DNA from: Frigoribacterium sp. PvP032 | GTDB taxonomy: Bacteria; Actinomycetota; Actinomycetes; Actinomycetales; Microbacteriaceae | Length of the DNA: 64,000 bases | Direction of reading: 5' to 3' | Assembly (NCBI RefSeq): GCF_017833035.1 | Contig: NZ_JAFIBM010000001.1 | Span: 620,001 to 684,000 of the forward strand | Shown here: positions 1 through 64,000 of the stretch, one piece after another | Numbering within the stretch: the stretch's first letter is position 1 | Layout: every line of letters begins with the position of its first letter | Notes under the pieces: generated by a model | What the model saw: only the letters and a program-made list of their open reading frames with translations | Told to the model about the DNA's origin: nothing | The model's database searches: none | Position numbers and translations under genes: made by a program

Positions 1-610
1 CGAGTCGCTCGACTACGACAAGGTCGCGCCGCTGCTCTGCGCCGGCATCACGCTCTACTCGCCGCTGCACCACTGGGGCGTGACCGAGGGCACCAAGGTC
101 GCCATCGTCGGCATGGGCGGCCTCGGCCACATGGGCGTCAAGATCGCCGCCGCGCTCGGCGCCGACGTCACCGTGCTGTCGCAGACGACCTCGAAGGAGG
201 AGGACTCGCTGCGCTTCGGCGCGAAGGCGCACTACGCGACCAGCGACGAGCAGACCTTCACCGACCTGGCGAACTCGTTCGACCTGATCGTCAACACCGT
301 CTCGGCCAAGATCGACATGGGCGCGTACCTCGGCCTGCTGGCCGTCGACGGCACCCTCGTCAACGTCGGCGCCCCCTCGGAGCCCCTCGAGGTGCCCGCG
401 TTCGCGCTGATCCCGGCTCGCCGCAGCTGGGCCGGCTCGGCCATCGGCGGCATCCGCGAGACCCAGGAGATGCTCGACTTCTGCGCCGAGCACGGCATCC
501 TGCCCGAGACGGAGCTGATCAGCGCCGACCAGATCAACGAGGCCTACGACCGCGTGCTCAAGTCGGACGTGCGCTACCGCTTCGTGATCGACGCCGCGAC
601 GTTCGAGTAG
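1..610 (+). CDS. Zinc-type NAD(P)-dependent alcohol dehydrogenase, C-terminal part (5' end outside window)
   Basis: The reading frame is already open at base 2 and ends with TAG at 608-610, so only the C-terminal ~200 residues are present. The visible part begins inside the catalytic domain ([16 protein letters not shown]) and continues into the Rossmann fold, whose dinucleotide motif GMGGLGHMG is clear. This arrangement is typical of the cinnamyl-alcohol/YahK-AdhC branch of medium-chain zinc dehydrogenases, which reduce aldehydes with NADPH. The N-terminal zinc ligands cannot be checked because they lie outside the window. A GTG at 80 is in frame but lies in the middle of the conserved fold and is not the start. 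A strong hairpin follows at 776-814. Confidence 0.9.
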
Positions 611-775
611 GTCGCGCGCTGCGCGGTGCGCGCTGCGCGCCGCTCGGTGCACGGTGCGCGGTGCTTGCTGCACGCCGCGCGCTGCACGTCTCGCGCTGAG
701 CACCGCCGAGACCCCTCGGACCCGCGGGCACCCTCGCTCGCGCCGAGGGGTGTGCGCGGTTCCGCCTGGTCTCGA

Positions 776-814
776 CGCACGAACGCCCTCGCCCTGTGCG
801 GGGGCGTTCGTGCG
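776..814 (+). terminator. Hairpin, probable terminator of the alcohol dehydrogenase
   Basis: A perfect 13-bp stem (776-788 pairing with 802-814, arm CGCACGAACGCCC) encloses a 13-base loop. It lies 165 bases past the dehydrogenase stop and before the convergent TetR gene. There is no T-tract, as is common for actinobacterial terminators. Confidence 0.5.
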
Positions 815-860
815 TGTGCGGGCGGTGGTCGCCCGGCGTTCCCCGTGCAGACCCCTCGGA

Positions 861-900
861 CCCGCGCACACCCTCGGGCGCGCCGAGGGGTGTGCGCGGG
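861..900. repeat. Family A intergenic inverted repeat (copy 2; copy 1 at ~710-763)
   Basis: Arm CCCGCGCACACCC (861-873) pairs with 888-900. The same sequence pattern (ACCCCTCGRACCCGCGC, centre GGCGCGC, then GCGCGGGTTC) recurs near 5542, 13166, 15895, 34216, 35406, 45352, 48527 and 48724, always outside genes. Confidence 0.75.
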
Positions 901-989
901 TTCGCCGGGTGCAGGAGGCCGGGCGGGGGGTGCGACCCGCCGGGAGCCGGTGCGGTGCGTCAGGGGGAGGCGCGGGCGTCGGCGCGGAG

Positions 990-1682
990 TCAGCGGCGCA
1001 GCGCCAGCAGCGCGAGGTGTGCGTCGAGAGCCGTGACCGCCCAGGAGGCGTCGGTCCCGACGACCTGGGCGAGCAGGTGCAGGGCCAGGCCGTCCACGAC
1101 GGCGTGGGTGAGCTCGACGTCCACGCCGGCCGTCGCGGGGGCGCCGGGGGCGCGGGTCGCGGGGCCGCCTGCCGCGCCGCCGCCGCCGCCTCCTGCTGCT
1201 GCGCCGCCGCCTCCTGCGCCGCCGCCTCCTGCGGCGCCGGCGCTGGCGACGTCCGCGTCGAGGTGCGCCAGCGCCAGCGCGCAGACGTCGTGCACCGCGG
1301 CGTGCGTCTGCTCGTGCGCGGCCCGGAGCGAGGCGTCGGTCAGGGCGAGGGCGGCGAAGGCGACGGTCACCTCCATCTCCGCACGACGCTCGTCGTCGAG
1401 GGGGAGCAGCTCGAGGAGGACGGCCCGGGCCGCGTCGTGCCCGCCGGTCGCCGACGCCGCCCGCGCGACGCGCTCACGCAGCCGCGACACGAGCAGGGAG
1501 ACGGCGGCGTCGCGCACGCTCGCCTGCGTCGGGAACGTGTAGCGGAGCGACGAGGGAGGCAGGCCGGCCTCGGCGGCGACCTTGCGGACGGAGACCTCCG
1601 TGGGTCCGTCGCGGACGAGCACCCGCCAGGCGGCTTCGCCGACGATGCGGCGGCGATCGTCGAGGTCCACGGTGCGGGGCAT
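990..1682 (-). CDS. TetR-family regulator of the adjacent SMR efflux pair
   Basis: This is a 230-residue TetR-type repressor. The N-terminal helix-turn-helix spans about residues 9-52 (RKVAAEAGLPPSSLRYTF), followed by a helical ligand-binding domain. A glycine/alanine-rich stretch near residues 148-172 is unusual for the family and is encoded by imperfect repeats around 1160-1240. It looks like a flexible insert in the ligand domain. The gene is transcribed away from two SMR genes, and the shared 125-bp promoter contains two identical operator-like motifs, so control of the efflux pair by this protein is likely. The ligand is unknown, probably a cationic or lipophilic drug. Confidence 0.88.
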   Translation of the reverse strand: MPRTVDLDDRRRIVGEAAWRVLVRDGPTEVSVRKVAAEAGLPPSSLRYTFPTQASVRDAAVSLLVSRLRERVARAASATGGHDAARAVLLELLPLDDERRAEMEVTVAFAALALTDASLRAAHEQTHAAVHDVCALALAHLDADVASAGAAGGGGAGGGGAAAGGGGGGAAGGPATRAPGAPATAGVDVELTHAVVDGLALHLLAQVVGTDASWAVTALDAHLALLALRR

Positions 1683-1694
1683 CCCCCAATTCTG

Positions 1695-1742
1695 GCACGA
1701 CTGTGCGAAAACGTGCTAGAACTAATTCCGCACGACTGTGCG
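1695..1742. promoter_or_regulatory. Two identical TetR operator-like sites in the divergent promoter
   Basis: The 13-mer GCACGACTGTGCG, which has inverted arms GCAC/GTGC, occurs at 1695-1707 and again at 1730-1742. The copies are 35 bp apart, within the region between the TetR gene and the SMR genes. A locally AT-richer segment (CTAGAACTAATTC) lies between them and probably holds promoter elements. Binding by the neighbouring TetR protein is inferred from position and symmetry. Confidence 0.7.
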
Positions 1743-1806
1743 ACTACGGGTCGCACAGGGCTGCCGACATCTGATCGGCTCGGTGCGAGGAGGAGAGGGG
1801 CTCGTC

Positions 1807-2121
1807 ATGGCCTGGTTGCTGCTGATCGTCGCGGGGGTGCTCGAGGCCGTCTGGGCGTCGGCCCTCGGTGCCTCGAGGAACTTCACGAAGAAGGGGCCGA
1901 CCGTGCTGTTCGTCGTCGCGCTGGTCCTGAGCATGGTCGGCCTCGCGCTGGCGATGAACGACCTGCCCGTCGGCACCGCCTACGCCGTGTGGGTCGGGAT
2001 CGGTGCGGTGCTGACGGTGGTCATCGCGGTCGTCCGCCGCCAGGAGGTGCTGACCGTCGCCCGGGCCCTGCTGCTCGCCGTGCTGATCGGCTGCGTCGTC
2101 GGCCTCAAGGTGGTCAGCTGA
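1807..2121 (+). CDS. SMR-family multidrug efflux subunit 1
   Basis: This 104-residue protein has four predicted membrane helices, the size of EmrE/SugE-type small multidrug resistance proteins. The essential membrane glutamate is present at residue 13 (VLEAVWASALG), and the family signature GTAYAVWVGIG is present in the third helix region. These proteins exchange protons for cationic drugs or guanidinium compounds in the inner membrane. The ATG at 1807 was chosen because a strong ribosome site (GAGGAGAGGGG) lies just upstream; a longer start would add a non-conserved stretch. The next gene overlaps it by one base, so the two subunits are translationally coupled and probably form a heterodimer, as in EbrAB or YkkCD. 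Confidence 0.93.
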   Translation: MAWLLLIVAGVLEAVWASALGASRNFTKKGPTVLFVVALVLSMVGLALAMNDLPVGTAYAVWVGIGAVLTVVIAVVRRQEVLTVARALLLAVLIGCVVGLKVVS

Positions 2122-2543
2122 TGCCGTGGGTCGTGCTCGTCGTCAGCGCCGTGCTCGAGGCGGTGTGGGCGACCGCGCTGGGTCGGAGCGAGGGGCTCTC
2201 GGTGCTCGCCCCCTCCGTCGTCTTCGTGCTCGGCCTCGCCGCCTCGATGGCGACGCTCGGCTGGGTCACGCGGCACATCCCGATCAGCACCGCCTACGCG
2301 ATCTGGGCCGGCCTCGGCGCGGCCTTCACGGTCACCTGGAGCATGCTCACCGGGGGCGAGGCCGTCACCGTCGTGCGGGTGCTGCTGCTCGCGGGGATCG
2401 TCGGCAGCGTCGTCGGGCTGAAGTTGCTGAAGTCGGGGCCGGCTGCGGCTGCGGCTGCGGGGCCGTCGTCGACCGAAGATCAGGCTGCTGCCGACGACGT
2501 CGCCCCTGGTGCGGGCGACGGGGGCGCGGTGCCTACGCGCTGA
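2121..2543 (+). CDS. SMR-family multidrug efflux subunit 2
   Basis: The 140-residue partner of the upstream SMR protein begins in the overlapping TGATG at 2119-2123. It has the same four-helix plan, with the conserved glutamate at residue 13 (VLEAVWATALG) and the motif STAYAIWAGLG. Unlike subunit 1 it carries a ~35-residue hydrophilic tail rich in Ala, Asp and Gly after the last helix, partly encoded by a GCTGCG repeat. Paired SMR genes commonly insert in opposite orientations and work as heterodimers. Its last 11 bases overlap the end of a small gene on the other strand. Confidence 0.92.
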   Translation: MPWVVLVVSAVLEAVWATALGRSEGLSVLAPSVVFVLGLAASMATLGWVTRHIPISTAYAIWAGLGAAFTVTWSMLTGGEAVTVVRVLLLAGIVGSVVGLKLLKSGPAAAAAAGPSSTEDQAAADDVAPGAGDGGAVPTR

Positions 2544-2679
2544 GCCCGAGGAGGAACAGCATCCCGACGACGAGGCTCGCGCAGGTCGCGACCGCCGACG
2601 AGGCGACCATGAACAGCGTCACCTGACGCTCGTGGTCGCGCACCTCGGAGAAGCTGCTCGTGGGACGGATGATGCTCAT
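2533..2679 (-). CDS. Small single-pass membrane protein (48 aa), function unknown
   Basis: A short gene starts with ATG at 2679 and has a good ribosome site (GAGAGGAG) seven bases upstream on the minus strand. The protein has a polar N-terminus (MSIIRPTSSFSEVRDHERQ) followed by one or two hydrophobic segments (ASLVVGMLFLLGLSA). I do not recognise the family. It overlaps the 3' end of the SMR2 gene tail to tail. Upstream, at 2731-2742, lies the near-palindrome ATGCATGTGCAT beside a TGACAA-like -35 element, suggesting its own regulated promoter. The good ribosome site supports a real gene, but its small size limits confidence. Confidence 0.6.
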   Translation of the reverse strand: MSIIRPTSSFSEVRDHERQVTLFMVASSAVATCASLVVGMLFLLGLSA

Positions 2680-2819
2680 GGGGGCTCCTCTCGGCAGCGT
2701 CGTGCTGCGTGGGGTCGACGTCGCATGTCTATGCATGTGCATCTTGTCACGGGCGGTCGGATCGGTCCGCGACGTCGTCGGGGGCCTTCGCGAAGTGGAC
2801 AGCATGCGCCCGCGACGAA

Positions 2820-2880
2820 GTCGAGTTGCCCCGAACTGCTGCCTGCGCGGCCCGGAGGCAGCAGTTCGGGGCAACTCGAC
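2820..2880. repeat. Family B intergenic palindrome (perfect 25-bp arms)
   Basis: Arms 2820-2844 and 2856-2880 are perfectly complementary around an 11-base loop. The outer sequence CGAGTTGCCCCGAA is shared with palindromes at 8864-8920, 15988-16044 and 28871-28933. It ends 10 bases from the stop codon of the minus-strand MarR gene, so it could act as a terminator or as a REP-like mobile repeat. Confidence 0.9.
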
Positions 2881-2890
2881 GAGACGCCGC

Positions 2891-3391
2891 CTAGGAGGCG
2901 GGGGTCGGGGAGGCGTCGGAGGCGCCCGGCAGCACCGCGGCCAGCTGCGCCAGGAAGGCGCGAACCGCCTCCAGCGCGTCGTCGTCCCAGTCGTCGAGGG
3001 CCGCCTCGAGCGCGGCTCCGCCCCGGCGGAGGAACGGGGCGATGCGCTCGTGCGCCTGCTCGGTCGGGCGCAGCGTCACGACGCGGCGGTCGGTGCTCTC
3101 GCGGCTGCGGGCGACCAGGCCCTGCGCCTCGAGTCGGTTGAGCAGGGCCGTGGTCGCGCCCGAGGTCAGTCCGATGCGGGACGAGAGCCTCGCCGGCGTC
3201 AGCGGCGCGCCTTCGCGCTCGGCCCAGATGACCTCGCCGAGGGCCGTGCCGTCGACGATCGGCAGGTCCATCCAGCGGGCCAGCTGGTGGGCCGACTCCT
3301 GGTAGGTCACGGCGTAGTGGCGCAGGGCCTCGAGCACCTGCGTCCGCGGCGTCGGCGGAGTCGTCGGCGTCGGCTGCGTCGGCGTCGTCAT
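2891..3391 (-). CDS. MarR-family transcriptional regulator
   Basis: This 166-residue protein has the MarR winged-helix fold. The recognition region (LSSRIGLTSGATTALLNRLE) is at about residues 67-90, followed by the DRR-containing wing (STDRRVVTLRPT). It is divergently placed neither to itself nor to its neighbour: it is followed upstream by an FAD monooxygenase on the same strand, a common pairing in which MarR senses the aromatic or antibiotic substrate of the enzyme. The N-terminal Thr/Pro-rich stretch is not conserved in the family. Palindromic TTCAC/GTGAA motifs before the monooxygenase gene (4724-4750) are candidate binding sites. Confidence 0.9.
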   Translation of the reverse strand: MTTPTQPTPTTPPTPRTQVLEALRHYAVTYQESAHQLARWMDLPIVDGTALGEVIWAEREGAPLTPARLSSRIGLTSGATTALLNRLEAQGLVARSRESTDRRVVTLRPTEQAHERIAPFLRRGGAALEAALDDWDDDALEAVRAFLAQLAAVLPGASDASPTPAS

Positions 3392-3443
3392 GGGTCGATC
3401 CTCCCACCCGCCCGCGTCGGCCCTGACGGACGTGCTGCAGGCG

Positions 3444-4670
3444 TCACGCGCGCAGCTGCGGGTACTCGGCCAGCACCGGCACGTGCTTCTCGCTCGTCAG
3501 CAGGTTCGCCTGGAAGAACTTGCGCACCGGTCGCGACGCGGTGACGCGGTGCATCGTCTGGATCGCCTTCACGCCCGCGCCCGACGACGGGTGCAGCAGC
3601 TTCGCCCCGCCGCGAGGCAGACCCTGCGCACTGTCGGCGTAGCGGCGCATCTGCCGCTCGTACCGGGCGAACGCAGCGCCCGGGCGGTCGGGGGACGCGG
3701 CGAGCTCGCCGACGAGGATGTGCGCCCCGACCAGCGACAGGGTCGTGCCCATGCCGGTCGGGCCCGAGCCCCAGGCGGCGTCGCCGACCAGCGCGATGCG
3801 GCCCCGGCTCCAGGTCGACATCACGACCTGCTCCATCCGCTGCGTGTAGAACTCGTCCGGGCGAGCGTCGAAGCCATCGAGGATGCGCTCGGTCTGCCAG
3901 CCCGCGCCTCGGAACCGCTCCCTCAGGATCTGCAGCTGCGCCTCCACCGGGAGCCCCTCGAAGCCCATCGGCTCGGACTCGAACGACATGCTCGCCCTGA
4001 TCGTGCCCTCGTTGTCGGGCCGCACCGAGGCGACACGGCCCCGGCCGGCCGTGAACCAGTCCCAGTGGTCGACGTCGTCGGGTCGGCGGTCGATCGTGCC
4101 GTACGCGATGCTGACGCCGAAGTCGCGCAGCTCGGTCTCGTCCGCGAAGAGGAGGCGGCGGGTGCGCGAGCTGCGCCCCTCGGCCACCAAGAACAGGTCG
4201 AAGCGCTCCTCGGTGCCGCTGTCGAAGGTGACGTCGACGCCCGTCGCGTCCTGCTCGGCCGCCACGACGAAGTCGCCGAAGCGGCGCTCGACGTCGGCGG
4301 GGACGACGTCGCCGAGGATGCCGGCGAGCCGCCCGCGCAGGATCTCGACCTCGGCGGTCGGGCCGTCCTGCCCCTCCTCCGTCGGGAACACGGCGTAGGG
4401 GCGGCCGGACTCGTCGACGAAGCGCGTGCCGTCCTCGCCGGTCAGGTTCGCGAGCACCGCCTCCTCGACGCCCATGCGGGTCAGGATCTCGCGACCGAGG
4501 CCACGGACGTCGATGTTCTGGCCGGTCTCGCGGGGCTCGGCGGAGCGCTCGAGGAGGACGGCGTCGAAGCCGGACTTCGCGAGGCCCCAGGCGAGTGCGG
4601 GGCCGGCGATGCTCGCGCCGGTGACGAGGACGCGGGGGCGCGAGGCCGAGGAGGAGTCGTGTGTGGACAT
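3444..4670 (-). CDS. FAD-dependent monooxygenase (TetX/PHBH-like)
   Basis: This 408-residue single-component flavoprotein hydroxylase has an N-terminal dinucleotide-binding motif (VLVTGASIAGPALAWGL) and the second FAD motif GDAAWGSGPTGMGTTL at about residues 280-300. Members oxidise aromatic compounds or polyketide/tetracycline-like drugs with NAD(P)H and O2. The start at 4670 (MSTHDSSS) was preferred over one 39 bases upstream because the Rossmann fold begins about 12 residues in. The gene lies behind a MarR regulator on the same strand, suggesting a role in detoxification. The substrate cannot be told from sequence. Confidence 0.9.
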   Translation of the reverse strand: MSTHDSSSASRPRVLVTGASIAGPALAWGLAKSGFDAVLLERSAEPRETGQNIDVRGLGREILTRMGVEEAVLANLTGEDGTRFVDESGRPYAVFPTEEGQDGPTAEVEILRGRLAGILGDVVPADVERRFGDFVVAAEQDATGVDVTFDSGTEERFDLFLVAEGRSSRTRRLLFADETELRDFGVSIAYGTIDRRPDDVDHWDWFTAGRGRVASVRPDNEGTIRASMSFESEPMGFEGLPVEAQLQILRERFRGAGWQTERILDGFDARPDEFYTQRMEQVVMSTWSRGRIALVGDAAWGSGPTGMGTTLSLVGAHILVGELAASPDRPGAAFARYERQMRRYADSAQGLPRGGAKLLHPSSGAGVKAIQTMHRVTASRPVRKFFQANLLTSEKHVPVLAEYPQLRA

Positions 4671-4723
4671 CGTGGTGCCTTCCGTCGGGGAGGCCGGGGT
4701 CGGCCGCACGACGTCAGACTAGC

Positions 4724-4750
4724 TTCACCATGATGAGACTTCACAGTGAA
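4724..4750. promoter_or_regulatory. TTCAC/GTGAA operator-like repeats upstream of the monooxygenase
   Basis: TTCAC occurs at 4724-4728. A perfect palindrome TTCACAGTGAA occurs at 4740-4750, about 70-80 bases before the monooxygenase start. The size fits a MarR dimer site. Binding by the MarR protein at 2891-3391 is inference. Confidence 0.45.
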
Positions 4751-4800
4751 AGCACATGCTGCGGACCGTGGGCGTGGCGCGGCTGCGCACTCGCTCGCGC

Positions 4801-4893
4801 ATTCAGGAGTTCGCGACTGGTGCCTCCTGAACTGTGCACGGTTCAGGAGGCTGAGTCCTGAGCAGTGCCAGCTCAGGACTCGGCTTCCTGAAT
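4801..4893. repeat. Family C 93-bp cloverleaf-like repeat (inverted orientation)
   Basis: The element runs from ATTCAGGA (4801-4808) to TCCTGAAT (4886-4893), which pair. Two internal hairpins are present: 4822-4832 with 4841-4851 (GCCTCCTGAAC) and 4853-4863 with 4871-4881 (GAGTCCTGAGC). Two further copies of exactly the same 93-bp length lie in tandem at 22112-22204 and 22257-22349 in the opposite orientation, each flanked by CTCTCCTC. It ends 30 bases before the stop of the PEBP gene. Confidence 0.85.
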
Positions 4894-4922
4894 GAGGAGA
4901 GCGAGCGGCGGGCAGGGTCGGG

Positions 4923-5474
4923 CTACTCGGCGGGGATCTCGCCCGTGGCGACGAGCGTGGCGCGAGCGATGATGTGCGACGCGATCGTGAAGTTCAGGTA
5001 CGCAGGCGTGCCGTCGGCGGGCACCTCGATGTCCTCGACGTCGAGCGCGTGGACCGTGATGAAGTAGCGGTGCTGACCGTGGCCCGCAGGAGGTGCGGCG
5101 CCGATGAACGAGGGAGCCCGCGAGTCGTTCGGCAGCTGGTACGCACCCTCGGGGAGCTGCGCGCCGGTCGCGTCTCCGGCTCCTTCGGGCAGGTCGGTCA
5201 CGGACGCCGGGATGTTCGCGACGGCCCAGTGCCAGAAGCCGGACTGCGTGGGGGCGTCAGGGTCGTAGACGGTGACGGCGTAGCTCTTGGTGCCCTCGGG
5301 GGCGCCCGACCACGAGAGCTGCGGCGAGACGTCCTGGCCGCCGGGGACGCCGAACGCCCCGGAGTACTGCTGCTGCGCGAAGGGGGCGCCGTCCTCGACG
5401 GTGGCGCTTGTGACGGTGAAGCTCGGCACCTTGGGGAGGCGGGCGAACGGGTCGTTTCCGGTGGTGTCGCTCAT
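4923..5474 (-). CDS. YbhB/YbcL-family PEBP-like protein
   Basis: This 183-residue protein belongs to the phosphatidylethanolamine-binding protein family. The hallmark ligand-pocket segment is present (YAVTVYDPDAP then GFWHWAVANIP). Bacterial YbhB-type members are cytosolic, bind small anions or phospholipid headgroups, and have no firm physiological role. The ATG at 5474 has a good ribosome site (AGGAAAGGA), so the shorter of the two possible starts was chosen. There is no signal peptide. Neighbours on both sides are separated by palindromic repeats, so it is probably a single-gene transcript. Confidence 0.92.
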   Translation of the reverse strand: MSDTTGNDPFARLPKVPSFTVTSATVEDGAPFAQQQYSGAFGVPGGQDVSPQLSWSGAPEGTKSYAVTVYDPDAPTQSGFWHWAVANIPASVTDLPEGAGDATGAQLPEGAYQLPNDSRAPSFIGAAPPAGHGQHRYFITVHALDVEDIEVPADGTPAYLNFTIASHIIARATLVATGEIPAE

Positions 5475-5541
5475 GGCGTTCCTTTCCTGGGGCGGCCGGG
5501 TGGCGCCTCCTGGAGGATCATGCTCCGGCACCCTCGGAAAC

Positions 5542-5577
5542 CGCGCAGACCCTCGTGCGCGCGCGAGGGTCTGCGCG
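5542..5577. repeat. Family A intergenic inverted repeat
   Basis: The 14-bp perfect arms CGCGCAGACCCTCG (5542-5555) and 5564-5577 surround an 8-base loop. It lies between two minus-strand genes, 61 bases from the stop of the downstream one. Confidence 0.8.
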
Positions 5578-5637
5578 AGTTCGGCGGGTGCGACGGTCCG
5601 GCGGGTGCGGCCGAAGGAACGGGCGCAGGAGGCGCGA

Positions 5638-6756
5638 CTAGCGGTCGAAGAGGCCGCCGAGGTCGCCCAGCCCGGGGATCTGGAAGCCCTCGCCGAGACC
5701 GCCGACCTGCTCGCCGAGGCCGGTGAGGTACTCCTCGCCGCCCTGGGCGATTCCGTCGACTCCCTCGGTCAGGCCGCCGAGACCCTCAGAGAGCCCGGCG
5801 ATGCCCTCGAGCCCGAAGTTCTCGGCGAGGCCGCCGAAGTCGACGCCGTTCGCGAGCGCTCCGGAGAGGAGCGGGCCCGCGACGCTGCTGACCGCGGCGC
5901 CGCCGGCCACGGCCAGGGCGAGGCCGCCGAGGGCGGCGACTCCTGCGCCAGCGGCTGCACCGGCGGCGAACTTGCCGGCGCCCGAGCCCTGACGGGCGCC
6001 GGTCGCGTGGCCGCCAGTGGCGCCGCCCGAGTTCTGGCCCGGGCGTCCGTGGCCGCCGAAGACGCGCTGCATCAGGCCCGGGTGCACGGTCTCGCCGCGG
6101 GTGGCGGCGCGGGCGAGGTCGTCGGTGCTGCCGCTTCGGGGCTGCTCGTGCGCGGGGAGCTCCTCGACGAGGCGCGCCTGCACGAGCTCGCGCTGCTGCG
6201 GGGTCAGGCGCGCGAACGCGTCGCGGTGCACCTGCTCGAGCTGCTCGGGCTCAGCCGTGCGGAGCAGGTAGTCGTACTTGCCGAGGGCGACGCGGTCGGC
6301 CTCGGTCGCGCGGGGAGCGCCGGCGGCGCCGGCGGCGCCGTGCTGCTGGGCCGGGCGCTGTTGACCCTGCTGGCGCTGGTCGTAGCCGCCCTGCTGGCGC
6401 TGGTCGTAGCCGCCCTGCTGGCTCTGCCGCTGCTGGCCCTGCTGGCCGTAGCCCTGCTGGCCTTGCTGGCCGTAGCCCTGCCTGTCCAGCTGGTCGTAGC
6501 CCTGCCCCTGCTGCTGGCCGTAGCCGGCCTGCCCCTGCTGCGGGCCGCCTCCTCGCTGGTCGCCGTGCTGCTGCTGGCTGCCGTCGCCGGTCAGCTTGTC
6601 GGCCGCCGTGCGGACGAGGTCGCGCCAGTCGGTGCCCGAGCCGGAGCCGGAGCCGGCGCCCGGTCGAGGCGGCTGGCCGTTGCGGGAGGACGAGGAGGAG
6701 TTCGAGTCGCCGAGCGCTTTCGCGGCGGCGCCCAGGAGGCGCTTGAAGTCGGGCAT
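5638..6756 (-). CDS. Q/G/Y-rich low-complexity protein with hydrophobic C-terminus (often annotated 'cation-transporting ATPase')
   Basis: Starting at MPDFKRLLGAAAKAL the product is 372 residues. An N-terminal helix is followed by a Ser/Gly linker and then a ~110-residue prion-like tract of GYGQQ, GQQ and GGYDQRQQ repeats. A conserved helical block comes next (ALGKYDYLLRTAEPEQLEQV, RLTPQQRELVQARL), then a Gly/Ala-rich hydrophobic region that could span the membrane, and a C-terminal series of GL(A/S)E(N/G) repeats. I recall similar Microbacteriaceae proteins labelled cation-transporting ATPase, but no P-loop or P-type ATPase motif is visible, so I would not use that name. An alternative start 57 bases upstream (MTSAGLPGG) is possible; neither has a strong ribosome site. 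Confidence 0.8.
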   Translation of the reverse strand: MPDFKRLLGAAAKALGDSNSSSSSRNGQPPRPGAGSGSGSGTDWRDLVRTAADKLTGDGSQQQHGDQRGGGPQQGQAGYGQQQGQGYDQLDRQGYGQQGQQGYGQQGQQRQSQQGGYDQRQQGGYDQRQQGQQRPAQQHGAAGAAGAPRATEADRVALGKYDYLLRTAEPEQLEQVHRDAFARLTPQQRELVQARLVEELPAHEQPRSGSTDDLARAATRGETVHPGLMQRVFGGHGRPGQNSGGATGGHATGARQGSGAGKFAAGAAAGAGVAALGGLALAVAGGAAVSSVAGPLLSGALANGVDFGGLAENFGLEGIAGLSEGLGGLTEGVDGIAQGGEEYLTGLGEQVGGLGEGFQIPGLGDLGGLFDR

Positions 6757-7092
6757 GCCCTCATCGTGCTGGCCCCCGATGTGCAGACCCCCGGGAAGAC
6801 CTGCGGAAGTCATCCGAACCGGCTCGTCTGTTCGCCCGCCTCCTCGTCCGCTCGGCCGCCTCCTCGTCTGGTCGCTCGCTCGCTCTGCGAGAGGTGAGTT
6901 GCCGTTTCGCGGGGTTCTGGGCGCGGTGAGGCCCCGCGAAGTGGCAACTCGCGGTGTGAGGACGAGCACGACGACGCCCGCCCCGGGCGGCGACCGACGG
7001 GAGTCCGTGGTGCCGCCCGGGGCGGGCGAGGTGAGGCGAGGTGCAGCGACGTGCGGTGCGGTGCGGTGCGGTGCGCTCGGCACCGCGGGGTG
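6757..7092. other. Intergenic region with a palindrome and GGTGC repeats
   Basis: No gene is supported here. A family B-like palindrome occupies 6896-6950. A pentamer run (GGTGC repeated about five times) lies at about 7043-7070, just before the stop of the surface-protein gene. Confidence 0.55.
6896..6950. repeat. Family B-related palindrome
   Basis: Arms GAGTTGCC (6896-6903) and TTCGCGGGG (6906-6914) pair with CCCCGCGAA (6932-6940) and GGCAACTC (6943-6950), with a 2-base internal mismatch. The outer GAGTTGCC/GGCAACTC is shared with family B but the inner stem differs. Confidence 0.75.
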
Positions 7093-8724
7093 CTACTCGG
7101 CCGAGTCGACCGTCAGCGCGCGACGGCGACGGGCGGCGACGAGCAGCCCTCCGCCGACGAGCAGCAGCAGCGCGGCGCCGACGACGCCCTGCGACGCCTC
7201 GGAACCGGTGTACGCGAGACCGGCGGGACGCGTGACGGGTGCGGCCGGGGTCACGACGGGCGGGGCCACGGCGGCGGCGACCAGCGAGAAGGCGACGGTG
7301 TTCGAGAAGGCGGACACGCCCCCGGTCTCGTCGACGGAGCCGTCGGCGTTCAGCTCGGCCGCGATCGCCTGCGTCAGGTACTCACCGGGGAGCAGCGAGA
7401 TGCTGACGGTCCAGTTGCCCTGCGCGTCGACCAGGATCGGGTCGGCGAGGTCGGTCACGTAGTAGCGGCCCTCGGCCGGGGTCTCCGTGGCGGTGCCGTC
7501 GAAGTACGAGGCGTCGCCGACCTGCAGCACGATGCCCGTGCCGACCGGACCGGTGCCCGAGATCACGACGGTGCCGCCCGTGACGACCTGCCCCTCCGTG
7601 GGGCTGGTGATCACCGGGGTGGGCGTGAGCAGGACGATCTCGTCGGCGACCGTGACGTCGACGGCCTGGACGATGCCCGACCGGACGCCCGTCAGCGTGA
7701 TCGTGTAGTCGTCGGCGACGACGTCGTCGGCGAAGACGATCGTGTCGGCGTAGGCGCCCACGCTGTCGTCCGCGTAGTAGTTCAGCGCACGGTCGGCGAG
7801 GGTCACGACGGCGCCCTCGGAGTCGGTCACGACGGTGGTGACCTCCTCGCCGGGGCTGAAGCCGGTCGCGGCGACGGCGATGCCGGTGGTGCTCGCCTCG
7901 TCGACGGTCACCTCGGCGGGCGTCGCCGTGATCGTCGGGGCGATCGTGGGCACGGGCGGCTCGGCGAACGTGAAGGCCACGCCCAGCGTGCCGACCTGCG
8001 CGGCCGGGTTCGACTGGGTGACGTTCGCACCCGAGCCGAGCGAGCCGGGCGCGAGGTCGAGGAACGTCGTCGGGACCGCGAAGGTGCCGTCGGGGCGCGC
8101 GGTCGCGGTGCCGGCGACCGAGTTGCCGAGGTTCTTGTTGCTGTAGGTCACCGTGACGGTGCTGTTCGGCGCCGCGACGCCCGTGAAGACCGGGTTCGTC
8201 GTGTCGACGACCGTGCCGACGCCGGGGTAGTCGACCCTGAAGGGGAAGCCGGGGTTCGGCGCGACGGCGAGCTCGAACGTGTAGGTCGAGGGCGTGACCT
8301 CGGGGTCGGCGACACCCGACTGGGCGTTCGCTCCCGAGAGGTTCGCGACGACGGTGGTCTCGCCCGGCAGCAGGTCGCCGAAGTTGGCGTTGGTGCTGAA
8401 CGAGGTGTCGGCGTTCGTCGTGGTGCCGCCGAAGATGCCGTTGACGAAGGTGCCGTCGCCCCGGTCGTACGTGAGCACGAGGGTGTCGGCCTGGGGCAGG
8501 CCGGTGCCCGTGATCGGCACGACCTGGGGCAGGCCGGTCGAGTTGTCGTAGGTGGAGCCGGGCGCCGGCGACGTGATCGTCACGGGGGCGGCCGCGGAGG
8601 CGGGACCTGCGGCGAGCAGGACGCCTCCGAGGGCGAGTGCGAGGGCCGTCGGCGCAGCGACGAGGCCCCTTCTGGCTGATGAGCGCAAGGGCGTTCTTTC
8701 TCTCGAGGTGGATACGTGCGTCAT
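7093..8724 (-). CDS. Secreted, sortase-anchored surface protein with Ig-like repeats
   Basis: The 543-residue protein has an N-terminal signal peptide (about residues 1-45, ending GPASAAAP). A long beta-rich Thr/Val/Gly-rich body follows, containing repeated segments of the type ITSPAPGSTYDNS and VITSPTEGQVVTGGTVVISG that resemble bacterial Ig-like or filamin-like modules. The C-terminus is a full cell-wall sorting signal: LAYTG near residue 503, a hydrophobic helix and an RRRR tail. LAxTG is the motif used by class E sortases in high-GC actinobacteria. The protein is expected on the cell wall, possibly in adhesion. No enzymatic domain is visible. Confidence 0.88.
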   Translation of the reverse strand: MTHVSTSRERTPLRSSARRGLVAAPTALALALGGVLLAAGPASAAAPVTITSPAPGSTYDNSTGLPQVVPITGTGLPQADTLVLTYDRGDGTFVNGIFGGTTTNADTSFSTNANFGDLLPGETTVVANLSGANAQSGVADPEVTPSTYTFELAVAPNPGFPFRVDYPGVGTVVDTTNPVFTGVAAPNSTVTVTYSNKNLGNSVAGTATARPDGTFAVPTTFLDLAPGSLGSGANVTQSNPAAQVGTLGVAFTFAEPPVPTIAPTITATPAEVTVDEASTTGIAVAATGFSPGEEVTTVVTDSEGAVVTLADRALNYYADDSVGAYADTIVFADDVVADDYTITLTGVRSGIVQAVDVTVADEIVLLTPTPVITSPTEGQVVTGGTVVISGTGPVGTGIVLQVGDASYFDGTATETPAEGRYYVTDLADPILVDAQGNWTVSISLLPGEYLTQAIAAELNADGSVDETGGVSAFSNTVAFSLVAAAVAPPVVTPAAPVTRPAGLAYTGSEASQGVVGAALLLLVGGGLLVAARRRRALTVDSAE

Positions 8725-8823
8725 TGCAGGTCCATCGCGGCCCAGCGCCCCGAGGGAGGTGGGGCGAGCCCCAGCCCGGAATGTAACAGAACCTCATCGA
8801 TCCGGTAAGAGGGTCCTGCGAAT

Positions 8824-8851
8824 GCGTTCGCCCACCGGCGAGGGCGAACGC
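8824..8851. repeat. 10-bp hairpin upstream of the surface-protein gene
   Basis: GCGTTCGCCC (8824-8833) pairs with GGGCGAACGC (8842-8851). It sits just before the family B palindrome at 8864, so two hairpins are stacked between the two minus-strand genes. Confidence 0.55.
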
Positions 8852-8863
8852 GGAGGGGACGGG

Positions 8864-8920
8864 CGAGTTGCCCCGAACGGTCGCCTCCGGCCGAGCCAGG
8901 TGACGATTCGGGGCAGCTCG
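8864..8920. repeat. Family B intergenic palindrome
   Basis: CGAGTTGCCCCGAA (8864-8877) pairs with TTCGGGGCAGCTCG (8907-8920), with one wobble, and an imperfect inner stem continues around GCCT/AGGT. It lies 46 bases from the stop of the hydrolase gene. Confidence 0.8.
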
Positions 8921-8965
8921 CGGCTCTGCGGAGCGCGGCCTGCGGGGACCGCGGGAGGCGCGCGG

Positions 8966-9697
8966 CTAGAGCACGTCGGCGATGAGGGCGTACGTGCGGT
9001 CGGGCGCCTCGAGGTGCATGTCGTGGTGCACGCCCGGCAGGCGGCGCAGCTCCCAGCCGTCGCCCTCGAGCGAGCGGGCCACGGCGTCGGGCAGCACGGC
9101 CGGGCTGTCGTCCGAGAGCACCACGACCGAGGGCACCGCAGGAGGCGCCACCTCGACGGGCGCGTGCGCCACGTCACGGAACACCCCGATCGCCATCCCG
9201 GTGTCGAAGCGCTCGCGGGCGCCGTCGAGCAGCGCGACCGTCGCTGCGTCGTAGCGCGCGCGCACCGCCTTGGTCTTGCGGGCCTGGGCGAGCGACGCGA
9301 CGCCGAGCGTCAGCGGCGGCACGGCCCAGAACAGCCGCCCGGCGATCCCGGTCGTCGGCAGCGCGAGGTGGAACCCCGGGTCGAGGTAGATCGCCCTGAG
9401 GGGCTGCAGCCGCGCGACGGCCCGCACGAGCACCGCCCCGCCGAGCGAGTGCCCGACCACGCTGTGCAGGCCGGTCGGCAGGGCCTCCGCCAGGTCCGTC
9501 GCGAACTCGTCGAGACGGTACGACGACGCTCGGCCGCTGTGGCCGTGGCCGCGCAGGTCGACCGTGGTGACCGTGTACCGACCCGACGCGAGCATCCTGT
9601 CGACGAGCGGCTGCCAGGTCGCCCCGTCGCCGCCGAGCCCGTGCACCAGCCCCACGTGCCGCTCGCCGTCGCCGGTGGTGGTCGTGTGCAGCTGCAT
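8966..9697 (-). CDS. Alpha/beta-hydrolase
   Basis: This 243-residue cytosolic hydrolase has the oxyanion segment VHGLGGDGATW, the nucleophile elbow VGHSLGG with Ser84, and a C-terminal catalytic histidine in GVHHDMH. The size fits a simple esterase/lipase-like fold with a small cap. It lies just downstream of an MFS transporter on the same strand (about 60 bases apart), so the two may be co-transcribed and the hydrolase may act on an imported or exported ester. The substrate is not predictable. Confidence 0.88.
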   Translation of the reverse strand: MQLHTTTTGDGERHVGLVHGLGGDGATWQPLVDRMLASGRYTVTTVDLRGHGHSGRASSYRLDEFATDLAEALPTGLHSVVGHSLGGAVLVRAVARLQPLRAIYLDPGFHLALPTTGIAGRLFWAVPPLTLGVASLAQARKTKAVRARYDAATVALLDGARERFDTGMAIGVFRDVAHAPVEVAPPAVPSVVVLSDDSPAVLPDAVARSLEGDGWELRRLPGVHHDMHLEAPDRTYALIADVL

Positions 9698-9758
9698 GGG
9701 GTTCCTCTGGGGTCGGAGCGGTCGGAGCGGTCTGGGCAGGTCGGAGCGGGACGCCGCC

Positions 9759-11144
9759 TCACCGCACCGACTTGATCGGGATCACGGCGAGGGCGCCGAG
9801 CACCACGAACACGATGCCCGAGATGAAGAGCACCGGGTAGCCCCCGGTGATCGACACGAGGCCAGCGGCGATCGAGGGGCTGAGGGCCTGGGGCAGCGTC
9901 GTGGCGAGGCCGAGGATGGCCAGGTCGCGCCCTGCGCTGCTGGCGCCCGACGTCAGGGAGGTGGGCAGCACCTCCGTCATGAGGGCCAGGTCGATCGAGA
10001 TGTAGGCGCCGAAGCCGAGGCCGAGCAGGAAGCTGTAGATCAGGATGCCGGTCGTCGTCGGCATCACGAGCGGCACGACGAGGCCGATCGCCATGATCAC
10101 CGAGGCCCAGACGATGAAGGGCTTGCGGCGGCCGATCCGGTCAGAGAGCACGCCGCTGGCCAGCGCCGAGATGAGCACCCCGAGCAGCAGCACGACACCG
10201 ATCTGGGCGGCGAAGGCGTTGGAGGCGGCGTCGCTCAGCCCGATGTAGTCGCGCAGGATGTACAGGCCGAACGTCTGCGCGCCGTAGAAGCCGATCACCA
10301 TGAGGAACCGCGCCGCGAAGGCCCAGGCGAAGTCGGGGTGCTTGCGCGGCGAGACCCAGAAGCCGCGGGCGAACTCGCGGAGGGTCGGGCGGGGCGCAGC
10401 CGCGTCCGTGCCGCCGGGGACCGTCTCGACGAGGCTCGAGCGGTCGGGGTTCACCACGACGAACACGGCGACGACCACGAGCACGAGGGCGGCGAGCACG
10501 AGGTAGGGCAGGGCTCCCGCACCCGAGGCCGAGCCGGCGACGACGGCCCCCACCGCGTTGCCGACGGTGATGCCGAGGCCGATCAGGCCGGAGACGCCGC
10601 CGCGCTTGGCCGCCGGGAACCGGTCGGGCACGAGCGCCGTGGCCGCTGCCTGCAGCGCGTTCAGCCCGAGCTGCACGACGAGCCAGATCAGCGCGACGGT
10701 GACGATCGAGCTCGCCAGCGGCAGGCCGGCGAAGAAGCCGGCGGCGAGCAGGGCGCCGCCGACCATCCAGGGCGAGCGCCGGCCGAAGCGCGAGCGGGTC
10801 GCGTCGGAGAGGGCTCCGGCGATGGGCTGCGCGAACACGTTCGCGAGGAAAGCCGCCGTCGTCACGATCGCCAGGTTGCCGATCTTCGACGCCTCGTCGA
10901 TGTCGGCCACGAGGTTCGGGATGAGGATGCCGAGGCCGCCGGAGTTGATCGCGAGGATCGACACGTAGACGAGCGCGAGGCCGATCGAGAGCCGACGGAG
11001 GCGCGGGGGGCCGACGCTGACGTCGGCCGCCTCGGCCACGGCGGCGATCCCGGCGGGACCGGCCGAGCCGGGGGTGGGCGCGACGAGGGACGGCGCGGTG
11101 CCGGCTGCGGTGCCGGCGGGGGCGGTGGGGTGGTCGTCGGTCAT
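9759..11144 (-). CDS. MFS transporter, 12 transmembrane helices
   Basis: This 461-residue major facilitator protein has an N-terminal Ala/Pro/Gly-rich cytosolic leader of about 45 residues and then two six-helix halves. MFS motif A-like sequences occur between helices 2-3 (GALSDATRSRFGRRSPW) and in the second half (GVLSDRIGRRKPF). The layout resembles GPH/sugar-cation symporter-like and drug-exporter MFS members. The ATG at 11144 was chosen for the AGGAG ribosome site five bases upstream; a longer frame upstream runs through the divergent promoter. The divergent neighbour is a GAF-PucR regulator, a plausible controller. Confidence 0.9.
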   Translation of the reverse strand: MTDDHPTAPAGTAAGTAPSLVAPTPGSAGPAGIAAVAEAADVSVGPPRLRRLSIGLALVYVSILAINSGGLGILIPNLVADIDEASKIGNLAIVTTAAFLANVFAQPIAGALSDATRSRFGRRSPWMVGGALLAAGFFAGLPLASSIVTVALIWLVVQLGLNALQAAATALVPDRFPAAKRGGVSGLIGLGITVGNAVGAVVAGSASGAGALPYLVLAALVLVVVAVFVVVNPDRSSLVETVPGGTDAAAPRPTLREFARGFWVSPRKHPDFAWAFAARFLMVIGFYGAQTFGLYILRDYIGLSDAASNAFAAQIGVVLLLGVLISALASGVLSDRIGRRKPFIVWASVIMAIGLVVPLVMPTTTGILIYSFLLGLGFGAYISIDLALMTEVLPTSLTSGASSAGRDLAILGLATTLPQALSPSIAAGLVSITGGYPVLFISGIVFVVLGALAVIPIKSVR

Positions 11145-11265
11145 GGGGACTCCTGAGCTGAGGGGCGGCGCTGCCGCTCGGGTACGTCTGACCCTGCGCC
11201 ACGGCACCCTGTCGCCACAACGGCCGTTCCGTCTACTCTCGACGCAGCGGATGGAGGGAACCACC

Positions 11266-13149
11266 ATGACGACACGTGACCCGGAGGGGCCTGGCTGGCT
11301 GCAGCTGCTCGTCGACCAGGCAGGGGTGCCCGAGCTCGAGGCGCACCGCCGCCTCCTCGTCTCGGGCGGTGCCGACGAGGCACTCGCCGACCAGGAGGCG
11401 CGCTCGGCCGTCGAGGTCGCGTTGCTGCTGCAGGAACGCCGGCAGCGCGCGGTCGAGCTCGCCGCCCTCAACGACATCGCCGGCCGCCTCGCCGCCGTGG
11501 CCGACCCGGCCGACCTGCTGACGGAGGTCGTCGACCAGGCCCGCCGCCTCCTCGGGGTCGACCTCACCTACGTCGCGCTGCTCGTGGGCGACGACCTGCG
11601 CATCGAGGTCGCGAGCGGCGACCGCTCGTCCGACCTCGTCGGGATCCGCCTGCCCCGCACCGCCGGCCTCGTCGGCAGCGTCGCCGCCAGCGGGACGCCG
11701 CGCTGGACCTCCGACTACGCCGCCGACCCCGAGCTCGTGCACGAGGAGGGCGCCGACCGGGCCGCCAGGGCCGAGTCGATCAGGGGCCTGCTCGGCGTGC
11801 CGCTCGCCGTGCGGGGCCGGGTGCTCGGAGTGCTGCTCGCCGCCAAGCGCGAGGAACGCCGCTTCGGCGCGCACGAGATCAGCCTGCTCAGCGGGCTCGG
11901 CGCGCACGCCGCCGTCGCGATCCACAACGCGCGGGCGGCCGCCGAGCTCCGTGACGCCAAGGAGGGCCTCGAGACGACCCTCCGTCTCGACGCCGACCTG
12001 ACCCGCGCCGTGCTCGCCGGGGGCGACCCCGAGGCGCTCGTCGAGCGGGTGCAGGCGCTCACCGACGTGCCCGTGCGGTGGGTCGCGCACCCTGCCGACG
12101 GGCCCCTGGGGGCGGCGCTCGCCACGGTCGGCGCGGCCGTGCGGAGCGCCGACGCGGCGGAGGTCGGACCGGTCGTCGTGGGCGCTGAGACGGTGCAGCC
12201 GGTGGCGGCCGCGGGGCAGCTGTTCGGGGCTCTGGTCGCGGGCGGGCTCGGGGACGTGACGGGCGTGGCCGCCGACGCCGCACCTCCTGGGGGCGGGCTC
12301 GGGGGCCGGATGCCTGCCGACGCGCTCCTGTTGCTCGAGCGGGCCGCTCCGCTGATCGCGCTGACGCTCGTCGGCGCGAGGGCGACCGCGCGTGCCGCCC
12401 AGCTCGGCCGGGACATCGCCGCCGTCGACCTGCTCAGCCGGGTCGAGTCGGACGAGGCCGCCGACCACCGACGCTGGCGTGGAGCCGGGCTCGACCCCCG
12501 CCGGCCGCACGTCGTCGTCGTGGTCGAGGGCGACCCGGAGGCAGCCCGACGGCACGTCGAGGGGCTGGGGCTGGGCGGGCAGGTCGCGTCGGCCGTGCAC
12601 CGCGACCGGTTCGTGCTGGTCGCTCCTGCATCGGTCGACCTCGAGGCGCGGTGGGGAGCGCAGGAGGCGCCCGTCGCGGGCCTCGCCGGTCCCGTCGTCG
12701 AGACGGCCGGGCTCCGCGCCGCGTGGGGCGAGGCCGCACGGACGGCCCGGGCGCTCACGGCGCTCGGCCGCCGCCCTGGCAGCGGCGGCGGGCTCTCGCG
12801 GGGCGACGACCTCGGGGTCTTCGCGGTGCTGCTGAGCCGGGCCGGCAGCCGCGAGCTGCAGTCACAGGTCGAGCGCGAGCTCGGGGCGGTCCTCGCCGAG
12901 GAGGCGCGGCGTGGCGTGCCCCTCGTCGAGACCCTCGAGGTGTTCCTCGACCAGGGACGGCGGCCGACGGCGACGGCCTCCGCGCTGCGGGTGCACGTGA
13001 ACACGGTCTACCAGCGGCTCGCGACGCTCGACGAGCTGCTCGGGCGGGCGTGGCGGGAGCGGGCGCTCGAGCTGCAGGTGCTGCTGCGGCTGAGCCGGGC
13101 GGCGCGCGAGCTGGACGGGCCCGCGCCTGCGCCGGCGCGCTCGCGGTGA
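11266..13149 (+). CDS. GAF-domain PucR/CdaR-type transcriptional regulator
   Basis: The 627-residue protein starts at ATG 11266 behind GGAGGGA. A helical region (residues 1-75) is followed by a GAF domain (about 75-225, ending LLGVPLAVRGRVLGVLLAAK). A weaker central sensory region and the C-terminal PucR-type helix-turn-helix follow (TLEVFLDQGRRPTATASAL then VHVNTVYQRLATLDELLG). PucR/CdaR proteins activate catabolic or transport genes after sensing metabolites through the GAF domain. It is divergent from the MFS transporter with a 121-bp shared promoter, making that gene its likely target. The signal molecule is unknown. Confidence 0.9.
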   Translation: MTTRDPEGPGWLQLLVDQAGVPELEAHRRLLVSGGADEALADQEARSAVEVALLLQERRQRAVELAALNDIAGRLAAVADPADLLTEVVDQARRLLGVDLTYVALLVGDDLRIEVASGDRSSDLVGIRLPRTAGLVGSVAASGTPRWTSDYAADPELVHEEGADRAARAESIRGLLGVPLAVRGRVLGVLLAAKREERRFGAHEISLLSGLGAHAAVAIHNARAAAELRDAKEGLETTLRLDADLTRAVLAGGDPEALVERVQALTDVPVRWVAHPADGPLGAALATVGAAVRSADAAEVGPVVVGAETVQPVAAAGQLFGALVAGGLGDVTGVAADAAPPGGGLGGRMPADALLLLERAAPLIALTLVGARATARAAQLGRDIAAVDLLSRVESDEAADHRRWRGAGLDPRRPHVVVVVEGDPEAARRHVEGLGLGGQVASAVHRDRFVLVAPASVDLEARWGAQEAPVAGLAGPVVETAGLRAAWGEAARTARALTALGRRPGSGGGLSRGDDLGVFAVLLSRAGSRELQSQVERELGAVLAEEARRGVPLVETLEVFLDQGRRPTATASALRVHVNTVYQRLATLDELLGRAWRERALELQVLLRLSRAARELDGPAPAPARSR

Positions 13150-13165
13150 GTCGTCCGGACCCTCG

Positions 13166-13320
13166 GAACCCGCGCGCACCCTCGTGCGCGCCGGCGGGTG
13201 CGCGCGGGTTCGGCGGGTGCGGGCGGGTGCGCGCGCGGGTTCGAGGGGTGCGGGCGGGTGCGGGCGGGTGCGCGCGCGGGTTCGAGGGGTGCGGGCGGGT
13301 GCGGGCGGGTGCGCGCGCGA
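13166..13320. repeat. Family A inverted repeat with tandemly amplified right arm
   Basis: Arms GAACCCGCGCGCACCC (13166-13181) and its complement (13196-13211) form a perfect 16-bp stem. The right arm is then repeated twice more as units of GGGTGCGGGCGGGTGCGCGC followed by GCGGGTTCGAG, up to 13320. It fills the gap between two convergent genes. Confidence 0.85.
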
Positions 13321-13332
13321 GCTCGTGCGGCC

Positions 13333-14262
13333 TCAGAGGCTCGCGACGAACGCGAGCAGCACCCCGTTCAACTCGTCGGGGCGGTCGAAGTTGGTCGCGT
13401 GCCCGGCGTCGTCGATGACGACCGACCGGCCGAGCGCGTGGTCGCCGACCGCCGCCTCCGCGTGGCTGCAGGGCCAGAGCTGGCTGTCGCGGCCGGCGAC
13501 CATCGTGAACGGCACGTCGAGGCGGGCGATCACGTCGCGCCAGTCCTGCAGGCCGTGGTCGCGGAGCAGCCGGCGTGTCTCGGGCGCGTTCGCCTGCCGC
13601 ACGGCGGGCGGGCCGCCGAGCCGCTCGAACAGCCGGGCGACCCCGGTGTTCGCCGGGTCGACGCGGGCGCCGCGACCGGTGTCGGGGATGCCGTCGTCGA
13701 AGAAGACGCCGCTGTTCTCGGGCGTCATGCCGTAGAAGCCGTGGCTCCACTCGGCGTCGTTCACGAGCTTCGGCGTCTGGTCGATCGTCAGCACGCCGGC
13801 GACGCGATCGGTGCCGAAGAGGTCGATCGCGGCCCAGACCGTGCTCGCGCCCATCGACTGGCCGACGAGCACCACGTCGTGGAGGTCGAGGTGCACCAGC
13901 AGCTCGTGCAGGTCGGCGCCGTGACGAGCGATGCGCTGGCCGTGCAGCACGTCCTCGCTGGCTCCGTGCGACCGCCGGTCGAACTCGACCACGCGGTGCC
14001 CGGCGACGACGAGCGCGTCGGTCTGCAGCGCCCAGGCCACGGCGGGCATCGCGTAGCCGGCCACGAGCACGACGGTGCGGGAAGCGGCGGTGCGGGAGGC
14101 GGTCGACCCGGGGGAGGCGGCGGTCGCGCCGGTCCTGCGGGTCGCGCCGGGCGCCTCCTGCGAGTCCGTGTACGCGAGGGTCACGCCGTCGCTGCTGACG
14201 AACGTGCCTGCGGTGCGAGTGGTGCCGGCCGTGCCGTCGGCAGCAGGATCTGGAGGGTTCAT
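13333..14262 (-). CDS. Alpha/beta-hydrolase (esterase/haloperoxidase-like)
   Basis: The 309-residue product has the nucleophile elbow LVGQSMGAS (Ser136) and a late catalytic histidine in DDAGHATNF. The acidic residue probably lies in the strand ending VAGRDSQLW. A Thr/Ala-rich low-complexity insert occurs at residues 37-60, before the first core strand. Its ATG overlaps the stop of the upstream FAD-linked oxidase (ATGA at 14259-14262 region), so the two proteins are translationally coupled and probably act in one pathway, for example oxidation of a 2-hydroxy acid released from an ester. Confidence 0.88.
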   Translation of the reverse strand: MNPPDPAADGTAGTTRTAGTFVSSDGVTLAYTDSQEAPGATRRTGATAASPGSTASRTAASRTVVLVAGYAMPAVAWALQTDALVVAGHRVVEFDRRSHGASEDVLHGQRIARHGADLHELLVHLDLHDVVLVGQSMGASTVWAAIDLFGTDRVAGVLTIDQTPKLVNDAEWSHGFYGMTPENSGVFFDDGIPDTGRGARVDPANTGVARLFERLGGPPAVRQANAPETRRLLRDHGLQDWRDVIARLDVPFTMVAGRDSQLWPCSHAEAAVGDHALGRSVVIDDAGHATNFDRPDELNGVLLAFVASL

Positions 14263-15788
14263 CAGAAGGCCTTCCCGGGGTTGAGGGTGCCGGAGGGGTC
14301 GAGCGCGTCCTTGACGGAGCGGTGCATCGCGAGCACGCGGTCGCCCAGCTCGGCGCGGAGGCCCGGCAGCTTGAGCAGGCCGACGCCGTGCTCACCGGTG
14401 ACGGTGCCGCCGAGGTCGAGGCAGTCGGCGACGATGGCGTCGAACGCGGTCTTCGCCCTGGCCTTCGCGGCCTCGTCCCCCTCGGGAGCGATGATCAGCG
14501 GGTGCAGGTTGCCGTCGCCCGCGTGCGCGATGTTCGCGATGACGACGTCGGCGCTCGCCGCGGTCGCCTGGATGCGCCGGAGCATCTCGGGCACGGCGGA
14601 GCGCGGCACGCAGATGTCCTCGGTGAGCACCGGGCCGAGCCGCTCGAGCGCCGGGTAGGCGAGCCGCCGAGCCTGGAACAGCCGGTCGATCTCGGCCGGG
14701 TCCGTGGCCAGCTCGACGTCGGTGCCGCCCGCCTCGGCGAACACCGTCGCGACCTGGTCGGCGAGTTCGTCGCCGGCCGCGCCGCGCTCGTCGACCCTGG
14801 CCAGCAGCAGGGTGTCGACGTCGGACGGCAGCCCGAGGTGCACCCAGTCGTCGACCGCCCGGAGGCAGGTGCGGTCGAGGATCTCGAGCGCGGCGGGGAT
14901 GATCCCGGCCCGCGAGATCGCCGCCACGGCGTCGCCCGCCGCGACCAGCGAGGGGAAGTAGCCGATCACCGCGCGCTCGTCCCGCCCGGCGAGCGGCAGG
15001 AGCCGCACGGTCACCGAGGTGACGACGCCGAGCGTCCCCTCCGAGCCGACCATCAGGCCGACGAGGTCGTAGCCGGCGACGCCCTTCGCGGTGCGTCGCC
15101 CGAGCTCGACCACGGAGCCGTCGGCGAGCACGACAGTGAGGCCCAGCACGTAGTCGCGGGTCACGCCGTACTTGACGCAGCAGATGCCGCCCGCGTTCGT
15201 GGCGACGTTGCCGCCGATGGTCGAGATCGCCGAGCTGGCAGGGTCGGGCGGGTACCAGAGGCCGTGCTCGGCGACCGCGGCGCGCAGGGCGTCGTTGATC
15301 ACCCCTGGCTGCACCACGGCGTAGCGCTCGTCGACGTCGATCTCGGTGATGGCGTCCATCAGCTCGAGCGACAGCACGACGCAGTTCGCGACGGCGTTCG
15401 CACCGCCCGAGAGGCCGGTGCCCGCCCCCCGCGGCACCACCCGGACCCCGGAGGCGGCGGCCAGGCGGAGCACCGCGCTCACCTCGTCCGTGCTGCGGGC
15501 GAGCGCCACCGCGAGGGGCGCCTCGAACGGCGCCCACTCGGCGTCGTCGTGGCTGTACCTGGCGAGCGACTCGGGGTCGCGGAGCACGCGGTCGGCGTCG
15601 AGCGCCGCCGCGAGGTCGGCGACGAGCGCGTCGACGGCCTCGGCGGCGGGGGGCTGGGCAGCGGACGCAGACGCGGGTGCTGGCGCGGGCGCGGGCGCTG
15701 ACGCTGGCGTGTGCGCAGGCGCGTGCGCGTGCGCAGGTGCGTGTGCGGAGGAGGCGGTGCTGGCGTCCGCCTCGGTGGTGACGGTCAT
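14262..15788 (-). CDS. FAD-linked oxidase, GlcD / D-lactate dehydrogenase type
   Basis: This 508-residue flavoprotein has the PCMH/VAO FAD-binding domain at about residues 85-265 (VVPRGAGTGLSGGANAVAN and STIGGNVATNAGGICCVKYG) and the C-terminal FAD-oxidase domain with the conserved IAHAGDGNLHPL and TGEHGVGLLK motifs. Members oxidise glycolate, D-lactate or other D-2-hydroxy acids. The start at 15788 has a GGAGG ribosome site. The first ~48 residues are a His/Ala/Pro low-complexity tail (APAHAHAPAHTPASAPAPAP) without a family counterpart, encoded by hexanucleotide repeats. It is coupled to the hydrolase downstream by an ATGA overlap. Confidence 0.93.
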   Translation of the reverse strand: MTVTTEADASTASSAHAPAHAHAPAHTPASAPAPAPAPASASAAQPPAAEAVDALVADLAAALDADRVLRDPESLARYSHDDAEWAPFEAPLAVALARSTDEVSAVLRLAAASGVRVVPRGAGTGLSGGANAVANCVVLSLELMDAITEIDVDERYAVVQPGVINDALRAAVAEHGLWYPPDPASSAISTIGGNVATNAGGICCVKYGVTRDYVLGLTVVLADGSVVELGRRTAKGVAGYDLVGLMVGSEGTLGVVTSVTVRLLPLAGRDERAVIGYFPSLVAAGDAVAAISRAGIIPAALEILDRTCLRAVDDWVHLGLPSDVDTLLLARVDERGAAGDELADQVATVFAEAGGTDVELATDPAEIDRLFQARRLAYPALERLGPVLTEDICVPRSAVPEMLRRIQATAASADVVIANIAHAGDGNLHPLIIAPEGDEAAKARAKTAFDAIVADCLDLGGTVTGEHGVGLLKLPGLRAELGDRVLAMHRSVKDALDPSGTLNPGKAF

Positions 15789-15894
15789 GCGGCGTCCTCC
15801 TGGCTCGGCTCGGTGCGGACCGACTGTAGCGCCGCTCCCTGCTTCTCGGCCCGCGCCTCCTGCGGGCAGCTCTTCACACGCGCGAGACCCCTCC

Positions 15895-15940
15895 GAACCC
15901 GCGCGCACCCGCAAGCGCGCACGAGGGTGCGCGCGGCTTC
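15895..15940. repeat. Family A intergenic inverted repeat
   Basis: GAACCCGCGCGCACCC (15895-15910) pairs with 15925-15940 with one mismatch. Together with the family B palindrome at 15988, a 7-bp hairpin at 15961-15978 and a low-complexity stretch before the next stop, it fills the 301-bp gap between two minus-strand genes. I see no gene there. Confidence 0.8.
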
Positions 15941-15987
15941 GAGGGGTGCGGCCGTGCGTGCCCGCGACTGCTCGCGGGCACGACGGA

Positions 15988-16044
15988 CGAGTTGCCCCGA
16001 TCTGTCGCTCTGACGAGGCGAGAGCGACAGTTCGGGGCAACTCG
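15988..16044. repeat. Family B intergenic palindrome
   Basis: Arms 15988-16011 and 16021-16044 pair over 24 positions with one mismatch (outer CGAGTTGCCCCGA, inner CTGTCGCTCT) around a 9-base loop. It lies 46 bases from the stop of the alcohol dehydrogenase. Confidence 0.88.
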
Positions 16045-16089
16045 ATGCCGCCCGACACGCGCGGGCGCGGGCGCGGGCTGGCGGGTGCC

Positions 16090-17133
16090 TTACGGGACGA
16101 TGACCGCGCGGCCGCGGACCGTGCCGGCGGCGAGGGCCTCGTACGCCGCCGGGCCGTCGGCCAGCGAGTAGCGCTGCGTCTCGACTGAGACACGACCCGA
16201 CCTGGCGAGGTCGAGCACCTCGATCAGCTCGGAGCGGCTGCCCCAGTACGGCACCCGCACGGCGGCGTCGTACGCGATGGAGCCGAAGCCGACCTGTGCG
16301 GTGCCGCCGCCGATCCCGACGATGGTGACGTCCGCCTCTGAGGCGGCCACCGACGTGGCGAGGGCCACCGTGGGAGGCGCCCCCACGAAGTCGAAGACCG
16401 CGTTCGCGCCCAGCCCGCCCGTGAGCTCGCGGATGCCGTCGGCCGCCTTCTCGTCGCTGATCAGCACGTGGTCGGCACCGACGTGGGTGGCCAGCTCGAG
16501 CTTCTCGTCGCTCACGTCGAGGGCGATGATCTGCGCGCCCGAGAGCGCCTTGAGGATCTGGATGCCGACGTGGCCGAGGCCGCCAGTGCCGATGACGACC
16601 GCGAAGGTGCCGGCGCCGAGCTTCGGCAGCGACGTCTTGATCGCGTGGTACGGCGTGAGGCCGGCATCGGTGAGCGACACGTTCTGGACGGGGTCGAGGT
16701 CGCCGAGCGGCACCAGGTGGCGCGGGTCGTCGACGATCATGTACTCGGCCATCGAGCCGGGCGCGCCGAGGCCGGGAGGCTTGATGCCCTCGGCGGTCGC
16801 GTTGACGCAGTAGTTCTCCTTGCCCTGCGAGCAGGGACGGCAGCGGCCGCAGCCCCACGGCCCGTAGACGGCGAGGGCGTCGCCGACCTGGAGGTGCTCG
16901 ACGCCCTCGCCGAGCTCCTCGACGACGCCGGCGCCCTCGTGGCCGAGCGTGAGGGGGAGGGGGTAGCCGCCAGCCGTGTAGTCCTCCTCGCTGAGGCCCA
17001 TGACGAACTCGTCGCTGTGGCAGACGCCGGCCGCGGTGATCCTGAGCAGCACCTGGCCGGGGCCGGGCGACGGCTTCTCGATCTCGACGACCTCGGGGTG
17101 CTGACCGATCTTCGTGTACTGGAGTGCCTTCAT
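16090..17133 (-). CDS. NAD(P)-dependent zinc alcohol dehydrogenase
   Basis: This 347-residue medium-chain dehydrogenase has all the family hallmarks: the catalytic-zinc segment GVCHSDEF and GHEGAG, the four-cysteine structural-zinc loop GCGRCRPCSQGKENYC, and the Rossmann motif GTGGLGHVG. This class interconverts alcohols and aldehydes or ketones. It is the complete counterpart of the cut dehydrogenase at the left edge but belongs to a different branch (AdhP-like). It appears to be a single-gene unit, with a repeat-rich gap on its 3' side and a GC-hexamer repeat upstream. Confidence 0.93.
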   Translation of the reverse strand: MKALQYTKIGQHPEVVEIEKPSPGPGQVLLRITAAGVCHSDEFVMGLSEEDYTAGGYPLPLTLGHEGAGVVEELGEGVEHLQVGDALAVYGPWGCGRCRPCSQGKENYCVNATAEGIKPPGLGAPGSMAEYMIVDDPRHLVPLGDLDPVQNVSLTDAGLTPYHAIKTSLPKLGAGTFAVVIGTGGLGHVGIQILKALSGAQIIALDVSDEKLELATHVGADHVLISDEKAADGIRELTGGLGANAVFDFVGAPPTVALATSVAASEADVTIVGIGGGTAQVGFGSIAYDAAVRVPYWGSRSELIEVLDLARSGRVSVETQRYSLADGPAAYEALAAGTVRGRAVIVP

Positions 17134-17183
17134 GGCCAGAGGCTACGCCGGGCGCACGGCCCGTGCCCGACACCTGTCGGCTT

Positions 17184-17226
17184 GCGGGTGCGGGTGCGGG
17201 TGCGGGTGCGGGTGCCGGTCCCGGTG
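17184..17226. repeat. GGGTGC hexanucleotide tandem repeat
   Basis: The hexamer GGGTGC is repeated four to five times and decays into GGTGCCGGTCCC. It lies upstream of the alcohol dehydrogenase and downstream of the DUF6508-like gene. Confidence 0.7.
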
Positions 17227-17265
17227 CCGAGGCTGGTCAGAGGGGGCCTGGTCAGGCGGGGCCGG

Positions 17266-17727
17266 TCAGGTGGGGCCCGGTCCGCTCCTGCCCGAACAGC
17301 CCTCGATCACGGCCTCGAGGGCCCGGTGGAGCACGCCGTCGTCGGCTGCCTCCAGCAGCACCCCCTCTGAGAACCGATTCGCCCTGACGGCCGTCACGAG
17401 CGTCTTCACGCCGTCGACGGGCGTCATCTCCGGCCAGGTGGTCGGGTCCTGCAGGTAGCGACGGCCCTTCTCCCAGGTCGTCCAGGCGAACGGGACGAGG
17501 AGGCCCGCCTCCGCAAGCGCATCGACGGCACGGCTCAGCTCCGGCCCGAGGCTCGTGTACGGCATCTGGATCGCGCCGGACGCCATGCGCTGTCCGCCCT
17601 TCCACTCGCCGAAGGAGGCGCCCCGCGGCGCGAGCTCGTCACGGGTCCGCTCGAGGTCCCGCCGCTGCTCGGCCGTGACGGCGGCCAAGGCCTCGAGGAT
17701 CTGAGCGTCCGTCTCGCGTTCGTCCAT
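17266..17727 (-). CDS. DUF6508-like protein
   Basis: The 153-residue protein ends in the pattern of DUF6508 proteins: a Trp-rich segment (VPFAWTTWEKGRRYL), then KTLVTAVRANRFSEGVLLEA and a short terminal helix. The N-terminal third is helical and charged (TAEQRRDLERTRDELAPRG) and seems to be an added module. The family has no known function. It appears as a single gene between the alcohol dehydrogenase and a MaoC gene. The domain assignment rests on recognition of the C-terminal pattern only. Confidence 0.7.
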   Translation of the reverse strand: MDERETDAQILEALAAVTAEQRRDLERTRDELAPRGASFGEWKGGQRMASGAIQMPYTSLGPELSRAVDALAEAGLLVPFAWTTWEKGRRYLQDPTTWPEMTPVDGVKTLVTAVRANRFSEGVLLEAADDGVLHRALEAVIEGCSGRSGPGPT

Positions 17728-17775
17728 CCGTCGAGTCTCGCGCGTTCGGGGCCCGTCCGGCCAGAGGCTGGCGGC

Positions 17776-18258
17776 TCAGGCGCTGGCGGGCAGCTCGCGC
17801 AGGACGAGGTTCATCATCACCTGCGACATGACGACCTCGTCGCGCTGGTTGAGCATCTCGATGCGCGTGCGCACGAGGCCGCGGTCGGGCTTCGACGCGG
17901 AGACCCGTGACGAGAGGACGGTGAACCGCGCGCGGAGCAGGTCGCCCGGCCGCACCGGCAGCAGCCAGCGCAGCTCGTCGACCCCGGGCGAGGCGACGCT
18001 CGCGCGCTGGTTCAGGAACCCGCCCACCATCAGCCGCATCATGATCGCCGTCGTGTGCCAGCCGCTGGCGATGAGGCCGCCGAACGCGCCCCTCCTCGCC
18101 GCCTCGGGGTCGACGTGCATGTCGTGGGGATCGAACGAGGAGGCGAACGCCACGATCTCGGACTCGGTCACCTCGAGCGGCCCGTGCGTCTCCACCAGCC
18201 CGGGCACGTAGTCGTCGAGGGTGCGGTCGGCGAGCGGGGGCGAGGCGTGTGCGGTCAT
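17776..18258 (-). CDS. MaoC-family (R)-hotdog dehydratase
   Basis: This 160-residue single hotdog-fold protein has the hydratase-2 motif: catalytic Asp and His in FASSFDPHDMHVDPE, followed by GGLIASGWHTTAIMMRL. MaoC dehydratases hydrate trans-2-enoyl-CoA or related thioesters in fatty-acid or aromatic degradation. Start codons ATG 18258 and GTG 18261 are adjacent; the ATG was taken, with AGGA 9-12 bases upstream. It is divergent from the osmoprotectant operon and probably unrelated to it. Confidence 0.92.
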   Translation of the reverse strand: MTAHASPPLADRTLDDYVPGLVETHGPLEVTESEIVAFASSFDPHDMHVDPEAARRGAFGGLIASGWHTTAIMMRLMVGGFLNQRASVASPGVDELRWLLPVRPGDLLRARFTVLSSRVSASKPDRGLVRTRIEMLNQRDEVVMSQVMMNLVLRELPASA

Positions 18259-18458
18259 CACGGAGATCCTGCACCTCCACGACCGAGCAGGTTCACGGAA
18301 CTTCCCCCCGACGAGGCGGAACGCAAGTCCCGTTCATCACGATCAGGCCTCGATCGCGACGCATCGGTCGCGCATCGGGGACAATGATCGATGAATGGCT
18401 GTTCTACCGGTCATGTCGAACACCCGGCCACCACGGTTCCGACAGGCAAGGAGAACAG

Positions 18459-19517
18459 ATGATCACGTTCGAGGGCGTCAGCAAGGTCTATCCCGACGGC
18501 ACGGTCGCCGTCGAGCAGCTCGACATGACTCTGCCGACCGGCGAGCTCACCGTGCTGGTCGGCCCGTCCGGCTGCGGCAAGACCACCTCGCTCCGGATGA
18601 TCAACCGCATGGTCACCCCCTCGACCGGCCGCGTGCTGATCGACGGCGTCGACGTCGCCGGGCAGGACGAAGCCCTGCTGCGCCGCGGCATCGGCTACGT
18701 CATCCAGGCCGCCGGCCTGTTCCCGCACCGCACGATCGTCGAGAACATCATGACCGTGCCTGCCCTGGTCGGCACGAACAAGAAGGCGGCCCGCGCCACC
18801 GCGGTCGAGCTGATGGAGCGCGTCGGGCTGACCCCGGCGATGGCCGACCGCTACCCGGTGCAGCTGTCGGGCGGTCAGCAGCAGCGCGTCGGCGTCGCCC
18901 GCGCACTCGCCGCCGACCCGCCGGTGATGATCATGGACGAGCCCTTCAGCGCCGTCGACCCGATCGTCCGCGAGGGCCTGCAGGCCGAGTTCCTCCGCCT
19001 GCAGCGCGACCTCGGCAAGACCATCGCGATGGTCACCCACGACATCGACGAGGCGATCAAGCTCGGCGACAACGTCGCCGTGTTCCAGGAGGGCGGCCGC
19101 CTCGCCCAGTTCGCCACTCCGCGCGAGCTTCTGGCGAACCCGGCCGACGACTTCGTCGCGGGCTTCGTCGGTCGCGACCGCGGCTTCCGCAGCCTCTCGT
19201 TCGACTCGGCCGCCGGGCTCGACGTCGCGCCCCTGTCCGAGGTCACGACCGGCCCCGAGCAGCTCGTGCTCGACCAGGCCGGCCGGCCGCTCGGCTGGAC
19301 CGGCCCCGGTCTCGGGTCGACCGCCTCCCCGACGCCCCACGGAGGCGCGTTCCGGTCGACGGACTCGCTGCGCCTCGTGACCGACCTCGCGATCACGTCG
19401 CCGGTCGGAGTGGTCGTCCGCGTCGACGAGGACGGGGTGGCCGACGGCGTGATCCGCCACACCAGCCTCATGCAGCAGCTGGAAGCCCGCCGTCGACGGG
19501 AGGTCGACCCGGCGTGA
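18459..19517 (+). CDS. Osmoprotectant ABC transporter, ATP-binding subunit (OpuC/ProV-like)
   Basis: This 352-residue ATPase has Walker A GPSGCGKTT, the signature LSGGQQQR, Walker B VMIMDEPF and the H-loop VTHDIDEA. The choline/betaine branch is marked by SAVDPIVREGLQ and by a ~100-residue C-terminal extension where OpuCA-type proteins carry CBS domains; here only a reduced, single CBS-like remnant is visible. It powers uptake of glycine betaine, choline or carnitine. ATG 18459 follows an AAGGAG ribosome site. It begins a four-gene operon (ATPase, permease, permease, binding protein) with GTGA and ATGA overlaps between the first three genes. Confidence 0.93.
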   Translation: MITFEGVSKVYPDGTVAVEQLDMTLPTGELTVLVGPSGCGKTTSLRMINRMVTPSTGRVLIDGVDVAGQDEALLRRGIGYVIQAAGLFPHRTIVENIMTVPALVGTNKKAARATAVELMERVGLTPAMADRYPVQLSGGQQQRVGVARALAADPPVMIMDEPFSAVDPIVREGLQAEFLRLQRDLGKTIAMVTHDIDEAIKLGDNVAVFQEGGRLAQFATPRELLANPADDFVAGFVGRDRGFRSLSFDSAAGLDVAPLSEVTTGPEQLVLDQAGRPLGWTGPGLGSTASPTPHGGAFRSTDSLRLVTDLAITSPVGVVVRVDEDGVADGVIRHTSLMQQLEARRRREVDPA

Positions 19518-20167
19518 TCCAGTACCTGCAGAACAACGTCGCGGTGATCCAGGCCGCCCTGTCGCAGCACGTGTTCCTCGCGCTGGTGCCGGTGCTGATC
19601 GGCATCGTCGTGTCCCTGCCGATCGGCTACCTCGCCGTCCGCTTCGGGTTCCTCTACCACCCGCTGCTCAACCTCAGCGGCATCCTCTACGCGGTGCCGT
19701 CGATCGCGCTGATCGTGCTCGTGCCGACCATCGTCGGCATCCGCATCCTGTCGCCGCTCAACATCATCATCGCCCTCACCGTGTACACGGTCGCGCTGCT
19801 CGTGCGGGTCGTGGCCGACGGGCTCAAGTCGGTCGACCCGCTCGTGACCGAGGCCGCGTCCGCGATGGGCTACCGCCGCCTCCGGCGCCTCGTCTCGGTC
19901 GAGCTGCCGATCGCGCTGCCGGTGATGCTCGCGGGGCTCCGCGTCGCGACCGTCGCCAACGTCAGCCTCGTCAGCGTCGGCGCCCTGATCGGCGTCGGCG
20001 GCCTCGGCGCCCTCTTCACCCGCGGCCAGCAGCTCGACTACGCGCCGCCGATCGTCGTCGGCATCGTGCTCTCGGTGCTGCTCGCCGCCGTCTGCGACGG
20101 CGTCATCGTGCTGATCCAGCGTCGCGTGACGCCCTGGACGCGCGCGGCAGGGAGGATCGCCGCATGA
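19514..20167 (+). CDS. Osmoprotectant ABC transporter permease 1
   Basis: This 217-residue inner-membrane protein starts with GTG overlapping the ATPase stop (GTGA at 19514-19517). It has five to six membrane helices and the ABC permease coupling segment EAASAMGYRRLRRLVSVELPIALPVM, split here for length as EAASAMGYRRL and VELPIALPVM. It corresponds to OpuCB-type permeases. Its partner permease follows with another four-base overlap. Confidence 0.93.
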   Translation: MIQYLQNNVAVIQAALSQHVFLALVPVLIGIVVSLPIGYLAVRFGFLYHPLLNLSGILYAVPSIALIVLVPTIVGIRILSPLNIIIALTVYTVALLVRVVADGLKSVDPLVTEAASAMGYRRLRRLVSVELPIALPVMLAGLRVATVANVSLVSVGALIGVGGLGALFTRGQQLDYAPPIVVGIVLSVLLAAVCDGVIVLIQRRVTPWTRAAGRIAA

Positions 20168-20958
20168 GCGACGGACTGCTCGGCTACCTGCTCGACCCCG
20201 CCAACTGGCAGGGCGGGGGCGTGCGCGCCTCCATCCCCGCGCTGATCGGCACGCACCTCTGGTACACGGTGCAGGCGCTCGTCGTCGCGGCCGTGATCGC
20301 GCTGCCGCTCGGGCTCTACATCGGCCACACCGGCAAGGGCTCGTTCATCGCGATCAACGCCGCGAACGCGGGCCGGTCGCTGCCGACGCTCGGCCTGATC
20401 ATCCTGCTCGTCGTGATCATGGGCCTCGGCTTCGGCCCCGTGCTGATCGCCCTCGTCGTGCTGGCCATCCCGCCGATCCTCACCACGACGTACGCGGGCA
20501 TCCGCGCCGTCGACCCCGCCGCGATCGACGCCGCGCGGGGCATGGGGATGCGGCCGCTGCAGGTGCTCTTCAAGGTCGAGGTGCCGATCGCGCTGCCGCT
20601 GATCTCGTCGGGCCTCCGCAACGCGCTGCTGCAGGTCGTCGCCACCTCGACGGTCGCCGCGTACGTCGGCATCGGCGGGCTCGGCCGGCTGCTGATCGAC
20701 GGGTTGTCGCTCAACGACTACGGCCGCGTCGTCGCCGGTGCCGTCGTCGTCGCCGCGCTGGCGATCGTGCTCGACCTGCTCGCCGCGGGCACGCAGCGGC
20801 TCGTCGTGTCGCCCGGGCTGACCGGGCGCATCCCGCGTCGGCTGCGGCGCGCCGCACCTGCCGCATCCGCTCCGGCTCTGGCCCCTGCCGACGGGGTCGC
20901 GGCCACGACCTCGACGCCCGAGCCCGTCTCCTCGGGGCGCGACGGCGCGTCCTCCTGA
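20164..20958 (+). CDS. Osmoprotectant ABC transporter permease 2
   Basis: The 264-residue second permease starts at ATG 20164 in an ATGA overlap. It has six predicted helices with the coupling loop DAARGMGMRPLQVLFKVEVP and ALPLISSGLRNALLQVVATS. A ~45-residue hydrophilic Ala/Pro-rich C-terminal tail extends beyond the usual OpuCD length. It forms the membrane channel with the preceding permease. Confidence 0.93.
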   Translation: MSDGLLGYLLDPANWQGGGVRASIPALIGTHLWYTVQALVVAAVIALPLGLYIGHTGKGSFIAINAANAGRSLPTLGLIILLVVIMGLGFGPVLIALVVLAIPPILTTTYAGIRAVDPAAIDAARGMGMRPLQVLFKVEVPIALPLISSGLRNALLQVVATSTVAAYVGIGGLGRLLIDGLSLNDYGRVVAGAVVVAALAIVLDLLAAGTQRLVVSPGLTGRIPRRLRRAAPAASAPALAPADGVAATTSTPEPVSSGRDGASS

Positions 20959-21083
20959 CCCGGCGCGCGCCTCCCGGCCCGCGCCTCCTCGACCCGACCA
21001 GCACCTCCTGGTCATCCCCTCACACCCAGACCCGCACCCGGACGACCGATCGTCCGGTGCACGAGAGCAAAGGCTCACATCCC

Positions 21084-22004
21084 ATGAAGAAGACCCTCCT
21101 CGGCGCCATCGGCGTCATCGGCGTCGGCGTCCTCGCGCTGTCCGCCTGCTCCGACCCCACCGCCAGCACCGGCGGCGGCTCGTCGTCCGACAGCGACACG
21201 ATCGCCATCGGCTCGGCGAACTTCCCTGAGAGCGAGCTGCTCGGCGAGATCTACGCCCAGGCACTCGAGGCCAAGGACGTGAAGGTCAGCCGCACCTTCA
21301 ACATCGGCGCCCGCGAGGTCTACCTCAAGGCGCTCGAGGACGGCTCGATCGACCTGCTGCCCGAGTACAACGGCGCGCTGCTCGCCGCGCTGTCGACCGA
21401 CGGCGTCGACGAGGGCGTCACCTCGCCCGACGACGTCTACGACGCGCTGCAGGACGTGCTGCCCGACGGCATCGTCTCGCTGCCGCAGTCCGAGGCCGAG
21501 GACAAGGACACGCTCACCGTCACCCGCGCGACGGCCGACCAGTACAGCCTCAGCACCATCGAGGACCTCGAGCCCGTCGCGGGCGAGCTGCGCCTCGCCG
21601 GCGGCCCCGAGTTCGCGGAGCGCCAGCAGGGCGTCGTCGGCCTCGAGTCGGTCTACGGCCTCACCTTCAAGGAGTTCGTGCCCCTCGACGCCGGCGGACC
21701 GCTGACGCTCGCCGCGCTCGAGAACGGCGACGTCGAGGTCGCGAACCTCTTCTCGACCGACTCCGCCATCACGACGAACGACCTCGTCACCCTCGAGGAC
21801 ACGAAGAACCTCTTCCTGTCGGAGAACATCGTGCCGATCATCCGCGAGGACAAGTCGAGCGACACCGTCGAGGAGGCGCTGAACGGCGTCTCGGAGGCGC
21901 TCACCACCGAGAACCTCACCGAGTACCTCGCCATGGTGCAGGTCGACAAGAAGGACTCGGCGAGCGTCGCCACCGCGTTCCTCACGGAGTACGACCTCCT
22001 GTAG
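21084..22004 (+). CDS. Osmoprotectant ABC transporter, substrate-binding lipoprotein
   Basis: The 306-residue protein begins with a lipoprotein signal peptide ending in the lipobox LSAC, followed by a Ser/Gly linker and an OpuAC/OpuCC-type binding domain (IAIGSANFPESELLGEIYAQ, LLPEYNGALLAAL). The mature protein would be anchored outside the membrane and deliver betaine, choline or carnitine to the permeases. It follows the second permease by 125 bases, a gap without a visible terminator, so it probably shares the operon. A GTG 27 bases upstream is a less likely start. Confidence 0.93.
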   Translation: MKKTLLGAIGVIGVGVLALSACSDPTASTGGGSSSDSDTIAIGSANFPESELLGEIYAQALEAKDVKVSRTFNIGAREVYLKALEDGSIDLLPEYNGALLAALSTDGVDEGVTSPDDVYDALQDVLPDGIVSLPQSEAEDKDTLTVTRATADQYSLSTIEDLEPVAGELRLAGGPEFAERQQGVVGLESVYGLTFKEFVPLDAGGPLTLAALENGDVEVANLFSTDSAITTNDLVTLEDTKNLFLSENIVPIIREDKSSDTVEEALNGVSEALTTENLTEYLAMVQVDKKDSASVATAFLTEYDLL

Positions 22005-22037
22005 GTCGCTCTGCCCCCTGGGTCGCTCACGCGAACC

Positions 22038-22081
22038 GACGAAGAAGGTCCTCCCCGGTCTCGGGGAGGACCTTCTTCGTC
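22038..22081 (+). terminator. Terminator of the osmoprotectant operon
   Basis: A perfect 19-bp stem (22038-22056 with 22063-22081) with a 6-base loop lies 33 bases after the stop codon. No T-run follows. Confidence 0.85.
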
Positions 22082-22111
22082 GTCTCGACCCCTGTCCGCC
22101 TCGCTCTCCTC

Positions 22112-22204
22112 ATTCAGGAAGATGCGGCCTGAGTTGCGCAACGGGGGGAGCCGCAGTCCTGAGTCGTGCACATTTCAGGAGGTGCGGCCCGCGTTCTCCT
22201 GAAT
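22112..22204. repeat. Family C 93-bp repeat, tandem copy 1
   Basis: Bounded by ATTCAGGA and TCCTGAAT, preceded by CTCTCCTC, and identical in length to the elements at 4801 and 22257. Confidence 0.85.
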
Positions 22205-22256
22205 GCGGAGGCAGTAGGCAGGAGCTGAGGCCCGGGCTGGGCGGGTTGCTCTCCTC

Positions 22257-22349
22257 ATTCAGGAACATGAGTCCTGAGTTGCGCAACGGAGGGAGCCGCA
22301 GTCCTGAGTCGTGCACAGTTCAGGAGGTGCGGGTCGCGTTCTCCTGAAT
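22257..22349. repeat. Family C 93-bp repeat, tandem copy 2
   Basis: Bounded by ATTCAGGA and TCCTGAAT and nearly identical to copy 1. The flanks GCTCTC/GAGAGC also pair, extending the outer stem. Confidence 0.85.
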
Positions 22350-22442
22350 GCAGAGAGCTGCTGAGCACGAGGAGGCGCGGGCCGGGCGAGGCGGGATGCC
22401 TCGGCCGGCAGGGTGCGGGGCCGGATCCGGCGGGAGACGCGG

Positions 22443-22477
22443 GAAGCCCCGTCCCGCAGGGTGCGGGACGGGGCTTC
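22443..22477 (-). terminator. Hairpin, probable terminator of the lipoprotein gene
   Basis: GAAGCCCCGTCCCGCA (22443-22458) pairs perfectly with 22462-22477 around a GGG loop, 75 bases beyond the stop of the minus-strand lipoprotein. Confidence 0.75.
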
Positions 22478-22551
22478 ACCGGGAACGTCGGCGGGTGCCG
22501 ACGGGGGACGCCAGCCGGGTGAGGTGCTCGAGGAGCCTTCCTCGATGAGTA

Positions 22552-23253
22552 CTACTCGGTGGCGACGGTGATCTTCGCGACGCCGACGAGCATCTCGTCC
22601 TGGACGGCGTCGGTGTTGAAGGTCTGGTTCAGCAGGGCTGCGGCGTCGGGGCTGATGTGGACGGTGGTGCCCTCGAGGACGGCGTTGGTGCCCTCCATCT
22701 GGAGGGGCTTCAGGGTGCCGCCGTAGAGGTTGAAGAGGTAGGCGTCTTCTGCTGCGACGGTGCCGTTGGCGGTGACGGTGCCGTAGAGCTTGCTCTCGCC
22801 CGGGTCGATGCGGAAGTCGGTGAGCTCGACGACGGTGCCGTCGGCAGCGGTCAGCGACAGGCCGGAGCCGTCGTGGTCGATCTCGCCCTGGACGTAGGGG
22901 CGGACGTCGCTGGCGGGGTCGTAGTAGTCGACGTTGCCGCCGGTGATGGGGAAGGAGAAGGTGCCGTCGGTGAAGCCGGCGGTGCCGACGACTCCGGGGG
23001 TGAGGCCGAGGGTGCCGAGGGCGTCGACGAAGGACGCGTCGACGGCGACCTGGGTGTCGACTCCCTTGCTGAGGTCGGGGAGCGAGGCCAGGGGCTCGGT
23101 GGACGCGGCCGACGAGGACGACGAGGGGGCGGCGGACGACGACGAGGTCGAGCCGGCGTCGCTGGAGGAGCAGGCGGCGAGGCTGAAGATGAGGGCGCCG
23201 GAGGCGACGATGCCGAAGGCGGACTTGGTGATGGTCTTGCGTGAGATGTTCAC
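22552..23253 (-). CDS. Secreted lipoprotein with a beta-rich domain, function unknown
   Basis: The 233-residue protein has a lipoprotein signal (IFSLAAC), then a ~30-residue serine-rich linker suggesting extension through the cell wall. A beta-rich domain follows with segments such as DGTFSFPITGGNVDYYD and GEIDHDGSGLSLTAADGTVV. The order 'F.FPITGG ... G.I.H.GSGL.L ... DP' resembles HtaA-like heme-binding domains, but I cannot place it in that family with confidence. The gene is isolated, with a promoter gap upstream and a strong hairpin downstream. Its GC content looks slightly lower than its neighbours. Confidence 0.75.
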   Translation of the reverse strand: MNISRKTITKSAFGIVASGALIFSLAACSSSDAGSTSSSSAAPSSSSSAASTEPLASLPDLSKGVDTQVAVDASFVDALGTLGLTPGVVGTAGFTDGTFSFPITGGNVDYYDPASDVRPYVQGEIDHDGSGLSLTAADGTVVELTDFRIDPGESKLYGTVTANGTVAAEDAYLFNLYGGTLKPLQMEGTNAVLEGTTVHISPDAAALLNQTFNTDAVQDEMLVGVAKITVATE

Positions 23254-23330
23254 GATGGTTCTCCTTGTCTGTGGTTCCCGGTGGGGAGTTGACAGGGGTT
23301 CGCCACCCTCGCGCAGAACGACTGGTCCCG

Positions 23331-25148
23331 TTATGAGTCCGTGACCTTCGGGTCGTGAGGCGGCTGCTCTGGACGGCCGCGCCTACTCGTCGTGGGCTCG
23401 TGTGGCACCCGCCCCCGCAGCCGGATCGCGATCTCGGACGCGTCGAGATCGGCCAGGGACTCGGCCAGCACGTCGGCGTCGAACGTGCCGGCGTCGCGAG
23501 CGTCGAGCAGCGCGGCCCGCTGTGCTGCGAGCACGGCGAGCGTGTGCCGGACGGCGGCGTCGATCCGGGCGCGCCTGGCGTCGTCGTCCAGGTCGGCGTC
23601 CGCGTCCTGGCCTGCGTCCTGGCCCGCGTCCTGCTCCGGTCGCTCCCCGATCCGTCGCGCCGCGTCGCGCACCGCCTCGCCGCCGGGCACCGTGGCAGCC
23701 GTGTCGCGGAGCAGCACCACGAGGCGGCGCCGTTCCGACTCCGTCTGCCGGTGTGCCGCCTCCTCGTCGACGGGTGCCGCGATGCGACGCAGCAGCGGCC
23801 CGATCGTGCCGCCCTGCACCAGCAGCGACAGCGCTGCCACCGCGTACGCGATCAACACGAGCACCGGACGCTGCGGGGTGTCGTCGGGCAGCGTCTGTGC
23901 CGCCGCGACCGTGACCGCGCCGCGCATGCCGGCCCAGACCACGGCGGTGCCGTCCCGCCAGCCGAGGGGCTGAGCGCGGAAGTACTCGATGTCGGCGAGC
24001 CCCTGCGTGACCCGGCGGGCGAACTGGTCGAGGGCCCGGGGCGACGGCGTCCGTCTGCCTCGGTTCATCTCCGCGAAGGACTCTTGCGTGCCCTCGCTGG
24101 TCGAGATCCGTTCGTGCATGTCGCGGACCCGTGGACGCATCGACTCGGCGTGCCGGGCCCGTGCCGCGAGCACGCGCAGCAGCGGCGCCACGTACGCGGC
24201 CCGGACGAGCACCGTCAGCACCAGCGCCCCCACGGCGATGAGGAGGGCAGGGGCGAGGCCCGCGTGGTCCTGCTCGACGGCGATCACGATCGACCGGATC
24301 TGCAGCCCCATCGTCAGGAACACCGCGCCCTCGAGCACGAGCTCGACGGTGCGCCAGTTCTGCCCGTCCGACAGGCGCGACTGCGGCGACAGCTCGCGCG
24401 GCCCCCGCACGCCGGTCACCAGCCCGGCGACCACCGCGGCGACCAGTCCGGACGCGCCCACCGCACCGGCCGGCACCGAGGCCAGGAACGGCACCGCGAA
24501 CGAGATGACCGTGTTGACGGTCGGGTCGGTCAGCCGTCGCCGCACCGCGAGGTTCACGGCGCCGACCACCAGCCCGATCACGACAGCCACGACGACCGAG
24601 TACGCGAAGCTGCCGACGGCGCCCCAGAACGAGAAGGAGGCGGCGGTCGCCACGATCGCCGTCCGCAGCAGCACCAGCGCGGTCGCGTCGTTGAGCAGGC
24701 TCTCGCCGTCGAGCATGGCGACCACCCGGCGCGACACCGACGTCTGCTTGACGATCGACGTCGCGACCGCGTCGGTGGGGCTGACGATCGCGCCGAGGGC
24801 GACGCCCCACGCGAAGCCGAGGTCGGGCAGCGCCAACGAGAAGAACAGGCCGAGCAGCAGCGAGCTGGCGACGACCAGCAGCACCGACAGGCCGCTGATC
24901 GCGCCGAACTCCCGCCGGAAGTTCATCGCCGGCATCGACACCGCCGACGAGTACAGCAGCGGCGGCAGCACCCCCGCGAGGATCAGCTCGGGATCGATCT
25001 CGACCGAGTCGAGCGCCGGGAGGAAGCTGGCGCCCACCCCGACGGCCACGAGGAGGAGCGGCGCGGCCACGCCGAGCCGCGGCCCGACGACCGTCGAGGC
25101 CGCGATCACCACGAGGCCGGCCACGAGCAGGAGGAGGGTCTCGGTCAC
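23331..25148 (-). CDS. Na+/H+ antiporter (CPA1/NhaP-NHE type)
   Basis: The 605-residue protein has 12-13 membrane helices in its first ~400 residues and a ~170-residue charged cytosolic tail. The ion-binding motifs of CPA1 antiporters are present: GAIVSPTDAVATS and DGESLLNDATALVLLR. It exchanges cytoplasmic Na+ for protons and supports pH and salt homeostasis. The start is taken as GTG 25148 (VTETLLLLVAG), which places the first helix at the N-terminus; no clear ribosome site is seen. The tail contains a short GQDA repeat. A strong palindrome lies just upstream. Confidence 0.92.
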   Translation of the reverse strand: MTETLLLLVAGLVVIAASTVVGPRLGVAAPLLLVAVGVGASFLPALDSVEIDPELILAGVLPPLLYSSAVSMPAMNFRREFGAISGLSVLLVVASSLLLGLFFSLALPDLGFAWGVALGAIVSPTDAVATSIVKQTSVSRRVVAMLDGESLLNDATALVLLRTAIVATAASFSFWGAVGSFAYSVVVAVVIGLVVGAVNLAVRRRLTDPTVNTVISFAVPFLASVPAGAVGASGLVAAVVAGLVTGVRGPRELSPQSRLSDGQNWRTVELVLEGAVFLTMGLQIRSIVIAVEQDHAGLAPALLIAVGALVLTVLVRAAYVAPLLRVLAARARHAESMRPRVRDMHERISTSEGTQESFAEMNRGRRTPSPRALDQFARRVTQGLADIEYFRAQPLGWRDGTAVVWAGMRGAVTVAAAQTLPDDTPQRPVLVLIAYAVAALSLLVQGGTIGPLLRRIAAPVDEEAAHRQTESERRRLVVLLRDTAATVPGGEAVRDAARRIGERPEQDAGQDAGQDADADLDDDARRARIDAAVRHTLAVLAAQRAALLDARDAGTFDADVLAESLADLDASEIAIRLRGRVPHEPTTSRRGRPEQPPHDPKVTDS

Positions 25149-25191
25149 GGCACCACTGTGGCACGGGCGCATCGTGCCGCACGAGCTCCGG

Positions 25192-25263
25192 TCGAGGGCG
25201 GGTGTTCCGGGCCGAGGGCGGGTCCGCCGCGACCCGCCCTCGGCCCGGACGACCCGCCCTCGA
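25192..25263. repeat. Long two-part palindrome
   Basis: An outer 12-bp stem (25192-25203 with 25252-25263, GAGGGCGGGT) encloses a perfect inner 18-bp stem (25207-25224 with 25231-25248) with a 6-base loop. It lies between the antiporter start and the amylase stop. Confidence 0.88.
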
Positions 25264-25272
25264 GAGGATCCT

Positions 25273-25326
25273 CAGGCGGGCAGGCGGGCAGGCGGGCAGG
25301 CGGGCAGGCGGGTAGGCGGTCAGGCG
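25273..25326. repeat. CAGGCGGG octamer tandem repeat reaching the GH13 stop codon
   Basis: Five perfect copies of CAGGCGGG (25273-25312) are followed by TAGGCGGT and CAGGCG. The last units contain the stop codon of the glycosidase, so slippage here could change its 3' UTR. Confidence 0.8.
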
Positions 25327-26747
25327 CGGGGCGCGACCACGGCCCAGCCGTGCGGGCCGACGACGAGCACGTCGCCGTCGAGCCCGGCGTCGCGGCCGGC
25401 GACCCAGCCGTCGGCGGCGGGCGCGGGGTCCGCGACGCGAAGGGGCTCGTCGCCGAGGTTGAGCGCGACGACGAGCACCTCGTCGGCGCCGTCGGACCGG
25501 GTGCCAGCCCCGCGCACCTCGAGCACGAGCGTCTCGTTCGTCACCGACACCGCGCGCGAGCGCGCAGCGTGCAGCCACGGGTGACGGCGACGGACGCCGA
25601 CCATCTCCTGGTGCAGGGCCAGGACGGCAGGGTCGGCACCGGCCACGAGCGACACGACACCGTCAGCGGCGCCGTCGCCGTCGCCCGACCAGCGGGGGAA
25701 CGCGGGACGCACCGCGTCGTCGCCGCCGACCCGCTCCTCCTTCAGTCCCGTCAGCCCGAGCTCGTCGCCGTAGTAGACGGACGGCACGCCGCCTAGGGTG
25801 AAGAGCAGCACGACGGCGTGGGCGTGGTGGCGCTCGTCGTCGATCTGGCTGGCGATGCGAGTGACGTCGTGGTTGCCGACGAACGTGAGCGGCGCGAACT
25901 CGTCGAGAAACTCGTCGTGGCGGGTGAGGGCCCAGGCGAGCTCGTGCAGGTTGACGTCCTGGATGCCGTGCCAGGTGCCCTGCCAGAGCTCGTACTGGGT
26001 GACGCTGTCGAGGCCTCCGTCGCGGACGGCCGCGGCGTAGTCGCCGTGCAGCACCTCGCCGACGACCCACACGTCGGGGTGGCGCTCGCGCAGCGGCGGC
26101 AGCACCTCGGCCCACAACGACGACGGCACCGAGTAGGCGGCGTCGAGGCGCCAGGCGTCCGCGCCGCGGTCGGCCCAGTGCACGAGCACGTCGGCGACGG
26201 TGCGGACGACCTCGGGCGAGGAGTGGTCGAGCGCGATCAGCCCGCCGTGCCCCTCGAAGGTCGCCAGCTCGCCGTGCTCGTCGCGACGGAACAGGGCGGC
26301 GGCCGGCGAGGACGAGTCGGCCCGCGCCTCCTGCAGGGCCGGGAACTCGGGGCCGACGTGGTTGAAGACGCCGTCGAGCATCACCCGCACGCCCTTGGCG
26401 TGAGCGGCCTCGATCAGCGTCACGAGGTCGTCGTCGGTGCCGAGGCGCGGGTCGACGCGGAACCAGTCGATCGTGTCGTAGCCGTGCGTCGACGACGCGA
26501 AGACGGGTCCGAGCGCGAGCCCGTTCGCGCCCAGCGCGAGCAGGTGGTCGAGCCACGGCACGAGATCGAGGAGGCGCGGCTGCGGCGAGCGGTCCGCCCC
26601 GGTCGTGTCGGCCCCGCCGAACCCCAGCGGGTAGACGTGCCACCAGATGACGTGCTCGGTCCAGGCGCGGCCGGAGGCGATCGGGGTGCGGGCGCCGCTG
26701 GTGCCGGAGCTGGTGCTGGCGGGGGTGGTCGGGGTGCTGTGCTGCAT
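25320..26747 (-). CDS. GH13 alpha-amylase-family glycosidase
   Basis: This 475-residue protein has the four conserved GH13 regions: GVRVMLDGVFNHVG (region I), ADAWRLDAAYSV (region II with the nucleophile Asp), WVVGEVLHGD (acid/base Glu) and FVGNHDVTRI (region IV). No signal peptide is present, so it is cytosolic, probably acting on maltodextrins or cyclomaltodextrins taken up by the cell. A C-terminal beta domain follows. The ATG at 26747 was taken; a GTG nine bases upstream is also possible. Confidence 0.93.
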   Translation of the reverse strand: MQHSTPTTPASTSSGTSGARTPIASGRAWTEHVIWWHVYPLGFGGADTTGADRSPQPRLLDLVPWLDHLLALGANGLALGPVFASSTHGYDTIDWFRVDPRLGTDDDLVTLIEAAHAKGVRVMLDGVFNHVGPEFPALQEARADSSSPAAALFRRDEHGELATFEGHGGLIALDHSSPEVVRTVADVLVHWADRGADAWRLDAAYSVPSSLWAEVLPPLRERHPDVWVVGEVLHGDYAAAVRDGGLDSVTQYELWQGTWHGIQDVNLHELAWALTRHDEFLDEFAPLTFVGNHDVTRIASQIDDERHHAHAVVLLFTLGGVPSVYYGDELGLTGLKEERVGGDDAVRPAFPRWSGDGDGAADGVVSLVAGADPAVLALHQEMVGVRRRHPWLHAARSRAVSVTNETLVLEVRGAGTRSDGADEVLVVALNLGDEPLRVADPAPAADGWVAGRDAGLDGDVLVVGPHGWAVVAPRA

Positions 26748-26828
26748 GCGGGCCACGGTAGCGGCGGGCGCTCGGGCTGGTCCGCGCGCACGTCGTCGTG
26801 TGCGCTGCGCGGCCTCGGGGGTCGCGGG

Positions 26829-27956
26829 TCAGTCCGCGTCGAGCTCGATCGGGTCGCTGAGGCCGAGCGACCAGACGGCGACGCCGGCCAGCCCGAGGCC
26901 GCGGGCGAGCGACACGCGCGTGTCGAGCGAGCGGGCGTCCGACCACCAGAGCACCTCGCCGTCGTCGAGGGTCGCGGTCTGCTCGGCGGCCGTGGAGTCC
27001 CAGCGGGCGTCGCCGCCGGCGTCCTCGACGCGGTCGCGCGCCTCCTCGTCGGTCAGCGGGCCGGTAGCAGCAGGGCCCGTGCCGCCCCAGCGGTAGCCGT
27101 AGCCACCGACGCCGAGCACGACCTGGTCGGTCGGCGCGAGCTCCGTGAGGGCGGCGAGGGAGTCGATCGTCCAGTCGAGGGCGCCGACGGGACCGGGCGT
27201 GTCCGGGTCCCACAGGCCGTGCTGGTCGTAGGCCATCAGGGCGAGGTGGTCGAGCGACAGGGCGAGGGCCGGGACGTCGTAGCCGCGCTCGGCGTAGCCC
27301 TCGACCGTCGTCGAGGCCTGCATTGCCAGGTCGAGCCGCACGTCGGGCCCGACGGCGGTGCGCAGCTCGCCGGCGAACGCCGTGAGGCCGGCGGCGTGGG
27401 TCCTCGTGAGGCTCTCGAGGTCGATCATCAGCGAGTCCCAGCCGCCGGTCTGCACGCGCGAAACGAGGTCGGCGACGACGGCCGAGCGGTTGGCCTGGCT
27501 CGTCAGCAGGGCGGTCGCGATCGGCGTGCTGAAGTCGCCGAGGGCGTCGTCGTAGTTGCTCACGAGCAGCTGCGCCTGCAGACCCTGCGCGTGGGCGGCG
27601 TCGCGTTGCGCCTCGGCCTCGAGCGAGGGGGCGCTGACGCTCGCGCCGTCGGCGGCCAGCAGCACGCCGTCGACGCTGACCACGTCGAGGGAGGCGGCGC
27701 TCGCGTCCACGAGGCCGAGGTCGTCGCCCTCGAGCACGAAGCCCGTCACGTCGAGGGTTGGGGCCGTCGCGACGGCATCGGCCGGTTCGGCGTCGGCCGC
27801 AGCGGCGTCGTCGTCGAGCGCCGCCCCCGACGAGGAGGTGGACGGCGCCCCGGACGAGGAGACGCCGGTCGCCGAGGTGCACCCGCCCAGCACCAGGGCG
27901 AGCAGAGCGATGACGGCGACCCGGGCGGAGCGTGTGCGGACGGACGTCGGTGTCAT
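26829..27956 (-). CDS. GH18-like secreted lipoprotein
   Basis: The 375-residue protein has a lipoprotein signal (LVLGGC), an Ala/Asp/Ser linker and a TIM-barrel domain. The key segment WDSLMIDLESL matches the GH18 DxxDxDxE pattern with the catalytic Glu retained. Later segments (HLALMAYDQHGL, VVLGVGGYGYRW and GVAVWSLGLSDP) fit YaaH/SleL-type GH18 proteins that act on N-acetylglucosamine polymers. A role in cell-wall turnover is likely. It lies 80 bases from the GH13 gene on the same strand and is divergent from the next lipoprotein. Confidence 0.87.
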   Translation of the reverse strand: MTPTSVRTRSARVAVIALLALVLGGCTSATGVSSSGAPSTSSSGAALDDDAAAADAEPADAVATAPTLDVTGFVLEGDDLGLVDASAASLDVVSVDGVLLAADGASVSAPSLEAEAQRDAAHAQGLQAQLLVSNYDDALGDFSTPIATALLTSQANRSAVVADLVSRVQTGGWDSLMIDLESLTRTHAAGLTAFAGELRTAVGPDVRLDLAMQASTTVEGYAERGYDVPALALSLDHLALMAYDQHGLWDPDTPGPVGALDWTIDSLAALTELAPTDQVVLGVGGYGYRWGGTGPAATGPLTDEEARDRVEDAGGDARWDSTAAEQTATLDDGEVLWWSDARSLDTRVSLARGLGLAGVAVWSLGLSDPIELDAD

Positions 27957-28097
27957 GGACGGAGCGTACGACGACTTGCGGCCGATGCGCACTCACGCTG
28001 CAGGATGACGCGCCGACCCGCCCCGCCGCCTAGCGTGGGCAGCGCGACCCGAGGCCTCCGACCCCGGGGGCCGAGACCGTCCGGGGGGACCCACGCC

Positions 28098-28805
28098 ATG
28101 AGGAACACGCACTCGATCACCGTCGTCACGACACTAGGCGCCGTCGCGGCGCTCGCCCTCTCGCTGGCAGGGTGCGCCGGCGGGGCAGGCAGCGCAGGAG
28201 GCGCCTCCTCGGAGACGCCTCGGCCCACGGCCACCGACACGGCCGCGAGCCCGTCGCCGTCGACGGCGGCACCGTCTCCCTCGCCCGAGCCGACGCCCGC
28301 CGTGGCCTCGATCCCCACGGACTGCACGGACATCGTCGACCCGGCGACCTACGCCGCGACGATGGGGGACACGCCGCTGAACGACCCGGACTTCTTCACG
28401 GGACAGACGGGCCAGCTCCAGCCGAGCCCGGCACCCGAGGGCGCCGACCCTGGCGAGGTCGTCCGGGCCGCGACCCAGCTGACCTGCGGCTGGCGCGACC
28501 CTCGGGCCGACATCACGGGCCTGTTCGTCGACGTGGCCACGGTCGACTCCGCGACCGCCGCCTCCTACCCGGCCTGGCTGGCCGACCCGGCTGCCGCCCA
28601 GAGCGAGTTGCGGAACGGCGTCGTGTACGACTGCACGGACCGCCTCGGCGGCACGGTGTGCCAGTACAGCCGCGTCGAGGAGCAGTACGGGACGACCTCG
28701 GCCGAGACCGTCCTCGTGCGGGACGACGTGGTCGTGAGCGTGACCCAGTCGAACTACCCCACGGACGACCTGCTCGGCGCGATCGTCACCCGCATCTGGG
28801 GCTGA
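28098..28805 (+). CDS. Secreted lipoprotein of unknown function, paralogue of the gene at the right edge
   Basis: The 235-residue product has a lipoprotein signal (LSLAGC), a long Ser/Thr/Pro linker and a ~150-residue domain with four conserved cysteines (TDCTD, TCGW, YDCTD, TVCQY). The segment WRDPRADITGLFVDVA with SNYPTDDLLGAI is clearly shared with the cut protein at 63717-64000 (WREPQADVSGIFVILG, NVPTNDLIGSM). It resembles DUF3558-type actinobacterial lipoproteins in size and layout, but I cannot confirm that family. The start has a GGGGGGA ribosome site. Confidence 0.8.
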   Translation: MRNTHSITVVTTLGAVAALALSLAGCAGGAGSAGGASSETPRPTATDTAASPSPSTAAPSPSPEPTPAVASIPTDCTDIVDPATYAATMGDTPLNDPDFFTGQTGQLQPSPAPEGADPGEVVRAATQLTCGWRDPRADITGLFVDVATVDSATAASYPAWLADPAAAQSELRNGVVYDCTDRLGGTVCQYSRVEEQYGTTSAETVLVRDDVVVSVTQSNYPTDDLLGAIVTRIWG

Positions 28806-28870
28806 CGCCCGCGTTCGCGCTCGCGCCCGCCCCCTCGCGCTCGCGCTCGCGCTCGCGCGCCGGCGGGATG

Positions 28871-28933
28871 CGTCGAGTTGCCCCGAAGGGCTGCTCTCGC
28901 GGCCGTCGGGCCGCACATCGGGGCAACTCGACG
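28871..28933. repeat. Family B intergenic palindrome
   Basis: CGTCGAGTTGCCCCGA (28871-28886) pairs perfectly with 28918-28933. It ends three bases from the stop of the convergent VOC gene. A CGCGCT hexamer run precedes it at about 28836-28860. Confidence 0.88.
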
Positions 28934-28935
28934 GG

Positions 28936-29388
28936 TCAGGCGCGACCGCCGGGACGGGCGGCGGCGAGTTCGAGGGCGACGTCGTCGGGATCCTGCAGCG
29001 ACAGGACGACGAGGCCGAACGCGGGCAGGTCGGTGACCTCGCCGTGCACGATGCCAGCGGCCTCCAGCCGCTCGGCCGCCGCGTGCAGCTCGTCGACGGA
29101 GCCGACGCGGAGGCTCAGGTGGTCGAGCCCGACCCGGTCGGGGTCGAAGCGGTCGCCGGCCGGAGCGACCGGACGCAGCCCCAGGGTCTGGCCGCCGAAC
29201 GTGAACGAGCAGCCGCCGTAGGTGCGCTGCGGGTCGTCGTGGATCGTCGGGTCGTCGATCTGGTCGCTGAAGTCGCTGCCGGGAGGCATGCCGAACAGCT
29301 GCTCGTAGAAGGCCTTGCTGCGCCGGATGTCCGTGACGGTGAGGCGCACGTGCGAGAAGCCGAGCGGGGTGACGACGGGGTCGGTCAT
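28936..29388 (-). CDS. VOC-family (glyoxalase/dioxygenase-fold) protein
   Basis: This 150-residue protein has two beta-alpha-beta-beta-beta units typical of the vicinal oxygen chelate fold. The candidate metal ligands His and Glu are in the usual places: GFSHVRLTVTD, VGLDHLSLRVG and DDVALELAAA. Members include glyoxalase I, bleomycin-resistance proteins and extradiol dioxygenases. The short length fits a homodimeric lyase or resistance protein. It seems to be a single gene bounded by palindromes on both sides. Confidence 0.9.
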   Translation of the reverse strand: MTDPVVTPLGFSHVRLTVTDIRRSKAFYEQLFGMPPGSDFSDQIDDPTIHDDPQRTYGGCSFTFGGQTLGLRPVAPAGDRFDPDRVGLDHLSLRVGSVDELHAAAERLEAAGIVHGEVTDLPAFGLVVLSLQDPDDVALELAAARPGGRA

Positions 29389-29441
29389 GGGGCCATCATC
29401 GGCCTCCGGTCTCGACGTCGCCCGCTTCCGCCCCTGAGGGC

Positions 29442-29497
29442 GGGCGAGTTCGACGGGGGCGGGCGGTCGTGACGGCCCGCCCCCGACGAACTCGCCC
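29442..29497. repeat. Palindrome between the VOC gene and the two-component operon
   Basis: Arms 29442-29464 and 29475-29497 pair over 23 bases with one central A-A mismatch (outer GGGCGAGTTCG, inner CGGGGGCGGGC). It lies about 60 bases from the stop of the response regulator gene. Confidence 0.88.
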
Positions 29498-29555
29498 GTC
29501 GTGTGCTGTCGCCGCGCGCAGGCGCAGGTGCAGGCGCAGGCTCAGCGGAGCGGGC

Positions 29556-30239
29556 TCAGCGGAGCAGGCCCGAGCGCCAGGCCCAGACGACGGTCTGCAG
29601 CCGGTCGCGGGTGTCGAGCTTCGTCATGACCCTGGTCAGGTGCGACTTGACCGTGCTCGTCTCGATCACGAGGCGGGCACCGATCTCGTCGTTCGACAGG
29701 CCCTCGCCGAGCAGCCGGACGATCTCCTGCTCGCGCGGCGTCAGCACGTCGGCCGAGACCCCCGTCGAGGAGGCGGCCCGCCGTCGCGTGAACTCCGCGA
29801 TGACGCGGCGGGTGGTGGCGCCGTCGATCGCGGCGTGCCCCGACGCCAGCGCGCGGACGGCGGCGACGAACTCGTCGGGCTCCGCGTCCTTGAGGACGAA
29901 GCCGCTCGCCCCCGCCTCGAGGGCGCCGAACACGTACTCGTCGAGGTCGAACGTCGTCGCGACGAGGACGGCAGGACCCCTCCGTTCGTCGCCGGGCGCC
30001 GACGACTGCGCCCCCGCCGACGCGGCGCCCGTGATCGCCCGGGTCGCCTCGATGCCGTCGCCGCCGGGCATCCGCACGTCCATCACGACGACGTCGGGGC
30101 GGGTGCGCTGCACGACCTCGACGCCCTCACGGCCGCCGGAGGCCTCGCCCACGACCTCGATCCCCCCGGCGGTCTCGAGCACGATGCGGAACCCGGCCCG
30201 CACGATCGACTGGTCGTCGACCAGCACGACGCGGATCAC
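29556..30239 (-). CDS. NarL/FixJ-family response regulator
   Basis: The 227-residue regulator has a receiver domain with the phospho-acceptor in VVVMDVRMPGGDG and a C-terminal LuxR-type helix-turn-helix (LTPREQEIVRLLGEGLSNDE, then TSTVKSHLTRVM). It starts with GTG overlapping the histidine kinase stop (GTGA), so it is made together with the kinase. A loop rich in Ala/Gly/Ser after the phospho-acceptor strand (AASAGAQSSAPGDERRG) is longer than usual. Confidence 0.94.
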   Translation of the reverse strand: MIRVVLVDDQSIVRAGFRIVLETAGGIEVVGEASGGREGVEVVQRTRPDVVVMDVRMPGGDGIEATRAITGAASAGAQSSAPGDERRGPAVLVATTFDLDEYVFGALEAGASGFVLKDAEPDEFVAAVRALASGHAAIDGATTRRVIAEFTRRRAASSTGVSADVLTPREQEIVRLLGEGLSNDEIGARLVIETSTVKSHLTRVMTKLDTRDRLQTVVWAWRSGLLR

Positions 30240-31723
30240 GAGACGGCCCCGGCAGTCCCGGCGGCCCCGGCAGCAGCGGAGTCGGGCTCCCTCTCGACCG
30301 GCAGCTCGAGCCGTACGCGCCACGTGCTCGCGTCCGTCTCGACGGCGCCGGCCTCGAGCACCCCGCCGACCAGGGCGGCGCGCTCGCGCATCCCCACCAG
30401 CCCGTACCCGGCAGGCGCGGAGCTCACCGGGACGCGGGGCACCTCGTTCTCGACGACGAGCACGAGCCGCCCGGGTCGTGCGGTCGTGGTCAGCAGCACC
30501 CGCGCGCCGGGGGCGTGCCTGCGGGCGTTGGCCAGCGCCTCCTGCACGGTGCGGTAGGCCGTGACGTCGGCGAGCGGCGCCAGCGAGGGCGGGGCGCCCT
30601 CGACCCGTTCGTCGACGACGGTGCCGACCGCCCGGGCCGCCGCGACGAGCTCGCCGACGTCGCGCAGCCCGGGCACCGGAGCCGTGCCGGTGGCGTCGTC
30701 GCCCGTCTCGCGCAGGATCCCCACGATCGACCGCAGCGAGTCGAGCGTCTCGCGCCCCTGCGACCGGACGCTGCGGAGCGACTCCTTCGCGCGCTCGGGA
30801 TCGACGTCGACGAGGCGCTCGGCGGCCCCCGCCTGCACGACGAGGCCGGTGAGGTGGTGCGCCGCGATGTCGTGCAGCTCGCGGGCCATGCGCGTGCGTT
30901 CCGCCGCGACGGCCGACCGGGTCAGCGTCTCGTGGTGCTCGACCGACTCGGCGGCCCGAGCCCGGCTGTCGGCCTCGTGCCGACGTCGCAGGGCGACCCA
31001 CGAGCCGACGGAGGCGCTGATCCCGTTCACGAGGACGGCCGTCGCCACGAGGGCGAGCGCCTCGACGGCGGCGCCGACGGGGCTGAGCCCGTCGACCCCG
31101 CCGAGGCCGCCGAGCCCCGGCTCGGCGCCCAGGAGCTGCTTGACGGCGCCCGTCGCGCCGACCACGGCACCGGCCGTCTCGAGGCCGACCGCGACCAGCA
31201 GCCAGCCGACGGCAGCCCGCGTCGACAGGATGGTGCCCACCGTGTAGGCGGCGACGACGGGCGCGGACGTCCAGACCGCGAGCCCCGTGGGCAGCACCGT
31301 CAGGAGGCCCGCCTGGACGACGCTGATCGCCAGCAGCGTCGCGACCGGCGACCGTCGGCGGAACGCCAGGGGGACGCACTGCACGACGGCGAGCACGAGC
31401 ACCGCCACGACCTGGGCGACGGGGACGCTGCGCGAGGCGCCCGAGAACTCGCCCACGCCCACGAGCGCGGCGAGCAGGAGGACGGTCACGATCGTCCACA
31501 CCGCGGCCAGCACGACGTCCCGGCCGAACGGCGTCCGCACCCCGACCCGGGCGAGCAGCCGGCGCGTCGCGGCGAAGCCCGGCCCCGACCCCTCGTGCTC
31601 CGCCGCGCCGGGCAGACCGGCGACGGCGGCGAGGGAGGCGGAGGAGGAGGTGGTCACGTCCCGAGCATGCCAGGTGGCATCGACCTCGTGGTCGCGGGGC
31701 GCACCTCCCTGTGGACGGGTCAT
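30236..31723 (-). CDS. Sensor histidine kinase (HisKA_3 type)
   Basis: This 495-residue kinase has about six N-terminal membrane helices (residues ~70-240), the HisKA_3 phosphorylation site ERTRMARELHDIAAHHLTGL and an HATPase_c domain (TVQEALANARRHAPGA, GYGLVGMRERAALVGG). Its start overlaps the stop of the beta-lactamase-like gene (ATGA at 31720-31723 region), and its end overlaps the regulator. The three proteins are thus made from one coupled message. The signal is probably sensed in or at the membrane, since no large extracellular domain is visible. Confidence 0.93.
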   Translation of the reverse strand: MTRPQGGAPRDHEVDATWHARDVTTSSSASLAAVAGLPGAAEHEGSGPGFAATRRLLARVGVRTPFGRDVVLAAVWTIVTVLLLAALVGVGEFSGASRSVPVAQVVAVLVLAVVQCVPLAFRRRSPVATLLAISVVQAGLLTVLPTGLAVWTSAPVVAAYTVGTILSTRAAVGWLLVAVGLETAGAVVGATGAVKQLLGAEPGLGGLGGVDGLSPVGAAVEALALVATAVLVNGISASVGSWVALRRRHEADSRARAAESVEHHETLTRSAVAAERTRMARELHDIAAHHLTGLVVQAGAAERLVDVDPERAKESLRSVRSQGRETLDSLRSIVGILRETGDDATGTAPVPGLRDVGELVAAARAVGTVVDERVEGAPPSLAPLADVTAYRTVQEALANARRHAPGARVLLTTTARPGRLVLVVENEVPRVPVSSAPAGYGLVGMRERAALVGGVLEAGAVETDASTWRVRLELPVEREPDSAAAGAAGTAGAVS

Positions 31724-33993
31724 CAGAAGCTCACGCTCGGGGAGAGGAGACGCCACGTGACTGCGAACACGGCCAGCACGACGAGCGCCGCGACGACGAG
31801 CACGCGCCCGGTCACCGAGGCCCAGCCGCGGCGTTCGCGCACGGCCTGCACGGCGGCGACGGCCGCGGGCACGATCGCGACGACGCCCAGCAGCTGGAAC
31901 ACCTGCAGCACGCGCATCGACCCGGCCGACACCTCCTGGAAAGCCATGGCCTGCACGGCCGTGATCGCCCAGCCGACGAGGGCGAGCAGCACGGAGGCCT
32001 GACCGAGCCGCGACAGCAGCAGCGCACGGCGGCGTCGACCGGTCTCGGGACGGCGTGCGGCGACGAGGTCGCGGCGTCCGGTACGGCGGCCGAGCCCGAC
32101 GAGCGCGGCGGTCGGCCACGCGACCACCGACACGAGCAGCACCGCGACCGCGGCGAGCACGAGCGGCAGGGCCGTCGAGGCGACCTGCCAGGGCTGCGCC
32201 CGCAGCATGGTGAAGGAGGCGCCCCACGAGATCGCCTGGACGGTCGCGTCCGCGTCGTCCGCGCCAGCGCCGGTTCTGTCGCCCTCGCCGGCGGTCCGCG
32301 TCGCGAGCACGGCGTCGCCGCCGACCTCGCGCCACAGGTGCTCGTCCACCAGCTCGTACACGCCGGTCGTGGTCGAGAGCGGCTTCGGGGTCACCGCGAT
32401 CGTGCCGTCAGAGCGAGGCACGATCGTCGTCTGCCCGCTCAGCGCGAGGAGCGCGCCCGGGTTCGTGACCGGCGAGCGGGAGGAGGTGTACGTGCCGGCC
32501 ATCGCGGCGGCCGCGGCGGCGCTGTCGAGCTGACCCGCGCCTCCTGCGGTCTCGTCCGACCCGTCCGACGTCGCTGAGGAGGGGCCGGCGTCTCGTGCGG
32601 CTGATCCGTCTCGAGACGGATCAGCCGCAGCAGCGACCGTGTCCGCCCCGGTCCCCGCGAGGTCGGCCTCAGCCGAGGCGTCGCGCAGGTACCGGTCCGC
32701 GAAGCCCTGCAGCAGCGTCGTGCGCAGGTCGAGGGTGGCGGTCGGGGTGCGTCCCGAGGCGTTGAACGACACGAAGATGCCCGCGTCGGCCTCGGGGAAC
32801 ATCCGCATCGCGCTGTGGAACACCGTCGTGTCGCCGTCGTGCCCGAAGGCCGGCACGCCGGGGGTGCTGTCGTCGAAGAAGCCGAGGTCCATGCGCTGGC
32901 CGACGGCGAGGGTGCCGAGCTGGTCGGCGCCGAGCGCGGGGCGGTGCATCTCGTCGAGGGTCGCGGGCTCGAGCAGGGACTGCTCGGCGGGCAGGTCGCC
33001 CAGGTGCGCGAGCATGAAGCGCGCCATGTCGGTCGCGGTGGCCGACATCGCCCCGGCGGGTGCCGCGTTCACGACCTCGGTCGGCACGGACGGCGCCGAG
33101 TCGTCCGGGTAGCCCTTCGCGAGCCGGGCCTGCAGGTCTTCGGGCAGGGGCTGCTCGAAGGTCGACGAGGTCATCCCTGCACGCTCGAGGACCTGCTCCT
33201 GCACCAGCTCGGCGAACGGCTTCCCGCTCACCCGCTCGGCGACGTAGCCGGCCAGCGTGGCGCCGTAGTTCGAGTACGCGGGAGTCGTGCCGGGCTCGTA
33301 GACCTGCGCCGGGGGAGCGGTCGTCACCGCCTCACGCAGCGTCTGCTCGCTGCCGGGGGTGCCGATCAGGCCGGCGATCACCTCCTCGAAGCCGGCCGTG
33401 TGGGTCAGCAGGTGGCGCAGCGTGATCGCGCCCTCCGGGGTGTCGAGGTCGAAGTCGAGGTACTGCTGCACGTCGGCGTCGAGGTCGAGCTTCCCTGCCT
33501 CGACGAGCTGCATGATCGCGGTCGCCGAGACCACCTTCGAGACGGAGCCGATGCGGAACAGGGTGTCGTCGGGGTCGACCGGGCGGGTCGGGTCGCCGTC
33601 CGTGCCGGTGTCGGCGAGGCCGTAGCCGCGTGCGGTGAGCAGCTGCCCGTCGGAGACGACCGAGACCGTCGCGCCGGGGATGCCGGTCGTCTGCAGCGCC
33701 GAGCCGAGCGCGCCGTCGAGCCAGGCGTCGACGTCGTCCTGCGTCAGGGAGTGGCCGCCGGGCTGGCGCTGGGGGGCCGCAGGAGGCGCGGGCTCGGACG
33801 TCCGGGAGGTCGCGCCGGTCGCGGAGCCGGCCGCGGTGCCGGATGCGGTGCCGGACGCGTCGGCCGCGCCCGCGGAGCACGCGGCGAGCGGCACGGCGAG
33901 GGCGACGACGGCCGCTGCGGCGGCGAGTCGGGGCAGGAGGCGGCGGGCGCGGAGGCCCGTCCGCTGCGGGTCGTGGAGGGGTGTCGATGTCAT
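31723..33993 (-). CDS. Serine beta-lactamase/PBP-like membrane protein coupled to the two-component system
   Basis: The 756-residue lipoprotein-like product has a signal with AAC lipobox, a class C beta-lactamase/D-alanyl carboxypeptidase domain (residues ~95-450) with the SxxK motif IGSVSKVV, the YxN motif PAYSNYG and a late FGHDGDT segment. A Ser/Ala/Asp linker, a beta-rich domain and four to five C-terminal membrane helices follow. Such proteins hydrolyse D-amino peptides or esters. Coupling to the kinase by an ATGA overlap suggests it either supplies or modulates the kinase signal, for example by sensing cell-wall peptides. This is inference. Confidence 0.88.
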   Translation of the reverse strand: MTSTPLHDPQRTGLRARRLLPRLAAAAAVVALAVPLAACSAGAADASGTASGTAAGSATGATSRTSEPAPPAAPQRQPGGHSLTQDDVDAWLDGALGSALQTTGIPGATVSVVSDGQLLTARGYGLADTGTDGDPTRPVDPDDTLFRIGSVSKVVSATAIMQLVEAGKLDLDADVQQYLDFDLDTPEGAITLRHLLTHTAGFEEVIAGLIGTPGSEQTLREAVTTAPPAQVYEPGTTPAYSNYGATLAGYVAERVSGKPFAELVQEQVLERAGMTSSTFEQPLPEDLQARLAKGYPDDSAPSVPTEVVNAAPAGAMSATATDMARFMLAHLGDLPAEQSLLEPATLDEMHRPALGADQLGTLAVGQRMDLGFFDDSTPGVPAFGHDGDTTVFHSAMRMFPEADAGIFVSFNASGRTPTATLDLRTTLLQGFADRYLRDASAEADLAGTGADTVAAAADPSRDGSAARDAGPSSATSDGSDETAGGAGQLDSAAAAAAMAGTYTSSRSPVTNPGALLALSGQTTIVPRSDGTIAVTPKPLSTTTGVYELVDEHLWREVGGDAVLATRTAGEGDRTGAGADDADATVQAISWGASFTMLRAQPWQVASTALPLVLAAVAVLLVSVVAWPTAALVGLGRRTGRRDLVAARRPETGRRRRALLLSRLGQASVLLALVGWAITAVQAMAFQEVSAGSMRVLQVFQLLGVVAIVPAAVAAVQAVRERRGWASVTGRVLVVAALVVLAVFAVTWRLLSPSVSF

Positions 33994-34042
33994 GCCTCCA
34001 CGCTCGCCGGTCGGGCGCCGGGGCACAGCGTGCGCAGGTCGG

Positions 34043-34076
34043 GACCTCGCCTGCGACCTGAGTCGCAGGCGAGGTC
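34043..34076. promoter_or_regulatory. Perfect 15-bp inverted repeat in a divergent promoter
   Basis: GACCTCGCCTGCGAC (34043-34057) pairs with 34062-34076 around a 4-base loop, 50 bases upstream of the beta-lactamase-like gene. Unlike the other palindromes it lies in a promoter region, so it may be an operator for the adjacent response regulator. Confidence 0.45.
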
Positions 34077-34121
34077 TCGACCTCCGCCTCCTGCCGCCCG
34101 CCTCCTGCTCGCTGCTCGGGC

Positions 34122-34189
34122 TGTCGCATCACGTTCCGAGCATCACGTCCTGCCATGACGAGACGCGATGCTCGGAACCCGATGCGACA
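34122..34189. repeat. 27-bp-arm palindrome
   Basis: Arms 34122-34148 and 34163-34189 pair at about 25 of 27 positions (TGTCGCATC outer, GTTCCGAGCATC inner). The 338-bp divergent gap 33994-34331 holds this, the inverted repeat at 34043 and the family A copy at 34216. No gene is visible. Confidence 0.85.
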
Positions 34190-34215
34190 CGTGCGGCACG
34201 CGTCCTGCGCGCGCA

Positions 34216-34277
34216 CACCCGTCGAACCCGCGCGGACCCGTCGGCGCGCGCGAGGGTGCGCGCGGGTTCGACGGGTG
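34216..34277. repeat. Family A inverted repeat (perfect 18-bp arms)
   Basis: CACCCGTCGAACCCGCGC (34216-34233) pairs perfectly with 34260-34277. It is the only copy of family A between two divergent genes. Confidence 0.88.
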
Positions 34278-34331
34278 CGGAGTGCGCTGCGCACTGCGGC
34301 CCGCCCTGGCGCGCTGCAATAGTGTCGGGAC

Positions 34332-34661
34332 GTGACGATCACTCCGCGGGCCGGCCGCCGCCTCCTGCGGGCCGCCGTCGCGCTGGCCGCTGCCGGTGCG
34401 GTGATGCTCGGGCTCGCGGTGCTCCTGACCTGGTGGACCGACCTCACGGCCGGCGGCTCCGCCCGGTACAGCTCGGTGCCGCAGCCGGACTGGTCCACCG
34501 TCCGGCTGATCGCGGGCAACGCGCTGACCCTCGGCGCGGGCGTCCTCCTCGCGACGACCCTCGTCGTCGGCGTCGTGGGACTCGTCCGCCTCGTGCGCGT
34601 GCGGCGGCCGCGGCGGCACGACGACGTACGCCGGCTGCCGTCCGACGAGAGCCCCGCATGA
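34332..34661 (+). CDS. Small membrane protein, function unknown
   Basis: The 109-residue protein starts with GTG at 34332. It has two hydrophobic helices (AVALAAAGAVMLGLAVLLTW and GAGVLLATTLVVGVVGLVRL) separated by a short extracytoplasmic loop, and an Arg-rich C-terminal tail. It overlaps the next gene by four bases (ATGA), so the two are a coupled pair. I do not recognise the family. Confidence 0.7.
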   Translation: MTITPRAGRRLLRAAVALAAAGAVMLGLAVLLTWWTDLTAGGSARYSSVPQPDWSTVRLIAGNALTLGAGVLLATTLVVGVVGLVRLVRVRRPRRHDDVRRLPSDESPA

Positions 34662-35344
34662 CCGGCGACACCGGCGACACCGGCACGCCCGCACCCGACG
34701 AGCCAGGCGCACCGGACGCACCCGTCGAGCCCGAGCCCGACGCACCCCTCCCCTCCGGCTGGGTGCGGATCGGCGAGCGCGGCTGGTGGTCGTCGTGGGC
34801 CGGCTACAGCGCGGTCTTCGTCGTCACGATGATCGCCTACTTCGGCGCGCAGGCCGGCCGGTTCTTCGACGGCCTCGTGCCGTTCCCGAGCAACCTGCTG
34901 CTCGGCGCCGTGCTGATCGCGGCCCTGATGTGGGTCGTCACGGCGGTGCGGAACGCGATCTACCCACAGCCCTGGGTGAACCTCGACACGGATCAGCTCC
35001 GTGCCGGCAGCCGCCGCACCGTCGCGCTCGCCGACGTCGACCGCGCACTCGTGCCGCTCGACCCTGCCTTGCGGTCGGACGTGCTCGTGCTCCGCCTGAC
35101 CGCGAAGGAGGCGCGGGTCGAGATCATCCTGCGCGACCGGCGGGGCCCACGCCTCGACGGCACCTCCACCCGGGTGCTCGCGGAGGCGCTCCGCCGCACC
35201 GCCGTCGCGATGCCGACCTCGTCGAACGACCCGACGGGCCGCTTCGGCCGCTACAACTTCCCCGGGCACATCGGCCTCCACGACGCGATCGCGCTCGTGG
35301 AGCACCCGCCCGCGCCCGGAGCGCCGCTGCCCGCCTCCTGGTGA
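34658..35344 (+). CDS. Membrane protein with a cytosolic domain, function unknown
   Basis: The 228-residue protein starts in an ATGA overlap with the small membrane protein. An acidic Pro-rich leader is followed by two membrane helices (SAVFVVTMIAYFGAQAG and LLLGAVLIAALMWVVTAV) and a ~110-residue soluble domain of alternating strands and helices (RTVALADVDRALVPLDP, VLRLTAKEARVEIILRDRRG). The domain arrangement resembles PH-like membrane proteins, but no family could be named. Confidence 0.72.
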   Translation: MTGDTGDTGTPAPDEPGAPDAPVEPEPDAPLPSGWVRIGERGWWSSWAGYSAVFVVTMIAYFGAQAGRFFDGLVPFPSNLLLGAVLIAALMWVVTAVRNAIYPQPWVNLDTDQLRAGSRRTVALADVDRALVPLDPALRSDVLVLRLTAKEARVEIILRDRRGPRLDGTSTRVLAEALRRTAVAMPTSSNDPTGRFGRYNFPGHIGLHDAIALVEHPPAPGAPLPASW

Positions 35345-35405
35345 GCTCGCGCTGCCGCACCCGCCGCAGCCGCAGCCGCAGCCGCGGTACGCGCTGACCC
35401 GCCGG

Positions 35406-35507
35406 CACCCGCCGAACCCGCGCGGACCCGCCGGGGCCGCGCGGACCCGGCGAACCCGCGCGGACCCCTCCGCGCGCTCGAGGGTGCGCGCGGGTTCGAC
35501 GGGTGCG
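35406..35507. repeat. Family A repeat with amplified left arm
   Basis: The left-arm unit (C)CCGCCGAACCCGCGCGGACCC is repeated about three times before a single right arm (GCGCGGGTTCGACGGGTGCG). It sits between convergent genes. This mirrors the right-arm amplification at 13196-13320. Confidence 0.8.
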
Positions 35508-35549
35508 GCCGTGAGCCGCGCAGCGCAGCGGTGCGGCAGCGGCGCGCGG

Positions 35550-37196
35550 CTAGCGCAGGCGCGCGGCGCGCGCGGCCCACGCGCGGCGGCTGGTCTTGCC
35601 GGCGTCGTCGCGCACGGGCTCGTCCACGAGCCACAGCGCAGCCGGACGCCGCTCGGGGTCCAGCCGCTGCCGCGCCCACGCGAGCAGCACCTCCGCGGTC
35701 ACGTCAGCACCAGCACACCCGCCAGCACCGGCACCCTGGCCAGCACCAGCACCAGCACCAGCACCAGCACCAGCACCAGCACCAGCACCCGCACCCGCAC
35801 CAGAGCCAGCACCCACGCCCGCCACGTCGACCACGGCCTCGATCCGCTGGCCGAGGTCGTCGTCGGCGACTCCGAACGCGACCGCGCCGCGCACGGCGGG
35901 ATGCGCCTCCAGCACCCGCTCGACCTCGGTCGGGTGCACGTTGACGCCGCCGCGCAGCACGACGTCGTCGGCGCGGTCCACCAGGTGCAGCCACCCGTCG
36001 TCGTCGAGGAGGCCGAGGTCGCCGAGGGTGTCCCAGCCGTCCTCGGTCCGGGCGGAGCGGCCGCCGAGGTACCGGTACGTCGGGTCTCCCGCGCGCCGGA
36101 GCCACACCTGCCCGACCGTGCCCGCGGGCAGGTCGTCGCCGGCGGCCGAGCGGACGGCGACGCTCGTGCCGCCGCCCGGCCGCCCCACGCTGCCGGGGTG
36201 CTCGAGCCACTCGTCGCCGCGGATCGACAGGACGCCGTTCGACTCGCTCCCGGCGTAGACCTCGACGACGCGCTCGGCACCGACCCAGTCCATGAACCGG
36301 CGCTTGAGGTCGGGCGGGCACGGCGCTCCTAGGTGCAGCACCGTCTCGAGCGACGAGAGGTCGGCGGCGGTGCGTTCGTCGGCGGGCAGGCGCAGCAGCC
36401 GGTGCATCATCGTCGGGACGAGCAGCGCCCAGGTCACCCCGTGCGCCGCGATCGCCCGAAGCACCCGCCGCTCGTCGAAGCGCGGCAGCAGCACGAGCTC
36501 GTGCCCCGTCAGCAGCCCGCGGAACGCGTACGTGAAGGTCGCCGAGTGCGTCAGCGGCCCGGTGACGAGCTGCACCCGGTCGCGCGGCAGGAACGACGCG
36601 ACGGCGACCGACGGGTCGAGCAGCGCGGGCGCGGCCGCCAGCACGACCTTGGGCCGGCCGGTCGACCCCGACGAGGTCGGCGCCTTCCAGCTCGAGGCCC
36701 ATGCGTCCGGCAGAGGAGGCGCGTCACCGGCCACCGGGGGAGGCGCCCAGCCCGCAGGCACCCACGGCACCTCCCCGGCACCACCGGCACCGGCGCCACC
36801 AGCAGCCGCGTCGGCACCGGCGCCACCAGCACCCGCGCCGGCACCCGCACCCGCACCCGCACACGCCGACCGCACCCCCACCACCAACGCCGGCCGCACC
36901 AGCGCCTCCAGCTCGGCTCGCTCCGCGGCGTCGAGCCCGAGCGAGATCGGCTGCGGCGTCGCCCCGCACTTCCAGATCGCGGCGCAGACGACGATCATCT
37001 CGACCGTGTTCGGCAGGGCGACCGTCAAGAGCGAGTCCTGGCCGACGCCGAGGTCGACGTAGGCGCTGGCGAGCACCGAGGAGGCGCGATCGAGCTGGGA
37101 GGCGGTCAGCGTCCCCGCGTCGTCGCGGGCCACCACGCGGTCGGGGTCGGCCTCAGCGAGCCCCGTGACGATGCGCGAGATCGACTGCCGCGCCAT
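35550..37196 (-). CDS. AMP-dependent acyl-CoA synthetase/ligase in the nit1 cluster
   Basis: This 548-residue ANL-superfamily enzyme has the P-loop SSGSTGRPKVVLA, the adenylate motif YAGSESNG, the WDTLGDLGLLDDDG region and the C-terminal catalytic lysine near DDAGKTSRR. It should activate a carboxylate as acyl-AMP and load it on CoA. Two Gly/Ala low-complexity inserts interrupt the fold: residues ~145-175 and a long (GA)n tract near residue 460-490, encoded by GGTGCT-type hexamer repeats at about 36780-36860 and 35703-35815. ATG 37196 has a GGAGGG ribosome site and lies inside the end of the glycosyltransferase gene (44-base overlap), so the genes are coupled. Confidence 0.92.
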   Translation of the reverse strand: MARQSISRIVTGLAEADPDRVVARDDAGTLTASQLDRASSVLASAYVDLGVGQDSLLTVALPNTVEMIVVCAAIWKCGATPQPISLGLDAAERAELEALVRPALVVGVRSACAGAGAGAGAGAGGAGADAAAGGAGAGGAGEVPWVPAGWAPPPVAGDAPPLPDAWASSWKAPTSSGSTGRPKVVLAAAPALLDPSVAVASFLPRDRVQLVTGPLTHSATFTYAFRGLLTGHELVLLPRFDERRVLRAIAAHGVTWALLVPTMMHRLLRLPADERTAADLSSLETVLHLGAPCPPDLKRRFMDWVGAERVVEVYAGSESNGVLSIRGDEWLEHPGSVGRPGGGTSVAVRSAAGDDLPAGTVGQVWLRRAGDPTYRYLGGRSARTEDGWDTLGDLGLLDDDGWLHLVDRADDVVLRGGVNVHPTEVERVLEAHPAVRGAVAFGVADDDLGQRIEAVVDVAGVGAGSGAGAGAGAGAGAGAGAGAGAGQGAGAGGCAGADVTAEVLLAWARQRLDPERRPAALWLVDEPVRDDAGKTSRRAWAARAARLR

Positions 37197-38301
37197 GGTC
37201 GCCCTCCCCGCCGACGGCCTCGTAGAACTGCTCGTGGAGCAGGGCGACGTCGTCCCACGAGTGCGACGCCGCGAGGTCACGGCCGGGACCGGCTGCGGGG
37301 CCGGACCCGTCGAGCGCGGCGACCAGCGCCTCCTCGATCGACGGGGGGTCGGCCGCGTAGGCGACCGTCGGGCCGAAGACCTCGCGCAGCACCGGCAGGT
37401 CGCGGGCGACGACGGGCACGCCGGCGGCGAGGGCCTCCATCGCGGCGAGGCCGAAGCCCTCCTTGGTCGAGACGAAGGCGAGCGCGCCGGCGGCGGCCAC
37501 GAGCGAGGGCAGCTCGTCGTCGTCGACCACGCCGAGCACGACGGGGTCGAGGCCGAGCTCGGCGATGCGGGCGTCGACCCTGGCGCGGTAGTCGCGGTAG
37601 TCGAACAGGGTCTCGCCGCCGCCGAAGACGAGGCGCACGTCGGGCCGGCGACGCTGCAGCAGCGCGAACGCCTCGACCAGGTCGAGGCTTCCCTTGCGCG
37701 GCTCGATGCCGCCGAGCGCCAGGACGTACTCGCCGAGCCGGTCGCGCCAGCGTGTCCGGTCGCCGTCGCCCGAGGGGCCGGCCGCCGCGGCGAACCGCGC
37801 CGAGTCGACGCCGTTCGGGATCACCGTCGGCGTGAGTCCCCAGCCGCGCTCGACGTCGGCGGCGACGGCGGCGGACACGCAGATGCGGGCGAGCGGGCCG
37901 CGGACCGCCTCGTCGTGGCAGCGCACGAGCTCGGGCGTCGTGAACTCGTCGAGGTGGTGGATCGTCCGGAGGCACGGGCCGACCGCGTTGGCCGAGATGC
38001 AGTCCTGCGCGTGCACGACGTCGTGCTGCTCGCGCACGCGGGCGTCCGCGAACGCGGCCCCCATCGTCTCGATCGACCGGGCGATGCGGTCGCCGACGGA
38101 CTCGTCGTCGCGTGCCTCGAACGGCACCACGCGGATGCGCACGGCTGGGTCGACACGGCGGAAGAACGCCTGGTCGCCGCCGCGTCCGAGGGTCCAGACC
38201 GTGACGTCGTGGCCTCGCCGGGCCAGCGCCTCCGACAGGGCCAGTGCGTGCACGACGCCGCCACGCGGCTTCGTCGAGTAGGTCACCTGCGCGATCCGCA
38301 T
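37153..38301 (-). CDS. MSMEG_0565-family glycosyltransferase (nit1 cluster)
   Basis: The 382-residue GT4-type (GT-B fold) glycosyltransferase has the N-terminal acceptor motif KPRGGVVHALALSEALARRG and the donor-binding EX7E region STKEGFGLAAMEALAAGVPV. Its neighbours identify it as the MSMEG_0565 member of the nit1 cluster, which usually carries exactly one glycosyltransferase. It is expected to glycosylate the pathway product. The gene starts within a 15-bp tandem repeat (38298-38375) that also contains the stop of the next gene upstream. Confidence 0.9.
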   Translation of the reverse strand: MRIAQVTYSTKPRGGVVHALALSEALARRGHDVTVWTLGRGGDQAFFRRVDPAVRIRVVPFEARDDESVGDRIARSIETMGAAFADARVREQHDVVHAQDCISANAVGPCLRTIHHLDEFTTPELVRCHDEAVRGPLARICVSAAVAADVERGWGLTPTVIPNGVDSARFAAAAGPSGDGDRTRWRDRLGEYVLALGGIEPRKGSLDLVEAFALLQRRRPDVRLVFGGGETLFDYRDYRARVDARIAELGLDPVVLGVVDDDELPSLVAAAGALAFVSTKEGFGLAAMEALAAGVPVVARDLPVLREVFGPTVAYAADPPSIEEALVAALDGSGPAAGPGRDLAASHSWDDVALLHEQFYEAVGGEGDHGAAVDLAHRHGAR

Positions 38302-38375
38302 CAGCGCACCGGCCGCATCAGCGCGCAGCCGGCATCAGCACAGCCCGCATCAGCGCAGCCCGCATCAGCGCAGGC
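38298..38375. repeat. 15-17 bp tandem repeat spanning a start and a stop codon
   Basis: Five copies of a unit like GCATCAGCGCAGCCC start at 38298 and run to about 38375. They include the ATG of the glycosyltransferase and the stop codon plus last codons of the nitrilase-like gene. Confidence 0.8.
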
Positions 38376-39231
38376 CGCTCTCGTAGGCGGCCGGCACGCG
38401 CTGGCGGAGGTGGTCCATGGTGCGGCGGGCCCGAGCGGCGTCGGCGGCGACGTCCGCCGTGGCGACGGCCAGGCCGCCCTTCGCCCACGTCTTGGCGACG
38501 ATCTCGCCGGCCGGGTCGACGACCTTCGCCTGCCCGAGGAACCTCAGCCCGCCGAGCACCCCCGTCTGGTTCGACGACACGAGCCAGAGCTGGTTCTCGG
38601 CGGCCCTGGCGCAGTCGTAGAGGTCGAAGAGGTGGGCCTGGCGGTCGTTCCGGAGGCGGTCCGAACGGTCCGTGACGCTGGCCGGCCAGGCGCTCAGGCA
38701 GACGAGCAGCTCGGCGTCCGCGAGCGCCAGGGTGCGCGACGACTCGGGGAACGTCTTGTCGAAGTCGATCATCAGGCCGAGGCGGCCGACGGGGGTGTCG
38801 ACCGGGACGAACCCGGTGCCGGCGCGGTACACCTCGGACTCGCCGAGGGGCAGGTGCACCTTGCGGTGCGAGCCGAGCACGCGGCCGCCCTGCACGCAGA
38901 CGGCGCTGTTGTAGCGGACGTCCTCGCCGCCCTCGAGGGCCCGCTCGGTGACGCCGAAGCAGACCGTCATGTCGCCGGCGAGGTCGGCGACGACCTGCAC
39001 CTCGGGCCCGTCGATCTCGACCGCGGGCGGCAGCAGGGAATCCGGATCCGAGGAGGCGCCGCCAGGATGCACGAGGTCGAGCAGGTACCCGCCCACGGTC
39101 GCGTCGGGCAGCACGAGCAGGTCGACCCCGCGGGCGCGCGCCTGCTCGACCATGCCGGGCAGCTTCGCGAGCGTCCGCTCGACGTCCCGGCCGAAGTGCG
39201 CGGCGACGGCTCCCATCGTGATCTCGGCCAT
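38365..39231 (-). CDS. Nitrilase-fold pseudoenzyme (catalytic Cys and Glu lost)
   Basis: This 288-residue carbon-nitrogen hydrolase-fold protein is clearly homologous to the intact nitrilase at 40927-41838. Two residues of the Glu-Lys-Cys triad are replaced: Glu by Asp43 (LPDATVGGY against FPEAAIGGY) and Cys by Asp156 (MIDFDKTFPE against QICYDKAFPE). Lys124 (SHRKVHLP) is kept. Without the cysteine no thioester chemistry is possible, so it is probably a structural or regulatory partner of the active paralogue, since nitrilases assemble into dimers and spirals. The frame is open and well conserved, which argues against decay. Confidence 0.9.
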   Translation of the reverse strand: MAEITMGAVAAHFGRDVERTLAKLPGMVEQARARGVDLLVLPDATVGGYLLDLVHPGGASSDPDSLLPPAVEIDGPEVQVVADLAGDMTVCFGVTERALEGGEDVRYNSAVCVQGGRVLGSHRKVHLPLGESEVYRAGTGFVPVDTPVGRLGLMIDFDKTFPESSRTLALADAELLVCLSAWPASVTDRSDRLRNDRQAHLFDLYDCARAAENQLWLVSSNQTGVLGGLRFLGQAKVVDPAGEIVAKTWAKGGLAVATADVAADAARARRTMDHLRQRVPAAYESGLR

Positions 39232-39240
39232 GGCGTCAGG

Positions 39241-40575
39241 CTAGCCCGCGGCCACGGCCTCCTCCGCGAGCACGGACCGGCCCTCGAGCGACGACCGACC
39301 CGCCGGCTCCGCGCGTCCCGACCGCCCCGCCCGCGCCGCGATGCTCTCGGCGACGTGCGCCGCGTCGCGGGCGATCGCCTCGAAGCGCCCCGACCCCCAG
39401 GTGTGCAGCCACGGCAGCCCGAGGAAGTGCAGGCCCGGCGCGGTGGTGCTGCCGCGCTGGTGGGTCGGGGTGCCGCCTCCGTCGAAGACCCCGACCTGCA
39501 CCCACGACCAGTCGGCCTCGAACCCGGCCGACCACACGACGCTCGTGATGCCCGCCTCGCGGAGGTCGAGGCCCGTCACCTCGGCCTCGGGTCGCCAGAC
39601 CGGCACGTAGCGCGGCTCGACGGGCGCGTCGACGCCGGTGCGCTCGATGAACCGGTCGATGTCGGTCTTGATCGACTCCATCACCGAGTCCGCGTGGTCG
39701 AGCGACGCCTCCGCGGTCGGGCTGAAGGTCAGCGCGGTGCCCTCGGCGCCGGTCAGCCGGCCGTAGAGCCGCATGCCCTCGAGCGCGAACGCTCGCAGGT
39801 CGATGTCGCGGCCGCCGTCGCGACCGGTCATGTAGTGGTTGGTCGACTCGCGCTTGGTGAGGCCGCCGACCTGGGCCTGCACCGGGATGTCGTAGACGCC
39901 CATGTCGCTCAGCCAGGCGATGCAGTCGCGCCCGCGGTAGAAGCGGGCGCAGCGAGGAGCCGAGCCGAGCGCGAGGTGCACCTGGCGCCCGGCGAGGTGC
40001 AGGTCCTCGGCGATCTGGGCGCCCGACTGGCCGGAGCCGACGACGAGCACGCCGCCCTCGGGCAGCGCCTGCGGCGAGCGGTAGTCGGCGGAGTGCACCT
40101 GCACGACGTCGTCCGACACCCCCGCGGCGACCGCCGGCAGCACCGGCCGGTGGTAGCCGCCGGTGGCGAGCACGACCTGGTCGGCGACGATCGTGCCCTG
40201 GTCGGTGACGACCTCGAACCCGCCCGCGGCCGACTCCCGCAGCCGGGTGACGAGCACGCCCTCGACGACGGGGGCGTCGAAGGAGGCGGCGTACCGGCGG
40301 ATCCAGGCGTGCACCTCGTCGCGGCCCATGAAGCCGTCGGGGTCGTCGCCGTCGTAGGCGAAGCCCGGCAGCACGCACTGCCAGTTCGGGGTCACGAGCG
40401 TGAAGGCGTCCCAGCGGCGGTCGATCCAGTCGTGGGCGATCGTGTCGCGCTCGAGGACGACGTGGTCGACTCCCTGGCGCGTCAGGTGCCAGCTGATCGA
40501 GAGCCCCGCCTGGCCGCCGCCGACGACGGCGACCTCGACGTGCGTGCCGTCGACGACGCGGCGCGGGGCGGTCAC
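39241..40575 (-). CDS. MSMEG_0569-family flavin-dependent oxidoreductase (nit1 cluster)
   Basis: The 444-residue protein is a two-dinucleotide-domain flavoprotein monooxygenase-like enzyme with an FAD motif at the N-terminus (VAVVGGGQAGLSISWHLT), an NADPH motif (LVVGSGQSGAQIAEDL) and FMO/trk-like spacing. Nit1 clusters always carry one of these, often labelled as a predicted K+-transport flavoprotein. N- or C-oxidation of a pathway intermediate is expected. It starts with GTG overlapping the stop of the MSMEG_0570-like gene (GTGA at 40572-40575). Confidence 0.92.
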   Translation of the reverse strand: MTAPRRVVDGTHVEVAVVGGGQAGLSISWHLTRQGVDHVVLERDTIAHDWIDRRWDAFTLVTPNWQCVLPGFAYDGDDPDGFMGRDEVHAWIRRYAASFDAPVVEGVLVTRLRESAAGGFEVVTDQGTIVADQVVLATGGYHRPVLPAVAAGVSDDVVQVHSADYRSPQALPEGGVLVVGSGQSGAQIAEDLHLAGRQVHLALGSAPRCARFYRGRDCIAWLSDMGVYDIPVQAQVGGLTKRESTNHYMTGRDGGRDIDLRAFALEGMRLYGRLTGAEGTALTFSPTAEASLDHADSVMESIKTDIDRFIERTGVDAPVEPRYVPVWRPEAEVTGLDLREAGITSVVWSAGFEADWSWVQVGVFDGGGTPTHQRGSTTAPGLHFLGLPWLHTWGSGRFEAIARDAAHVAESIAARAGRSGRAEPAGRSSLEGRSVLAEEAVAAG

Positions 40576-40934
40576 GACGACGATCCCGAGGCGCTCGCGA
40601 CGATCGTCGCAGACGATCCTGCAGGAGGCGCGGCTGCGGTCGCCGGGGCAGGCAGCGGCGGGTGCATCTCGAGCACCCGCACCGCGCCTCCTGCGTGCGT
40701 CGCCGCGATCGCGACGATCTCGGCCTGCTGCTGCATCGCGGAGGTGCAGGCGAAGCCGTAGGCCGCGGCGACGCGCTGGCTGGCGATCTGCAACGCGGTC
40801 GTCGAGCGGTCGACGAACTCGGCTAGCGGGTACTCGGCGCCGGGCGCGAGCCAGTCGTGCATCACGAGGCTGGGCGAGTAGCACGACGTCTCGGAGCCGT
40901 CGGGCCAGCGCACCTGGAAGGTCATCTCAGGCAC
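40572..40934 (-). CDS. MSMEG_0570-family small protein (nit1 cluster)
   Basis: The 120-residue protein begins with MPEMTFQVRWPDG, characteristic of the small MSMEG_0570 family found only in nit1 clusters. The conserved part includes the Cys/Tyr segment ETSCYSPSLVMHDWL and the helix TTALQIASQRVAAAYGFACT. GTG 40934 was chosen because GGGGAG lies eight bases upstream and the extra residues match the family. It overlaps the nitrilase stop by eight bases. An Ala/Pro/Ser tail of ~25 residues follows the conserved core. The function is unknown. Confidence 0.88.
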   Translation of the reverse strand: MPEMTFQVRWPDGSETSCYSPSLVMHDWLAPGAEYPLAEFVDRSTTALQIASQRVAAAYGFACTSAMQQQAEIVAIAATHAGGAVRVLEMHPPLPAPATAAAPPAGSSATIVASASGSSS

Positions 40935-41838
40935 GGGCGAGGCTCCCCTCGGCGATGCTCCGGCCAGCGGCGGACGCCGCCTCGGCCTCGCCGGTGCGGT
41001 ACGCGTCGGGCCGCCGGTCGCGCAGGTGGAACATGCCGCCGCGCATCGCCCGGAACGTGCCCTCGACGTCGATCTCGGCGATCGCGAGGCCCGCCTCGAG
41101 CAGGGTCGTGGCGAGCACGACGCCGCCGGGGTCGACCACCTTCGCGTTGCCCACGTAGCGGAGCGAGCCGAAGGTGCCGGCCTGGTTCGAGGCGATCCAG
41201 AAGACCTGGTTGTCGAGCGCGCGGGCAGTGTCGAGCAGGTTGAAGCGGTACGTCCAGCGGTCGTCCTGCAGGTTCTCGGCGGTGGCCGTGCGGGCCACGG
41301 GCCAGGCCGACATGCTGACGATGATCTCCGCGCCGTCCAGGGCCAGCGACCGGGCCGCCTCCGGGAACGCCTTGTCGTAGCAGATCTGCATGCCCAGGCG
41401 GCCGACGGGGGTGTCGAAGGCCTCGTAGACGTCGCCGGCCGAGTACGACATCGCCTCGCCGAGGGGCTGGTGCACCTTGCGGTACGAGCCGTAGATCTGG
41501 CTCCCGTCGAGGCAGACCGCGGCGTTGTAGCGCGTCTCGCCGTCGGCGGCGAGCTCGCAGAAGCCGATGCAGACGACCATGTCGCCGACGAGCTGCTGCA
41601 CGCGGCGCAGCTCGGGGCCGTCGAGCGCGACCGCCGGGGGCAGCGAGCGCGTCGTGGTCTTGAGGGTGTCGCCGTGGTTGCCGAGCGACGACAGGTAGCC
41701 GCCGATCGCGGCCTCGGGGAAGACGAGCAGCTGCACGCCGGCCGCCCTCGCCTCGCCGACGAGGGTCTCGATGAGCTCGTAGTTCTGGTCGAGGTCCCGG
41801 GTGAAGTTCGCCGAGACGGCGGCGACGGTCGTCGACAT
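40927..41838 (-). CDS. Nitrilase-superfamily amidohydrolase of the nit1 cluster
   Basis: This 303-residue enzyme has the full Glu-Lys-Cys triad: Glu42 in FPEAAIGGY, Lys121 in SYRKVHQP and Cys153 in QICYDKAFPE. It corresponds to the Nit1 (sll0784-type) branch, linked in pseudomonads to use of cyanide as nitrogen source and induced by nitrogen starvation in cyanobacteria. It hydrolyses a nitrile or amide to acid and ammonia. ATG 41838 has a GAGGAG ribosome site. It is the first gene of the minus-strand arm and lies 70 bases from a perfect GlnR-type box. Confidence 0.93.
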   Translation of the reverse strand: MSTTVAAVSANFTRDLDQNYELIETLVGEARAAGVQLLVFPEAAIGGYLSSLGNHGDTLKTTTRSLPPAVALDGPELRRVQQLVGDMVVCIGFCELAADGETRYNAAVCLDGSQIYGSYRKVHQPLGEAMSYSAGDVYEAFDTPVGRLGMQICYDKAFPEAARSLALDGAEIIVSMSAWPVARTATAENLQDDRWTYRFNLLDTARALDNQVFWIASNQAGTFGSLRYVGNAKVVDPGGVVLATTLLEAGLAIAEIDVEGTFRAMRGGMFHLRDRRPDAYRTGEAEAASAAGRSIAEGSLARA

Positions 41839-41907
41839 CGTGTCTCCTCTGGTCGGTGGAGGCGGTGGCGCAGGTTCCTGCGGTGCGTCCATCAGACGCC
41901 AGGACCT

Positions 41908-41923
41908 GTTTCCGATTGGTTAC
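41908..41923 (-). promoter_or_regulatory. GlnR-type nitrogen-control box
   Basis: On the minus strand the sequence is GTAAC-CAATCG-GAAAC, an exact match to the published actinobacterial GlnR consensus gTnAC-N6-GaAAc. It lies 70 bases upstream of the nitrilase gene in a locally AT-richer divergent promoter. Regulation by GlnR is inferred; no glnR gene is in the window. Confidence 0.6.
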
Positions 41924-42007
41924 AGCCGGAATAAGAACTCGTGTCGCAGGTCGGGGCCGCAATAGAGAGGCACGATCCGCGCCGCCGAAACAAAACGGCG
42001 AATCCTC

Positions 42008-42023
42008 GTAATCCGCCTGCAAC
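42008..42023 (+). promoter_or_regulatory. Second, weaker GlnR-like site
   Basis: GTAAT-CCGCCT-GCAAC on the plus strand keeps the 6-base spacing but departs from the consensus at two positions. It lies about 90 bases upstream of the MSMEG_0572 gene, so each divergent arm would have its own site. Confidence 0.35.
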
Positions 42024-42108
42024 ACGGCGGTCGAAGACTCGGGACCAGATCCAGGCACCGCAGTTCGACCGGCACCGTCTCGTCCCGACCCCGCAAGGAG
42101 CCCGCACC

Positions 42109-42645
42109 ATGAGCGACAACGACATCGACTTCGACCAGCAGGTCCTCGACAACATCGAGATCTCCCGCAACGAGATCGCGCACCCCTCGCTGCCGAAGGG
42201 GAGCAACATCTACGGCTCGACCAAGATCTTCCCCGACTACACGGCCACGAAGGACGAGCACTACTTCCAGCTCGTGCACGGCATCGCCCACGAGTCGTCG
42301 GTGAGCTTCGTCGCCGTGCTGCAGGCGACCAGGGCCCTCCGCAAGGGCTTCACGAGCGTGCTCTACTTCTACGGCCCCGGCTCGATGAACTGCATCGCCA
42401 ACCGCGGGTTCCCGACGACGGGCTCGGACGGGTTCCCCGGCGAGAACAACATCAACAACGCGCTCGAGACGTTCATCGCCGAGGGCGGGACGGTGTTCTG
42501 CTGTCGCTTCGGCCTCGCGCTGCACGGCAACCGCGAGGAGGACCTGATCGCCGGCGTGATCCCGTGCCACCCCCTCGACGTGCAGGACGCCGTCATCCAC
42601 TACGCCCGCAAGGGCGCCATCATCAACAGCACCTACATGGTCTGA
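42109..42645 (+). CDS. MSMEG_0572/Sll0783-family nitrogen-starvation protein
   Basis: The 178-residue protein is a compact, highly conserved member of the Sll0783 family, named after a Synechocystis protein needed for polyhydroxybutyrate accumulation under nitrogen starvation. Conserved cores include YGSTKIFPDYTATKDEHYFQ, LYFYGPGSMNCIANRGFP and GTVFCCRFGLALHG; the CC pair and PCHPLDVQ may bind a ligand or metal. Its biochemical role is unknown. ATG 42109 follows AAGGAG by eight bases. It heads the plus-strand arm of the nit1 cluster. Confidence 0.93.
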   Translation: MSDNDIDFDQQVLDNIEISRNEIAHPSLPKGSNIYGSTKIFPDYTATKDEHYFQLVHGIAHESSVSFVAVLQATRALRKGFTSVLYFYGPGSMNCIANRGFPTTGSDGFPGENNINNALETFIAEGGTVFCCRFGLALHGNREEDLIAGVIPCHPLDVQDAVIHYARKGAIINSTYMV

Positions 42646-42657
42646 GCCGGTGACCGC

Positions 42658-43773
42658 GTGACGATCACGAACGAGCCGCAGGCCCCCGCGCGCGGTGCCG
42701 TCGGCATCTCGAACGGCGGGGCGCTCTCCACCCGCGTCGACGTCGCCATCCGCGGCATCCGGGTCGCCGCCCCCGTGCACCGGGAAGGAGGCGCTGGTCC
42801 GAGCGACGACGGACACGTGCTGTTCCAGGGCCTGCAGTCCGCGATCCCGCAGAGCCAGGACAGCCCGTACCTCGTCGACGACGGGCGACTGCTGCTCGAC
42901 GGCGAGGACACGGGCATCGAGGTCACGCCGGTGGCCCGCCCCCGGTTCTACGACCTGGCGACGGCCGACGGCGTCTCCTACGAGGCGATCGCGCGCCTCC
43001 ACGGGGCCAAGGTGCTGGCGACCACCGTCGTCCAGACCTGCGTGCGCTACGACGTCGCCGAGCGCTGCCGGTTCTGCTCGATCGAGGAGTCGCTGAACGC
43101 CGGCGCGACCGTCGCCGTCAAGACGCCGTCGATGATCGCGGAGGTGGCCGAGGCCGCCTGGCGACTGGACGGCGTCGAGCAGATGGTGATGACCACCGGC
43201 ACCTCGAAGGGGCGCGACCGCGGCGCGACGCACCTGGCCCGCTGCGTGCGTGCGATCAAGGCCGTGGTGCCGGAGCTCGAGATCCAGGTGCAGTGCGAGC
43301 CGCCGGGCGACCTCGCCACCATCACCGACCTGTGGGAGGCCGGCGCGCGCTCGATCGGCATCCACGTCGAGTCGATGGACGACGACGTGCGCCGCCGCTG
43401 GATGCCGGGCAAGTCGCGCGTGTCGATGGACGAGTACCGGGCCGCGTGGCGCGAGGCCGTGCGCGTCTTCGGCCGCAACCAGGTGTCGACCTACCTGCTC
43501 GTCGGCCTCGGCGAGGACCCGGACGAGATGGTCGCCGGCGCCCAGGAGCTGATCGACATGGGCGTCTACCCGTTCATCGTGCCGTTCCGTCCGCTGCGGG
43601 GGACGCTTGCGACCGACGTCGACCACGTGCCCGCGCCGCACGGCTCGGTGCTGCACGACATCACCTTCCGGGTGTCGGAGGCGCTGATCGCGGCCGGCAT
43701 GAAGGGCACCGACCAGAAGGCCGGCTGCGCGGCGTGCGGCGCGTGCTCGGCGCTGCAGACGGCCGGGGGCTGA
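42658..43773 (+). CDS. MSMEG_0568-family radical SAM enzyme
   Basis: The 371-residue enzyme follows the previous gene by 12 bases. The [4Fe-4S] ligands are spaced C128-x8-C137-x2-C140 (TCVRYDVAERCRFC) instead of the usual CX3CX2C, an expanded loop that fits the MSMEG_0568 family. A second cysteine group at the C-terminus (C357, C360, C363 in KAGCAACGACSAL) could hold another cluster. A lipoyl-synthase/BioB-like barrel lies between (VMTTGTSKGRD, VQCEPPGDL, LLVGLGEDPDEM). It probably catalyses the key C-C or C-S step of the nit1 product. Confidence 0.93.
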   Translation: MTITNEPQAPARGAVGISNGGALSTRVDVAIRGIRVAAPVHREGGAGPSDDGHVLFQGLQSAIPQSQDSPYLVDDGRLLLDGEDTGIEVTPVARPRFYDLATADGVSYEAIARLHGAKVLATTVVQTCVRYDVAERCRFCSIEESLNAGATVAVKTPSMIAEVAEAAWRLDGVEQMVMTTGTSKGRDRGATHLARCVRAIKAVVPELEIQVQCEPPGDLATITDLWEAGARSIGIHVESMDDDVRRRWMPGKSRVSMDEYRAAWREAVRVFGRNQVSTYLLVGLGEDPDEMVAGAQELIDMGVYPFIVPFRPLRGTLATDVDHVPAPHGSVLHDITFRVSEALIAAGMKGTDQKAGCAACGACSALQTAGG

Positions 43774-43774
43774 C

Positions 43775-45271
43775 GTGGCGCTGCTCGACGTGCCCGCGCT
43801 GATGGGGCCGCGGGTCGTCACGCCGCCCGCCGCCCAGCTCGCGGCTCAGCCCGCCGCTCCGCCCGCCGCGGAGTTCATCGTGGGGGTCGCGGACCGCGCC
43901 GAGGTCGAGGCGTACCGGCGGCTGCGGCGCGACGCGTTCGTCGACGAGCAGGGGCTGTTCGAGGGCACCGACCGCGACGAGCTCGACGACGACCCGCGCA
44001 CCGTCGTGCTCGTCGCCCGGGCCGGCGGAGGCGTCGTCGGCGGGGTGCGCCTCGCGCCCGTCGGCTCGGAGGACATCGGCTGGTGGACGGGCTCGCGGCT
44101 CGTCGTCGCGCCGTCGGCCCGGAGCGCCCTCGGCGTCGGGTCGGCACTCGTCCGGGCCGCGTCGGCGCTCGCCGAGCAGCTCGGGGTGCTCCGCTTCGAC
44201 GCGACCGTGCAGGTGCGCTCGTCGGTGCTGTTCCGGCGTCTCGGCTGGGAGCAGACCGGCCGCTGCGTGATCGGCGGCGTCGACCACCTCCGGATGCGCT
44301 GGCCGATCGACCGGCACCAGCGGCTCGTCGACGCGACGAAGTCGGTGCTCGAGGCCGTGCTCGAGCCGCACACCGCGTGGGCGGCGTCGCCCGACGGCTC
44401 CCTGGGAGGCGCGGGCTGGGTCGGCGACGACGGGGCGCCCGTGCCGGGCACCGACGTCGTCGCGGCCTGCGACGCGATCCTGCCCTCGATGGTCGAGCGC
44501 GACCCCGAGTGGGCCGGCTGGTGCGGCGTGCTCGTCAACGTGAACGACCTCAGCGCGATGGGCGCCGCGCCCGTCGGGCTGCTCGACGCGGTCGCGGGCC
44601 GCGACGCGGCGTTCGTCCGACGGGTGCTCGCCGGGGTGCGCCGCGGCGCCGAGGCCTGGGGCGTGCCGCTGCTCGGCGGGCACACGCAGGTCGGGGTGCC
44701 CGCCGCGCTCAGCGTCACGGCCCTCGGCCGGACCACGCACCCCGTGCCCGGCGGAGGCGGCCGGTACGGCGACGCCCTCAGCCTCACGGTCGACGTGAGC
44801 GGCTCGTGGCGGGAGGAGCACCACGGCAGCCAGTGGAACTCGACCGAGGGGCGCCGCTCGCACGAGCTGCGCGACCTCGCGGGCACCGTCGCACGGGCAC
44901 GTCCCGCCGCGGCGAAGGACGTCAGCATGGCCGGCATCGTCGGCACCGTCGGGATGCTCGCGGAGGCGAGCGGGTACGGCGCCGTCGTCGACGTGGCGTC
45001 CGTGCCCAGGCCGGGAGGCGCCTCCTCGGGGGCAGCTGCCTCGTCTGGCTCGGGCTCCTCGCACGTGACCGTGGGGGACTGGCTGAGCTGCTTCCCCGGC
45101 TTCGGCATGGTGACCGCCGACCGGCCAGGGGAGTCGCGGATGCACTCGCCCCACGCGGTCACGGCCGAGATCGGCGAGCTGTCGCTGCAGCGCGGAGTCG
45201 CCCTGCGGTGGCCCGACGGCGAGGTCACGCGTGCGGTCAGCGGCGGCGTGACGGGCCTCGGCCCCGCCTGA
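43775..45271 (+). CDS. MSMEG_0567-type fusion: GNAT acetyltransferase + AIR synthase-like domain
   Basis: This 498-residue protein joins two enzymes that are separate genes in cyanobacterial nit1 clusters. Residues ~34-180 are a GNAT domain (AYRRLRRDAFVDEQGLF, RLVVAPSARSALGVGSALV). Residues ~190-498 are an AIR synthase (PurM/ThiL-like) domain with the ATP-binding segments VNVNDLSAMGAAPVGLLDAV, GGHTQVGVPAALSVTALG and AKDVSMAGIVGTVGMLAEAS. The start is GTG 43775, two bases after the radical SAM stop. A Pro/Ala leader and a Gly/Ser insert near residue 410-425 are low complexity. Acetylation plus ATP-dependent cyclisation or phosphorylation of the pathway intermediate is likely. Confidence 0.92.
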   Translation: MALLDVPALMGPRVVTPPAAQLAAQPAAPPAAEFIVGVADRAEVEAYRRLRRDAFVDEQGLFEGTDRDELDDDPRTVVLVARAGGGVVGGVRLAPVGSEDIGWWTGSRLVVAPSARSALGVGSALVRAASALAEQLGVLRFDATVQVRSSVLFRRLGWEQTGRCVIGGVDHLRMRWPIDRHQRLVDATKSVLEAVLEPHTAWAASPDGSLGGAGWVGDDGAPVPGTDVVAACDAILPSMVERDPEWAGWCGVLVNVNDLSAMGAAPVGLLDAVAGRDAAFVRRVLAGVRRGAEAWGVPLLGGHTQVGVPAALSVTALGRTTHPVPGGGGRYGDALSLTVDVSGSWREEHHGSQWNSTEGRRSHELRDLAGTVARARPAAAKDVSMAGIVGTVGMLAEASGYGAVVDVASVPRPGGASSGAAASSGSGSSHVTVGDWLSCFPGFGMVTADRPGESRMHSPHAVTAEIGELSLQRGVALRWPDGEVTRAVSGGVTGLGPA

Positions 45272-45649
45272 GCGGCGCGCGCTGCTGCCCGCTGCCCGCT
45301 GCCCGCTGCCCCCTGACCGCCGCCCGCTGACCGCCGCCCCGACCCCTCGAACCCGCGCGCACCCCTCGGCGCGCTCGCGGGTGCGCGCGGGCCTCGCGGG
45401 TGCGGACGGCCGGCGCTCTGCGACACCCGACGGGAAACACGACCGTAACGACACTGCGCGTCTGCTGGAAACACCCGATGAATACGGTGTGGACCGTGTG
45501 ATCCACACGAGCGGACCGACGGCGATCTGCGAGGCACGAGGCCGTCCCGTCGGCCTCGTCGTGCAGCCCGGCCGTGCGTCCGAGCAGCGTTCCCCGCCTC
45601 GCAGCCGACGTCGAGCCGCGCTCGACCTCGACCGAAGGAACCTGCCCCG
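45272..45649. promoter_or_regulatory. Repeat-rich gap and promoter region of the cohesin gene
   Basis: Bases 45285-45338 are a GCCCGCTG/CCGCCGCCC repeat. A family A copy with perfect 13-bp arms follows (CCCGCGCGCACCC, 45352-45364 with 45379-45391). Then comes a promoter-like region with two GGAAACAC repeats (about 45433 and 45467), a GAAAC-N6-GTAAC arrangement at 45434-45449 with GlnR-box spacing, and a 7-bp inverted repeat GTGTGGA/TCCACAC at 45487-45508. No gene is visible. Confidence 0.5.
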
Positions 45650-46462
45650 ATGCAGCACACCACCCGGCGTCCAGCACGCCCCCGACAGTCCGCGGCTGCT
45701 CGCGGCGTCATCGCCCGATCCCTCTGTGCCCGGACCCTCGCCGCCGGAGCGCTGGCCGTCGGCTCGGTCGCCCTCGCCGCGACCCCGGCCCTCGCCGCGC
45801 CCGCCCCGATCGCGCCCGGGATCACGTCCGGGTCGATCACGGCCCCGGCCACCGCCACGGTCGGCGACGTCGTCGACGCGTCGATCGCGCTGACCGGCAC
45901 CAGCGCCGTCTACGCCTACGAGCTCGTGGTCGACTACGACCCCGCCGTGCTCGACTACGTCGACGGCAGCGCGACCGCTCCCGACGGCGGCTTCGACGCG
46001 GTCGACGAGCAGGACGGCACCCTCACCGTCACGCACACCCGGCTCGGCACCTCGCCCGAGCTCGCGGGCGACCTCGCCGTCGACCTGCAGTTCGCCGCGA
46101 TCGGCGCCGGCGACGGCACGCTCGGGTTCTCCTCGGTCACCCTCGTCTCGTCCGAGGGACTGACGACGACGCTCGCGGCGCCGTCCGCGGCGCCCCTCGC
46201 GGTGACCGCCGCGGCCGTGCCCCCGGTCGACCCGGCACCCGTGCCGGTGCCCGACCCGAGCACGCCTGCAGGAGGCGGCACCGCGCCGGTGCCCTCGCCC
46301 ACGTCGAGCGCGGCCAGCGCCTCCTCGGCCTCGGGGCCCCTCGCCTTCACCGGAGCAGAGGTGCTGCCCGGCATCCTCGCGGGCGCCGCCGTGCTGCTCG
46401 CGGGCGTCGCCGCCGTGGTCGTCGCCCAGGTGCGTCGTCGCCGCTCGGCGGGCACCCGATGA
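45650..46462 (+). CDS. Cohesin-domain cell-surface protein with LAFTG sortase tail
   Basis: The 270-residue protein has a signal peptide (cleavage near residue 50, ATPALAA), a single cohesin-like domain at about residues 55-185 (VGDVVDASIALTGTSAVYAY, LVVDYDPAVLDYVDG, LQFAAIGAGDGTLGFSSVTL), a Pro/Ser spacer and a sorting signal: LAFTG at residue 231, a hydrophobic helix and an RRRR tail. LAxTG is the class E sortase motif of actinobacteria. It should display one cohesin on the cell wall. The next gene encodes a secreted amidase with a dockerin, the natural partner of a cohesin. Cohesin domains also occur outside cellulosomes, so binding to the neighbour needs proof. Confidence 0.88.
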   Translation: MQHTTRRPARPRQSAAARGVIARSLCARTLAAGALAVGSVALAATPALAAPAPIAPGITSGSITAPATATVGDVVDASIALTGTSAVYAYELVVDYDPAVLDYVDGSATAPDGGFDAVDEQDGTLTVTHTRLGTSPELAGDLAVDLQFAAIGAGDGTLGFSSVTLVSSEGLTTTLAAPSAAPLAVTAAAVPPVDPAPVPVPDPSTPAGGGTAPVPSPTSSAASASSASGPLAFTGAEVLPGILAGAAVLLAGVAAVVVAQVRRRRSAGTR

Positions 46463-46536
46463 GCGCGCCGCGCCCCGGCGCTCGCCGCCGCACCTCTCTC
46501 CTGCCCGCCTCGCCCACCTCCTGGAGGACCACCCCC

Positions 46537-48426
46537 GTGACAGCCCCCCGACGCCGCGCCCTCGCCGCGACCACCGTCACCTGCGCCCTGGCGCTCGGCG
46601 GCCTCGTGGCCGTGCCGGCCGCGAACGCCGCCGACGCTGCTGCTGCTGCTGCTGCTGCTGCTGCGGCCGTCGCGCCCGCGCCCGCCGCCGGCACGTTCCT
46701 CGCCCCGTACTGGGTCGAGCTCGACCTGACCGACGACCGCCAGGTCACGGCCGACGACCTCGAGGTGCTGAGCTCCGCGCTCGGGGCGACCAGCGCCTCC
46801 TCGGCGTGGGGTCAGGTGTCGGTCGCCGACACGGACGCCGACGGGGTCATCACCGTCTCCGACGTCGCCGCCCTGTCGCAGCGCATCGTCTACGACGACG
46901 GCCCCTTCGAGATCGTCGAGGCGTCGGTCGTCGAGATGCAGGCCGCGATGAACGCCGGGGTCACGACCTCGGTCGAGCTGACGCAGGACTACCTCGACCG
47001 CATCGCCGCCTACGACACGGCCAAGGTCGACCCGGCGTCCACCGGTCGTCCGCTGCGCTCGATCATCACGACCAGCGGGGTCGCGCTCGCCGCGGCCGCC
47101 GAGGCCGACGCGACCCGCGCCTCCGACGGGATGACCGACATGCTGCTCGGCGTGCCGATCGCGGTGAAGGACAACTACGACACCGTCGACATGCCGACCA
47201 CCGGCGGCTGCGGCTGCTGGGACGGCAACCAGACCTCGACCGACGCGGCGATGGTCGCGGGGCTCCGCGCGTCGGGCGCCGTCATCCTGGCCAAGGCGAG
47301 CCTCGACGAGTTCGCGTTCGGCTTCGCGTCGGAGTTCTCGTCGTACCAGCCCGCCGGCACGAGCACCCTCGTCGCCAGCCCCTACGTCACCAGCCAGACG
47401 GCCGGCGGCTCGAGCGGCGGCACCGGCGCGGCGATCGCGGCGAACCTCGCCGGCATCGGGTTCGGCACCGACACGGGCGGCTCGATCCGCATCCCGTCGT
47501 CGTACAACCAGCTCGTCGGCGTCCGTCCGACGGTGGGCCTCGCCAGCCGCGACGGCATCATCCCGCTGGCGCTCTCGCAGGACACCGGCGGACCGATCGC
47601 CCGCAGCGTCACCGACGCCGCCGTGGCCCTCGACTCGGTGACCGGCGTCGACGCCGCCGACCCGGTCACCGCCGAGCAGCAGGGCCTCGTGCCGGAGTCG
47701 TACACGAGCTTCCTCGACGCGGACGCCCTCGCCGGCACCCGCATCGGCTACGTGACGTCGATGGTCAGCACGAACCCGACCACGTCGCGGCTCTTCGCGG
47801 AGGCTCTCGTCACCCTGCAGGCGCAGGGCGCGACCATCGTCCCGATCGCGACGCCGCCGGCCGGGTTCGCGGCCGTGCTCGCCGAGAGCAGCGGCAGCAC
47901 GAACGAGTTCAAGCACGACCTGGACGCCTACGTCGCGAAGCACCTGGCGCCGAACGTCGAGGCGCGCTCGTTGCAGGGCGTGCTGGCCTCGGGCAAGTTC
48001 GTCCCGTCGCGGGCGGGCACCTACCGCTCGCGCGACGCCGTCACCGAGGCGACCTACCAGGGCTGGGCGGGCCCGAGCGGCACGCACACCACGGCCATCG
48101 CGAACGGGCACACCCTGGTCACGGCGATGCTCGACGCCCAGGACCTCGACACGCTGATCTACCCGTCGGGCAACCCGTACTCGTCGTTCAGCACGAACAT
48201 GCGCCTCAGCCCGAACACGGGCATGCCGGCCGTGACGGTGCCGATGGGGCAGGCGACCGCGGCCGACGGCACCATCACCGGCGCCGGCGTGAACCTCGAG
48301 TTCCTCGGGCGGGACTACGCCGAGGGCGACCTGCTCGGCCTCGCCTACGCGTTCGAGCAGGCCACGGCGGGGACGCCGCAGGGGCGCACGTCGCCGAGCC
48401 TGTACGGGCCGCTGCCGGCGGGCTGA
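46537..48426 (+). CDS. Secreted amidase with N-terminal dockerin type I domain
   Basis: Starting from GTG 46537 (GGAGG eight bases upstream) the product is 629 residues. A signal peptide and an 11-alanine stretch coded by nine GCT repeats are followed by a dockerin at about residues 57-122 with two calcium loops: D63-LTDDRQVTADDL and D98-TDADGVITVSDV. The amidase-signature domain has its full Ser-cisSer-Lys triad: Lys211 (IAVKDNYDT), Ser292 (AGGSSGGTG) and Ser316 (TDTGGSIRIP). It hydrolyses an amide outside the cell, releasing ammonia. It follows the cohesin gene by 74 bases. An ATG at 46459 would give a longer form with a less usual signal peptide. Confidence 0.9.
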   Translation: MTAPRRRALAATTVTCALALGGLVAVPAANAADAAAAAAAAAAAVAPAPAAGTFLAPYWVELDLTDDRQVTADDLEVLSSALGATSASSAWGQVSVADTDADGVITVSDVAALSQRIVYDDGPFEIVEASVVEMQAAMNAGVTTSVELTQDYLDRIAAYDTAKVDPASTGRPLRSIITTSGVALAAAAEADATRASDGMTDMLLGVPIAVKDNYDTVDMPTTGGCGCWDGNQTSTDAAMVAGLRASGAVILAKASLDEFAFGFASEFSSYQPAGTSTLVASPYVTSQTAGGSSGGTGAAIAANLAGIGFGTDTGGSIRIPSSYNQLVGVRPTVGLASRDGIIPLALSQDTGGPIARSVTDAAVALDSVTGVDAADPVTAEQQGLVPESYTSFLDADALAGTRIGYVTSMVSTNPTTSRLFAEALVTLQAQGATIVPIATPPAGFAAVLAESSGSTNEFKHDLDAYVAKHLAPNVEARSLQGVLASGKFVPSRAGTYRSRDAVTEATYQGWAGPSGTHTTAIANGHTLVTAMLDAQDLDTLIYPSGNPYSSFSTNMRLSPNTGMPAVTVPMGQATAADGTITGAGVNLEFLGRDYAEGDLLGLAYAFEQATAGTPQGRTSPSLYGPLPAG

Positions 48427-48866
48427 GCCCTGGCCTGAGCCGCAGGAGGCGCGGGTCCCGTCCGCAGGACGGGGCCCGTTCCCTGCGTGCGGGCTCCCGC
48501 GCGCCGCCCGCGCCCCCGCGTGCACCCGGACCCCTCGAACCCGCGCGGACCCCTCGGCGCGCTCGGGGGTGTGCGCGGGTTCCGCGGGTGCGGAGGCCCC
48601 GCCTCCTGCGCGAAGCCTGGCCGACTGGCGAGCTACACCCCCGAACCGGCGCTACACCCCTGGAACGCGTGGTTCAGCGCGGGTCTGGGGGTGTAGCTCG
48701 GGCGCCCGCGCCCCCGCGTGCACCCGGACCCCTCGAACCCGCGCGGACCCCCCGGCGCGCTCGAGGGTGTGCGCGGGTCCGAGGGGTGCAGCGGCCTGCG
48801 ACGCGCGCGCGCGGGCGGGGGGGCGCCGCGCGCGGGCGCAGCGGGCGCCGCGCGGGCGGGCGCGCC
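48427..48866. repeat. Convergent region with a duplicated family A repeat and a palindrome
   Basis: An ~85-bp segment beginning CGCCCGCGCCCCCGCGTGCA at about 48508 is repeated almost unchanged at about 48703. Each copy contains a family A inverted repeat (about 48527-48592 and 48724-48789). Between them lies a palindrome with 14-bp arms CGAGCTACACCCCC (48629-48642 with 48687-48700). Bases 48790-48866 are GC-only low-complexity DNA. No gene is supported. Confidence 0.82.
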
Positions 48867-49685
48867 TCAGACGAGGCCGTGCTCGTACGCGAGGATCACG
48901 ACCTGAACACGGTCGCGCAGGTCGAGCTTGGCGAGCACCCGGCCCACGTGCGTCTTGACCGTGGACTCGCTGACGACGAGCCGCGCGGCGATCTCGGCGT
49001 TGTTGAGGCCCTGCGCGACCGCGAGGAACACGTCGTGCTCGCGCTCGGTGAGCGCCGCGAACGGGCTCGAGGAGGCGGCGGCCCCGCCGCTGAGGTCGGC
49101 CCCGGCCCCGGCCCCGGCACCGCCACCGGCACCTGCGCCTGCGCCCGCGCCGACGCCGGCATGGCCGCCTGCACTGCCGACAGCACCGCCACCAGCACCG
49201 CCACCGGCACCGGCTCCGCCGCCGGCACTGCCGCCAGCACCGCCGGCGCCGCGGGGGAGGCGCGGCAGCGCCACGTCGAGCACCGCCCGCGTGACCCGCG
49301 GCGAGACGACGGCGTCGCCCACGGCGATCGACCGGATGCCCGCGAGTAGCTCGGCCCGCGGCGCGCTCTTCACGAGGAACCCGCTCGCCCCTGCCCGCAG
49401 CCCCGCGAAGGCGTACTCGTCGAGGTCGAACGTCGTGAGGATGAGCACACGGCTCGCGGGCGTCTCGCGGACGATCCGCCGGGTCGCCTCGATGCCGCCG
49501 ATGCCGGGCATGCGGACGTCCATGACGACCACGTCGGGCGACAGGTCCGCGGCCTGGACCACCGCCTCCTCGCCGGTCGCCGCCTCGCCGACGACGACGA
49601 GGTCGTCGGTCGAGTCGACGATCATCGCCATGCCGCGCCGGACCAGCTCCTGGTCGTCGACGAGCAGGATCCTGATGTCGGTCAC
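48867..49685 (-). CDS. NarL/FixJ-family response regulator with a Gly/Ala-rich linker
   Basis: The 272-residue protein has a receiver domain with the phospho-Asp in VVVMDVRMPGIGG and a LuxR helix-turn-helix (ALTEREHDVFLAVAQGLNNA, ESTVKTHVGRVLAKL). The domains are joined by a ~60-residue Gly/Ala linker (GGAGGAGGSAGGGAGAGG and similar), three to four times longer than usual and coded by CCGGCACC-type repeats. GTG 49685 overlaps the kinase stop. It forms a two-component pair with the next gene. Confidence 0.93.
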   Translation of the reverse strand: MTDIRILLVDDQELVRRGMAMIVDSTDDLVVVGEAATGEEAVVQAADLSPDVVVMDVRMPGIGGIEATRRIVRETPASRVLILTTFDLDEYAFAGLRAGASGFLVKSAPRAELLAGIRSIAVGDAVVSPRVTRAVLDVALPRLPRGAGGAGGSAGGGAGAGGGAGGGAVGSAGGHAGVGAGAGAGAGGGAGAGAGADLSGGAAASSSPFAALTEREHDVFLAVAQGLNNAEIAARLVVSESTVKTHVGRVLAKLDLRDRVQVVILAYEHGLV

Positions 49686-51007
49686 CGCGCCTCCTCCGTG
49701 TCGGTCAGCACGACGGCGACGCGCCAGCCGCCGCCGCTGCCGTCACCGTCGCCCGGAAGCGGCCCCGCCGCGACGGTGCCGCCGTACATCCTCGCGCGCT
49801 CGCGCATGCCGACGAGGCCGCGGCCCGCGCCCGCCAGCGGCGGAGCGGCGTCCGCCCCATCGTCTCCGTCGGCTGCGCCCTCCCGACGGCCGGTCCCGTC
49901 GTCGGTCACCGTCACGGACACCTCCTCGCCCCAGTCGAGCTCGACGAGCACCCGGCTCGGCGAGCCGGCGTGCCGGAGGGCGTTCGTCAGCGACTCCTGC
50001 ACGATCCGGTGCACGGCCGTCTGCAGGGCCTCGGAGGCGGCAGGCACGCCCCGCGACTCGACCACCACCGGCAGCCCCGCGGCCCGGAACGAGGCCACCA
50101 GCTCGGGCAGCTGGTCGATCCCCGGCAGGGGCTGCGCCGGGAGCTCGGCTCCAGCTCCGGCTCCGGCTGCTGCTCCGTTCGCTGCCGCCGCCGACCCGTC
50201 GGCGACGCCTGCCGCCGACAGGTCGTCGTCGTCGCCCAGCGCCCCGAGCAGCCGACGCATGTCGCCGAGCGACCGCCGGCCGACCTGCACGATCTCGGCC
50301 ACCGCCTCCTGCGACCTGGCCGAGTCCTTTCGGGCGAGGGCGTCGGCGCCCTCGGCGAGCGTGACCATCACGGAGATGCCGTGCGAGACGATGTCGTGCA
50401 CCTCGCGGGTGATGCGCGCACGCTCGGCCGCGGTGGCGAGCCGCGCCTGCTGGTCGCGCTCGCGCTCGAGGCGCTCTGCGCGCTCGACCAGCGCCTCCAG
50501 CCGTCGTCGACGGGAGCCGACGTCGGAGCCGATCAGCACGGCGACGAGCAGGAGCAGCACCGTGACGAAGGAGGCGCCCGTCGCCTCCCCGAGGACGACC
50601 CTCGACAGCACCGCGACCAGCACGACGACGGCGGCCGAGACGCCGAGACCGATCCAGGCAGCCCGGACCGAGCGGTGCACGGCGAGGGCGTAGAGGGCGA
50701 GGCAGACGGCGAGCGGGTCGAGCCCGCCGTCGACGAGCGCGGCGACGGCCGTGGCGACGGTCACGACCGCGAAGGTCAGCCAGGGGCGCCGGCGCCGCAC
50801 GAGCAGCGCGGCTGCCGAGACGACGACCCCTGCGCCGAGGACGACGTCGACGCCGAGCGGCCGGCCGGTGCCGGTGGCGAGCCAGACGAGCGCGAGGCTC
50901 GTGCCGCTGACGAGCAGGTAGCCGAGGGCGACGAGGGCGTCCACGACGGTCGGACGCGACACGGCCCAGCGGCGCACGGCGCCCGGCGGGCGGGGGCTGT
51001 CGGGCAT
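49682..51007 (-). CDS. Sensor histidine kinase (HisKA_3 type)
   Basis: The 441-residue kinase has five or six membrane helices in the first ~165 residues, the phosphorylation motif ERARITREVHDIVSHGISVM, a low-complexity Ala/Gly insert in the dimerisation-ATPase linker and an ATPase domain (RIVQESLTNALRHAGSPSRV, AGRGLVGMRERARMYGG). Members of this DesK/LiaS-like group often sense membrane or envelope stress. It is coupled to the response regulator by a GTGA overlap. The DUF998-like gene upstream (10 bases away) may be part of the same unit. Confidence 0.92.
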   Translation of the reverse strand: MPDSPRPPGAVRRWAVSRPTVVDALVALGYLLVSGTSLALVWLATGTGRPLGVDVVLGAGVVVSAAALLVRRRRPWLTFAVVTVATAVAALVDGGLDPLAVCLALYALAVHRSVRAAWIGLGVSAAVVVLVAVLSRVVLGEATGASFVTVLLLLVAVLIGSDVGSRRRRLEALVERAERLERERDQQARLATAAERARITREVHDIVSHGISVMVTLAEGADALARKDSARSQEAVAEIVQVGRRSLGDMRRLLGALGDDDDLSAAGVADGSAAAANGAAAGAGAGAELPAQPLPGIDQLPELVASFRAAGLPVVVESRGVPAASEALQTAVHRIVQESLTNALRHAGSPSRVLVELDWGEEVSVTVTDDGTGRREGAADGDDGADAAPPLAGAGRGLVGMRERARMYGGTVAAGPLPGDGDGSGGGWRVAVVLTDTEEAR

Positions 51008-51016
51008 GGTCCGACT

Positions 51017-51820
51017 CTACGCAGCGGCCCGGACGGAGGCGCGGGTGCGGTCGGCCTCCGCGGGGTGGCTGCGGCCTCGCACCGGGCCTGTCTGCGAGCC
51101 GGTCCCCAGCGTCGAGACCCCGAGCACGATCAGCCAGCCGATCGCGATCGTCGTGGCGACGAGCTCGAGGACGCCCCCGACGTCGGTGCCGACGCGCAGC
51201 AGCGAGAGCAGCCCGCCGGCTGCCGCGATCAGCGCCACCGAGACGCCGCTCAGCATCGAGAGCACTCGCAGGCGGCGACGTCCGGCGACGAACGACGCCT
51301 GCAGCATCGCGACGCAGGCCGCCGTGAAGGCGAGCACGGCCGAGGTCGTGTGGACGAGGTCCTGCACCGTGAAGGTCGCGCCGACGGGCAGCGGGCAGCC
51401 CGCCGTGCAGGGCACCTGCGACGCCACCAGGAACAGCCCCGACGCGGTCGCGATCGACGTCGACACCGTCCAGGCCCCGAGGAGGCGCCCCGCGGCCCGC
51501 ATGCCCCGCCCGGCGCGCAGCCCCCGCGCCGCCCACGCGACGAGCAGCCCGCCGGCGACGACGAGCAGCAGCGCCGCCTCGAACAGCGCGGCCGTCGGCT
51601 CCCCGTCGGCGCCGAGCTCGCTGACGTACACGGGCCGGTCGACCCGGCTGCGCGCGACCCAGATCAGGACGAGCGCGACAGCCGTGAGAGCACTGCCGAC
51701 GCCCGCGGCGACGGTGCGGGAGGTGGTGCAGGAGGTGGTGCTGCGCGCACTGCCGGAGGCGGTCGCGCCGCCGGTCGGGCGGGCTGCGGACGGTGAGGTG
51801 CGGGACACGGTGGAAGCCAT
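51017..51820 (-). CDS. DUF998-like multi-pass membrane protein
   Basis: This 267-residue protein has a Ser/Thr/Ala-rich N-terminal tail and six to seven hydrophobic helices arranged like DUF998 proteins (ATASGLFLVASQVPCTAGC, VQDLVHTTSAVLAFTAACV). The PCTxGCP loop with two cysteines and the DxVH segment are typical. It ends 10 bases before the kinase start, so it could be co-transcribed and provide or influence the signal. The function is unknown. Confidence 0.78.
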   Translation of the reverse strand: MASTVSRTSPSAARPTGGATASGSARSTTSCTTSRTVAAGVGSALTAVALVLIWVARSRVDRPVYVSELGADGEPTAALFEAALLLVVAGGLLVAWAARGLRAGRGMRAAGRLLGAWTVSTSIATASGLFLVASQVPCTAGCPLPVGATFTVQDLVHTTSAVLAFTAACVAMLQASFVAGRRRLRVLSMLSGVSVALIAAAGGLLSLLRVGTDVGGVLELVATTIAIGWLIVLGVSTLGTGSQTGPVRGRSHPAEADRTRASVRAAA

Positions 51821-51944
51821 GTCCCGACGCTAAGAAGAGCCCCGCCCCGACCGCGTCGGCCCGTGGTGCACGCCCGACGTCTACGTAGCACCTGGGTACC
51901 ACGCGCCTCCGCGAGGGCGGGCCGACGCGCAGCGGACCCTGTCG

Positions 51945-53105
51945 TCAGACCTCGTCGTGGACGGCGTCCCAGATCTCGCGTGCCAGCCAACGTTCCTTGC
52001 CGCCCTGCCCCCACCGTCCCATGGAGACGAGCCAACCGCGTTCCTGCGCCTTCCTGAGGACGGTGGACGCTGTCGGCTGAGAGACGTCGAGAGCTCTCTG
52101 CACGGAGCCGACCGTGACGACGGGGTTCCTGAAGATGACGTCGACGAGCCCGGCGAGCGCGGACCGGTCGGCACGGACCTCGGCTCTGTACCGCTCCCGG
52201 ATCTGGACGAGGAGGGTGATCCTGGAGGCGCTCTCCGTGGCCTGCTCCGTGACGCCGTCGGCGAAGAAGCGGATCCATTCTTCGATCTCTCCGCGTTCAC
52301 GCACCGCCTGGAGTCGCTCGTAGTACTCGACCCTGTGCCGTTCGAAGAATCCGGAGATGTGGAGGATCGGAGCCGGCAGGACGCCGTCGTTCACCAGCAT
52401 CAGCCCGATGAGCAGTCGACCGATCCGGCCGTTTCCGTCGAGGAAGGGGTGGATGGTCTCGAACTGGTAGTGCATGAGCGCGCACTTGACGACGACGGGA
52501 ACGGTTCCGCTGTCCTCGTTGACGAAGGACTCCCAGTCGGCGAGCAGCTCAGGGATGTGGTCTTGGTGGGGCGGGATGAACCTCGCGGACTCAGGGCTCG
52601 CGTTCGGGCTGCCGATCCAGACAGGTGACCGTCGGAGCTCGCCAGGTGCCTTCTCCTCTCCCCGGACGTCGCTCATCAACGTCGCGTGCGTCGCACAGAA
52701 CAGTCGCTGTGTCACGGGGAGCGACCCGAGCAGCGCGTTCCCCTCGCGTGCGGCTCGCAGGTAGTTGTCGACCTCCCTGAGGTTCTCGTCCACGATCGGG
52801 GCGCCTCCGCTCTCGGCCGAGAGGACGTCGCTGAGTGACGCTTGCGTTCCCTCGATGCGGGAGCTCGACAGGGCTTCCTGCGCCATGGAGGGACCGAGCA
52901 GCAACTCGGGATCCTGGACGAGCTGCCCGAGCCCGGACAGGCGACCCAGGGAGATGTCCGCCCGTGATACCGCGAGTCCGACTGACGGAGGGAGGGGCAG
53001 CTCGCGGGGGAGTCTCGCCGGCATGAAGTAGGGGTGCGTCCAGGACGACAGCGGTCTCGTCTGGAGGCCGCCGAAGCGGTCGGAGGTGAAGGCGGCCGGT
53101 TCCAT
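51945..53105 (-). CDS. Fic-family AMP-transferase with autoinhibitory helix and winged-helix tail
   Basis: The 386-residue protein has the full Fic active site HPFLDGNGRIGR (catalytic His219) and the inhibitory motif SSRIEGTQ with Glu85 in the N-terminal part, which marks a class II, self-inhibited Fic enzyme. The C-terminus contains a winged helix-turn-helix (TVGSVQRALDVSQPTASTVL). It should transfer AMP to a target protein, with the tail binding DNA. The gene has lower GC, more AT-rich codons and an AT-rich promoter compared with its neighbours, suggesting horizontal acquisition. A TATATC element eight bases before the ATG suggests a leaderless transcript. Confidence 0.92.
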   Translation of the reverse strand: MEPAAFTSDRFGGLQTRPLSSWTHPYFMPARLPRELPLPPSVGLAVSRADISLGRLSGLGQLVQDPELLLGPSMAQEALSSSRIEGTQASLSDVLSAESGGAPIVDENLREVDNYLRAAREGNALLGSLPVTQRLFCATHATLMSDVRGEEKAPGELRRSPVWIGSPNASPESARFIPPHQDHIPELLADWESFVNEDSGTVPVVVKCALMHYQFETIHPFLDGNGRIGRLLIGLMLVNDGVLPAPILHISGFFERHRVEYYERLQAVRERGEIEEWIRFFADGVTEQATESASRITLLVQIRERYRAEVRADRSALAGLVDVIFRNPVVTVGSVQRALDVSQPTASTVLRKAQERGWLVSMGRWGQGGKERWLAREIWDAVHDEV

Positions 53106-53136
53106 GGCTCGAAGATATAGGTGAAAGCTCCTGTTT

Positions 53137-53178
53137 CTTATTAGTTCGACTGTCGGCTCGCCACCGACTTATAAGTTC
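53137..53178. promoter_or_regulatory. Direct repeat operator upstream of the Fic gene
   Basis: CTTATTAGTTC (53137-53147) and CTTATAAGTTC (53168-53178) are 31 bp apart, three helical turns, on the upstream side of the Fic promoter. ACTTATAAGT inside the second is a perfect palindrome. The likely ligand is the winged-helix tail of the Fic protein, giving autoregulation (inference). Confidence 0.5.
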
Positions 53179-53261
53179 CCCCGATCCAGATGAGGAAGTT
53201 CTGCCTGCTCGCCAGTTCCCCACGTTCAGGAAGTGAAGGAGGCGGGGGCTGGCCGAGCAGG

Positions 53262-54002
53262 TCAGCGCACGCTGAGCAGGGCGGCGCCCGGGAGCTCGAC
53301 GTCGTCGGGCGAGCCGGTGCTGAGCACGGCGGCTCCGTCGCGGCGGGCGGCGTCGACGACGTCCTGGACGACCGCCGCGCTGGCCGGGTCGAGCTCGCTC
53401 GTGGGGTCGTCGAGGCAGAGCACGGCGGGTCGCGCGACCAGGGCGCGCGCGACGGCGACCCGCTGTTGCTGGCCGCCGGAGAGCTGCTCGAGCAGGTTGT
53501 GCCAGCTGGCCTCCGGCACGCCGAGGCGGCCGAGCAGCTGCTCGATCTCGGTCCACGAGCCGAGTGCTCCCGACGACCGTGCCAGCAGCGGCAGGGCGAC
53601 GTTCTCCGCCGCCGTGAGCGAGCCGAGCAGCTCGTGCTGGCGGGTCACCAGCCCGACGTCGGGACGGCCGGCGTGGCCGCCGTGGCCGCCGCGGCCTCCG
53701 CCTCCCCCCTTGCCCGCACCCGCACCCGCGTCTGTCCCGTTGCCGAACGACACGTCCCCGGCGAGGGGCCGCTCGAGCCCGGCCACCACCCGCAGCACCG
53801 CCGACGGCACCCCGTCGGGGTCGCCGAGCAGCACTGCCGCTCCGCCCCTCTCGACGACCAGGTCGATCGGGGCCGAGGGCGAGCCGTCGGGACGACGCAC
53901 GACGAGACCGACGAGACGCAGCGCGGGGGAGCCGGTCCGCGCCTCCTGGGCAGTGAGCTCCGGCTGCCCGGACAGCCCCGCGCCCGCATCGCCCTCACTC
54001 AT
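53262..54002 (-). CDS. ABC transporter ATPase subunit 1, degenerate nucleotide-binding site
   Basis: The 246-residue subunit has a perfect signature motif ([15 protein letters not shown]) and Q-loop region, but its Walker A is destroyed: the segment GDPDGVPS stands where GPSGSGKS should be, with Pro66 in place of the lysine. The catalytic Glu after Walker B is Asp (LDDPTS) and the H-loop His is missing (LSTGSPDD). A Gly-rich insert precedes the Q-loop. It cannot hydrolyse ATP on its own. Its intact signature matches the intact Walker A of the next protein. Its ATG overlaps that gene's stop by eight bases. Confidence 0.9.
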
Positions 54003-54876
54003 GTCCGGCACCGCCCGTCGCGCCTCGCGTCGCGCCGCCCGTCGCACCGCCCACCTCGTCGACCCGGCGCACGCGCAGCTCGCCGGGCGCCACCTCCTCG
54101 ACCGAGACGAGCGCCCCGTCCGACCAGTCGGCCCGCAGGGCCTGCGGCAGCTGCAGCGAGCCGTCGGTGCCGACGACCGACCAGCGTCCCTCGGCGGTGG
54201 CCTCCTCGCCGACGCGCCCGTCGCGGAGGTGCACCATGCGCTGCATCCGTGCCGCGACCGCGTCGTCGTGGGTGACGACGAGCACCGCGGTGCCCGCCTC
54301 CGAGGTCGTCTCGACGAGCAGGTCGAGCAGGGCGTCGCGCGCCTCCGGCCCGAGCCGGCTGGTGGGCTCGTCGGCCAGCAGGAGGCGCGGGCGCGGCGCC
54401 AGCGCCACGGCCAGCGCGACGACCTGCTGCTCGGTCGGCGTCAGCTGCCCGACGGGTCGCCGGTCGCCGACCAGCCCGGCGGCGCGCAGCACGCGTCGGC
54501 CGACGCGGAGGTCGTCCCGCTCGCGGCTGCCGACGGCCCACGCGACGTTGCCGACGGCGTCGTCGTGCAGGAGGAGGTTCGCCGGGGCTCCCTGCATCAT
54601 CAGGCCCAGCGTGCCCCGGCGGAGGCGGGTGATCGTGCTCGCCCGCGCCGTCGCGAGGTCCGTGCCGAACACCTCGGCGCGGCCCGCCGAGGGCCGCGTC
54701 ACTCCCGCGACGATCGAGAGCAGCGTCGACTTGCCCGAGCCCGACGGGCCGAGCACGGCGACGCGCTGACCGGCGGGCACGACGAGGTCGACGCCGCGCA
54801 GGGCGGCGACGTCGGTGCCTGCCTCGCGGTAGACGTGCACGAGCCCACGGCAGAGCAGGGCGAGGTCGTCGGTCAT
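53995..54876 (-). CDS. ABC transporter ATPase subunit 2, degenerate signature motif
   Basis: The 293-residue subunit has a canonical Walker A (GPSGSGKST, Lys49), Walker B (LLLADEPTS) and H-loop (VVTHDD), but its signature is LTPTEQQ instead of LSGGQ. It therefore complements subunit 1. A ~60-residue C-terminal extension ([18 protein letters not shown]) ends in a Gly/Ala/Thr repeat tail. It belongs to the LolD/MacB branch that works with FtsX-type permeases. Its ATG overlaps the permease stop by four bases. Confidence 0.9.
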
Positions 54877-57800
54877 CGAGGCTCCTTCCCGTCGCCGAGC
54901 TCGACGCGCCCCGCGACCACGGCCACGCCGGCCAGCAGCGCCAGCGTGCCCAGGACCAGCAGCACCAGCGGTCCCCACGACGGCACGAGGTCGGGCGGCG
55001 GCGTCCGCCCCGACCCGACGACGAGCGGCAGCCGCGACACTGTCAGCAGGTAGGCGACGAGCCCGGCCGCCCCGCCGAGCACCGTGCCGACCGCGGGAGG
55101 CAGGAACACCTCGAGCGCCGCCGCCCGCCGCAGGCGCCGTCGCGGCACCCCGGCCGACTCGAGCGCCGCACGGTCGCCTCGCCGCGACGGTGCCGACACG
55201 ACGCGCGCGGCCACGGTGGCGGCGAGCGTCAGCAGCAGCGCGGCGGCGCCCACGACGAGCGCCAACGAGGAGGCGCGGGTCGGCGACGCGTGCCGGTACC
55301 CGGCCGTCACCTCCTGCAGGGTCCTGGTGCCGACGACCTCGACGCCCTGGTCGGACAGGGCCGAGACGACCCGCGCCTCCTCGGCGGTCGTCATCGGCGC
55401 GAGCCACACCTCGTGCTGGGCCTCGGACGCACCGGGATCGCTGACCCGGTCGAGCAGCGGCAGGTCGATGAGGATCCCCTCGCCGCCGATCCGCGGCAGG
55501 ACCCGGGCGTGGCCGACCTGGGCGAGCACGCGCGACGTCAGGTCGGGGGCGACGCCGACGAGGCCGCCCTCGACCCCGGCGAACGGGGTCGTCGCGGTGC
55601 CGTCGGCGACGACGACGGGCAGCGGCTCGGGCGCGTCGAGCGGCGCGATCGACGCTGTGTTGCCGCCCTGCTGGTCGAGGAACGACAGCGCCAGCCCGGG
55701 AACCGCGCCGCCCCGGTCGACCGCGTCGGCGATCGCGGTCGTCGCCGGGCGGGTGGGGTCGACGGCCTCGCCGACGCGGTCGCGCCACCGGTCGGGGGCG
55801 AGCCAGTCCGCCGTGTCGGCCGCCGCCTCCTGGTCGGTCGAGATGCCGGTCACGGTGAGCGCGACGCCGAACGTCGGGGTCGTCGCCCGCGAGCTGGTGA
55901 GGCCGAGCCAGACGACCCGGCAGCCGGCCTCGCACGGGAACCGGCCGGGCACGCTCGTGAGGGTGCCGTCGCGCGGGTCGCCGAGGTCGACCGTGTGCCA
56001 GCCGTCGGCCGCCTGCACCACCACGCGCAGCGACACGTCGGCGAGGTCGGTCGGGAAGCCGTCGACGGTGAGGCCCTGCGGCGCGATCGTCGTGACGTCG
56101 GCGACGTCGAGCGACAGGCTCGAGCCGGTCAGCACGAACGAGTCGCCGACCGGCGGGACGAGCAGCTCGGCGAGTCGGTCGGGGGTGCCGGCGGAGCTCC
56201 AGCCGGCCGACCAGGCGGACACCGCCCCGAGGCGTTCCGTGTCGACGGCGACGATGCGGCCGACGCCCTGCCCGCGGCGCAGCACGTCGACGGCCATCGC
56301 CCGGTCGCCGTCGGGATCCGCGGCACGGACCGCGTCGACGAAGTCCACGTCGTCGCGGACGCCGACGCTCAGCACGGTCGAGGCCCCGACGGAGGCGCGG
56401 GCCCGGTCGACCTGCAGCCGGTCGGCCGTGACGGCGACCTGGCTCGCCCAGCCCGTGACGGCGACGCCGAGGCAGACGAGCACCGCCGCCGTCAGCACCG
56501 ACGGCGTCCGGCCGAGCCGTCGCGTGACGAGCAGCGCCGTGAGCGACCGTGGCGGGCGCCGGGTCGAGCGGCCCGCGAGCAGGGCCACGAGTCGCAGCGC
56601 ACCGACGCCGACGAGCACCGCGACGAGGCTGGGCGCGAGCAGTGCGACGCCCGGGCCGGTGGCCTCGCCCTGCGTGACGAGCGCGACGAGCACGGTCACG
56701 GTGACGAGCGCGAGGCCGGCCTGCACGACGACGCCGAGCCGCCCGAGCCGGCGCGGGTCGGCCGCCCCGCCGAGCAGCTGGTCGAGGGGCACCCGCGCCG
56801 AGCGCAGGCTCGCGACGCCGAGCGCGGCCAACGACCCCACGAGCGCCAAGGAGGCGGCGCCCACCACGAGCGGGCTGGTCGGCTCCACGCGCACCTCGTC
56901 GCCCAGCCAGGCCCGGGCCGCGACGGCGGCGGAGCCCCAGCCGGCCAGCGCCCCGAGCACGGCGCCGAGCACGATCGCGAGGGCGGGCTCGGTGAAGACC
57001 GTGGCCAGCCAGCGGCCGCGCGTCAGGCCGCGCAGCCGTGCGAGTCCCCACTCGGCCGAGCGGACGCGGGCGAGGCGCTGCACGACGAGGGCGACCGCGA
57101 ACCAGGCGAGCGCGAGGGCCTGCAGCGCCGTGGCCGCCGCGATGACGGCGGCCGCGTCGGCCTGCCGGTCGACCTGGCCGAGCACGCCGGTGAGGCCGGT
57201 GCGCAGGCTGGCACGGGCGGCGGCACCGTCCGTGCCGAGGGTCGCCTCCTCGAGGGCGGCGGCGTCGGCACGGACCCGAGCGACGTCGTCGAGGGCCAGC
57301 GGACGGGACGGGATGAGTGCGGCGTAGACCTTGGCGTCCAGCAGCAGCGCGTCGAAGCCGTCCGAGGTCACCACGAGGTCGTCGGCGCCCGGGACGTCGA
57401 CCCGCACTGCGCGCGAGGGGGCGGCGAAGAACCGGCCGTCGTCCCGCATCGGGTCGTAGCGCCCGCTGACTGTCAGCTCGACCTGGTCGCCGTCCGTGAC
57501 GACCACGAGGACGTCGCCGACGGCCACGCCCTCGACGGCGGACGACACCATCACCTGGTCGCTGCCGACGGGGCAGGTGCCCTCGTCGAGCACAGCGTCG
57601 CCGCAGTCGTCGCGGAGGAGGCTCGCGACGCGGGCGCCGCCCGTCACGTCGGCGTCGCTCGTCGACGTCCAGAGCACGTCGGCGGCCGACTCCGCCGCCA
57701 CCACGGGGGCACGCCACACGGGGCCCGCGTCGACCGACTCGACGACGTCGCGCGCGTTCGACATCCCCACGAGGGTCGAGTCGCCGTAGAGGTCGGACAC

Positions 57801-57986
57801 GACGACGAGGCTCAGGTCGTCGACCCTCGACAGGGCGGTCGCCTCGGCGAGGCCCTGCTGCTGGACGGCCCGGAGCAGCATCGGCGCGAGCACCGAGATC
57901 AGCACGGCGAGAGCCGAGAGCACGACGAGGGAGGCGGCGCCCGCGGGACGGCGGCGCACGCTCGTGACCCAGGCAGGTCGAGCCAC
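54873..57986 (-). CDS. FtsX-type ABC permease with duplicated transmembrane units
   Basis: The 1037-residue protein has an N-terminal helix ([19 protein letters not shown]), a large extracytoplasmic domain (residues ~45-265), a group of helices around 270-360 and 400-480, a second helix ([18 protein letters not shown]) and extracytoplasmic domain (about 530-890), and three closing helices with a short C-terminal tail. This is the long FtsX layout of actinobacterial exporters of lipoproteins or cell-surface molecules. It forms a coupled three-gene operon with the two complementary ATPases. No substrate-specific gene is near. Confidence 0.9.
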
Positions 57987-58160
57987 CGGGCACCTCCTCG
58001 TGCGGTCGCGGACGGCCCGACCCTACCGCCGAACGGTGCCGACCCTGCACGTTCCCGGGCGCGGGGGCCGCGCGGGGCAGGCGTGGGCCCACGCCTGTCT
58101 CGTCCCACGCCGCCGGCGTGACGACGCACGTGGCGCAGCCGCCCCTGCGAGACTCAGGAC

Positions 58161-59180
58161 ATGCCCGAACACGGTTTCCCCCTGCAGCGCCTCGGCTTCC
58201 TCACGATCGGGTCGTTCGAGCCCGCGTCCCCGGCCGGCGGCCACGAGGACACGCTGCGCGTCATCGAGCGCGGCGAGCAGCTCGGCCTCGACAGCGCGTG
58301 GCTGCGGCACCGGCACCTGCAGCCCGGCATCTCGTCGCCCGTCGCGATCATGGCCGCGGCGTCGCAGCGCACCAGCCGCATCGAGCTCGGCACCGCCGTC
58401 ACCCCGATCGGCGCCGAGAACCCGTTCCGCCTCGCCGAGGACCTCGGCACCGTCGACGTGCTGCTCGGCGGCCGCCTGAACCCCGGCTTCTCGACGGGCA
58501 CGCCGATGAACTTCGACCTGTACCGCGACGCGATCTACCCCGACACCCTCGACCAGGAGGACCTCGGTCCCGACCGGCTCCTCCGTCTCCGCGACCTCGT
58601 GCGCGGCGACGTGGTCAGCGCCTCGCCGGGCCGCCGCGGCATCGAGGAGTTCAGCGACGTCGTGCAGCCGCACAGCCCGGGCCTCGTCGACCGGCTCTGG
58701 TGCGGCGTCGGCAGCACCCGGTCGGCGGTGTGGGCCGGCGAGCACCGGTTCCACCTGCTGGCGTCGAGCGTGACGAAGGCCGAGCAGGGCACCGACTTCG
58801 CCGTGAACCAGCGCGCCCAGATCGACGCGTACCGCGACGCCCACCCGGCCGGCGCCTCCGCCCGGGTCTCGCAGGGCCTCGTCGTCGTGCCGACCGACTC
58901 GGCGACCCCCGATCAGCGCGCCCGCTACGCCGCGTACGCCGAGTCACGCGCCGGACGAGTAGGCGTGCCTCAGGGCCCGGGACAGCTGCTGTTCGCCGCC
59001 GACCTCGTCGGCACCTCGGCCGAGATCGCCGACGCGCTGCACGCCGACCCGGCCTACCAGGCGGTCGACGAGGTCGCCTTCGCGCTGCCCTTCTCCCTCG
59101 AGCCGGACGACTACGCGCAGATCCTCACGGACCTTGCCGAGCACCTCGGGCCCGAGCTCGGCTGGTCGCCCGCGGGCTGA
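58161..59180 (+). CDS. LLM-class flavin-dependent oxidoreductase
   Basis: The 339-residue protein is a luciferase-like monooxygenase-fold enzyme (GERGEQLGLDSAWLRHRHLQ region read as RGEQLGLDSAWLRHRHLQPG, TSRIELGTAVTPIGAENPFR, RLNPGFSTGTP). It should use FMNH2 or F420. It starts at ATG 58161. It resembles the bacterial alkanal-monooxygenase-like and nitroreductase-type LLM proteins. It appears to be a single gene, bounded downstream by a family D palindrome that also ends the convergent GntR gene. Confidence 0.9.
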   Translation: MPEHGFPLQRLGFLTIGSFEPASPAGGHEDTLRVIERGEQLGLDSAWLRHRHLQPGISSPVAIMAAASQRTSRIELGTAVTPIGAENPFRLAEDLGTVDVLLGGRLNPGFSTGTPMNFDLYRDAIYPDTLDQEDLGPDRLLRLRDLVRGDVVSASPGRRGIEEFSDVVQPHSPGLVDRLWCGVGSTRSAVWAGEHRFHLLASSVTKAEQGTDFAVNQRAQIDAYRDAHPAGASARVSQGLVVVPTDSATPDQRARYAAYAESRAGRVGVPQGPGQLLFAADLVGTSAEIADALHADPAYQAVDEVAFALPFSLEPDDYAQILTDLAEHLGPELGWSPAG

Positions 59181-59192
59181 CGCCTGAGCCGC

Positions 59193-59252
59193 GAACCGCG
59201 TTCCGAATCATGAACCGTGTTCTATCGCGGTTCATGGTTCGGAACGCGGTTC
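59193..59252. repeat. Family D palindrome, copy 1
   Basis: Arms 59193-59217 and 59228-59252 (GAACCGCGTTCCGAA outer, CATGAACCG inner) pair over 25 bp with one wobble, loop TGTTCTATCG. It lies 13 bases after the LLM stop and 20 before the GntR stop. A near-identical copy is at 63644-63703. Confidence 0.92.
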
Positions 59253-59271
59253 ATCGTGGGGCGGTGCCCGT

Positions 59272-60048
59272 TCAGCTGCTGCCGCTGCCGCGCACCACGC
59301 GCTCGAGCAGCTCGAGGTCGATGCCGACGTGCGCCCGGGCGAGCGACGCCGCCTCGCGCGCACGTCCGGCGCTGATCGCGTCGACGATCGCCTCGTGCTC
59401 GGCGAGCGCGCGCAGCTCCATCGCGCGCATGCCGTCCTGGCCGCCCCAGGGGTGGGCGGGCGCGGCGATGCTGACCCGCGCCTCCAGCTCGAACAGCACG
59501 TCGCGCAGGACCGCGTTGTGGGCCGTCTCGGCGATCGCGACGTGCAGCAGCTCGTCCGCCTTCTGAGACGCGAGCCCGGAGTCGGCCGCCCGGTAGGCCT
59601 CGAGTCGGTCGCGCAGCAGGGCGACGTCGGCGTCCGTGCGGTTCTCGGCCGCCGCCTCCGCGACGGTGCCGTGCAGCCGGCCGATGGCCGCGCTCGTGTC
59701 GCTGAGGTCCGACCAGCGGGCAGCGAGGGTGCGCTGCGCGACAGCGGACGCCGACCGGGCGTCCTGCTCGGGGCGGGAGTCCTGGGCGAGCACGAACGAC
59801 CCGCCACCCCGCCCGCGCTGAGTCTCGATCAGCCCCTGCTCGACGAGCCGCGCGAGCGCCTGGCGCACCGTCATCCGTCCGACGCGCAGCGAGGTCGCGA
59901 GCTCCCGCTCGGCAGGGAGGCGCTGGCCGGGCAGGTACTCGCCGGTCGCGATGGCCGTGACCAGGCGGTCGGTGATGTCGTCGGCGCGCGTGGTCGGCTC
60001 GAGCGGAGCGTCGAGGGCGCCGGAGGCGGTCGTCTCGCTCGTCGTCAT
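59272..60048 (-). CDS. GntR/FadR-family regulator (FCD domain)
   Basis: The 258-residue regulator has an N-terminal winged helix (LPAERELATSLRVGRMTVRQ, ALARLVEQGLIETQRGRGGG) and an FCD effector domain with the metal-binding residues usual in this group (HVAIAETAHNAVLRDVL, HEAIVDAISAGRAREA). It is divergent from the hydrolase-permease-amidase operon and is its likely repressor. The intergenic region contains a perfect 8-bp inverted repeat that could be its operator. Confidence 0.92.
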   Translation of the reverse strand: MTTSETTASGALDAPLEPTTRADDITDRLVTAIATGEYLPGQRLPAERELATSLRVGRMTVRQALARLVEQGLIETQRGRGGGSFVLAQDSRPEQDARSASAVAQRTLAARWSDLSDTSAAIGRLHGTVAEAAAENRTDADVALLRDRLEAYRAADSGLASQKADELLHVAIAETAHNAVLRDVLFELEARVSIAAPAHPWGGQDGMRAMELRALAEHEAIVDAISAGRAREAASLARAHVGIDLELLERVVRGSGSS

Positions 60049-60114
60049 CCGCCCTGCCCCTGCCTGCGTCCGTTGTGCTGCGTCTCTTTGTTACCGCCAC
60101 ATTAAGTCACGAAG

Positions 60115-60137
60115 AAAGGTCTTGGCACGAGACCTTT
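60115..60137. promoter_or_regulatory. GntR operator-like inverted repeat
   Basis: AAAGGTCT (60115-60122) and AGACCTTT (60130-60137) are perfect inverted arms with a 7-base spacer in the promoter between the GntR gene and the hydrolase gene. The preceding TTGTTACC and ATTAAGTCA are candidate promoter elements. Confidence 0.55.
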
Positions 60138-60157
60138 GTGGGTGCATGCTCTCACGC

Positions 60158-61075
60158 ATGTCCACGAGCACCGCCGACGTCCTCCCCTTCCGTGACGGCC
60201 ACACCTGGCTCCAGGTGACCACGCCCGACGAGCCGCGCGAGGGCGCCCTGCCCCTCGTCGTCCTGCACGGCGGCCCGGGCATGGCACACGACTACCTCCG
60301 CAACCTCGCGGCGCTCGCCGACGAGACCGGCCGCACGGTCGTCCACTACGACCAGTTCGGCTGCGGCCGCAGCAGCCACCGCCCCGGCGCCCCGGTCGAG
60401 ACCTGGACCCCGGCGCTCTTCGTCGCCGAGTTCGACGCCGTCGTGGCGCACCTCGGCCTCGAGCGCTTCCACGTGCTCGGCCAGTCGTGGGGCGGCATGC
60501 TCGGCGCCGAGATCGCGGTGCGGCAGCCCGCGGGCCTCGCCAGCCTCGCGATCTGCAACTCGCCCGCCTCGATGCAGCTGTGGGTCGAGGGCGCGGCCGA
60601 GCTGCGTGCCCAGCTGCCGACCGAGACGCAGGAGGCGCTGCAGCGTCACGAGGACGCCGGCACCACCACCGACCCCGACTACCTCGCCGCGACGCAGGTC
60701 TTCTACGAGCGCCACGTCTGCCGCGTGGTCCCGATGCCCCAGGACTTCGTCGACAGCGAGGAGCAGATGGAGGCCGAGCCGACGGTCTACCACACCATGA
60801 ACGGGCCGAACGAGTTCCACGTCATCGGCACGATGCGCGACTGGAGCATCGTCGACCGGCTGCCGCGCGTCGCCGCCCCGACCCTCGTCGTCGCCGGCGA
60901 GCACGACGAGGCGACGCCCGCCACCTGGCAGCCCTTCGTCGACGGAATCGCCGACGTCCGCTCGCACGTCTTCGCCGGCGCCAGCCACTGCAGCCACCTC
61001 GAGCAGCCCGAGGAGTTCCGCCGCGTCGTCGCGAAGTTCTTCAGCGAGCACGACTTCGCGGCGCACGACGCCTGA
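60158..61075 (+). CDS. Proline-iminopeptidase-family alpha/beta-hydrolase
   Basis: The 305-residue enzyme has the hallmarks of the S33 peptidase family: the oxyanion motif LVVLHGGPGMAHDYL, the nucleophile elbow VLGQSWGGMLGAEI and a C-terminal GASHCSHLEQPEEF histidine. Such enzymes release an N-terminal proline or cleave small amide or ester substrates (also epoxide or amino-acid amide hydrolases). ATG 60158 was chosen; another lies 12 bases upstream and neither has a strong ribosome site. It is the first gene of a three-gene catabolic operon with a permease and an amidase. Confidence 0.9.
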   Translation: MSTSTADVLPFRDGHTWLQVTTPDEPREGALPLVVLHGGPGMAHDYLRNLAALADETGRTVVHYDQFGCGRSSHRPGAPVETWTPALFVAEFDAVVAHLGLERFHVLGQSWGGMLGAEIAVRQPAGLASLAICNSPASMQLWVEGAAELRAQLPTETQEALQRHEDAGTTTDPDYLAATQVFYERHVCRVVPMPQDFVDSEEQMEAEPTVYHTMNGPNEFHVIGTMRDWSIVDRLPRVAAPTLVVAGEHDEATPATWQPFVDGIADVRSHVFAGASHCSHLEQPEEFRRVVAKFFSEHDFAAHDA

Positions 61076-61207
61076 CCCGCGTCCCTCGTCGGCGCCCCCT
61101 GACCGGCGCGGGTCGCGCTCCCTGAACCGACTCGACCCGCGCCTCCTCCGCCCCACCCCCACCGCACCTCCTCGTCGTTCACCCGCCTCGACCCGAGAAG
61201 AGACACC

Positions 61208-62653
61208 ATGTCCGAGAAGACCGCGTCACCCGAGCTGAGCAACCAGCAGCAGCTCGAGCAGTACGGCTACAAGCAAGAGCTGAAGCGGTCGGTCTCGACC
61301 GTCGACCTGCTGATCTACGGCCTGATCTTCATGGTGCCCATCGCGCCGTGGGCGATCTTCGGCACCGTCTACAACGCGTCGTCGGGCATGGTGCCGCTGG
61401 TCTACCTCGTCGGCCTCGTGGCGATGATCTTCACGGCGCTCGCCTACGCGCAGATGGCGAAGTCGATCCCGCTCGCCGGCTCGGTCTTCTCGTACGTCGG
61501 CCGGGGCATCCACCCGATCGCCGGGTTCTTCGCGGGCTGGGCGATCCTGCTCGACTACCTGCTCGTGCCGACGCTGCTCTACGTGTTCGCGGCCGAGTCG
61601 ATGATCGGCATCTTCCCGGGCAGCGCCCGCTGGATGTGGGCGCTGATCTTCGTCGCGATCAACACCGCGGTGAACCTGCTCGGCATCAGCTCGATCAAGA
61701 TGATGAACCGGGTGTTCCTCGCGATCGAGGTCGTGTTCATCGCGATCTTCGTGATCATCGCCGTGGTCGCCCTCAACAACGGCACCATCCCCGGCGCCGA
61801 GTTCACGACCGACCCGATCTGGGACTCCAGCAAGGTCACCGCGCCCCTGATCGCCTCGGCGCTGTCGATCGCGGTGCTGAGCTTCCTGGGCTTCGACGGC
61901 ATCTCGACCCTGTCGGAGGAGAGCACCGGCAAGCGAGGAGGCGCGGGCAAGGCGATGATCATCGCCCTGTTCATCGTCGCGTTCTGCTTCGTCCTGCAGA
62001 CCTGGCTGGCGAGCGCGCTCGCGGGCGGCCGGGACTCGTTCCCCGAGGGCGAGGCCGGCAACGCGTTCTTCGACCTGGTGAGGGCCGCGTCGAACAGCGG
62101 CTGGGCGACGGCGTTCTTCGTCGTGAACGTGCTCGCGGTGGGCATCGCCAACGCGATGGCGGCGCAGGCCGCGACCTCGCGCCTCCTGTTCTCCATGAGC
62201 CGTGACAAGCAGCTGCCCGCGTTCCTGTCGAAGATCAACACCCGCAAGGTGCCGCAGGCCGCGATCCTCGTCGTCTCGGCCCTGTCGGCCGTGCTGGTGC
62301 TGTTCTTCGTGGGGCAGATCAACCTGATCGCGTCGCTGGTGAACTTCGGCGCGCTGTTCGGCTTTATGCTGCTGCACGTGTCGGTCGTCGTGCACTACGT
62401 CGTCAAGAAGAAGTCGCGCAACTGGCTGCTGCACCTCGTCGTGCCCGTGATCGGGTTCCTGATCATCGGGTACGTGCTGGTCAACGCGGCACCCGAGGCG
62501 AAGATCGGCGGGCTGGTCTGGCTCGTGCTCGGCGCCGGGGTGTTCCTGTACTACCGCAGCCGAGGAGGCGCCGCCCCGACCCTGGGACAGGGCGCCGACG
62601 ACGCCGCGGTCGCGTCGACCCCGGCCGCCGACTCCGAGCGGCACGACGCGTGA
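61208..62653 (+). CDS. APC-family amino acid/amine permease
   Basis: The 481-residue protein has 12 membrane helices of the amino acid-polyamine-organocation family (IYGLIFMVPIAPWAIFGTVY, AKSIPLAGSVFSYVGRGIHP, FLGFDGISTLSEESTGKRGG). It should import an amino acid, amine or amide. ATG 61208 has a GAGAAGAGA ribosome site. It is coupled to the amidase gene by a four-base overlap, so import and hydrolysis are linked. Confidence 0.93.
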   Translation: MSEKTASPELSNQQQLEQYGYKQELKRSVSTVDLLIYGLIFMVPIAPWAIFGTVYNASSGMVPLVYLVGLVAMIFTALAYAQMAKSIPLAGSVFSYVGRGIHPIAGFFAGWAILLDYLLVPTLLYVFAAESMIGIFPGSARWMWALIFVAINTAVNLLGISSIKMMNRVFLAIEVVFIAIFVIIAVVALNNGTIPGAEFTTDPIWDSSKVTAPLIASALSIAVLSFLGFDGISTLSEESTGKRGGAGKAMIIALFIVAFCFVLQTWLASALAGGRDSFPEGEAGNAFFDLVRAASNSGWATAFFVVNVLAVGIANAMAAQAATSRLLFSMSRDKQLPAFLSKINTRKVPQAAILVVSALSAVLVLFFVGQINLIASLVNFGALFGFMLLHVSVVVHYVVKKKSRNWLLHLVVPVIGFLIIGYVLVNAAPEAKIGGLVWLVLGAGVFLYYRSRGGAAPTLGQGADDAAVASTPAADSERHDA

Positions 62654-63603
62654 GCGGCGGCGTGACCGACCAGCGCGACGGCATCGACCACTTCCTCGGC
62701 AACGAGCTCGGCCGGCCCGGCTTCACCGCGGCCGTCGAGCCCGTGCTGCGGATCACGCCGGGCACCGGCGAGACGATCGGCTTCGAGACGAGCGACGCGG
62801 TCTACGCCGAGCTGCACGAGCACCACGACCTGGCGCAGCTGTCGGTGCCGATCAACCCGGTCACCGGGCCGGTCTTCGTCGAGGGTGCGATGCCCGGCGA
62901 CGCGCTCGCCGTGACCGTGCACGACATCCGCCTCGTCGACCACGGCTGGTCGGTCAGCCTGCCCGGCTCGGGCGCGCTGCAGCACGTGATGGGCGACGAG
63001 ATGTTCACCCGCCGCGTGCCGATCGACGCCGACGGGGTGCACGTGACGCCGCGGCACACGTTCGAGGCACGGCCGATGATCGGCTGCATGGGCACCGCGC
63101 CCGCCGAGGGCGAGAACTCGACGATCATGCCCGCGTACCCCCAGGGCGGCAACATGGACGTCACCGAGAACACCGTCGGCTCGACCGTCTACCTGCCCGT
63201 CATGGTCGAGGGTGCGTACCTCTCGATCGGCGACGTGCACGCGATCATGGCCGAGGGCGAGTCGTCGTTCGTGGCGATCGAGGCGCAGGGCACCGCGGTG
63301 GTGTCGATCGACCTCGTGAAGGGCCTCGGGCTGCGTGCCCCGCGGATCGAGACGGCCGACGACTGGATCTTCGTCGGCCTCGGCGACCCCGTGCAGGAGA
63401 GCGTCCGGCGGGGCTACGAGGACGCGTTCTCGTTCTTGGTGGACGACCACGGCTGGTCGCGGGGCGACGCCTACGCCGTGCTCAGCGCGGTCGGGCACTC
63501 CCGGCTGGGCGGGCCGACGGGGTCGGTCGCGCCGGATCCGCTGCACCCGTTCGCGGCGGTCGGCGCGGTGACGCTGCACCGCGTGCCGAAGAGCGTGCTG
63601 TAG
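62650..63603 (+). CDS. Acetamidase/formamidase-family hydrolase
   Basis: The 317-residue enzyme belongs to the FmdA/AmdA family, with conserved segments NPVTGPVFVEGAMPGDALAV, MIGCMGTAPAEGENSTIMPA and GGNMDVTENTVGSTVYLPV, and VGDVHAIMAEGE-type motif GDVHAIMAEGES. It hydrolyses acetamide or formamide (or related short amides) to carboxylate and ammonia. It starts with GTG overlapping the permease stop (GTGA). Together with the peptidase and permease it suggests nitrogen salvage from small amides or peptides. Confidence 0.93.
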   Translation: MSGGVTDQRDGIDHFLGNELGRPGFTAAVEPVLRITPGTGETIGFETSDAVYAELHEHHDLAQLSVPINPVTGPVFVEGAMPGDALAVTVHDIRLVDHGWSVSLPGSGALQHVMGDEMFTRRVPIDADGVHVTPRHTFEARPMIGCMGTAPAEGENSTIMPAYPQGGNMDVTENTVGSTVYLPVMVEGAYLSIGDVHAIMAEGESSFVAIEAQGTAVVSIDLVKGLGLRAPRIETADDWIFVGLGDPVQESVRRGYEDAFSFLVDDHGWSRGDAYAVLSAVGHSRLGGPTGSVAPDPLHPFAAVGAVTLHRVPKSVL

Positions 63604-63643
63604 GGCGTCTGGCGAGCGGGCACCCGCTCGGGGGCGCCTCCTC

Positions 63644-63703
63644 GAACCGCGTTCCGAACCATGAACCGTGTTCTATCCCGGTTCATGGTTCGGAACGCGG
63701 TCC
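63644..63703. repeat. Family D palindrome, copy 2
   Basis: Arms 63644-63668 and 63679-63703 with loop TGTTCTATCC are nearly identical to copy 1 at 59193, in the same orientation. It lies between the amidase stop and the convergent lipoprotein stop. Confidence 0.92.
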
Positions 63704-63716
63704 TTCGCGCGCTGGG

Positions 63717-64000
63717 TCAGCTCTCGAGGTGCGCGAGCATCGAGCCGATCAGGTCGTTCGTGGGCACGTTGTACTGCACGACGGCGATGTAGAGGTCACC
63801 ACGCACGAACCACGTGTGGGCCGCCTCGATCGGGTACTGCTCGACCTCGATGGGCTGCTGGCAGAGCTGGCCGCCGTGCGCCTCCTGGCAGGTCGCGCCT
63901 GCGGCGGTCACCTGATCGAGCAAGGAGGCGGCGGTCGGCTGGTCGAGACGGCCGAGGATCACGAAGATGCCCGAGACGTCTGCCTGAGGCTCCCGCCAGA
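63717..64000 (-). CDS. Lipoprotein of the 28-kb family, C-terminal part (5' end outside window)
   Basis: The open frame runs off the right edge; the last ~94 residues are visible. WREPQADVSGIFVILGRL, ATCQEAH, QLCQQ and NVPTNDLIGSM align with the lipoprotein at 28098-28805 (WRDPRADITGLFVDVATV, YDCTD, TVCQY, NYPTDDLLGAI), so the two are paralogues. Cysteine positions are partly conserved. The role is unknown. The GTG at 63962 lies inside the conserved domain and is not the real start. Confidence 0.85.
   Translation of the reverse strand, partial: WREPQADVSGIFVILGRLDQPTAASLLDQVTAAGATCQEAHGGQLCQQPIEVEQYPIEAAHTWFVRGDLYIAVVQYNVPTNDLIGSMLAHLES

Follow-up and report, generated by a model that had tools for sequence, protein, structure and literature searches.

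Within the window, the whole 64,000-nucleotide stretch of DNA that we analyzed from Frigoribacterium sp. PvP032, a soil-type bacterium, two adjacent plus-strand genes encode a secreted, 270-aa predicted wall protein with a single cohesin, recognized from its sequence and Pfam (gene 1, 45650..46462), and a secreted dockerin-amidase (gene 2, 46459..48426). Gene 2 starts at ATG 46459 or at GTG 46537; the two codons are in frame, and the ATG overlaps the cohesin stop as ATGA, a 4-base overlap that is also the script-chosen amidase start in 9 of 23 relatives' loci containing both genes. A first-pass annotation had proposed this secreted pair and named the two Pfam families to be checked. Both proteins are present, their adjacency is conserved in relatives, and PF00963 (cohesin) and PF00404 (dockerin) both score above cut-off, the dockerin only marginally.

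The gene 1 product has a signal peptide and, as the annotation had it, a single cohesin and the sorting signal LAFTG. The cohesin scores 37.8 bits against a PF00963 cut-off of 24.1 (Pfam stretch, residues 67–136), and the domain as modeled (45797..46225, plus strand) yielded an AF2 prediction with pLDDT 94.2 and pTM 0.86. A Foldseek search with this model returned cohesins, or chains from cohesin-dockerin or scaffoldin entries, at ranks 1–26, the closest cohesin by fold being Clostridium perfringens 2jh2, and integrins and YcnI only from rank 27; on this predicted structure the domain has the cohesin beta-sandwich fold. No carbohydrate-binding module was found in the protein. After the LAFTG motif (46340..46354, plus strand) come a hydrophobic stretch and then a basic tail, reaching 46459; the motif's residues L231, T234 and G235 are nearly invariant in an alignment. 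The features of a class E sortase substrate are present, namely LAxTG (which we take to be the motif of this class), the hydrophobic stretch, the basic tail and an encoded class E sortase, of which the genome has one above cut-off; the NCBIfam LAVTG model falls just under its cut-off on the protein (24.7 versus 27).

The dockerin of gene 2 (46723..46887, plus strand) comprises two calcium loops, residues 63–74 and 98–109, with D63 and D98 at position 1 of each, where the first reading had placed them. Its PF00404 score is 23.2 bits against a cut-off of 22.9, and 25.2 bits in the genome search. Across 74 actinomycete dockerins the loop acids are largely kept (D63 in 71, D67 in 73, D74 in 74, D98 in 74, D100 in 72, D102 in 68 and D109 in 74), and S114, R116 and Y119, on the face of the second repeat, are conserved in 71–74 of the sequences. 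Model residues 11–60 have pLDDT values of 86–95, within a 134-residue piece that is poor as a whole (mean pLDDT 74.9, pTM 0.47). The six best Foldseek hits of the dockerin are cohesin-dockerin or scaffoldin chains with probabilities of 0.89–1.00 and weak E-values of 0.08–0.46, none reaching E<=0.001; C. perfringens 2ozn_B stands at rank 8 and is likewise weak (E 0.79).

Downstream lies an amidase-signature catalytic domain (46906..48372, plus strand; PF01425, 242 bits) in which K211, S292 and S316 do not vary across a 25-sequence alignment. We assign them to the amidase-signature triad as its Lys, cis-Ser and Ser, respectively; the first reading had seen a full Ser-cisSer-Lys triad, and alignment to peptide amidase 1m21 agrees with the assignment. 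This enzyme, from Stenotrophomonas maltophilia, is the closest solved relative (237 bits) and shares the amidase-signature domain over residues 123–612; the match begins after the dockerin. As far as homology can indicate, the most likely substrates are external amides, in particular peptide amides. An all-against-all comparison of flanking ORFs, run for substrate clues, gave only clusters that stayed within genera or looked antisense or out of frame, and none of them informs the reading.

The 3.33-Mb genome contains a single PF00963 match (E<=0.001) and a single PF00404 match (E<=1), and they fall in these adjacent genes. To place the pair among its relatives we surveyed 142 loci, excluding the window's own pair. 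One of them, L067, lacks the amidase core and carries the cohesin of a pair split between contigs, of which L068 is the other half; the other 141 include 10 duplicates, leaving 131. Dockerin hits L086, L089 and L090 and weak hits L054, L055 and L057, none a dockerin-amidase like this one, were left out before counting, as were weak cohesin hits L020–L029, and one source list of related loci consisted of the best 80 of at least 523 confirmed. Among the matches listed, a cohesin lies on the same strand beside the amidase gene, or fused to it, in 80 of 84 distinct dockerin-bearing relatives, the other four being at contig ends, versus 0 of 47 dockerin-less relatives. All 13 distinct order-sample loci outside profile building (16 minus 3 duplicates) likewise have the cohesin. 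The first-pass annotation had called for such an adjacency survey in Microbacteriaceae genomes. Because the only genome matches adjoin and their adjacency is conserved, the arrangement is more than chance.

The marginal dockerin score, and the fact that binding is itself predicted, would suit a reading in which the two domains no longer bind each other, the genes being merely co-inherited and the dockerin fold kept to stabilize the amidase. We consider this very improbable: the cohesin partner follows the dockerin among the matches listed, the calcium-loop acids and S114, R116 and Y119 are conserved in actinomycete dockerins, and dockerin-less homologues exist, most of them with another surface anchor. 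In a mirror-tree comparison with the amidase core removed, cohesin and dockerin distances correlated with a partial r of 0.30 (80 loci) and 0.24 (70 actinomycete loci), and 0 of 500 permutations were as high; since the permutation ignores relatedness, we give this signal little weight.

How the partner is attached varies among relatives. An LxxTG signal is found in 60 of 75 adjacent cohesin proteins; in L079 and L087 the tail of the protein is hydrophobic but LxxTG is absent. In all 10 Paenibacillus/Cohnella loci the partner cohesin instead bears SLH (S-layer) domains, and SLH sits on the amidase itself in 20 of 25 dockerin-less Bacillota relatives (E<=0.01). Given SLH in both of these positions, the cohesin-dockerin pair appears to act as an anchor to the surface that can be exchanged for another. 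Such anchoring is not a universal feature, because no sorting signal or SLH was seen on the cohesin in four Nocardioides loci. In L075, L120, L127, L129, L235 and 5 of the 10 Paenibacillus/Cohnella loci the cohesin is in frame with the amidase. The one-enzyme surface complex that the first reading had envisaged is supported, as a prediction from sequence comparison, by the natural fusions, the replacement of one type of anchor by another and the conserved pairing.

Some of these single-chain proteins would suit another use of the pair, in which amidases with both cohesin and dockerin could join head-to-tail into chains or each bind itself, with the separate cohesin on the wall acting as base or cap. 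In five Paenibacillus/Cohnella amidases a cohesin precedes the dockerin (checked with Pfam in L142), and the amidase gene adjoins a separate one for an SLH-cohesin protein; three Nocardioides proteins have all three domains, dockerin, amidase and cohesin, on a single polypeptide that lacks a wall signal. In the window, however, the amidase bears just the dockerin and the cohesin protein lacks one, so these two proteins could not form chains, and we regard chain building as an unlikely account of the pair.

An exact match to a motif resembling a GlnR box, GAAAC-n6-GTAAC (45434..45449, plus strand), lies upstream of the cohesin gene, 200 bp from its start codon. A second such site, GTAAC-n6-GAAAC (41908..41923, minus strand), lies in the window between a carbon-nitrogen hydrolase gene (40930-41892, minus strand) and plus-strand genes of the MSMEG_0572/0568/0567 families. 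Both resemble published GlnR boxes of the actinomycete regulon, given in PMC10704036 as gTnAc-n6-GaAAc (S. coelicolor) and GAAAC-n6-GTATC (S. avermitilis); a title cited in that source indicates that GlnR boxes are also bound by MtrA. The window's own arrangement, GAAAC-n6-GTNAC, occurs three times in the genome, and because a reversed-pattern control also matches (once), it is not rare in itself. Of the 75 actinomycete sequences with a dockerin, the window's among them, three with fewer than 300 upstream bases were left out of the upstream count: 38 of the remaining 72 have an exact GlnR-like box in at least one of three arrangements, in a similar range of upstream positions, and 34 have none. 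GTNAC-n6-GAAAC alone is upstream in 21 of 72, versus a mean of 0.10 and a maximum of 1 over 20 shuffles. An exact box occurs in 1 of 20 upstream regions of dockerin-less actinomycete amidases, controls that were the best-ranked dockerin-less rows (among them L245, which matched part of the search profile's dockerin stretch and not the dockerin profile) and that are distant, with core scores of 130–357 bits versus about 534–907 for dockerin-bearing loci. None was found upstream in the 10 Paenibacillus/Cohnella loci.

Genome-wide, sites of the form GTNAC-n6-GAAAC lie near glnA and amtB, near the carbon-nitrogen hydrolase gene and near two genes for family-5 solute-binding proteins; of 12 sites, five are by clear nitrogen or solute-uptake genes, two are ambiguous and five have no such gene nearby. 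GlnR-box-like motifs, the nitrogen clue that the annotation had offered as GAAAC/GTAAC, occur both in relatives and near glnA, amtB and peptide-transport genes, and a nitrogen-scavenging role for the pair is supported at the level of sequence. Its second clue, the neighboring nit1 cluster, proved weak: when the radical SAM and AIR-synthase proteins were compared by tblastn with L062–L173, the near-identical L064 was the only locus with nit1 next to the pair, and we rejected conserved nit1 linkage as evidence. A real surface complex might also act on the cell's own envelope, for example on amidated wall peptides, a target that would suit the predicted wall location and an enzyme family whose members have many substrates. 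We think this improbable, as the boxes are shared with glnA, amtB and solute-uptake genes and the nearest solved relatives are peptide amidases.

We consider it probable that the two-gene operon yields a one-to-one, wall-held amidase complex that is switched by GlnR and releases nitrogen. Both proteins would be exported; the class E sortase would use LAFTG to join the cohesin protein to the wall, and the calcium-loaded dockerin of the amidase would bind that cohesin, holding the enzyme at the surface, where it could free ammonia from amides outside the cell, with peptide amides as the likeliest substrates. In nitrogen-starved cells, GlnR would turn on the operon along with glnA, amtB, the genes for peptide uptake and the carbon-nitrogen hydrolase gene.

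Cohesin-dockerin pairs build cellulosomes in clostridia and are known mainly from anaerobic plant-fiber degraders; non-cellulosomal cohesins were reportedly surveyed in 2009. Where a cellulosome has a multi-cohesin scaffoldin and dockerin-bearing glycoside hydrolases, this genome has a single match for each domain, and the dockerin match falls on an amidase. The C. perfringens NagJ/NagH pairs (PDB 2ozn, 2jh2) also lie outside cellulosomes, but there the cohesin is on a glycoside hydrolase, whereas here it is on a stand-alone wall anchor encoded beside an amidase gene. Anchoring scaffoldins of cellulosomes, of SLH type or, in Ruminococcus, of sortase type according to PMC11557425, similarly hold a dockerin partner through a cohesin fused to a wall anchor, binding being predicted in our case; the difference is one cohesin per amidase and a single match of each domain genome-wide. 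The survey in that source demanded at least two cohesins per protein plus a dockerin-glycoside hydrolase, and would therefore pass over such pairs; among the species that it lists is Paenibacillus guangzhouensis, which has a two-cohesin protein. In the open-access literature (PMC), covered mostly as titles and the starts of abstracts, we found no description of such a cohesin-dockerin-amidase system and no peptide amidase with a dockerin, and GlnR together with dockerin appeared only in a Geobacillus-engineering paper.

More broadly, the pair may belong to a widespread non-cellulosomal class with one enzyme, one exchangeable anchor (sortase, SLH or fusion) and a role in nitrogen scavenging, which would also include self-linking chains on or off the cell in the single-chain Paenibacillus/Cohnella and Nocardioides proteins; we offer this tentatively, as a doubtful possibility. 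The cellulosome's plug and socket seems to have been reused far from cellulose digestion, holding one nitrogen-releasing enzyme at the surface, which suggests that genome surveys demanding multi-cohesin scaffoldins miss such systems. It would be a minimal, conserved one-to-one cohesin-dockerin module in common actinomycetes and Paenibacillaceae, tied to nitrogen and not to cellulose, and would provide engineers with a compact natural pair, a clear instance of one anchor being exchanged for another (sortase, SLH or fusion), and a direct way of testing what purpose stand-alone cohesins serve.

Gene 1 (45650-46462) encodes a secreted 270-residue protein in which a signal peptide leads into a single cohesin; a linker rich in Pro, Ser and Thr then connects to an LAFTG motif with its hydrophobic stretch and basic tail. 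The product of Gene 2, which starts at ATG 46459 or GTG 46537 and ends at 48426, has a signal peptide and an Ala-rich stretch ahead of a dockerin and an amidase-signature domain. The genes share an ATGA overlap (46459-46462), also the script-chosen start in 9 of the 23 relatives' loci having both. All three domains exceed Pfam cut-offs, which upholds the first-pass annotation's cohesin (PF00963) and dockerin (PF00404) assignments, the dockerin narrowly (23.2 versus 22.9 bits); no further Pfam domains were detected in either protein at E ≤ 1. Within the genome, a single contig of 3,327,708 bases with completeness of 100, Gene 1 is the only PF00963 match (E ≤ 0.001) and Gene 2 the only PF00404 match (E ≤ 1), and the chance of two random single loci falling less than 1 kb apart is about 0.0006.

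The top PDB matches of the cohesin model (mean pLDDT 94.2, pTM 0.86) are three cohesin-like modules of Clostridium perfringens (2jh2, 2w1n and 2vo8), 2xdh, a non-cellulosomal cohesin of Archaeoglobus fulgidus, and type II cohesins. Matches from rank 27 onward include integrins and YcnI, so the sandwich fold alone is not specific to cohesins. A model of the dockerin with the first amidase segment was poor overall (pLDDT 74.9, pTM 0.47) and reached pLDDT 86-95 over model residues 11-60, which correspond to the dockerin; its top six structural matches were chains from cohesin-dockerin or scaffoldin entries (probabilities 0.89-1.00), and no match of any rank attained E 0.001. Across 74 actinomycete dockerins the calcium-loop acids are near-invariant, and Y119 and D121 are invariant.

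A survey of adjacency in relatives, proposed in the first-pass annotation, showed that the pairing is kept. We inspected 142 loci, 141 with an amidase core and 131 of those distinct. By family profile, 84 distinct loci carry a dockerin, and 80 of these have a cohesin adjacent on the same strand (70), fused (5) or both (5), versus none of 47 dockerin-less loci (25 Bacillota, 2 Acidobacteria and 20 actinomycetes, the last being distant controls with core scores of 130-357 bits). The four dockerin loci without a cohesin (L068, L088, L094 and L109) all lie at contig edges, and for L068 the cohesin of the same genome lies terminally on a different contig (L067). The loci that supplied the 51 sequences behind the cohesin profile (the window and relatives' loci) are bound to match it, which leaves as independent test the distinct order-sample loci selected by dockerin and amidase alone, where a cohesin was present in 13 of 13. 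The cohesin mostly comes first, lying downstream in just 12 of 94 dockerin-bearing loci, duplicates included.

Among 349 Microbacteriaceae genomes, Pfam cut-offs were exceeded by a cohesin in 17 and a dockerin in 22, and family profiles run on loci fetched from the genomes with matches found at least 25 dockerin-amidases besides that of the window. The full dockerin-plus-amidase profile matched 17 of 297 genomes sampled from the order, own genome counted, and of the 102 genomes matching at E ≤ 1e-6 the other 85 hit chiefly its amidase part; in a phylum-wide sample of 346 it matched the own genome only, with the amidase part alone in 17 others. Among the relatives listed, the best 80 of at least 523 confirmed, the named dockerin-bearing ones include Frigoribacterium, Curtobacterium, Cellulosimicrobium, Mycetocola, Herbiconiux, Demequina, Cellulomonas, Georgenia, Oceanitalea, Microbacterium, Nocardioides, Leifsonia, Agreia and Oerskovia and, from another phylum, Paenibacillus and Cohnella.

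Natural fusions join the two partners in several arrangements. In L075 a single frame runs from a cohesin through LSATG and a hydrophobic stretch to a second stretch resembling a signal peptide, followed by a dockerin-like region and an amidase; this uninterrupted frame (L075:7294-9897) spans both proteins with the sorting-like motif and that second stretch between them. Three Nocardioides loci (L120, L127 and L129) place dockerin, amidase and cohesin within one frame with no visible wall signal, and these single-chain proteins could possibly be self-linking. L235 likewise has a cohesin in the amidase frame, and five Paenibacillus/Cohnella amidases carry a cohesin of their own ahead of the dockerin, with the SLH-cohesin gene alongside. 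Pfam confirmed the cohesin in all four fusions scanned (L075, L120, L127 and L142); the dockerin was above cut-off in L142, below it in L127 (20.7 versus 22.9) and absent at E ≤ 0.01 from L120 and L075, so the fusion dockerins rest mainly on the family profile.

The predicted anchors differ between lineages. By a simple pattern, 60 of the 75 adjacent cohesin proteins have a C-terminal LxxTG signal together with a hydrophobic stretch and a basic tail, while the Paenibacillus/Cohnella partners combine the cohesin with two or three SLH repeats (10 of 10, Pfam). The other five are L079 and L087, with a hydrophobic tail without LxxTG, and L104, L124 and L221. In L104 (Demequina sediminis, 3033-3863) the cohesin is split over two overlapping frames, a frameshift or sequencing error. 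SLH domains occur on the amidase itself in 20 of 25 dockerin-less Bacillota (E ≤ 0.01). In a quick, midpoint-rooted amidase tree with long branches flagged, the 74 actinomycete dockerin-bearing sequences form one group (support 97), next to a Bacillota group (92) divided into 10 with a dockerin (87) and 25 without (99); the simplest reading is that in one Bacillota branch an SLH anchor on the enzyme took over from docking. The own genome encodes one class E and one class F sortase above cut-off, and one class F-like sortase below.

The first-pass annotation had also argued for nitrogen scavenging from GAAAC/GTAAC motifs and a neighbouring nit1 cluster. GAAAC-n6-GTAAC is indeed present exactly at 45434-45449. 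This arrangement (GAAAC-n6-GTNAC) occurs three times in the own genome against one match for a reversed-pattern control; it is therefore weak evidence by itself and slightly lowered our confidence in the overall explanation, which we still consider probable. Published GlnR boxes include gTnAc-n6-GaAAc and, for S. avermitilis, GAAAC-n6-GTATC (PMC10704036). Of 75 actinomycete upstream regions, 72 were long enough to be scanned. In these, 21 contain an exact GTNAC-n6-GAAAC, against a mean of 0.10 and a maximum of 1 over 20 shuffles (dinucleotide-preserving where the routine allowed it), and 38 have an exact match to one or more of three box arrangements. Exact boxes were found upstream of 0 of 10 Paenibacillus/Cohnella dockerin-bearing amidases, 1 of 20 dockerin-less actinomycete amidases and 0 of 27 of the dockerin-less Bacillota and Acidobacteria set. 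The strength of the box evidence comes from the relatives, not from the window's own arrangement.

GTNAC-n6-GAAAC has 12 sites in the own genome (L256-L267; reversed-pattern control, 0). Five adjoin genes for glutamine synthetase (glnA), an ammonium transporter (amtB), two family-5 solute-binding proteins and the carbon-nitrogen hydrolase of the window; another two have an ambiguous context, one between subtilase and acetyl-CoA synthetase genes and one by an ABC ATPase; no nitrogen or solute-uptake gene is evident near the remaining five. Together they outline a putative nitrogen regulon. The nit1-type cluster (40930-45271; carbon-nitrogen hydrolase, MSMEG_0572, MSMEG_0568 radical SAM and MSMEG_0567 families) has a GlnR-box-like site at 41908-41923, and the NCBIfam names of MSMEG_0572 and the MSMEG_0567 acetyltransferase part refer to nitrogen starvation. 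Its position beside the pair is not conserved across relatives' loci L062-L173, so the neighbourhood argument falls away and the nitrogen evidence is the shared motif. Downstream on the opposite strand (48870-51007, minus), a histidine kinase gene accompanies that of a response regulator, whose best NCBIfam match, NarL, is below cut-off; neither showed a link to the pair.

In the mechanism we propose, the cohesin protein would be linked to the wall and bind the amidase through a calcium-dependent cohesin-dockerin complex, and GlnR would control the pair. Peptide amides are the substrate suggested by the closest solved relatives of the amidase, which are peptide amidases. Cellulosomes provide known examples of wall-anchored cohesins, and Clostridium perfringens of cohesin-dockerin pairs outside cellulosomes. 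A broad genome survey demanded at least two cohesins per protein and a dockerin-bearing glycoside hydrolase, and no term starting with 'amidase' occurs in its text (PMC11557425). The open-access literature searched yielded no prior description of a cohesin/dockerin-amidase module. What appears to be new here is a conserved, stand-alone module for one enzyme, outside the context of polysaccharide degradation, whose anchors are exchangeable and which is accompanied by nitrogen boxes.
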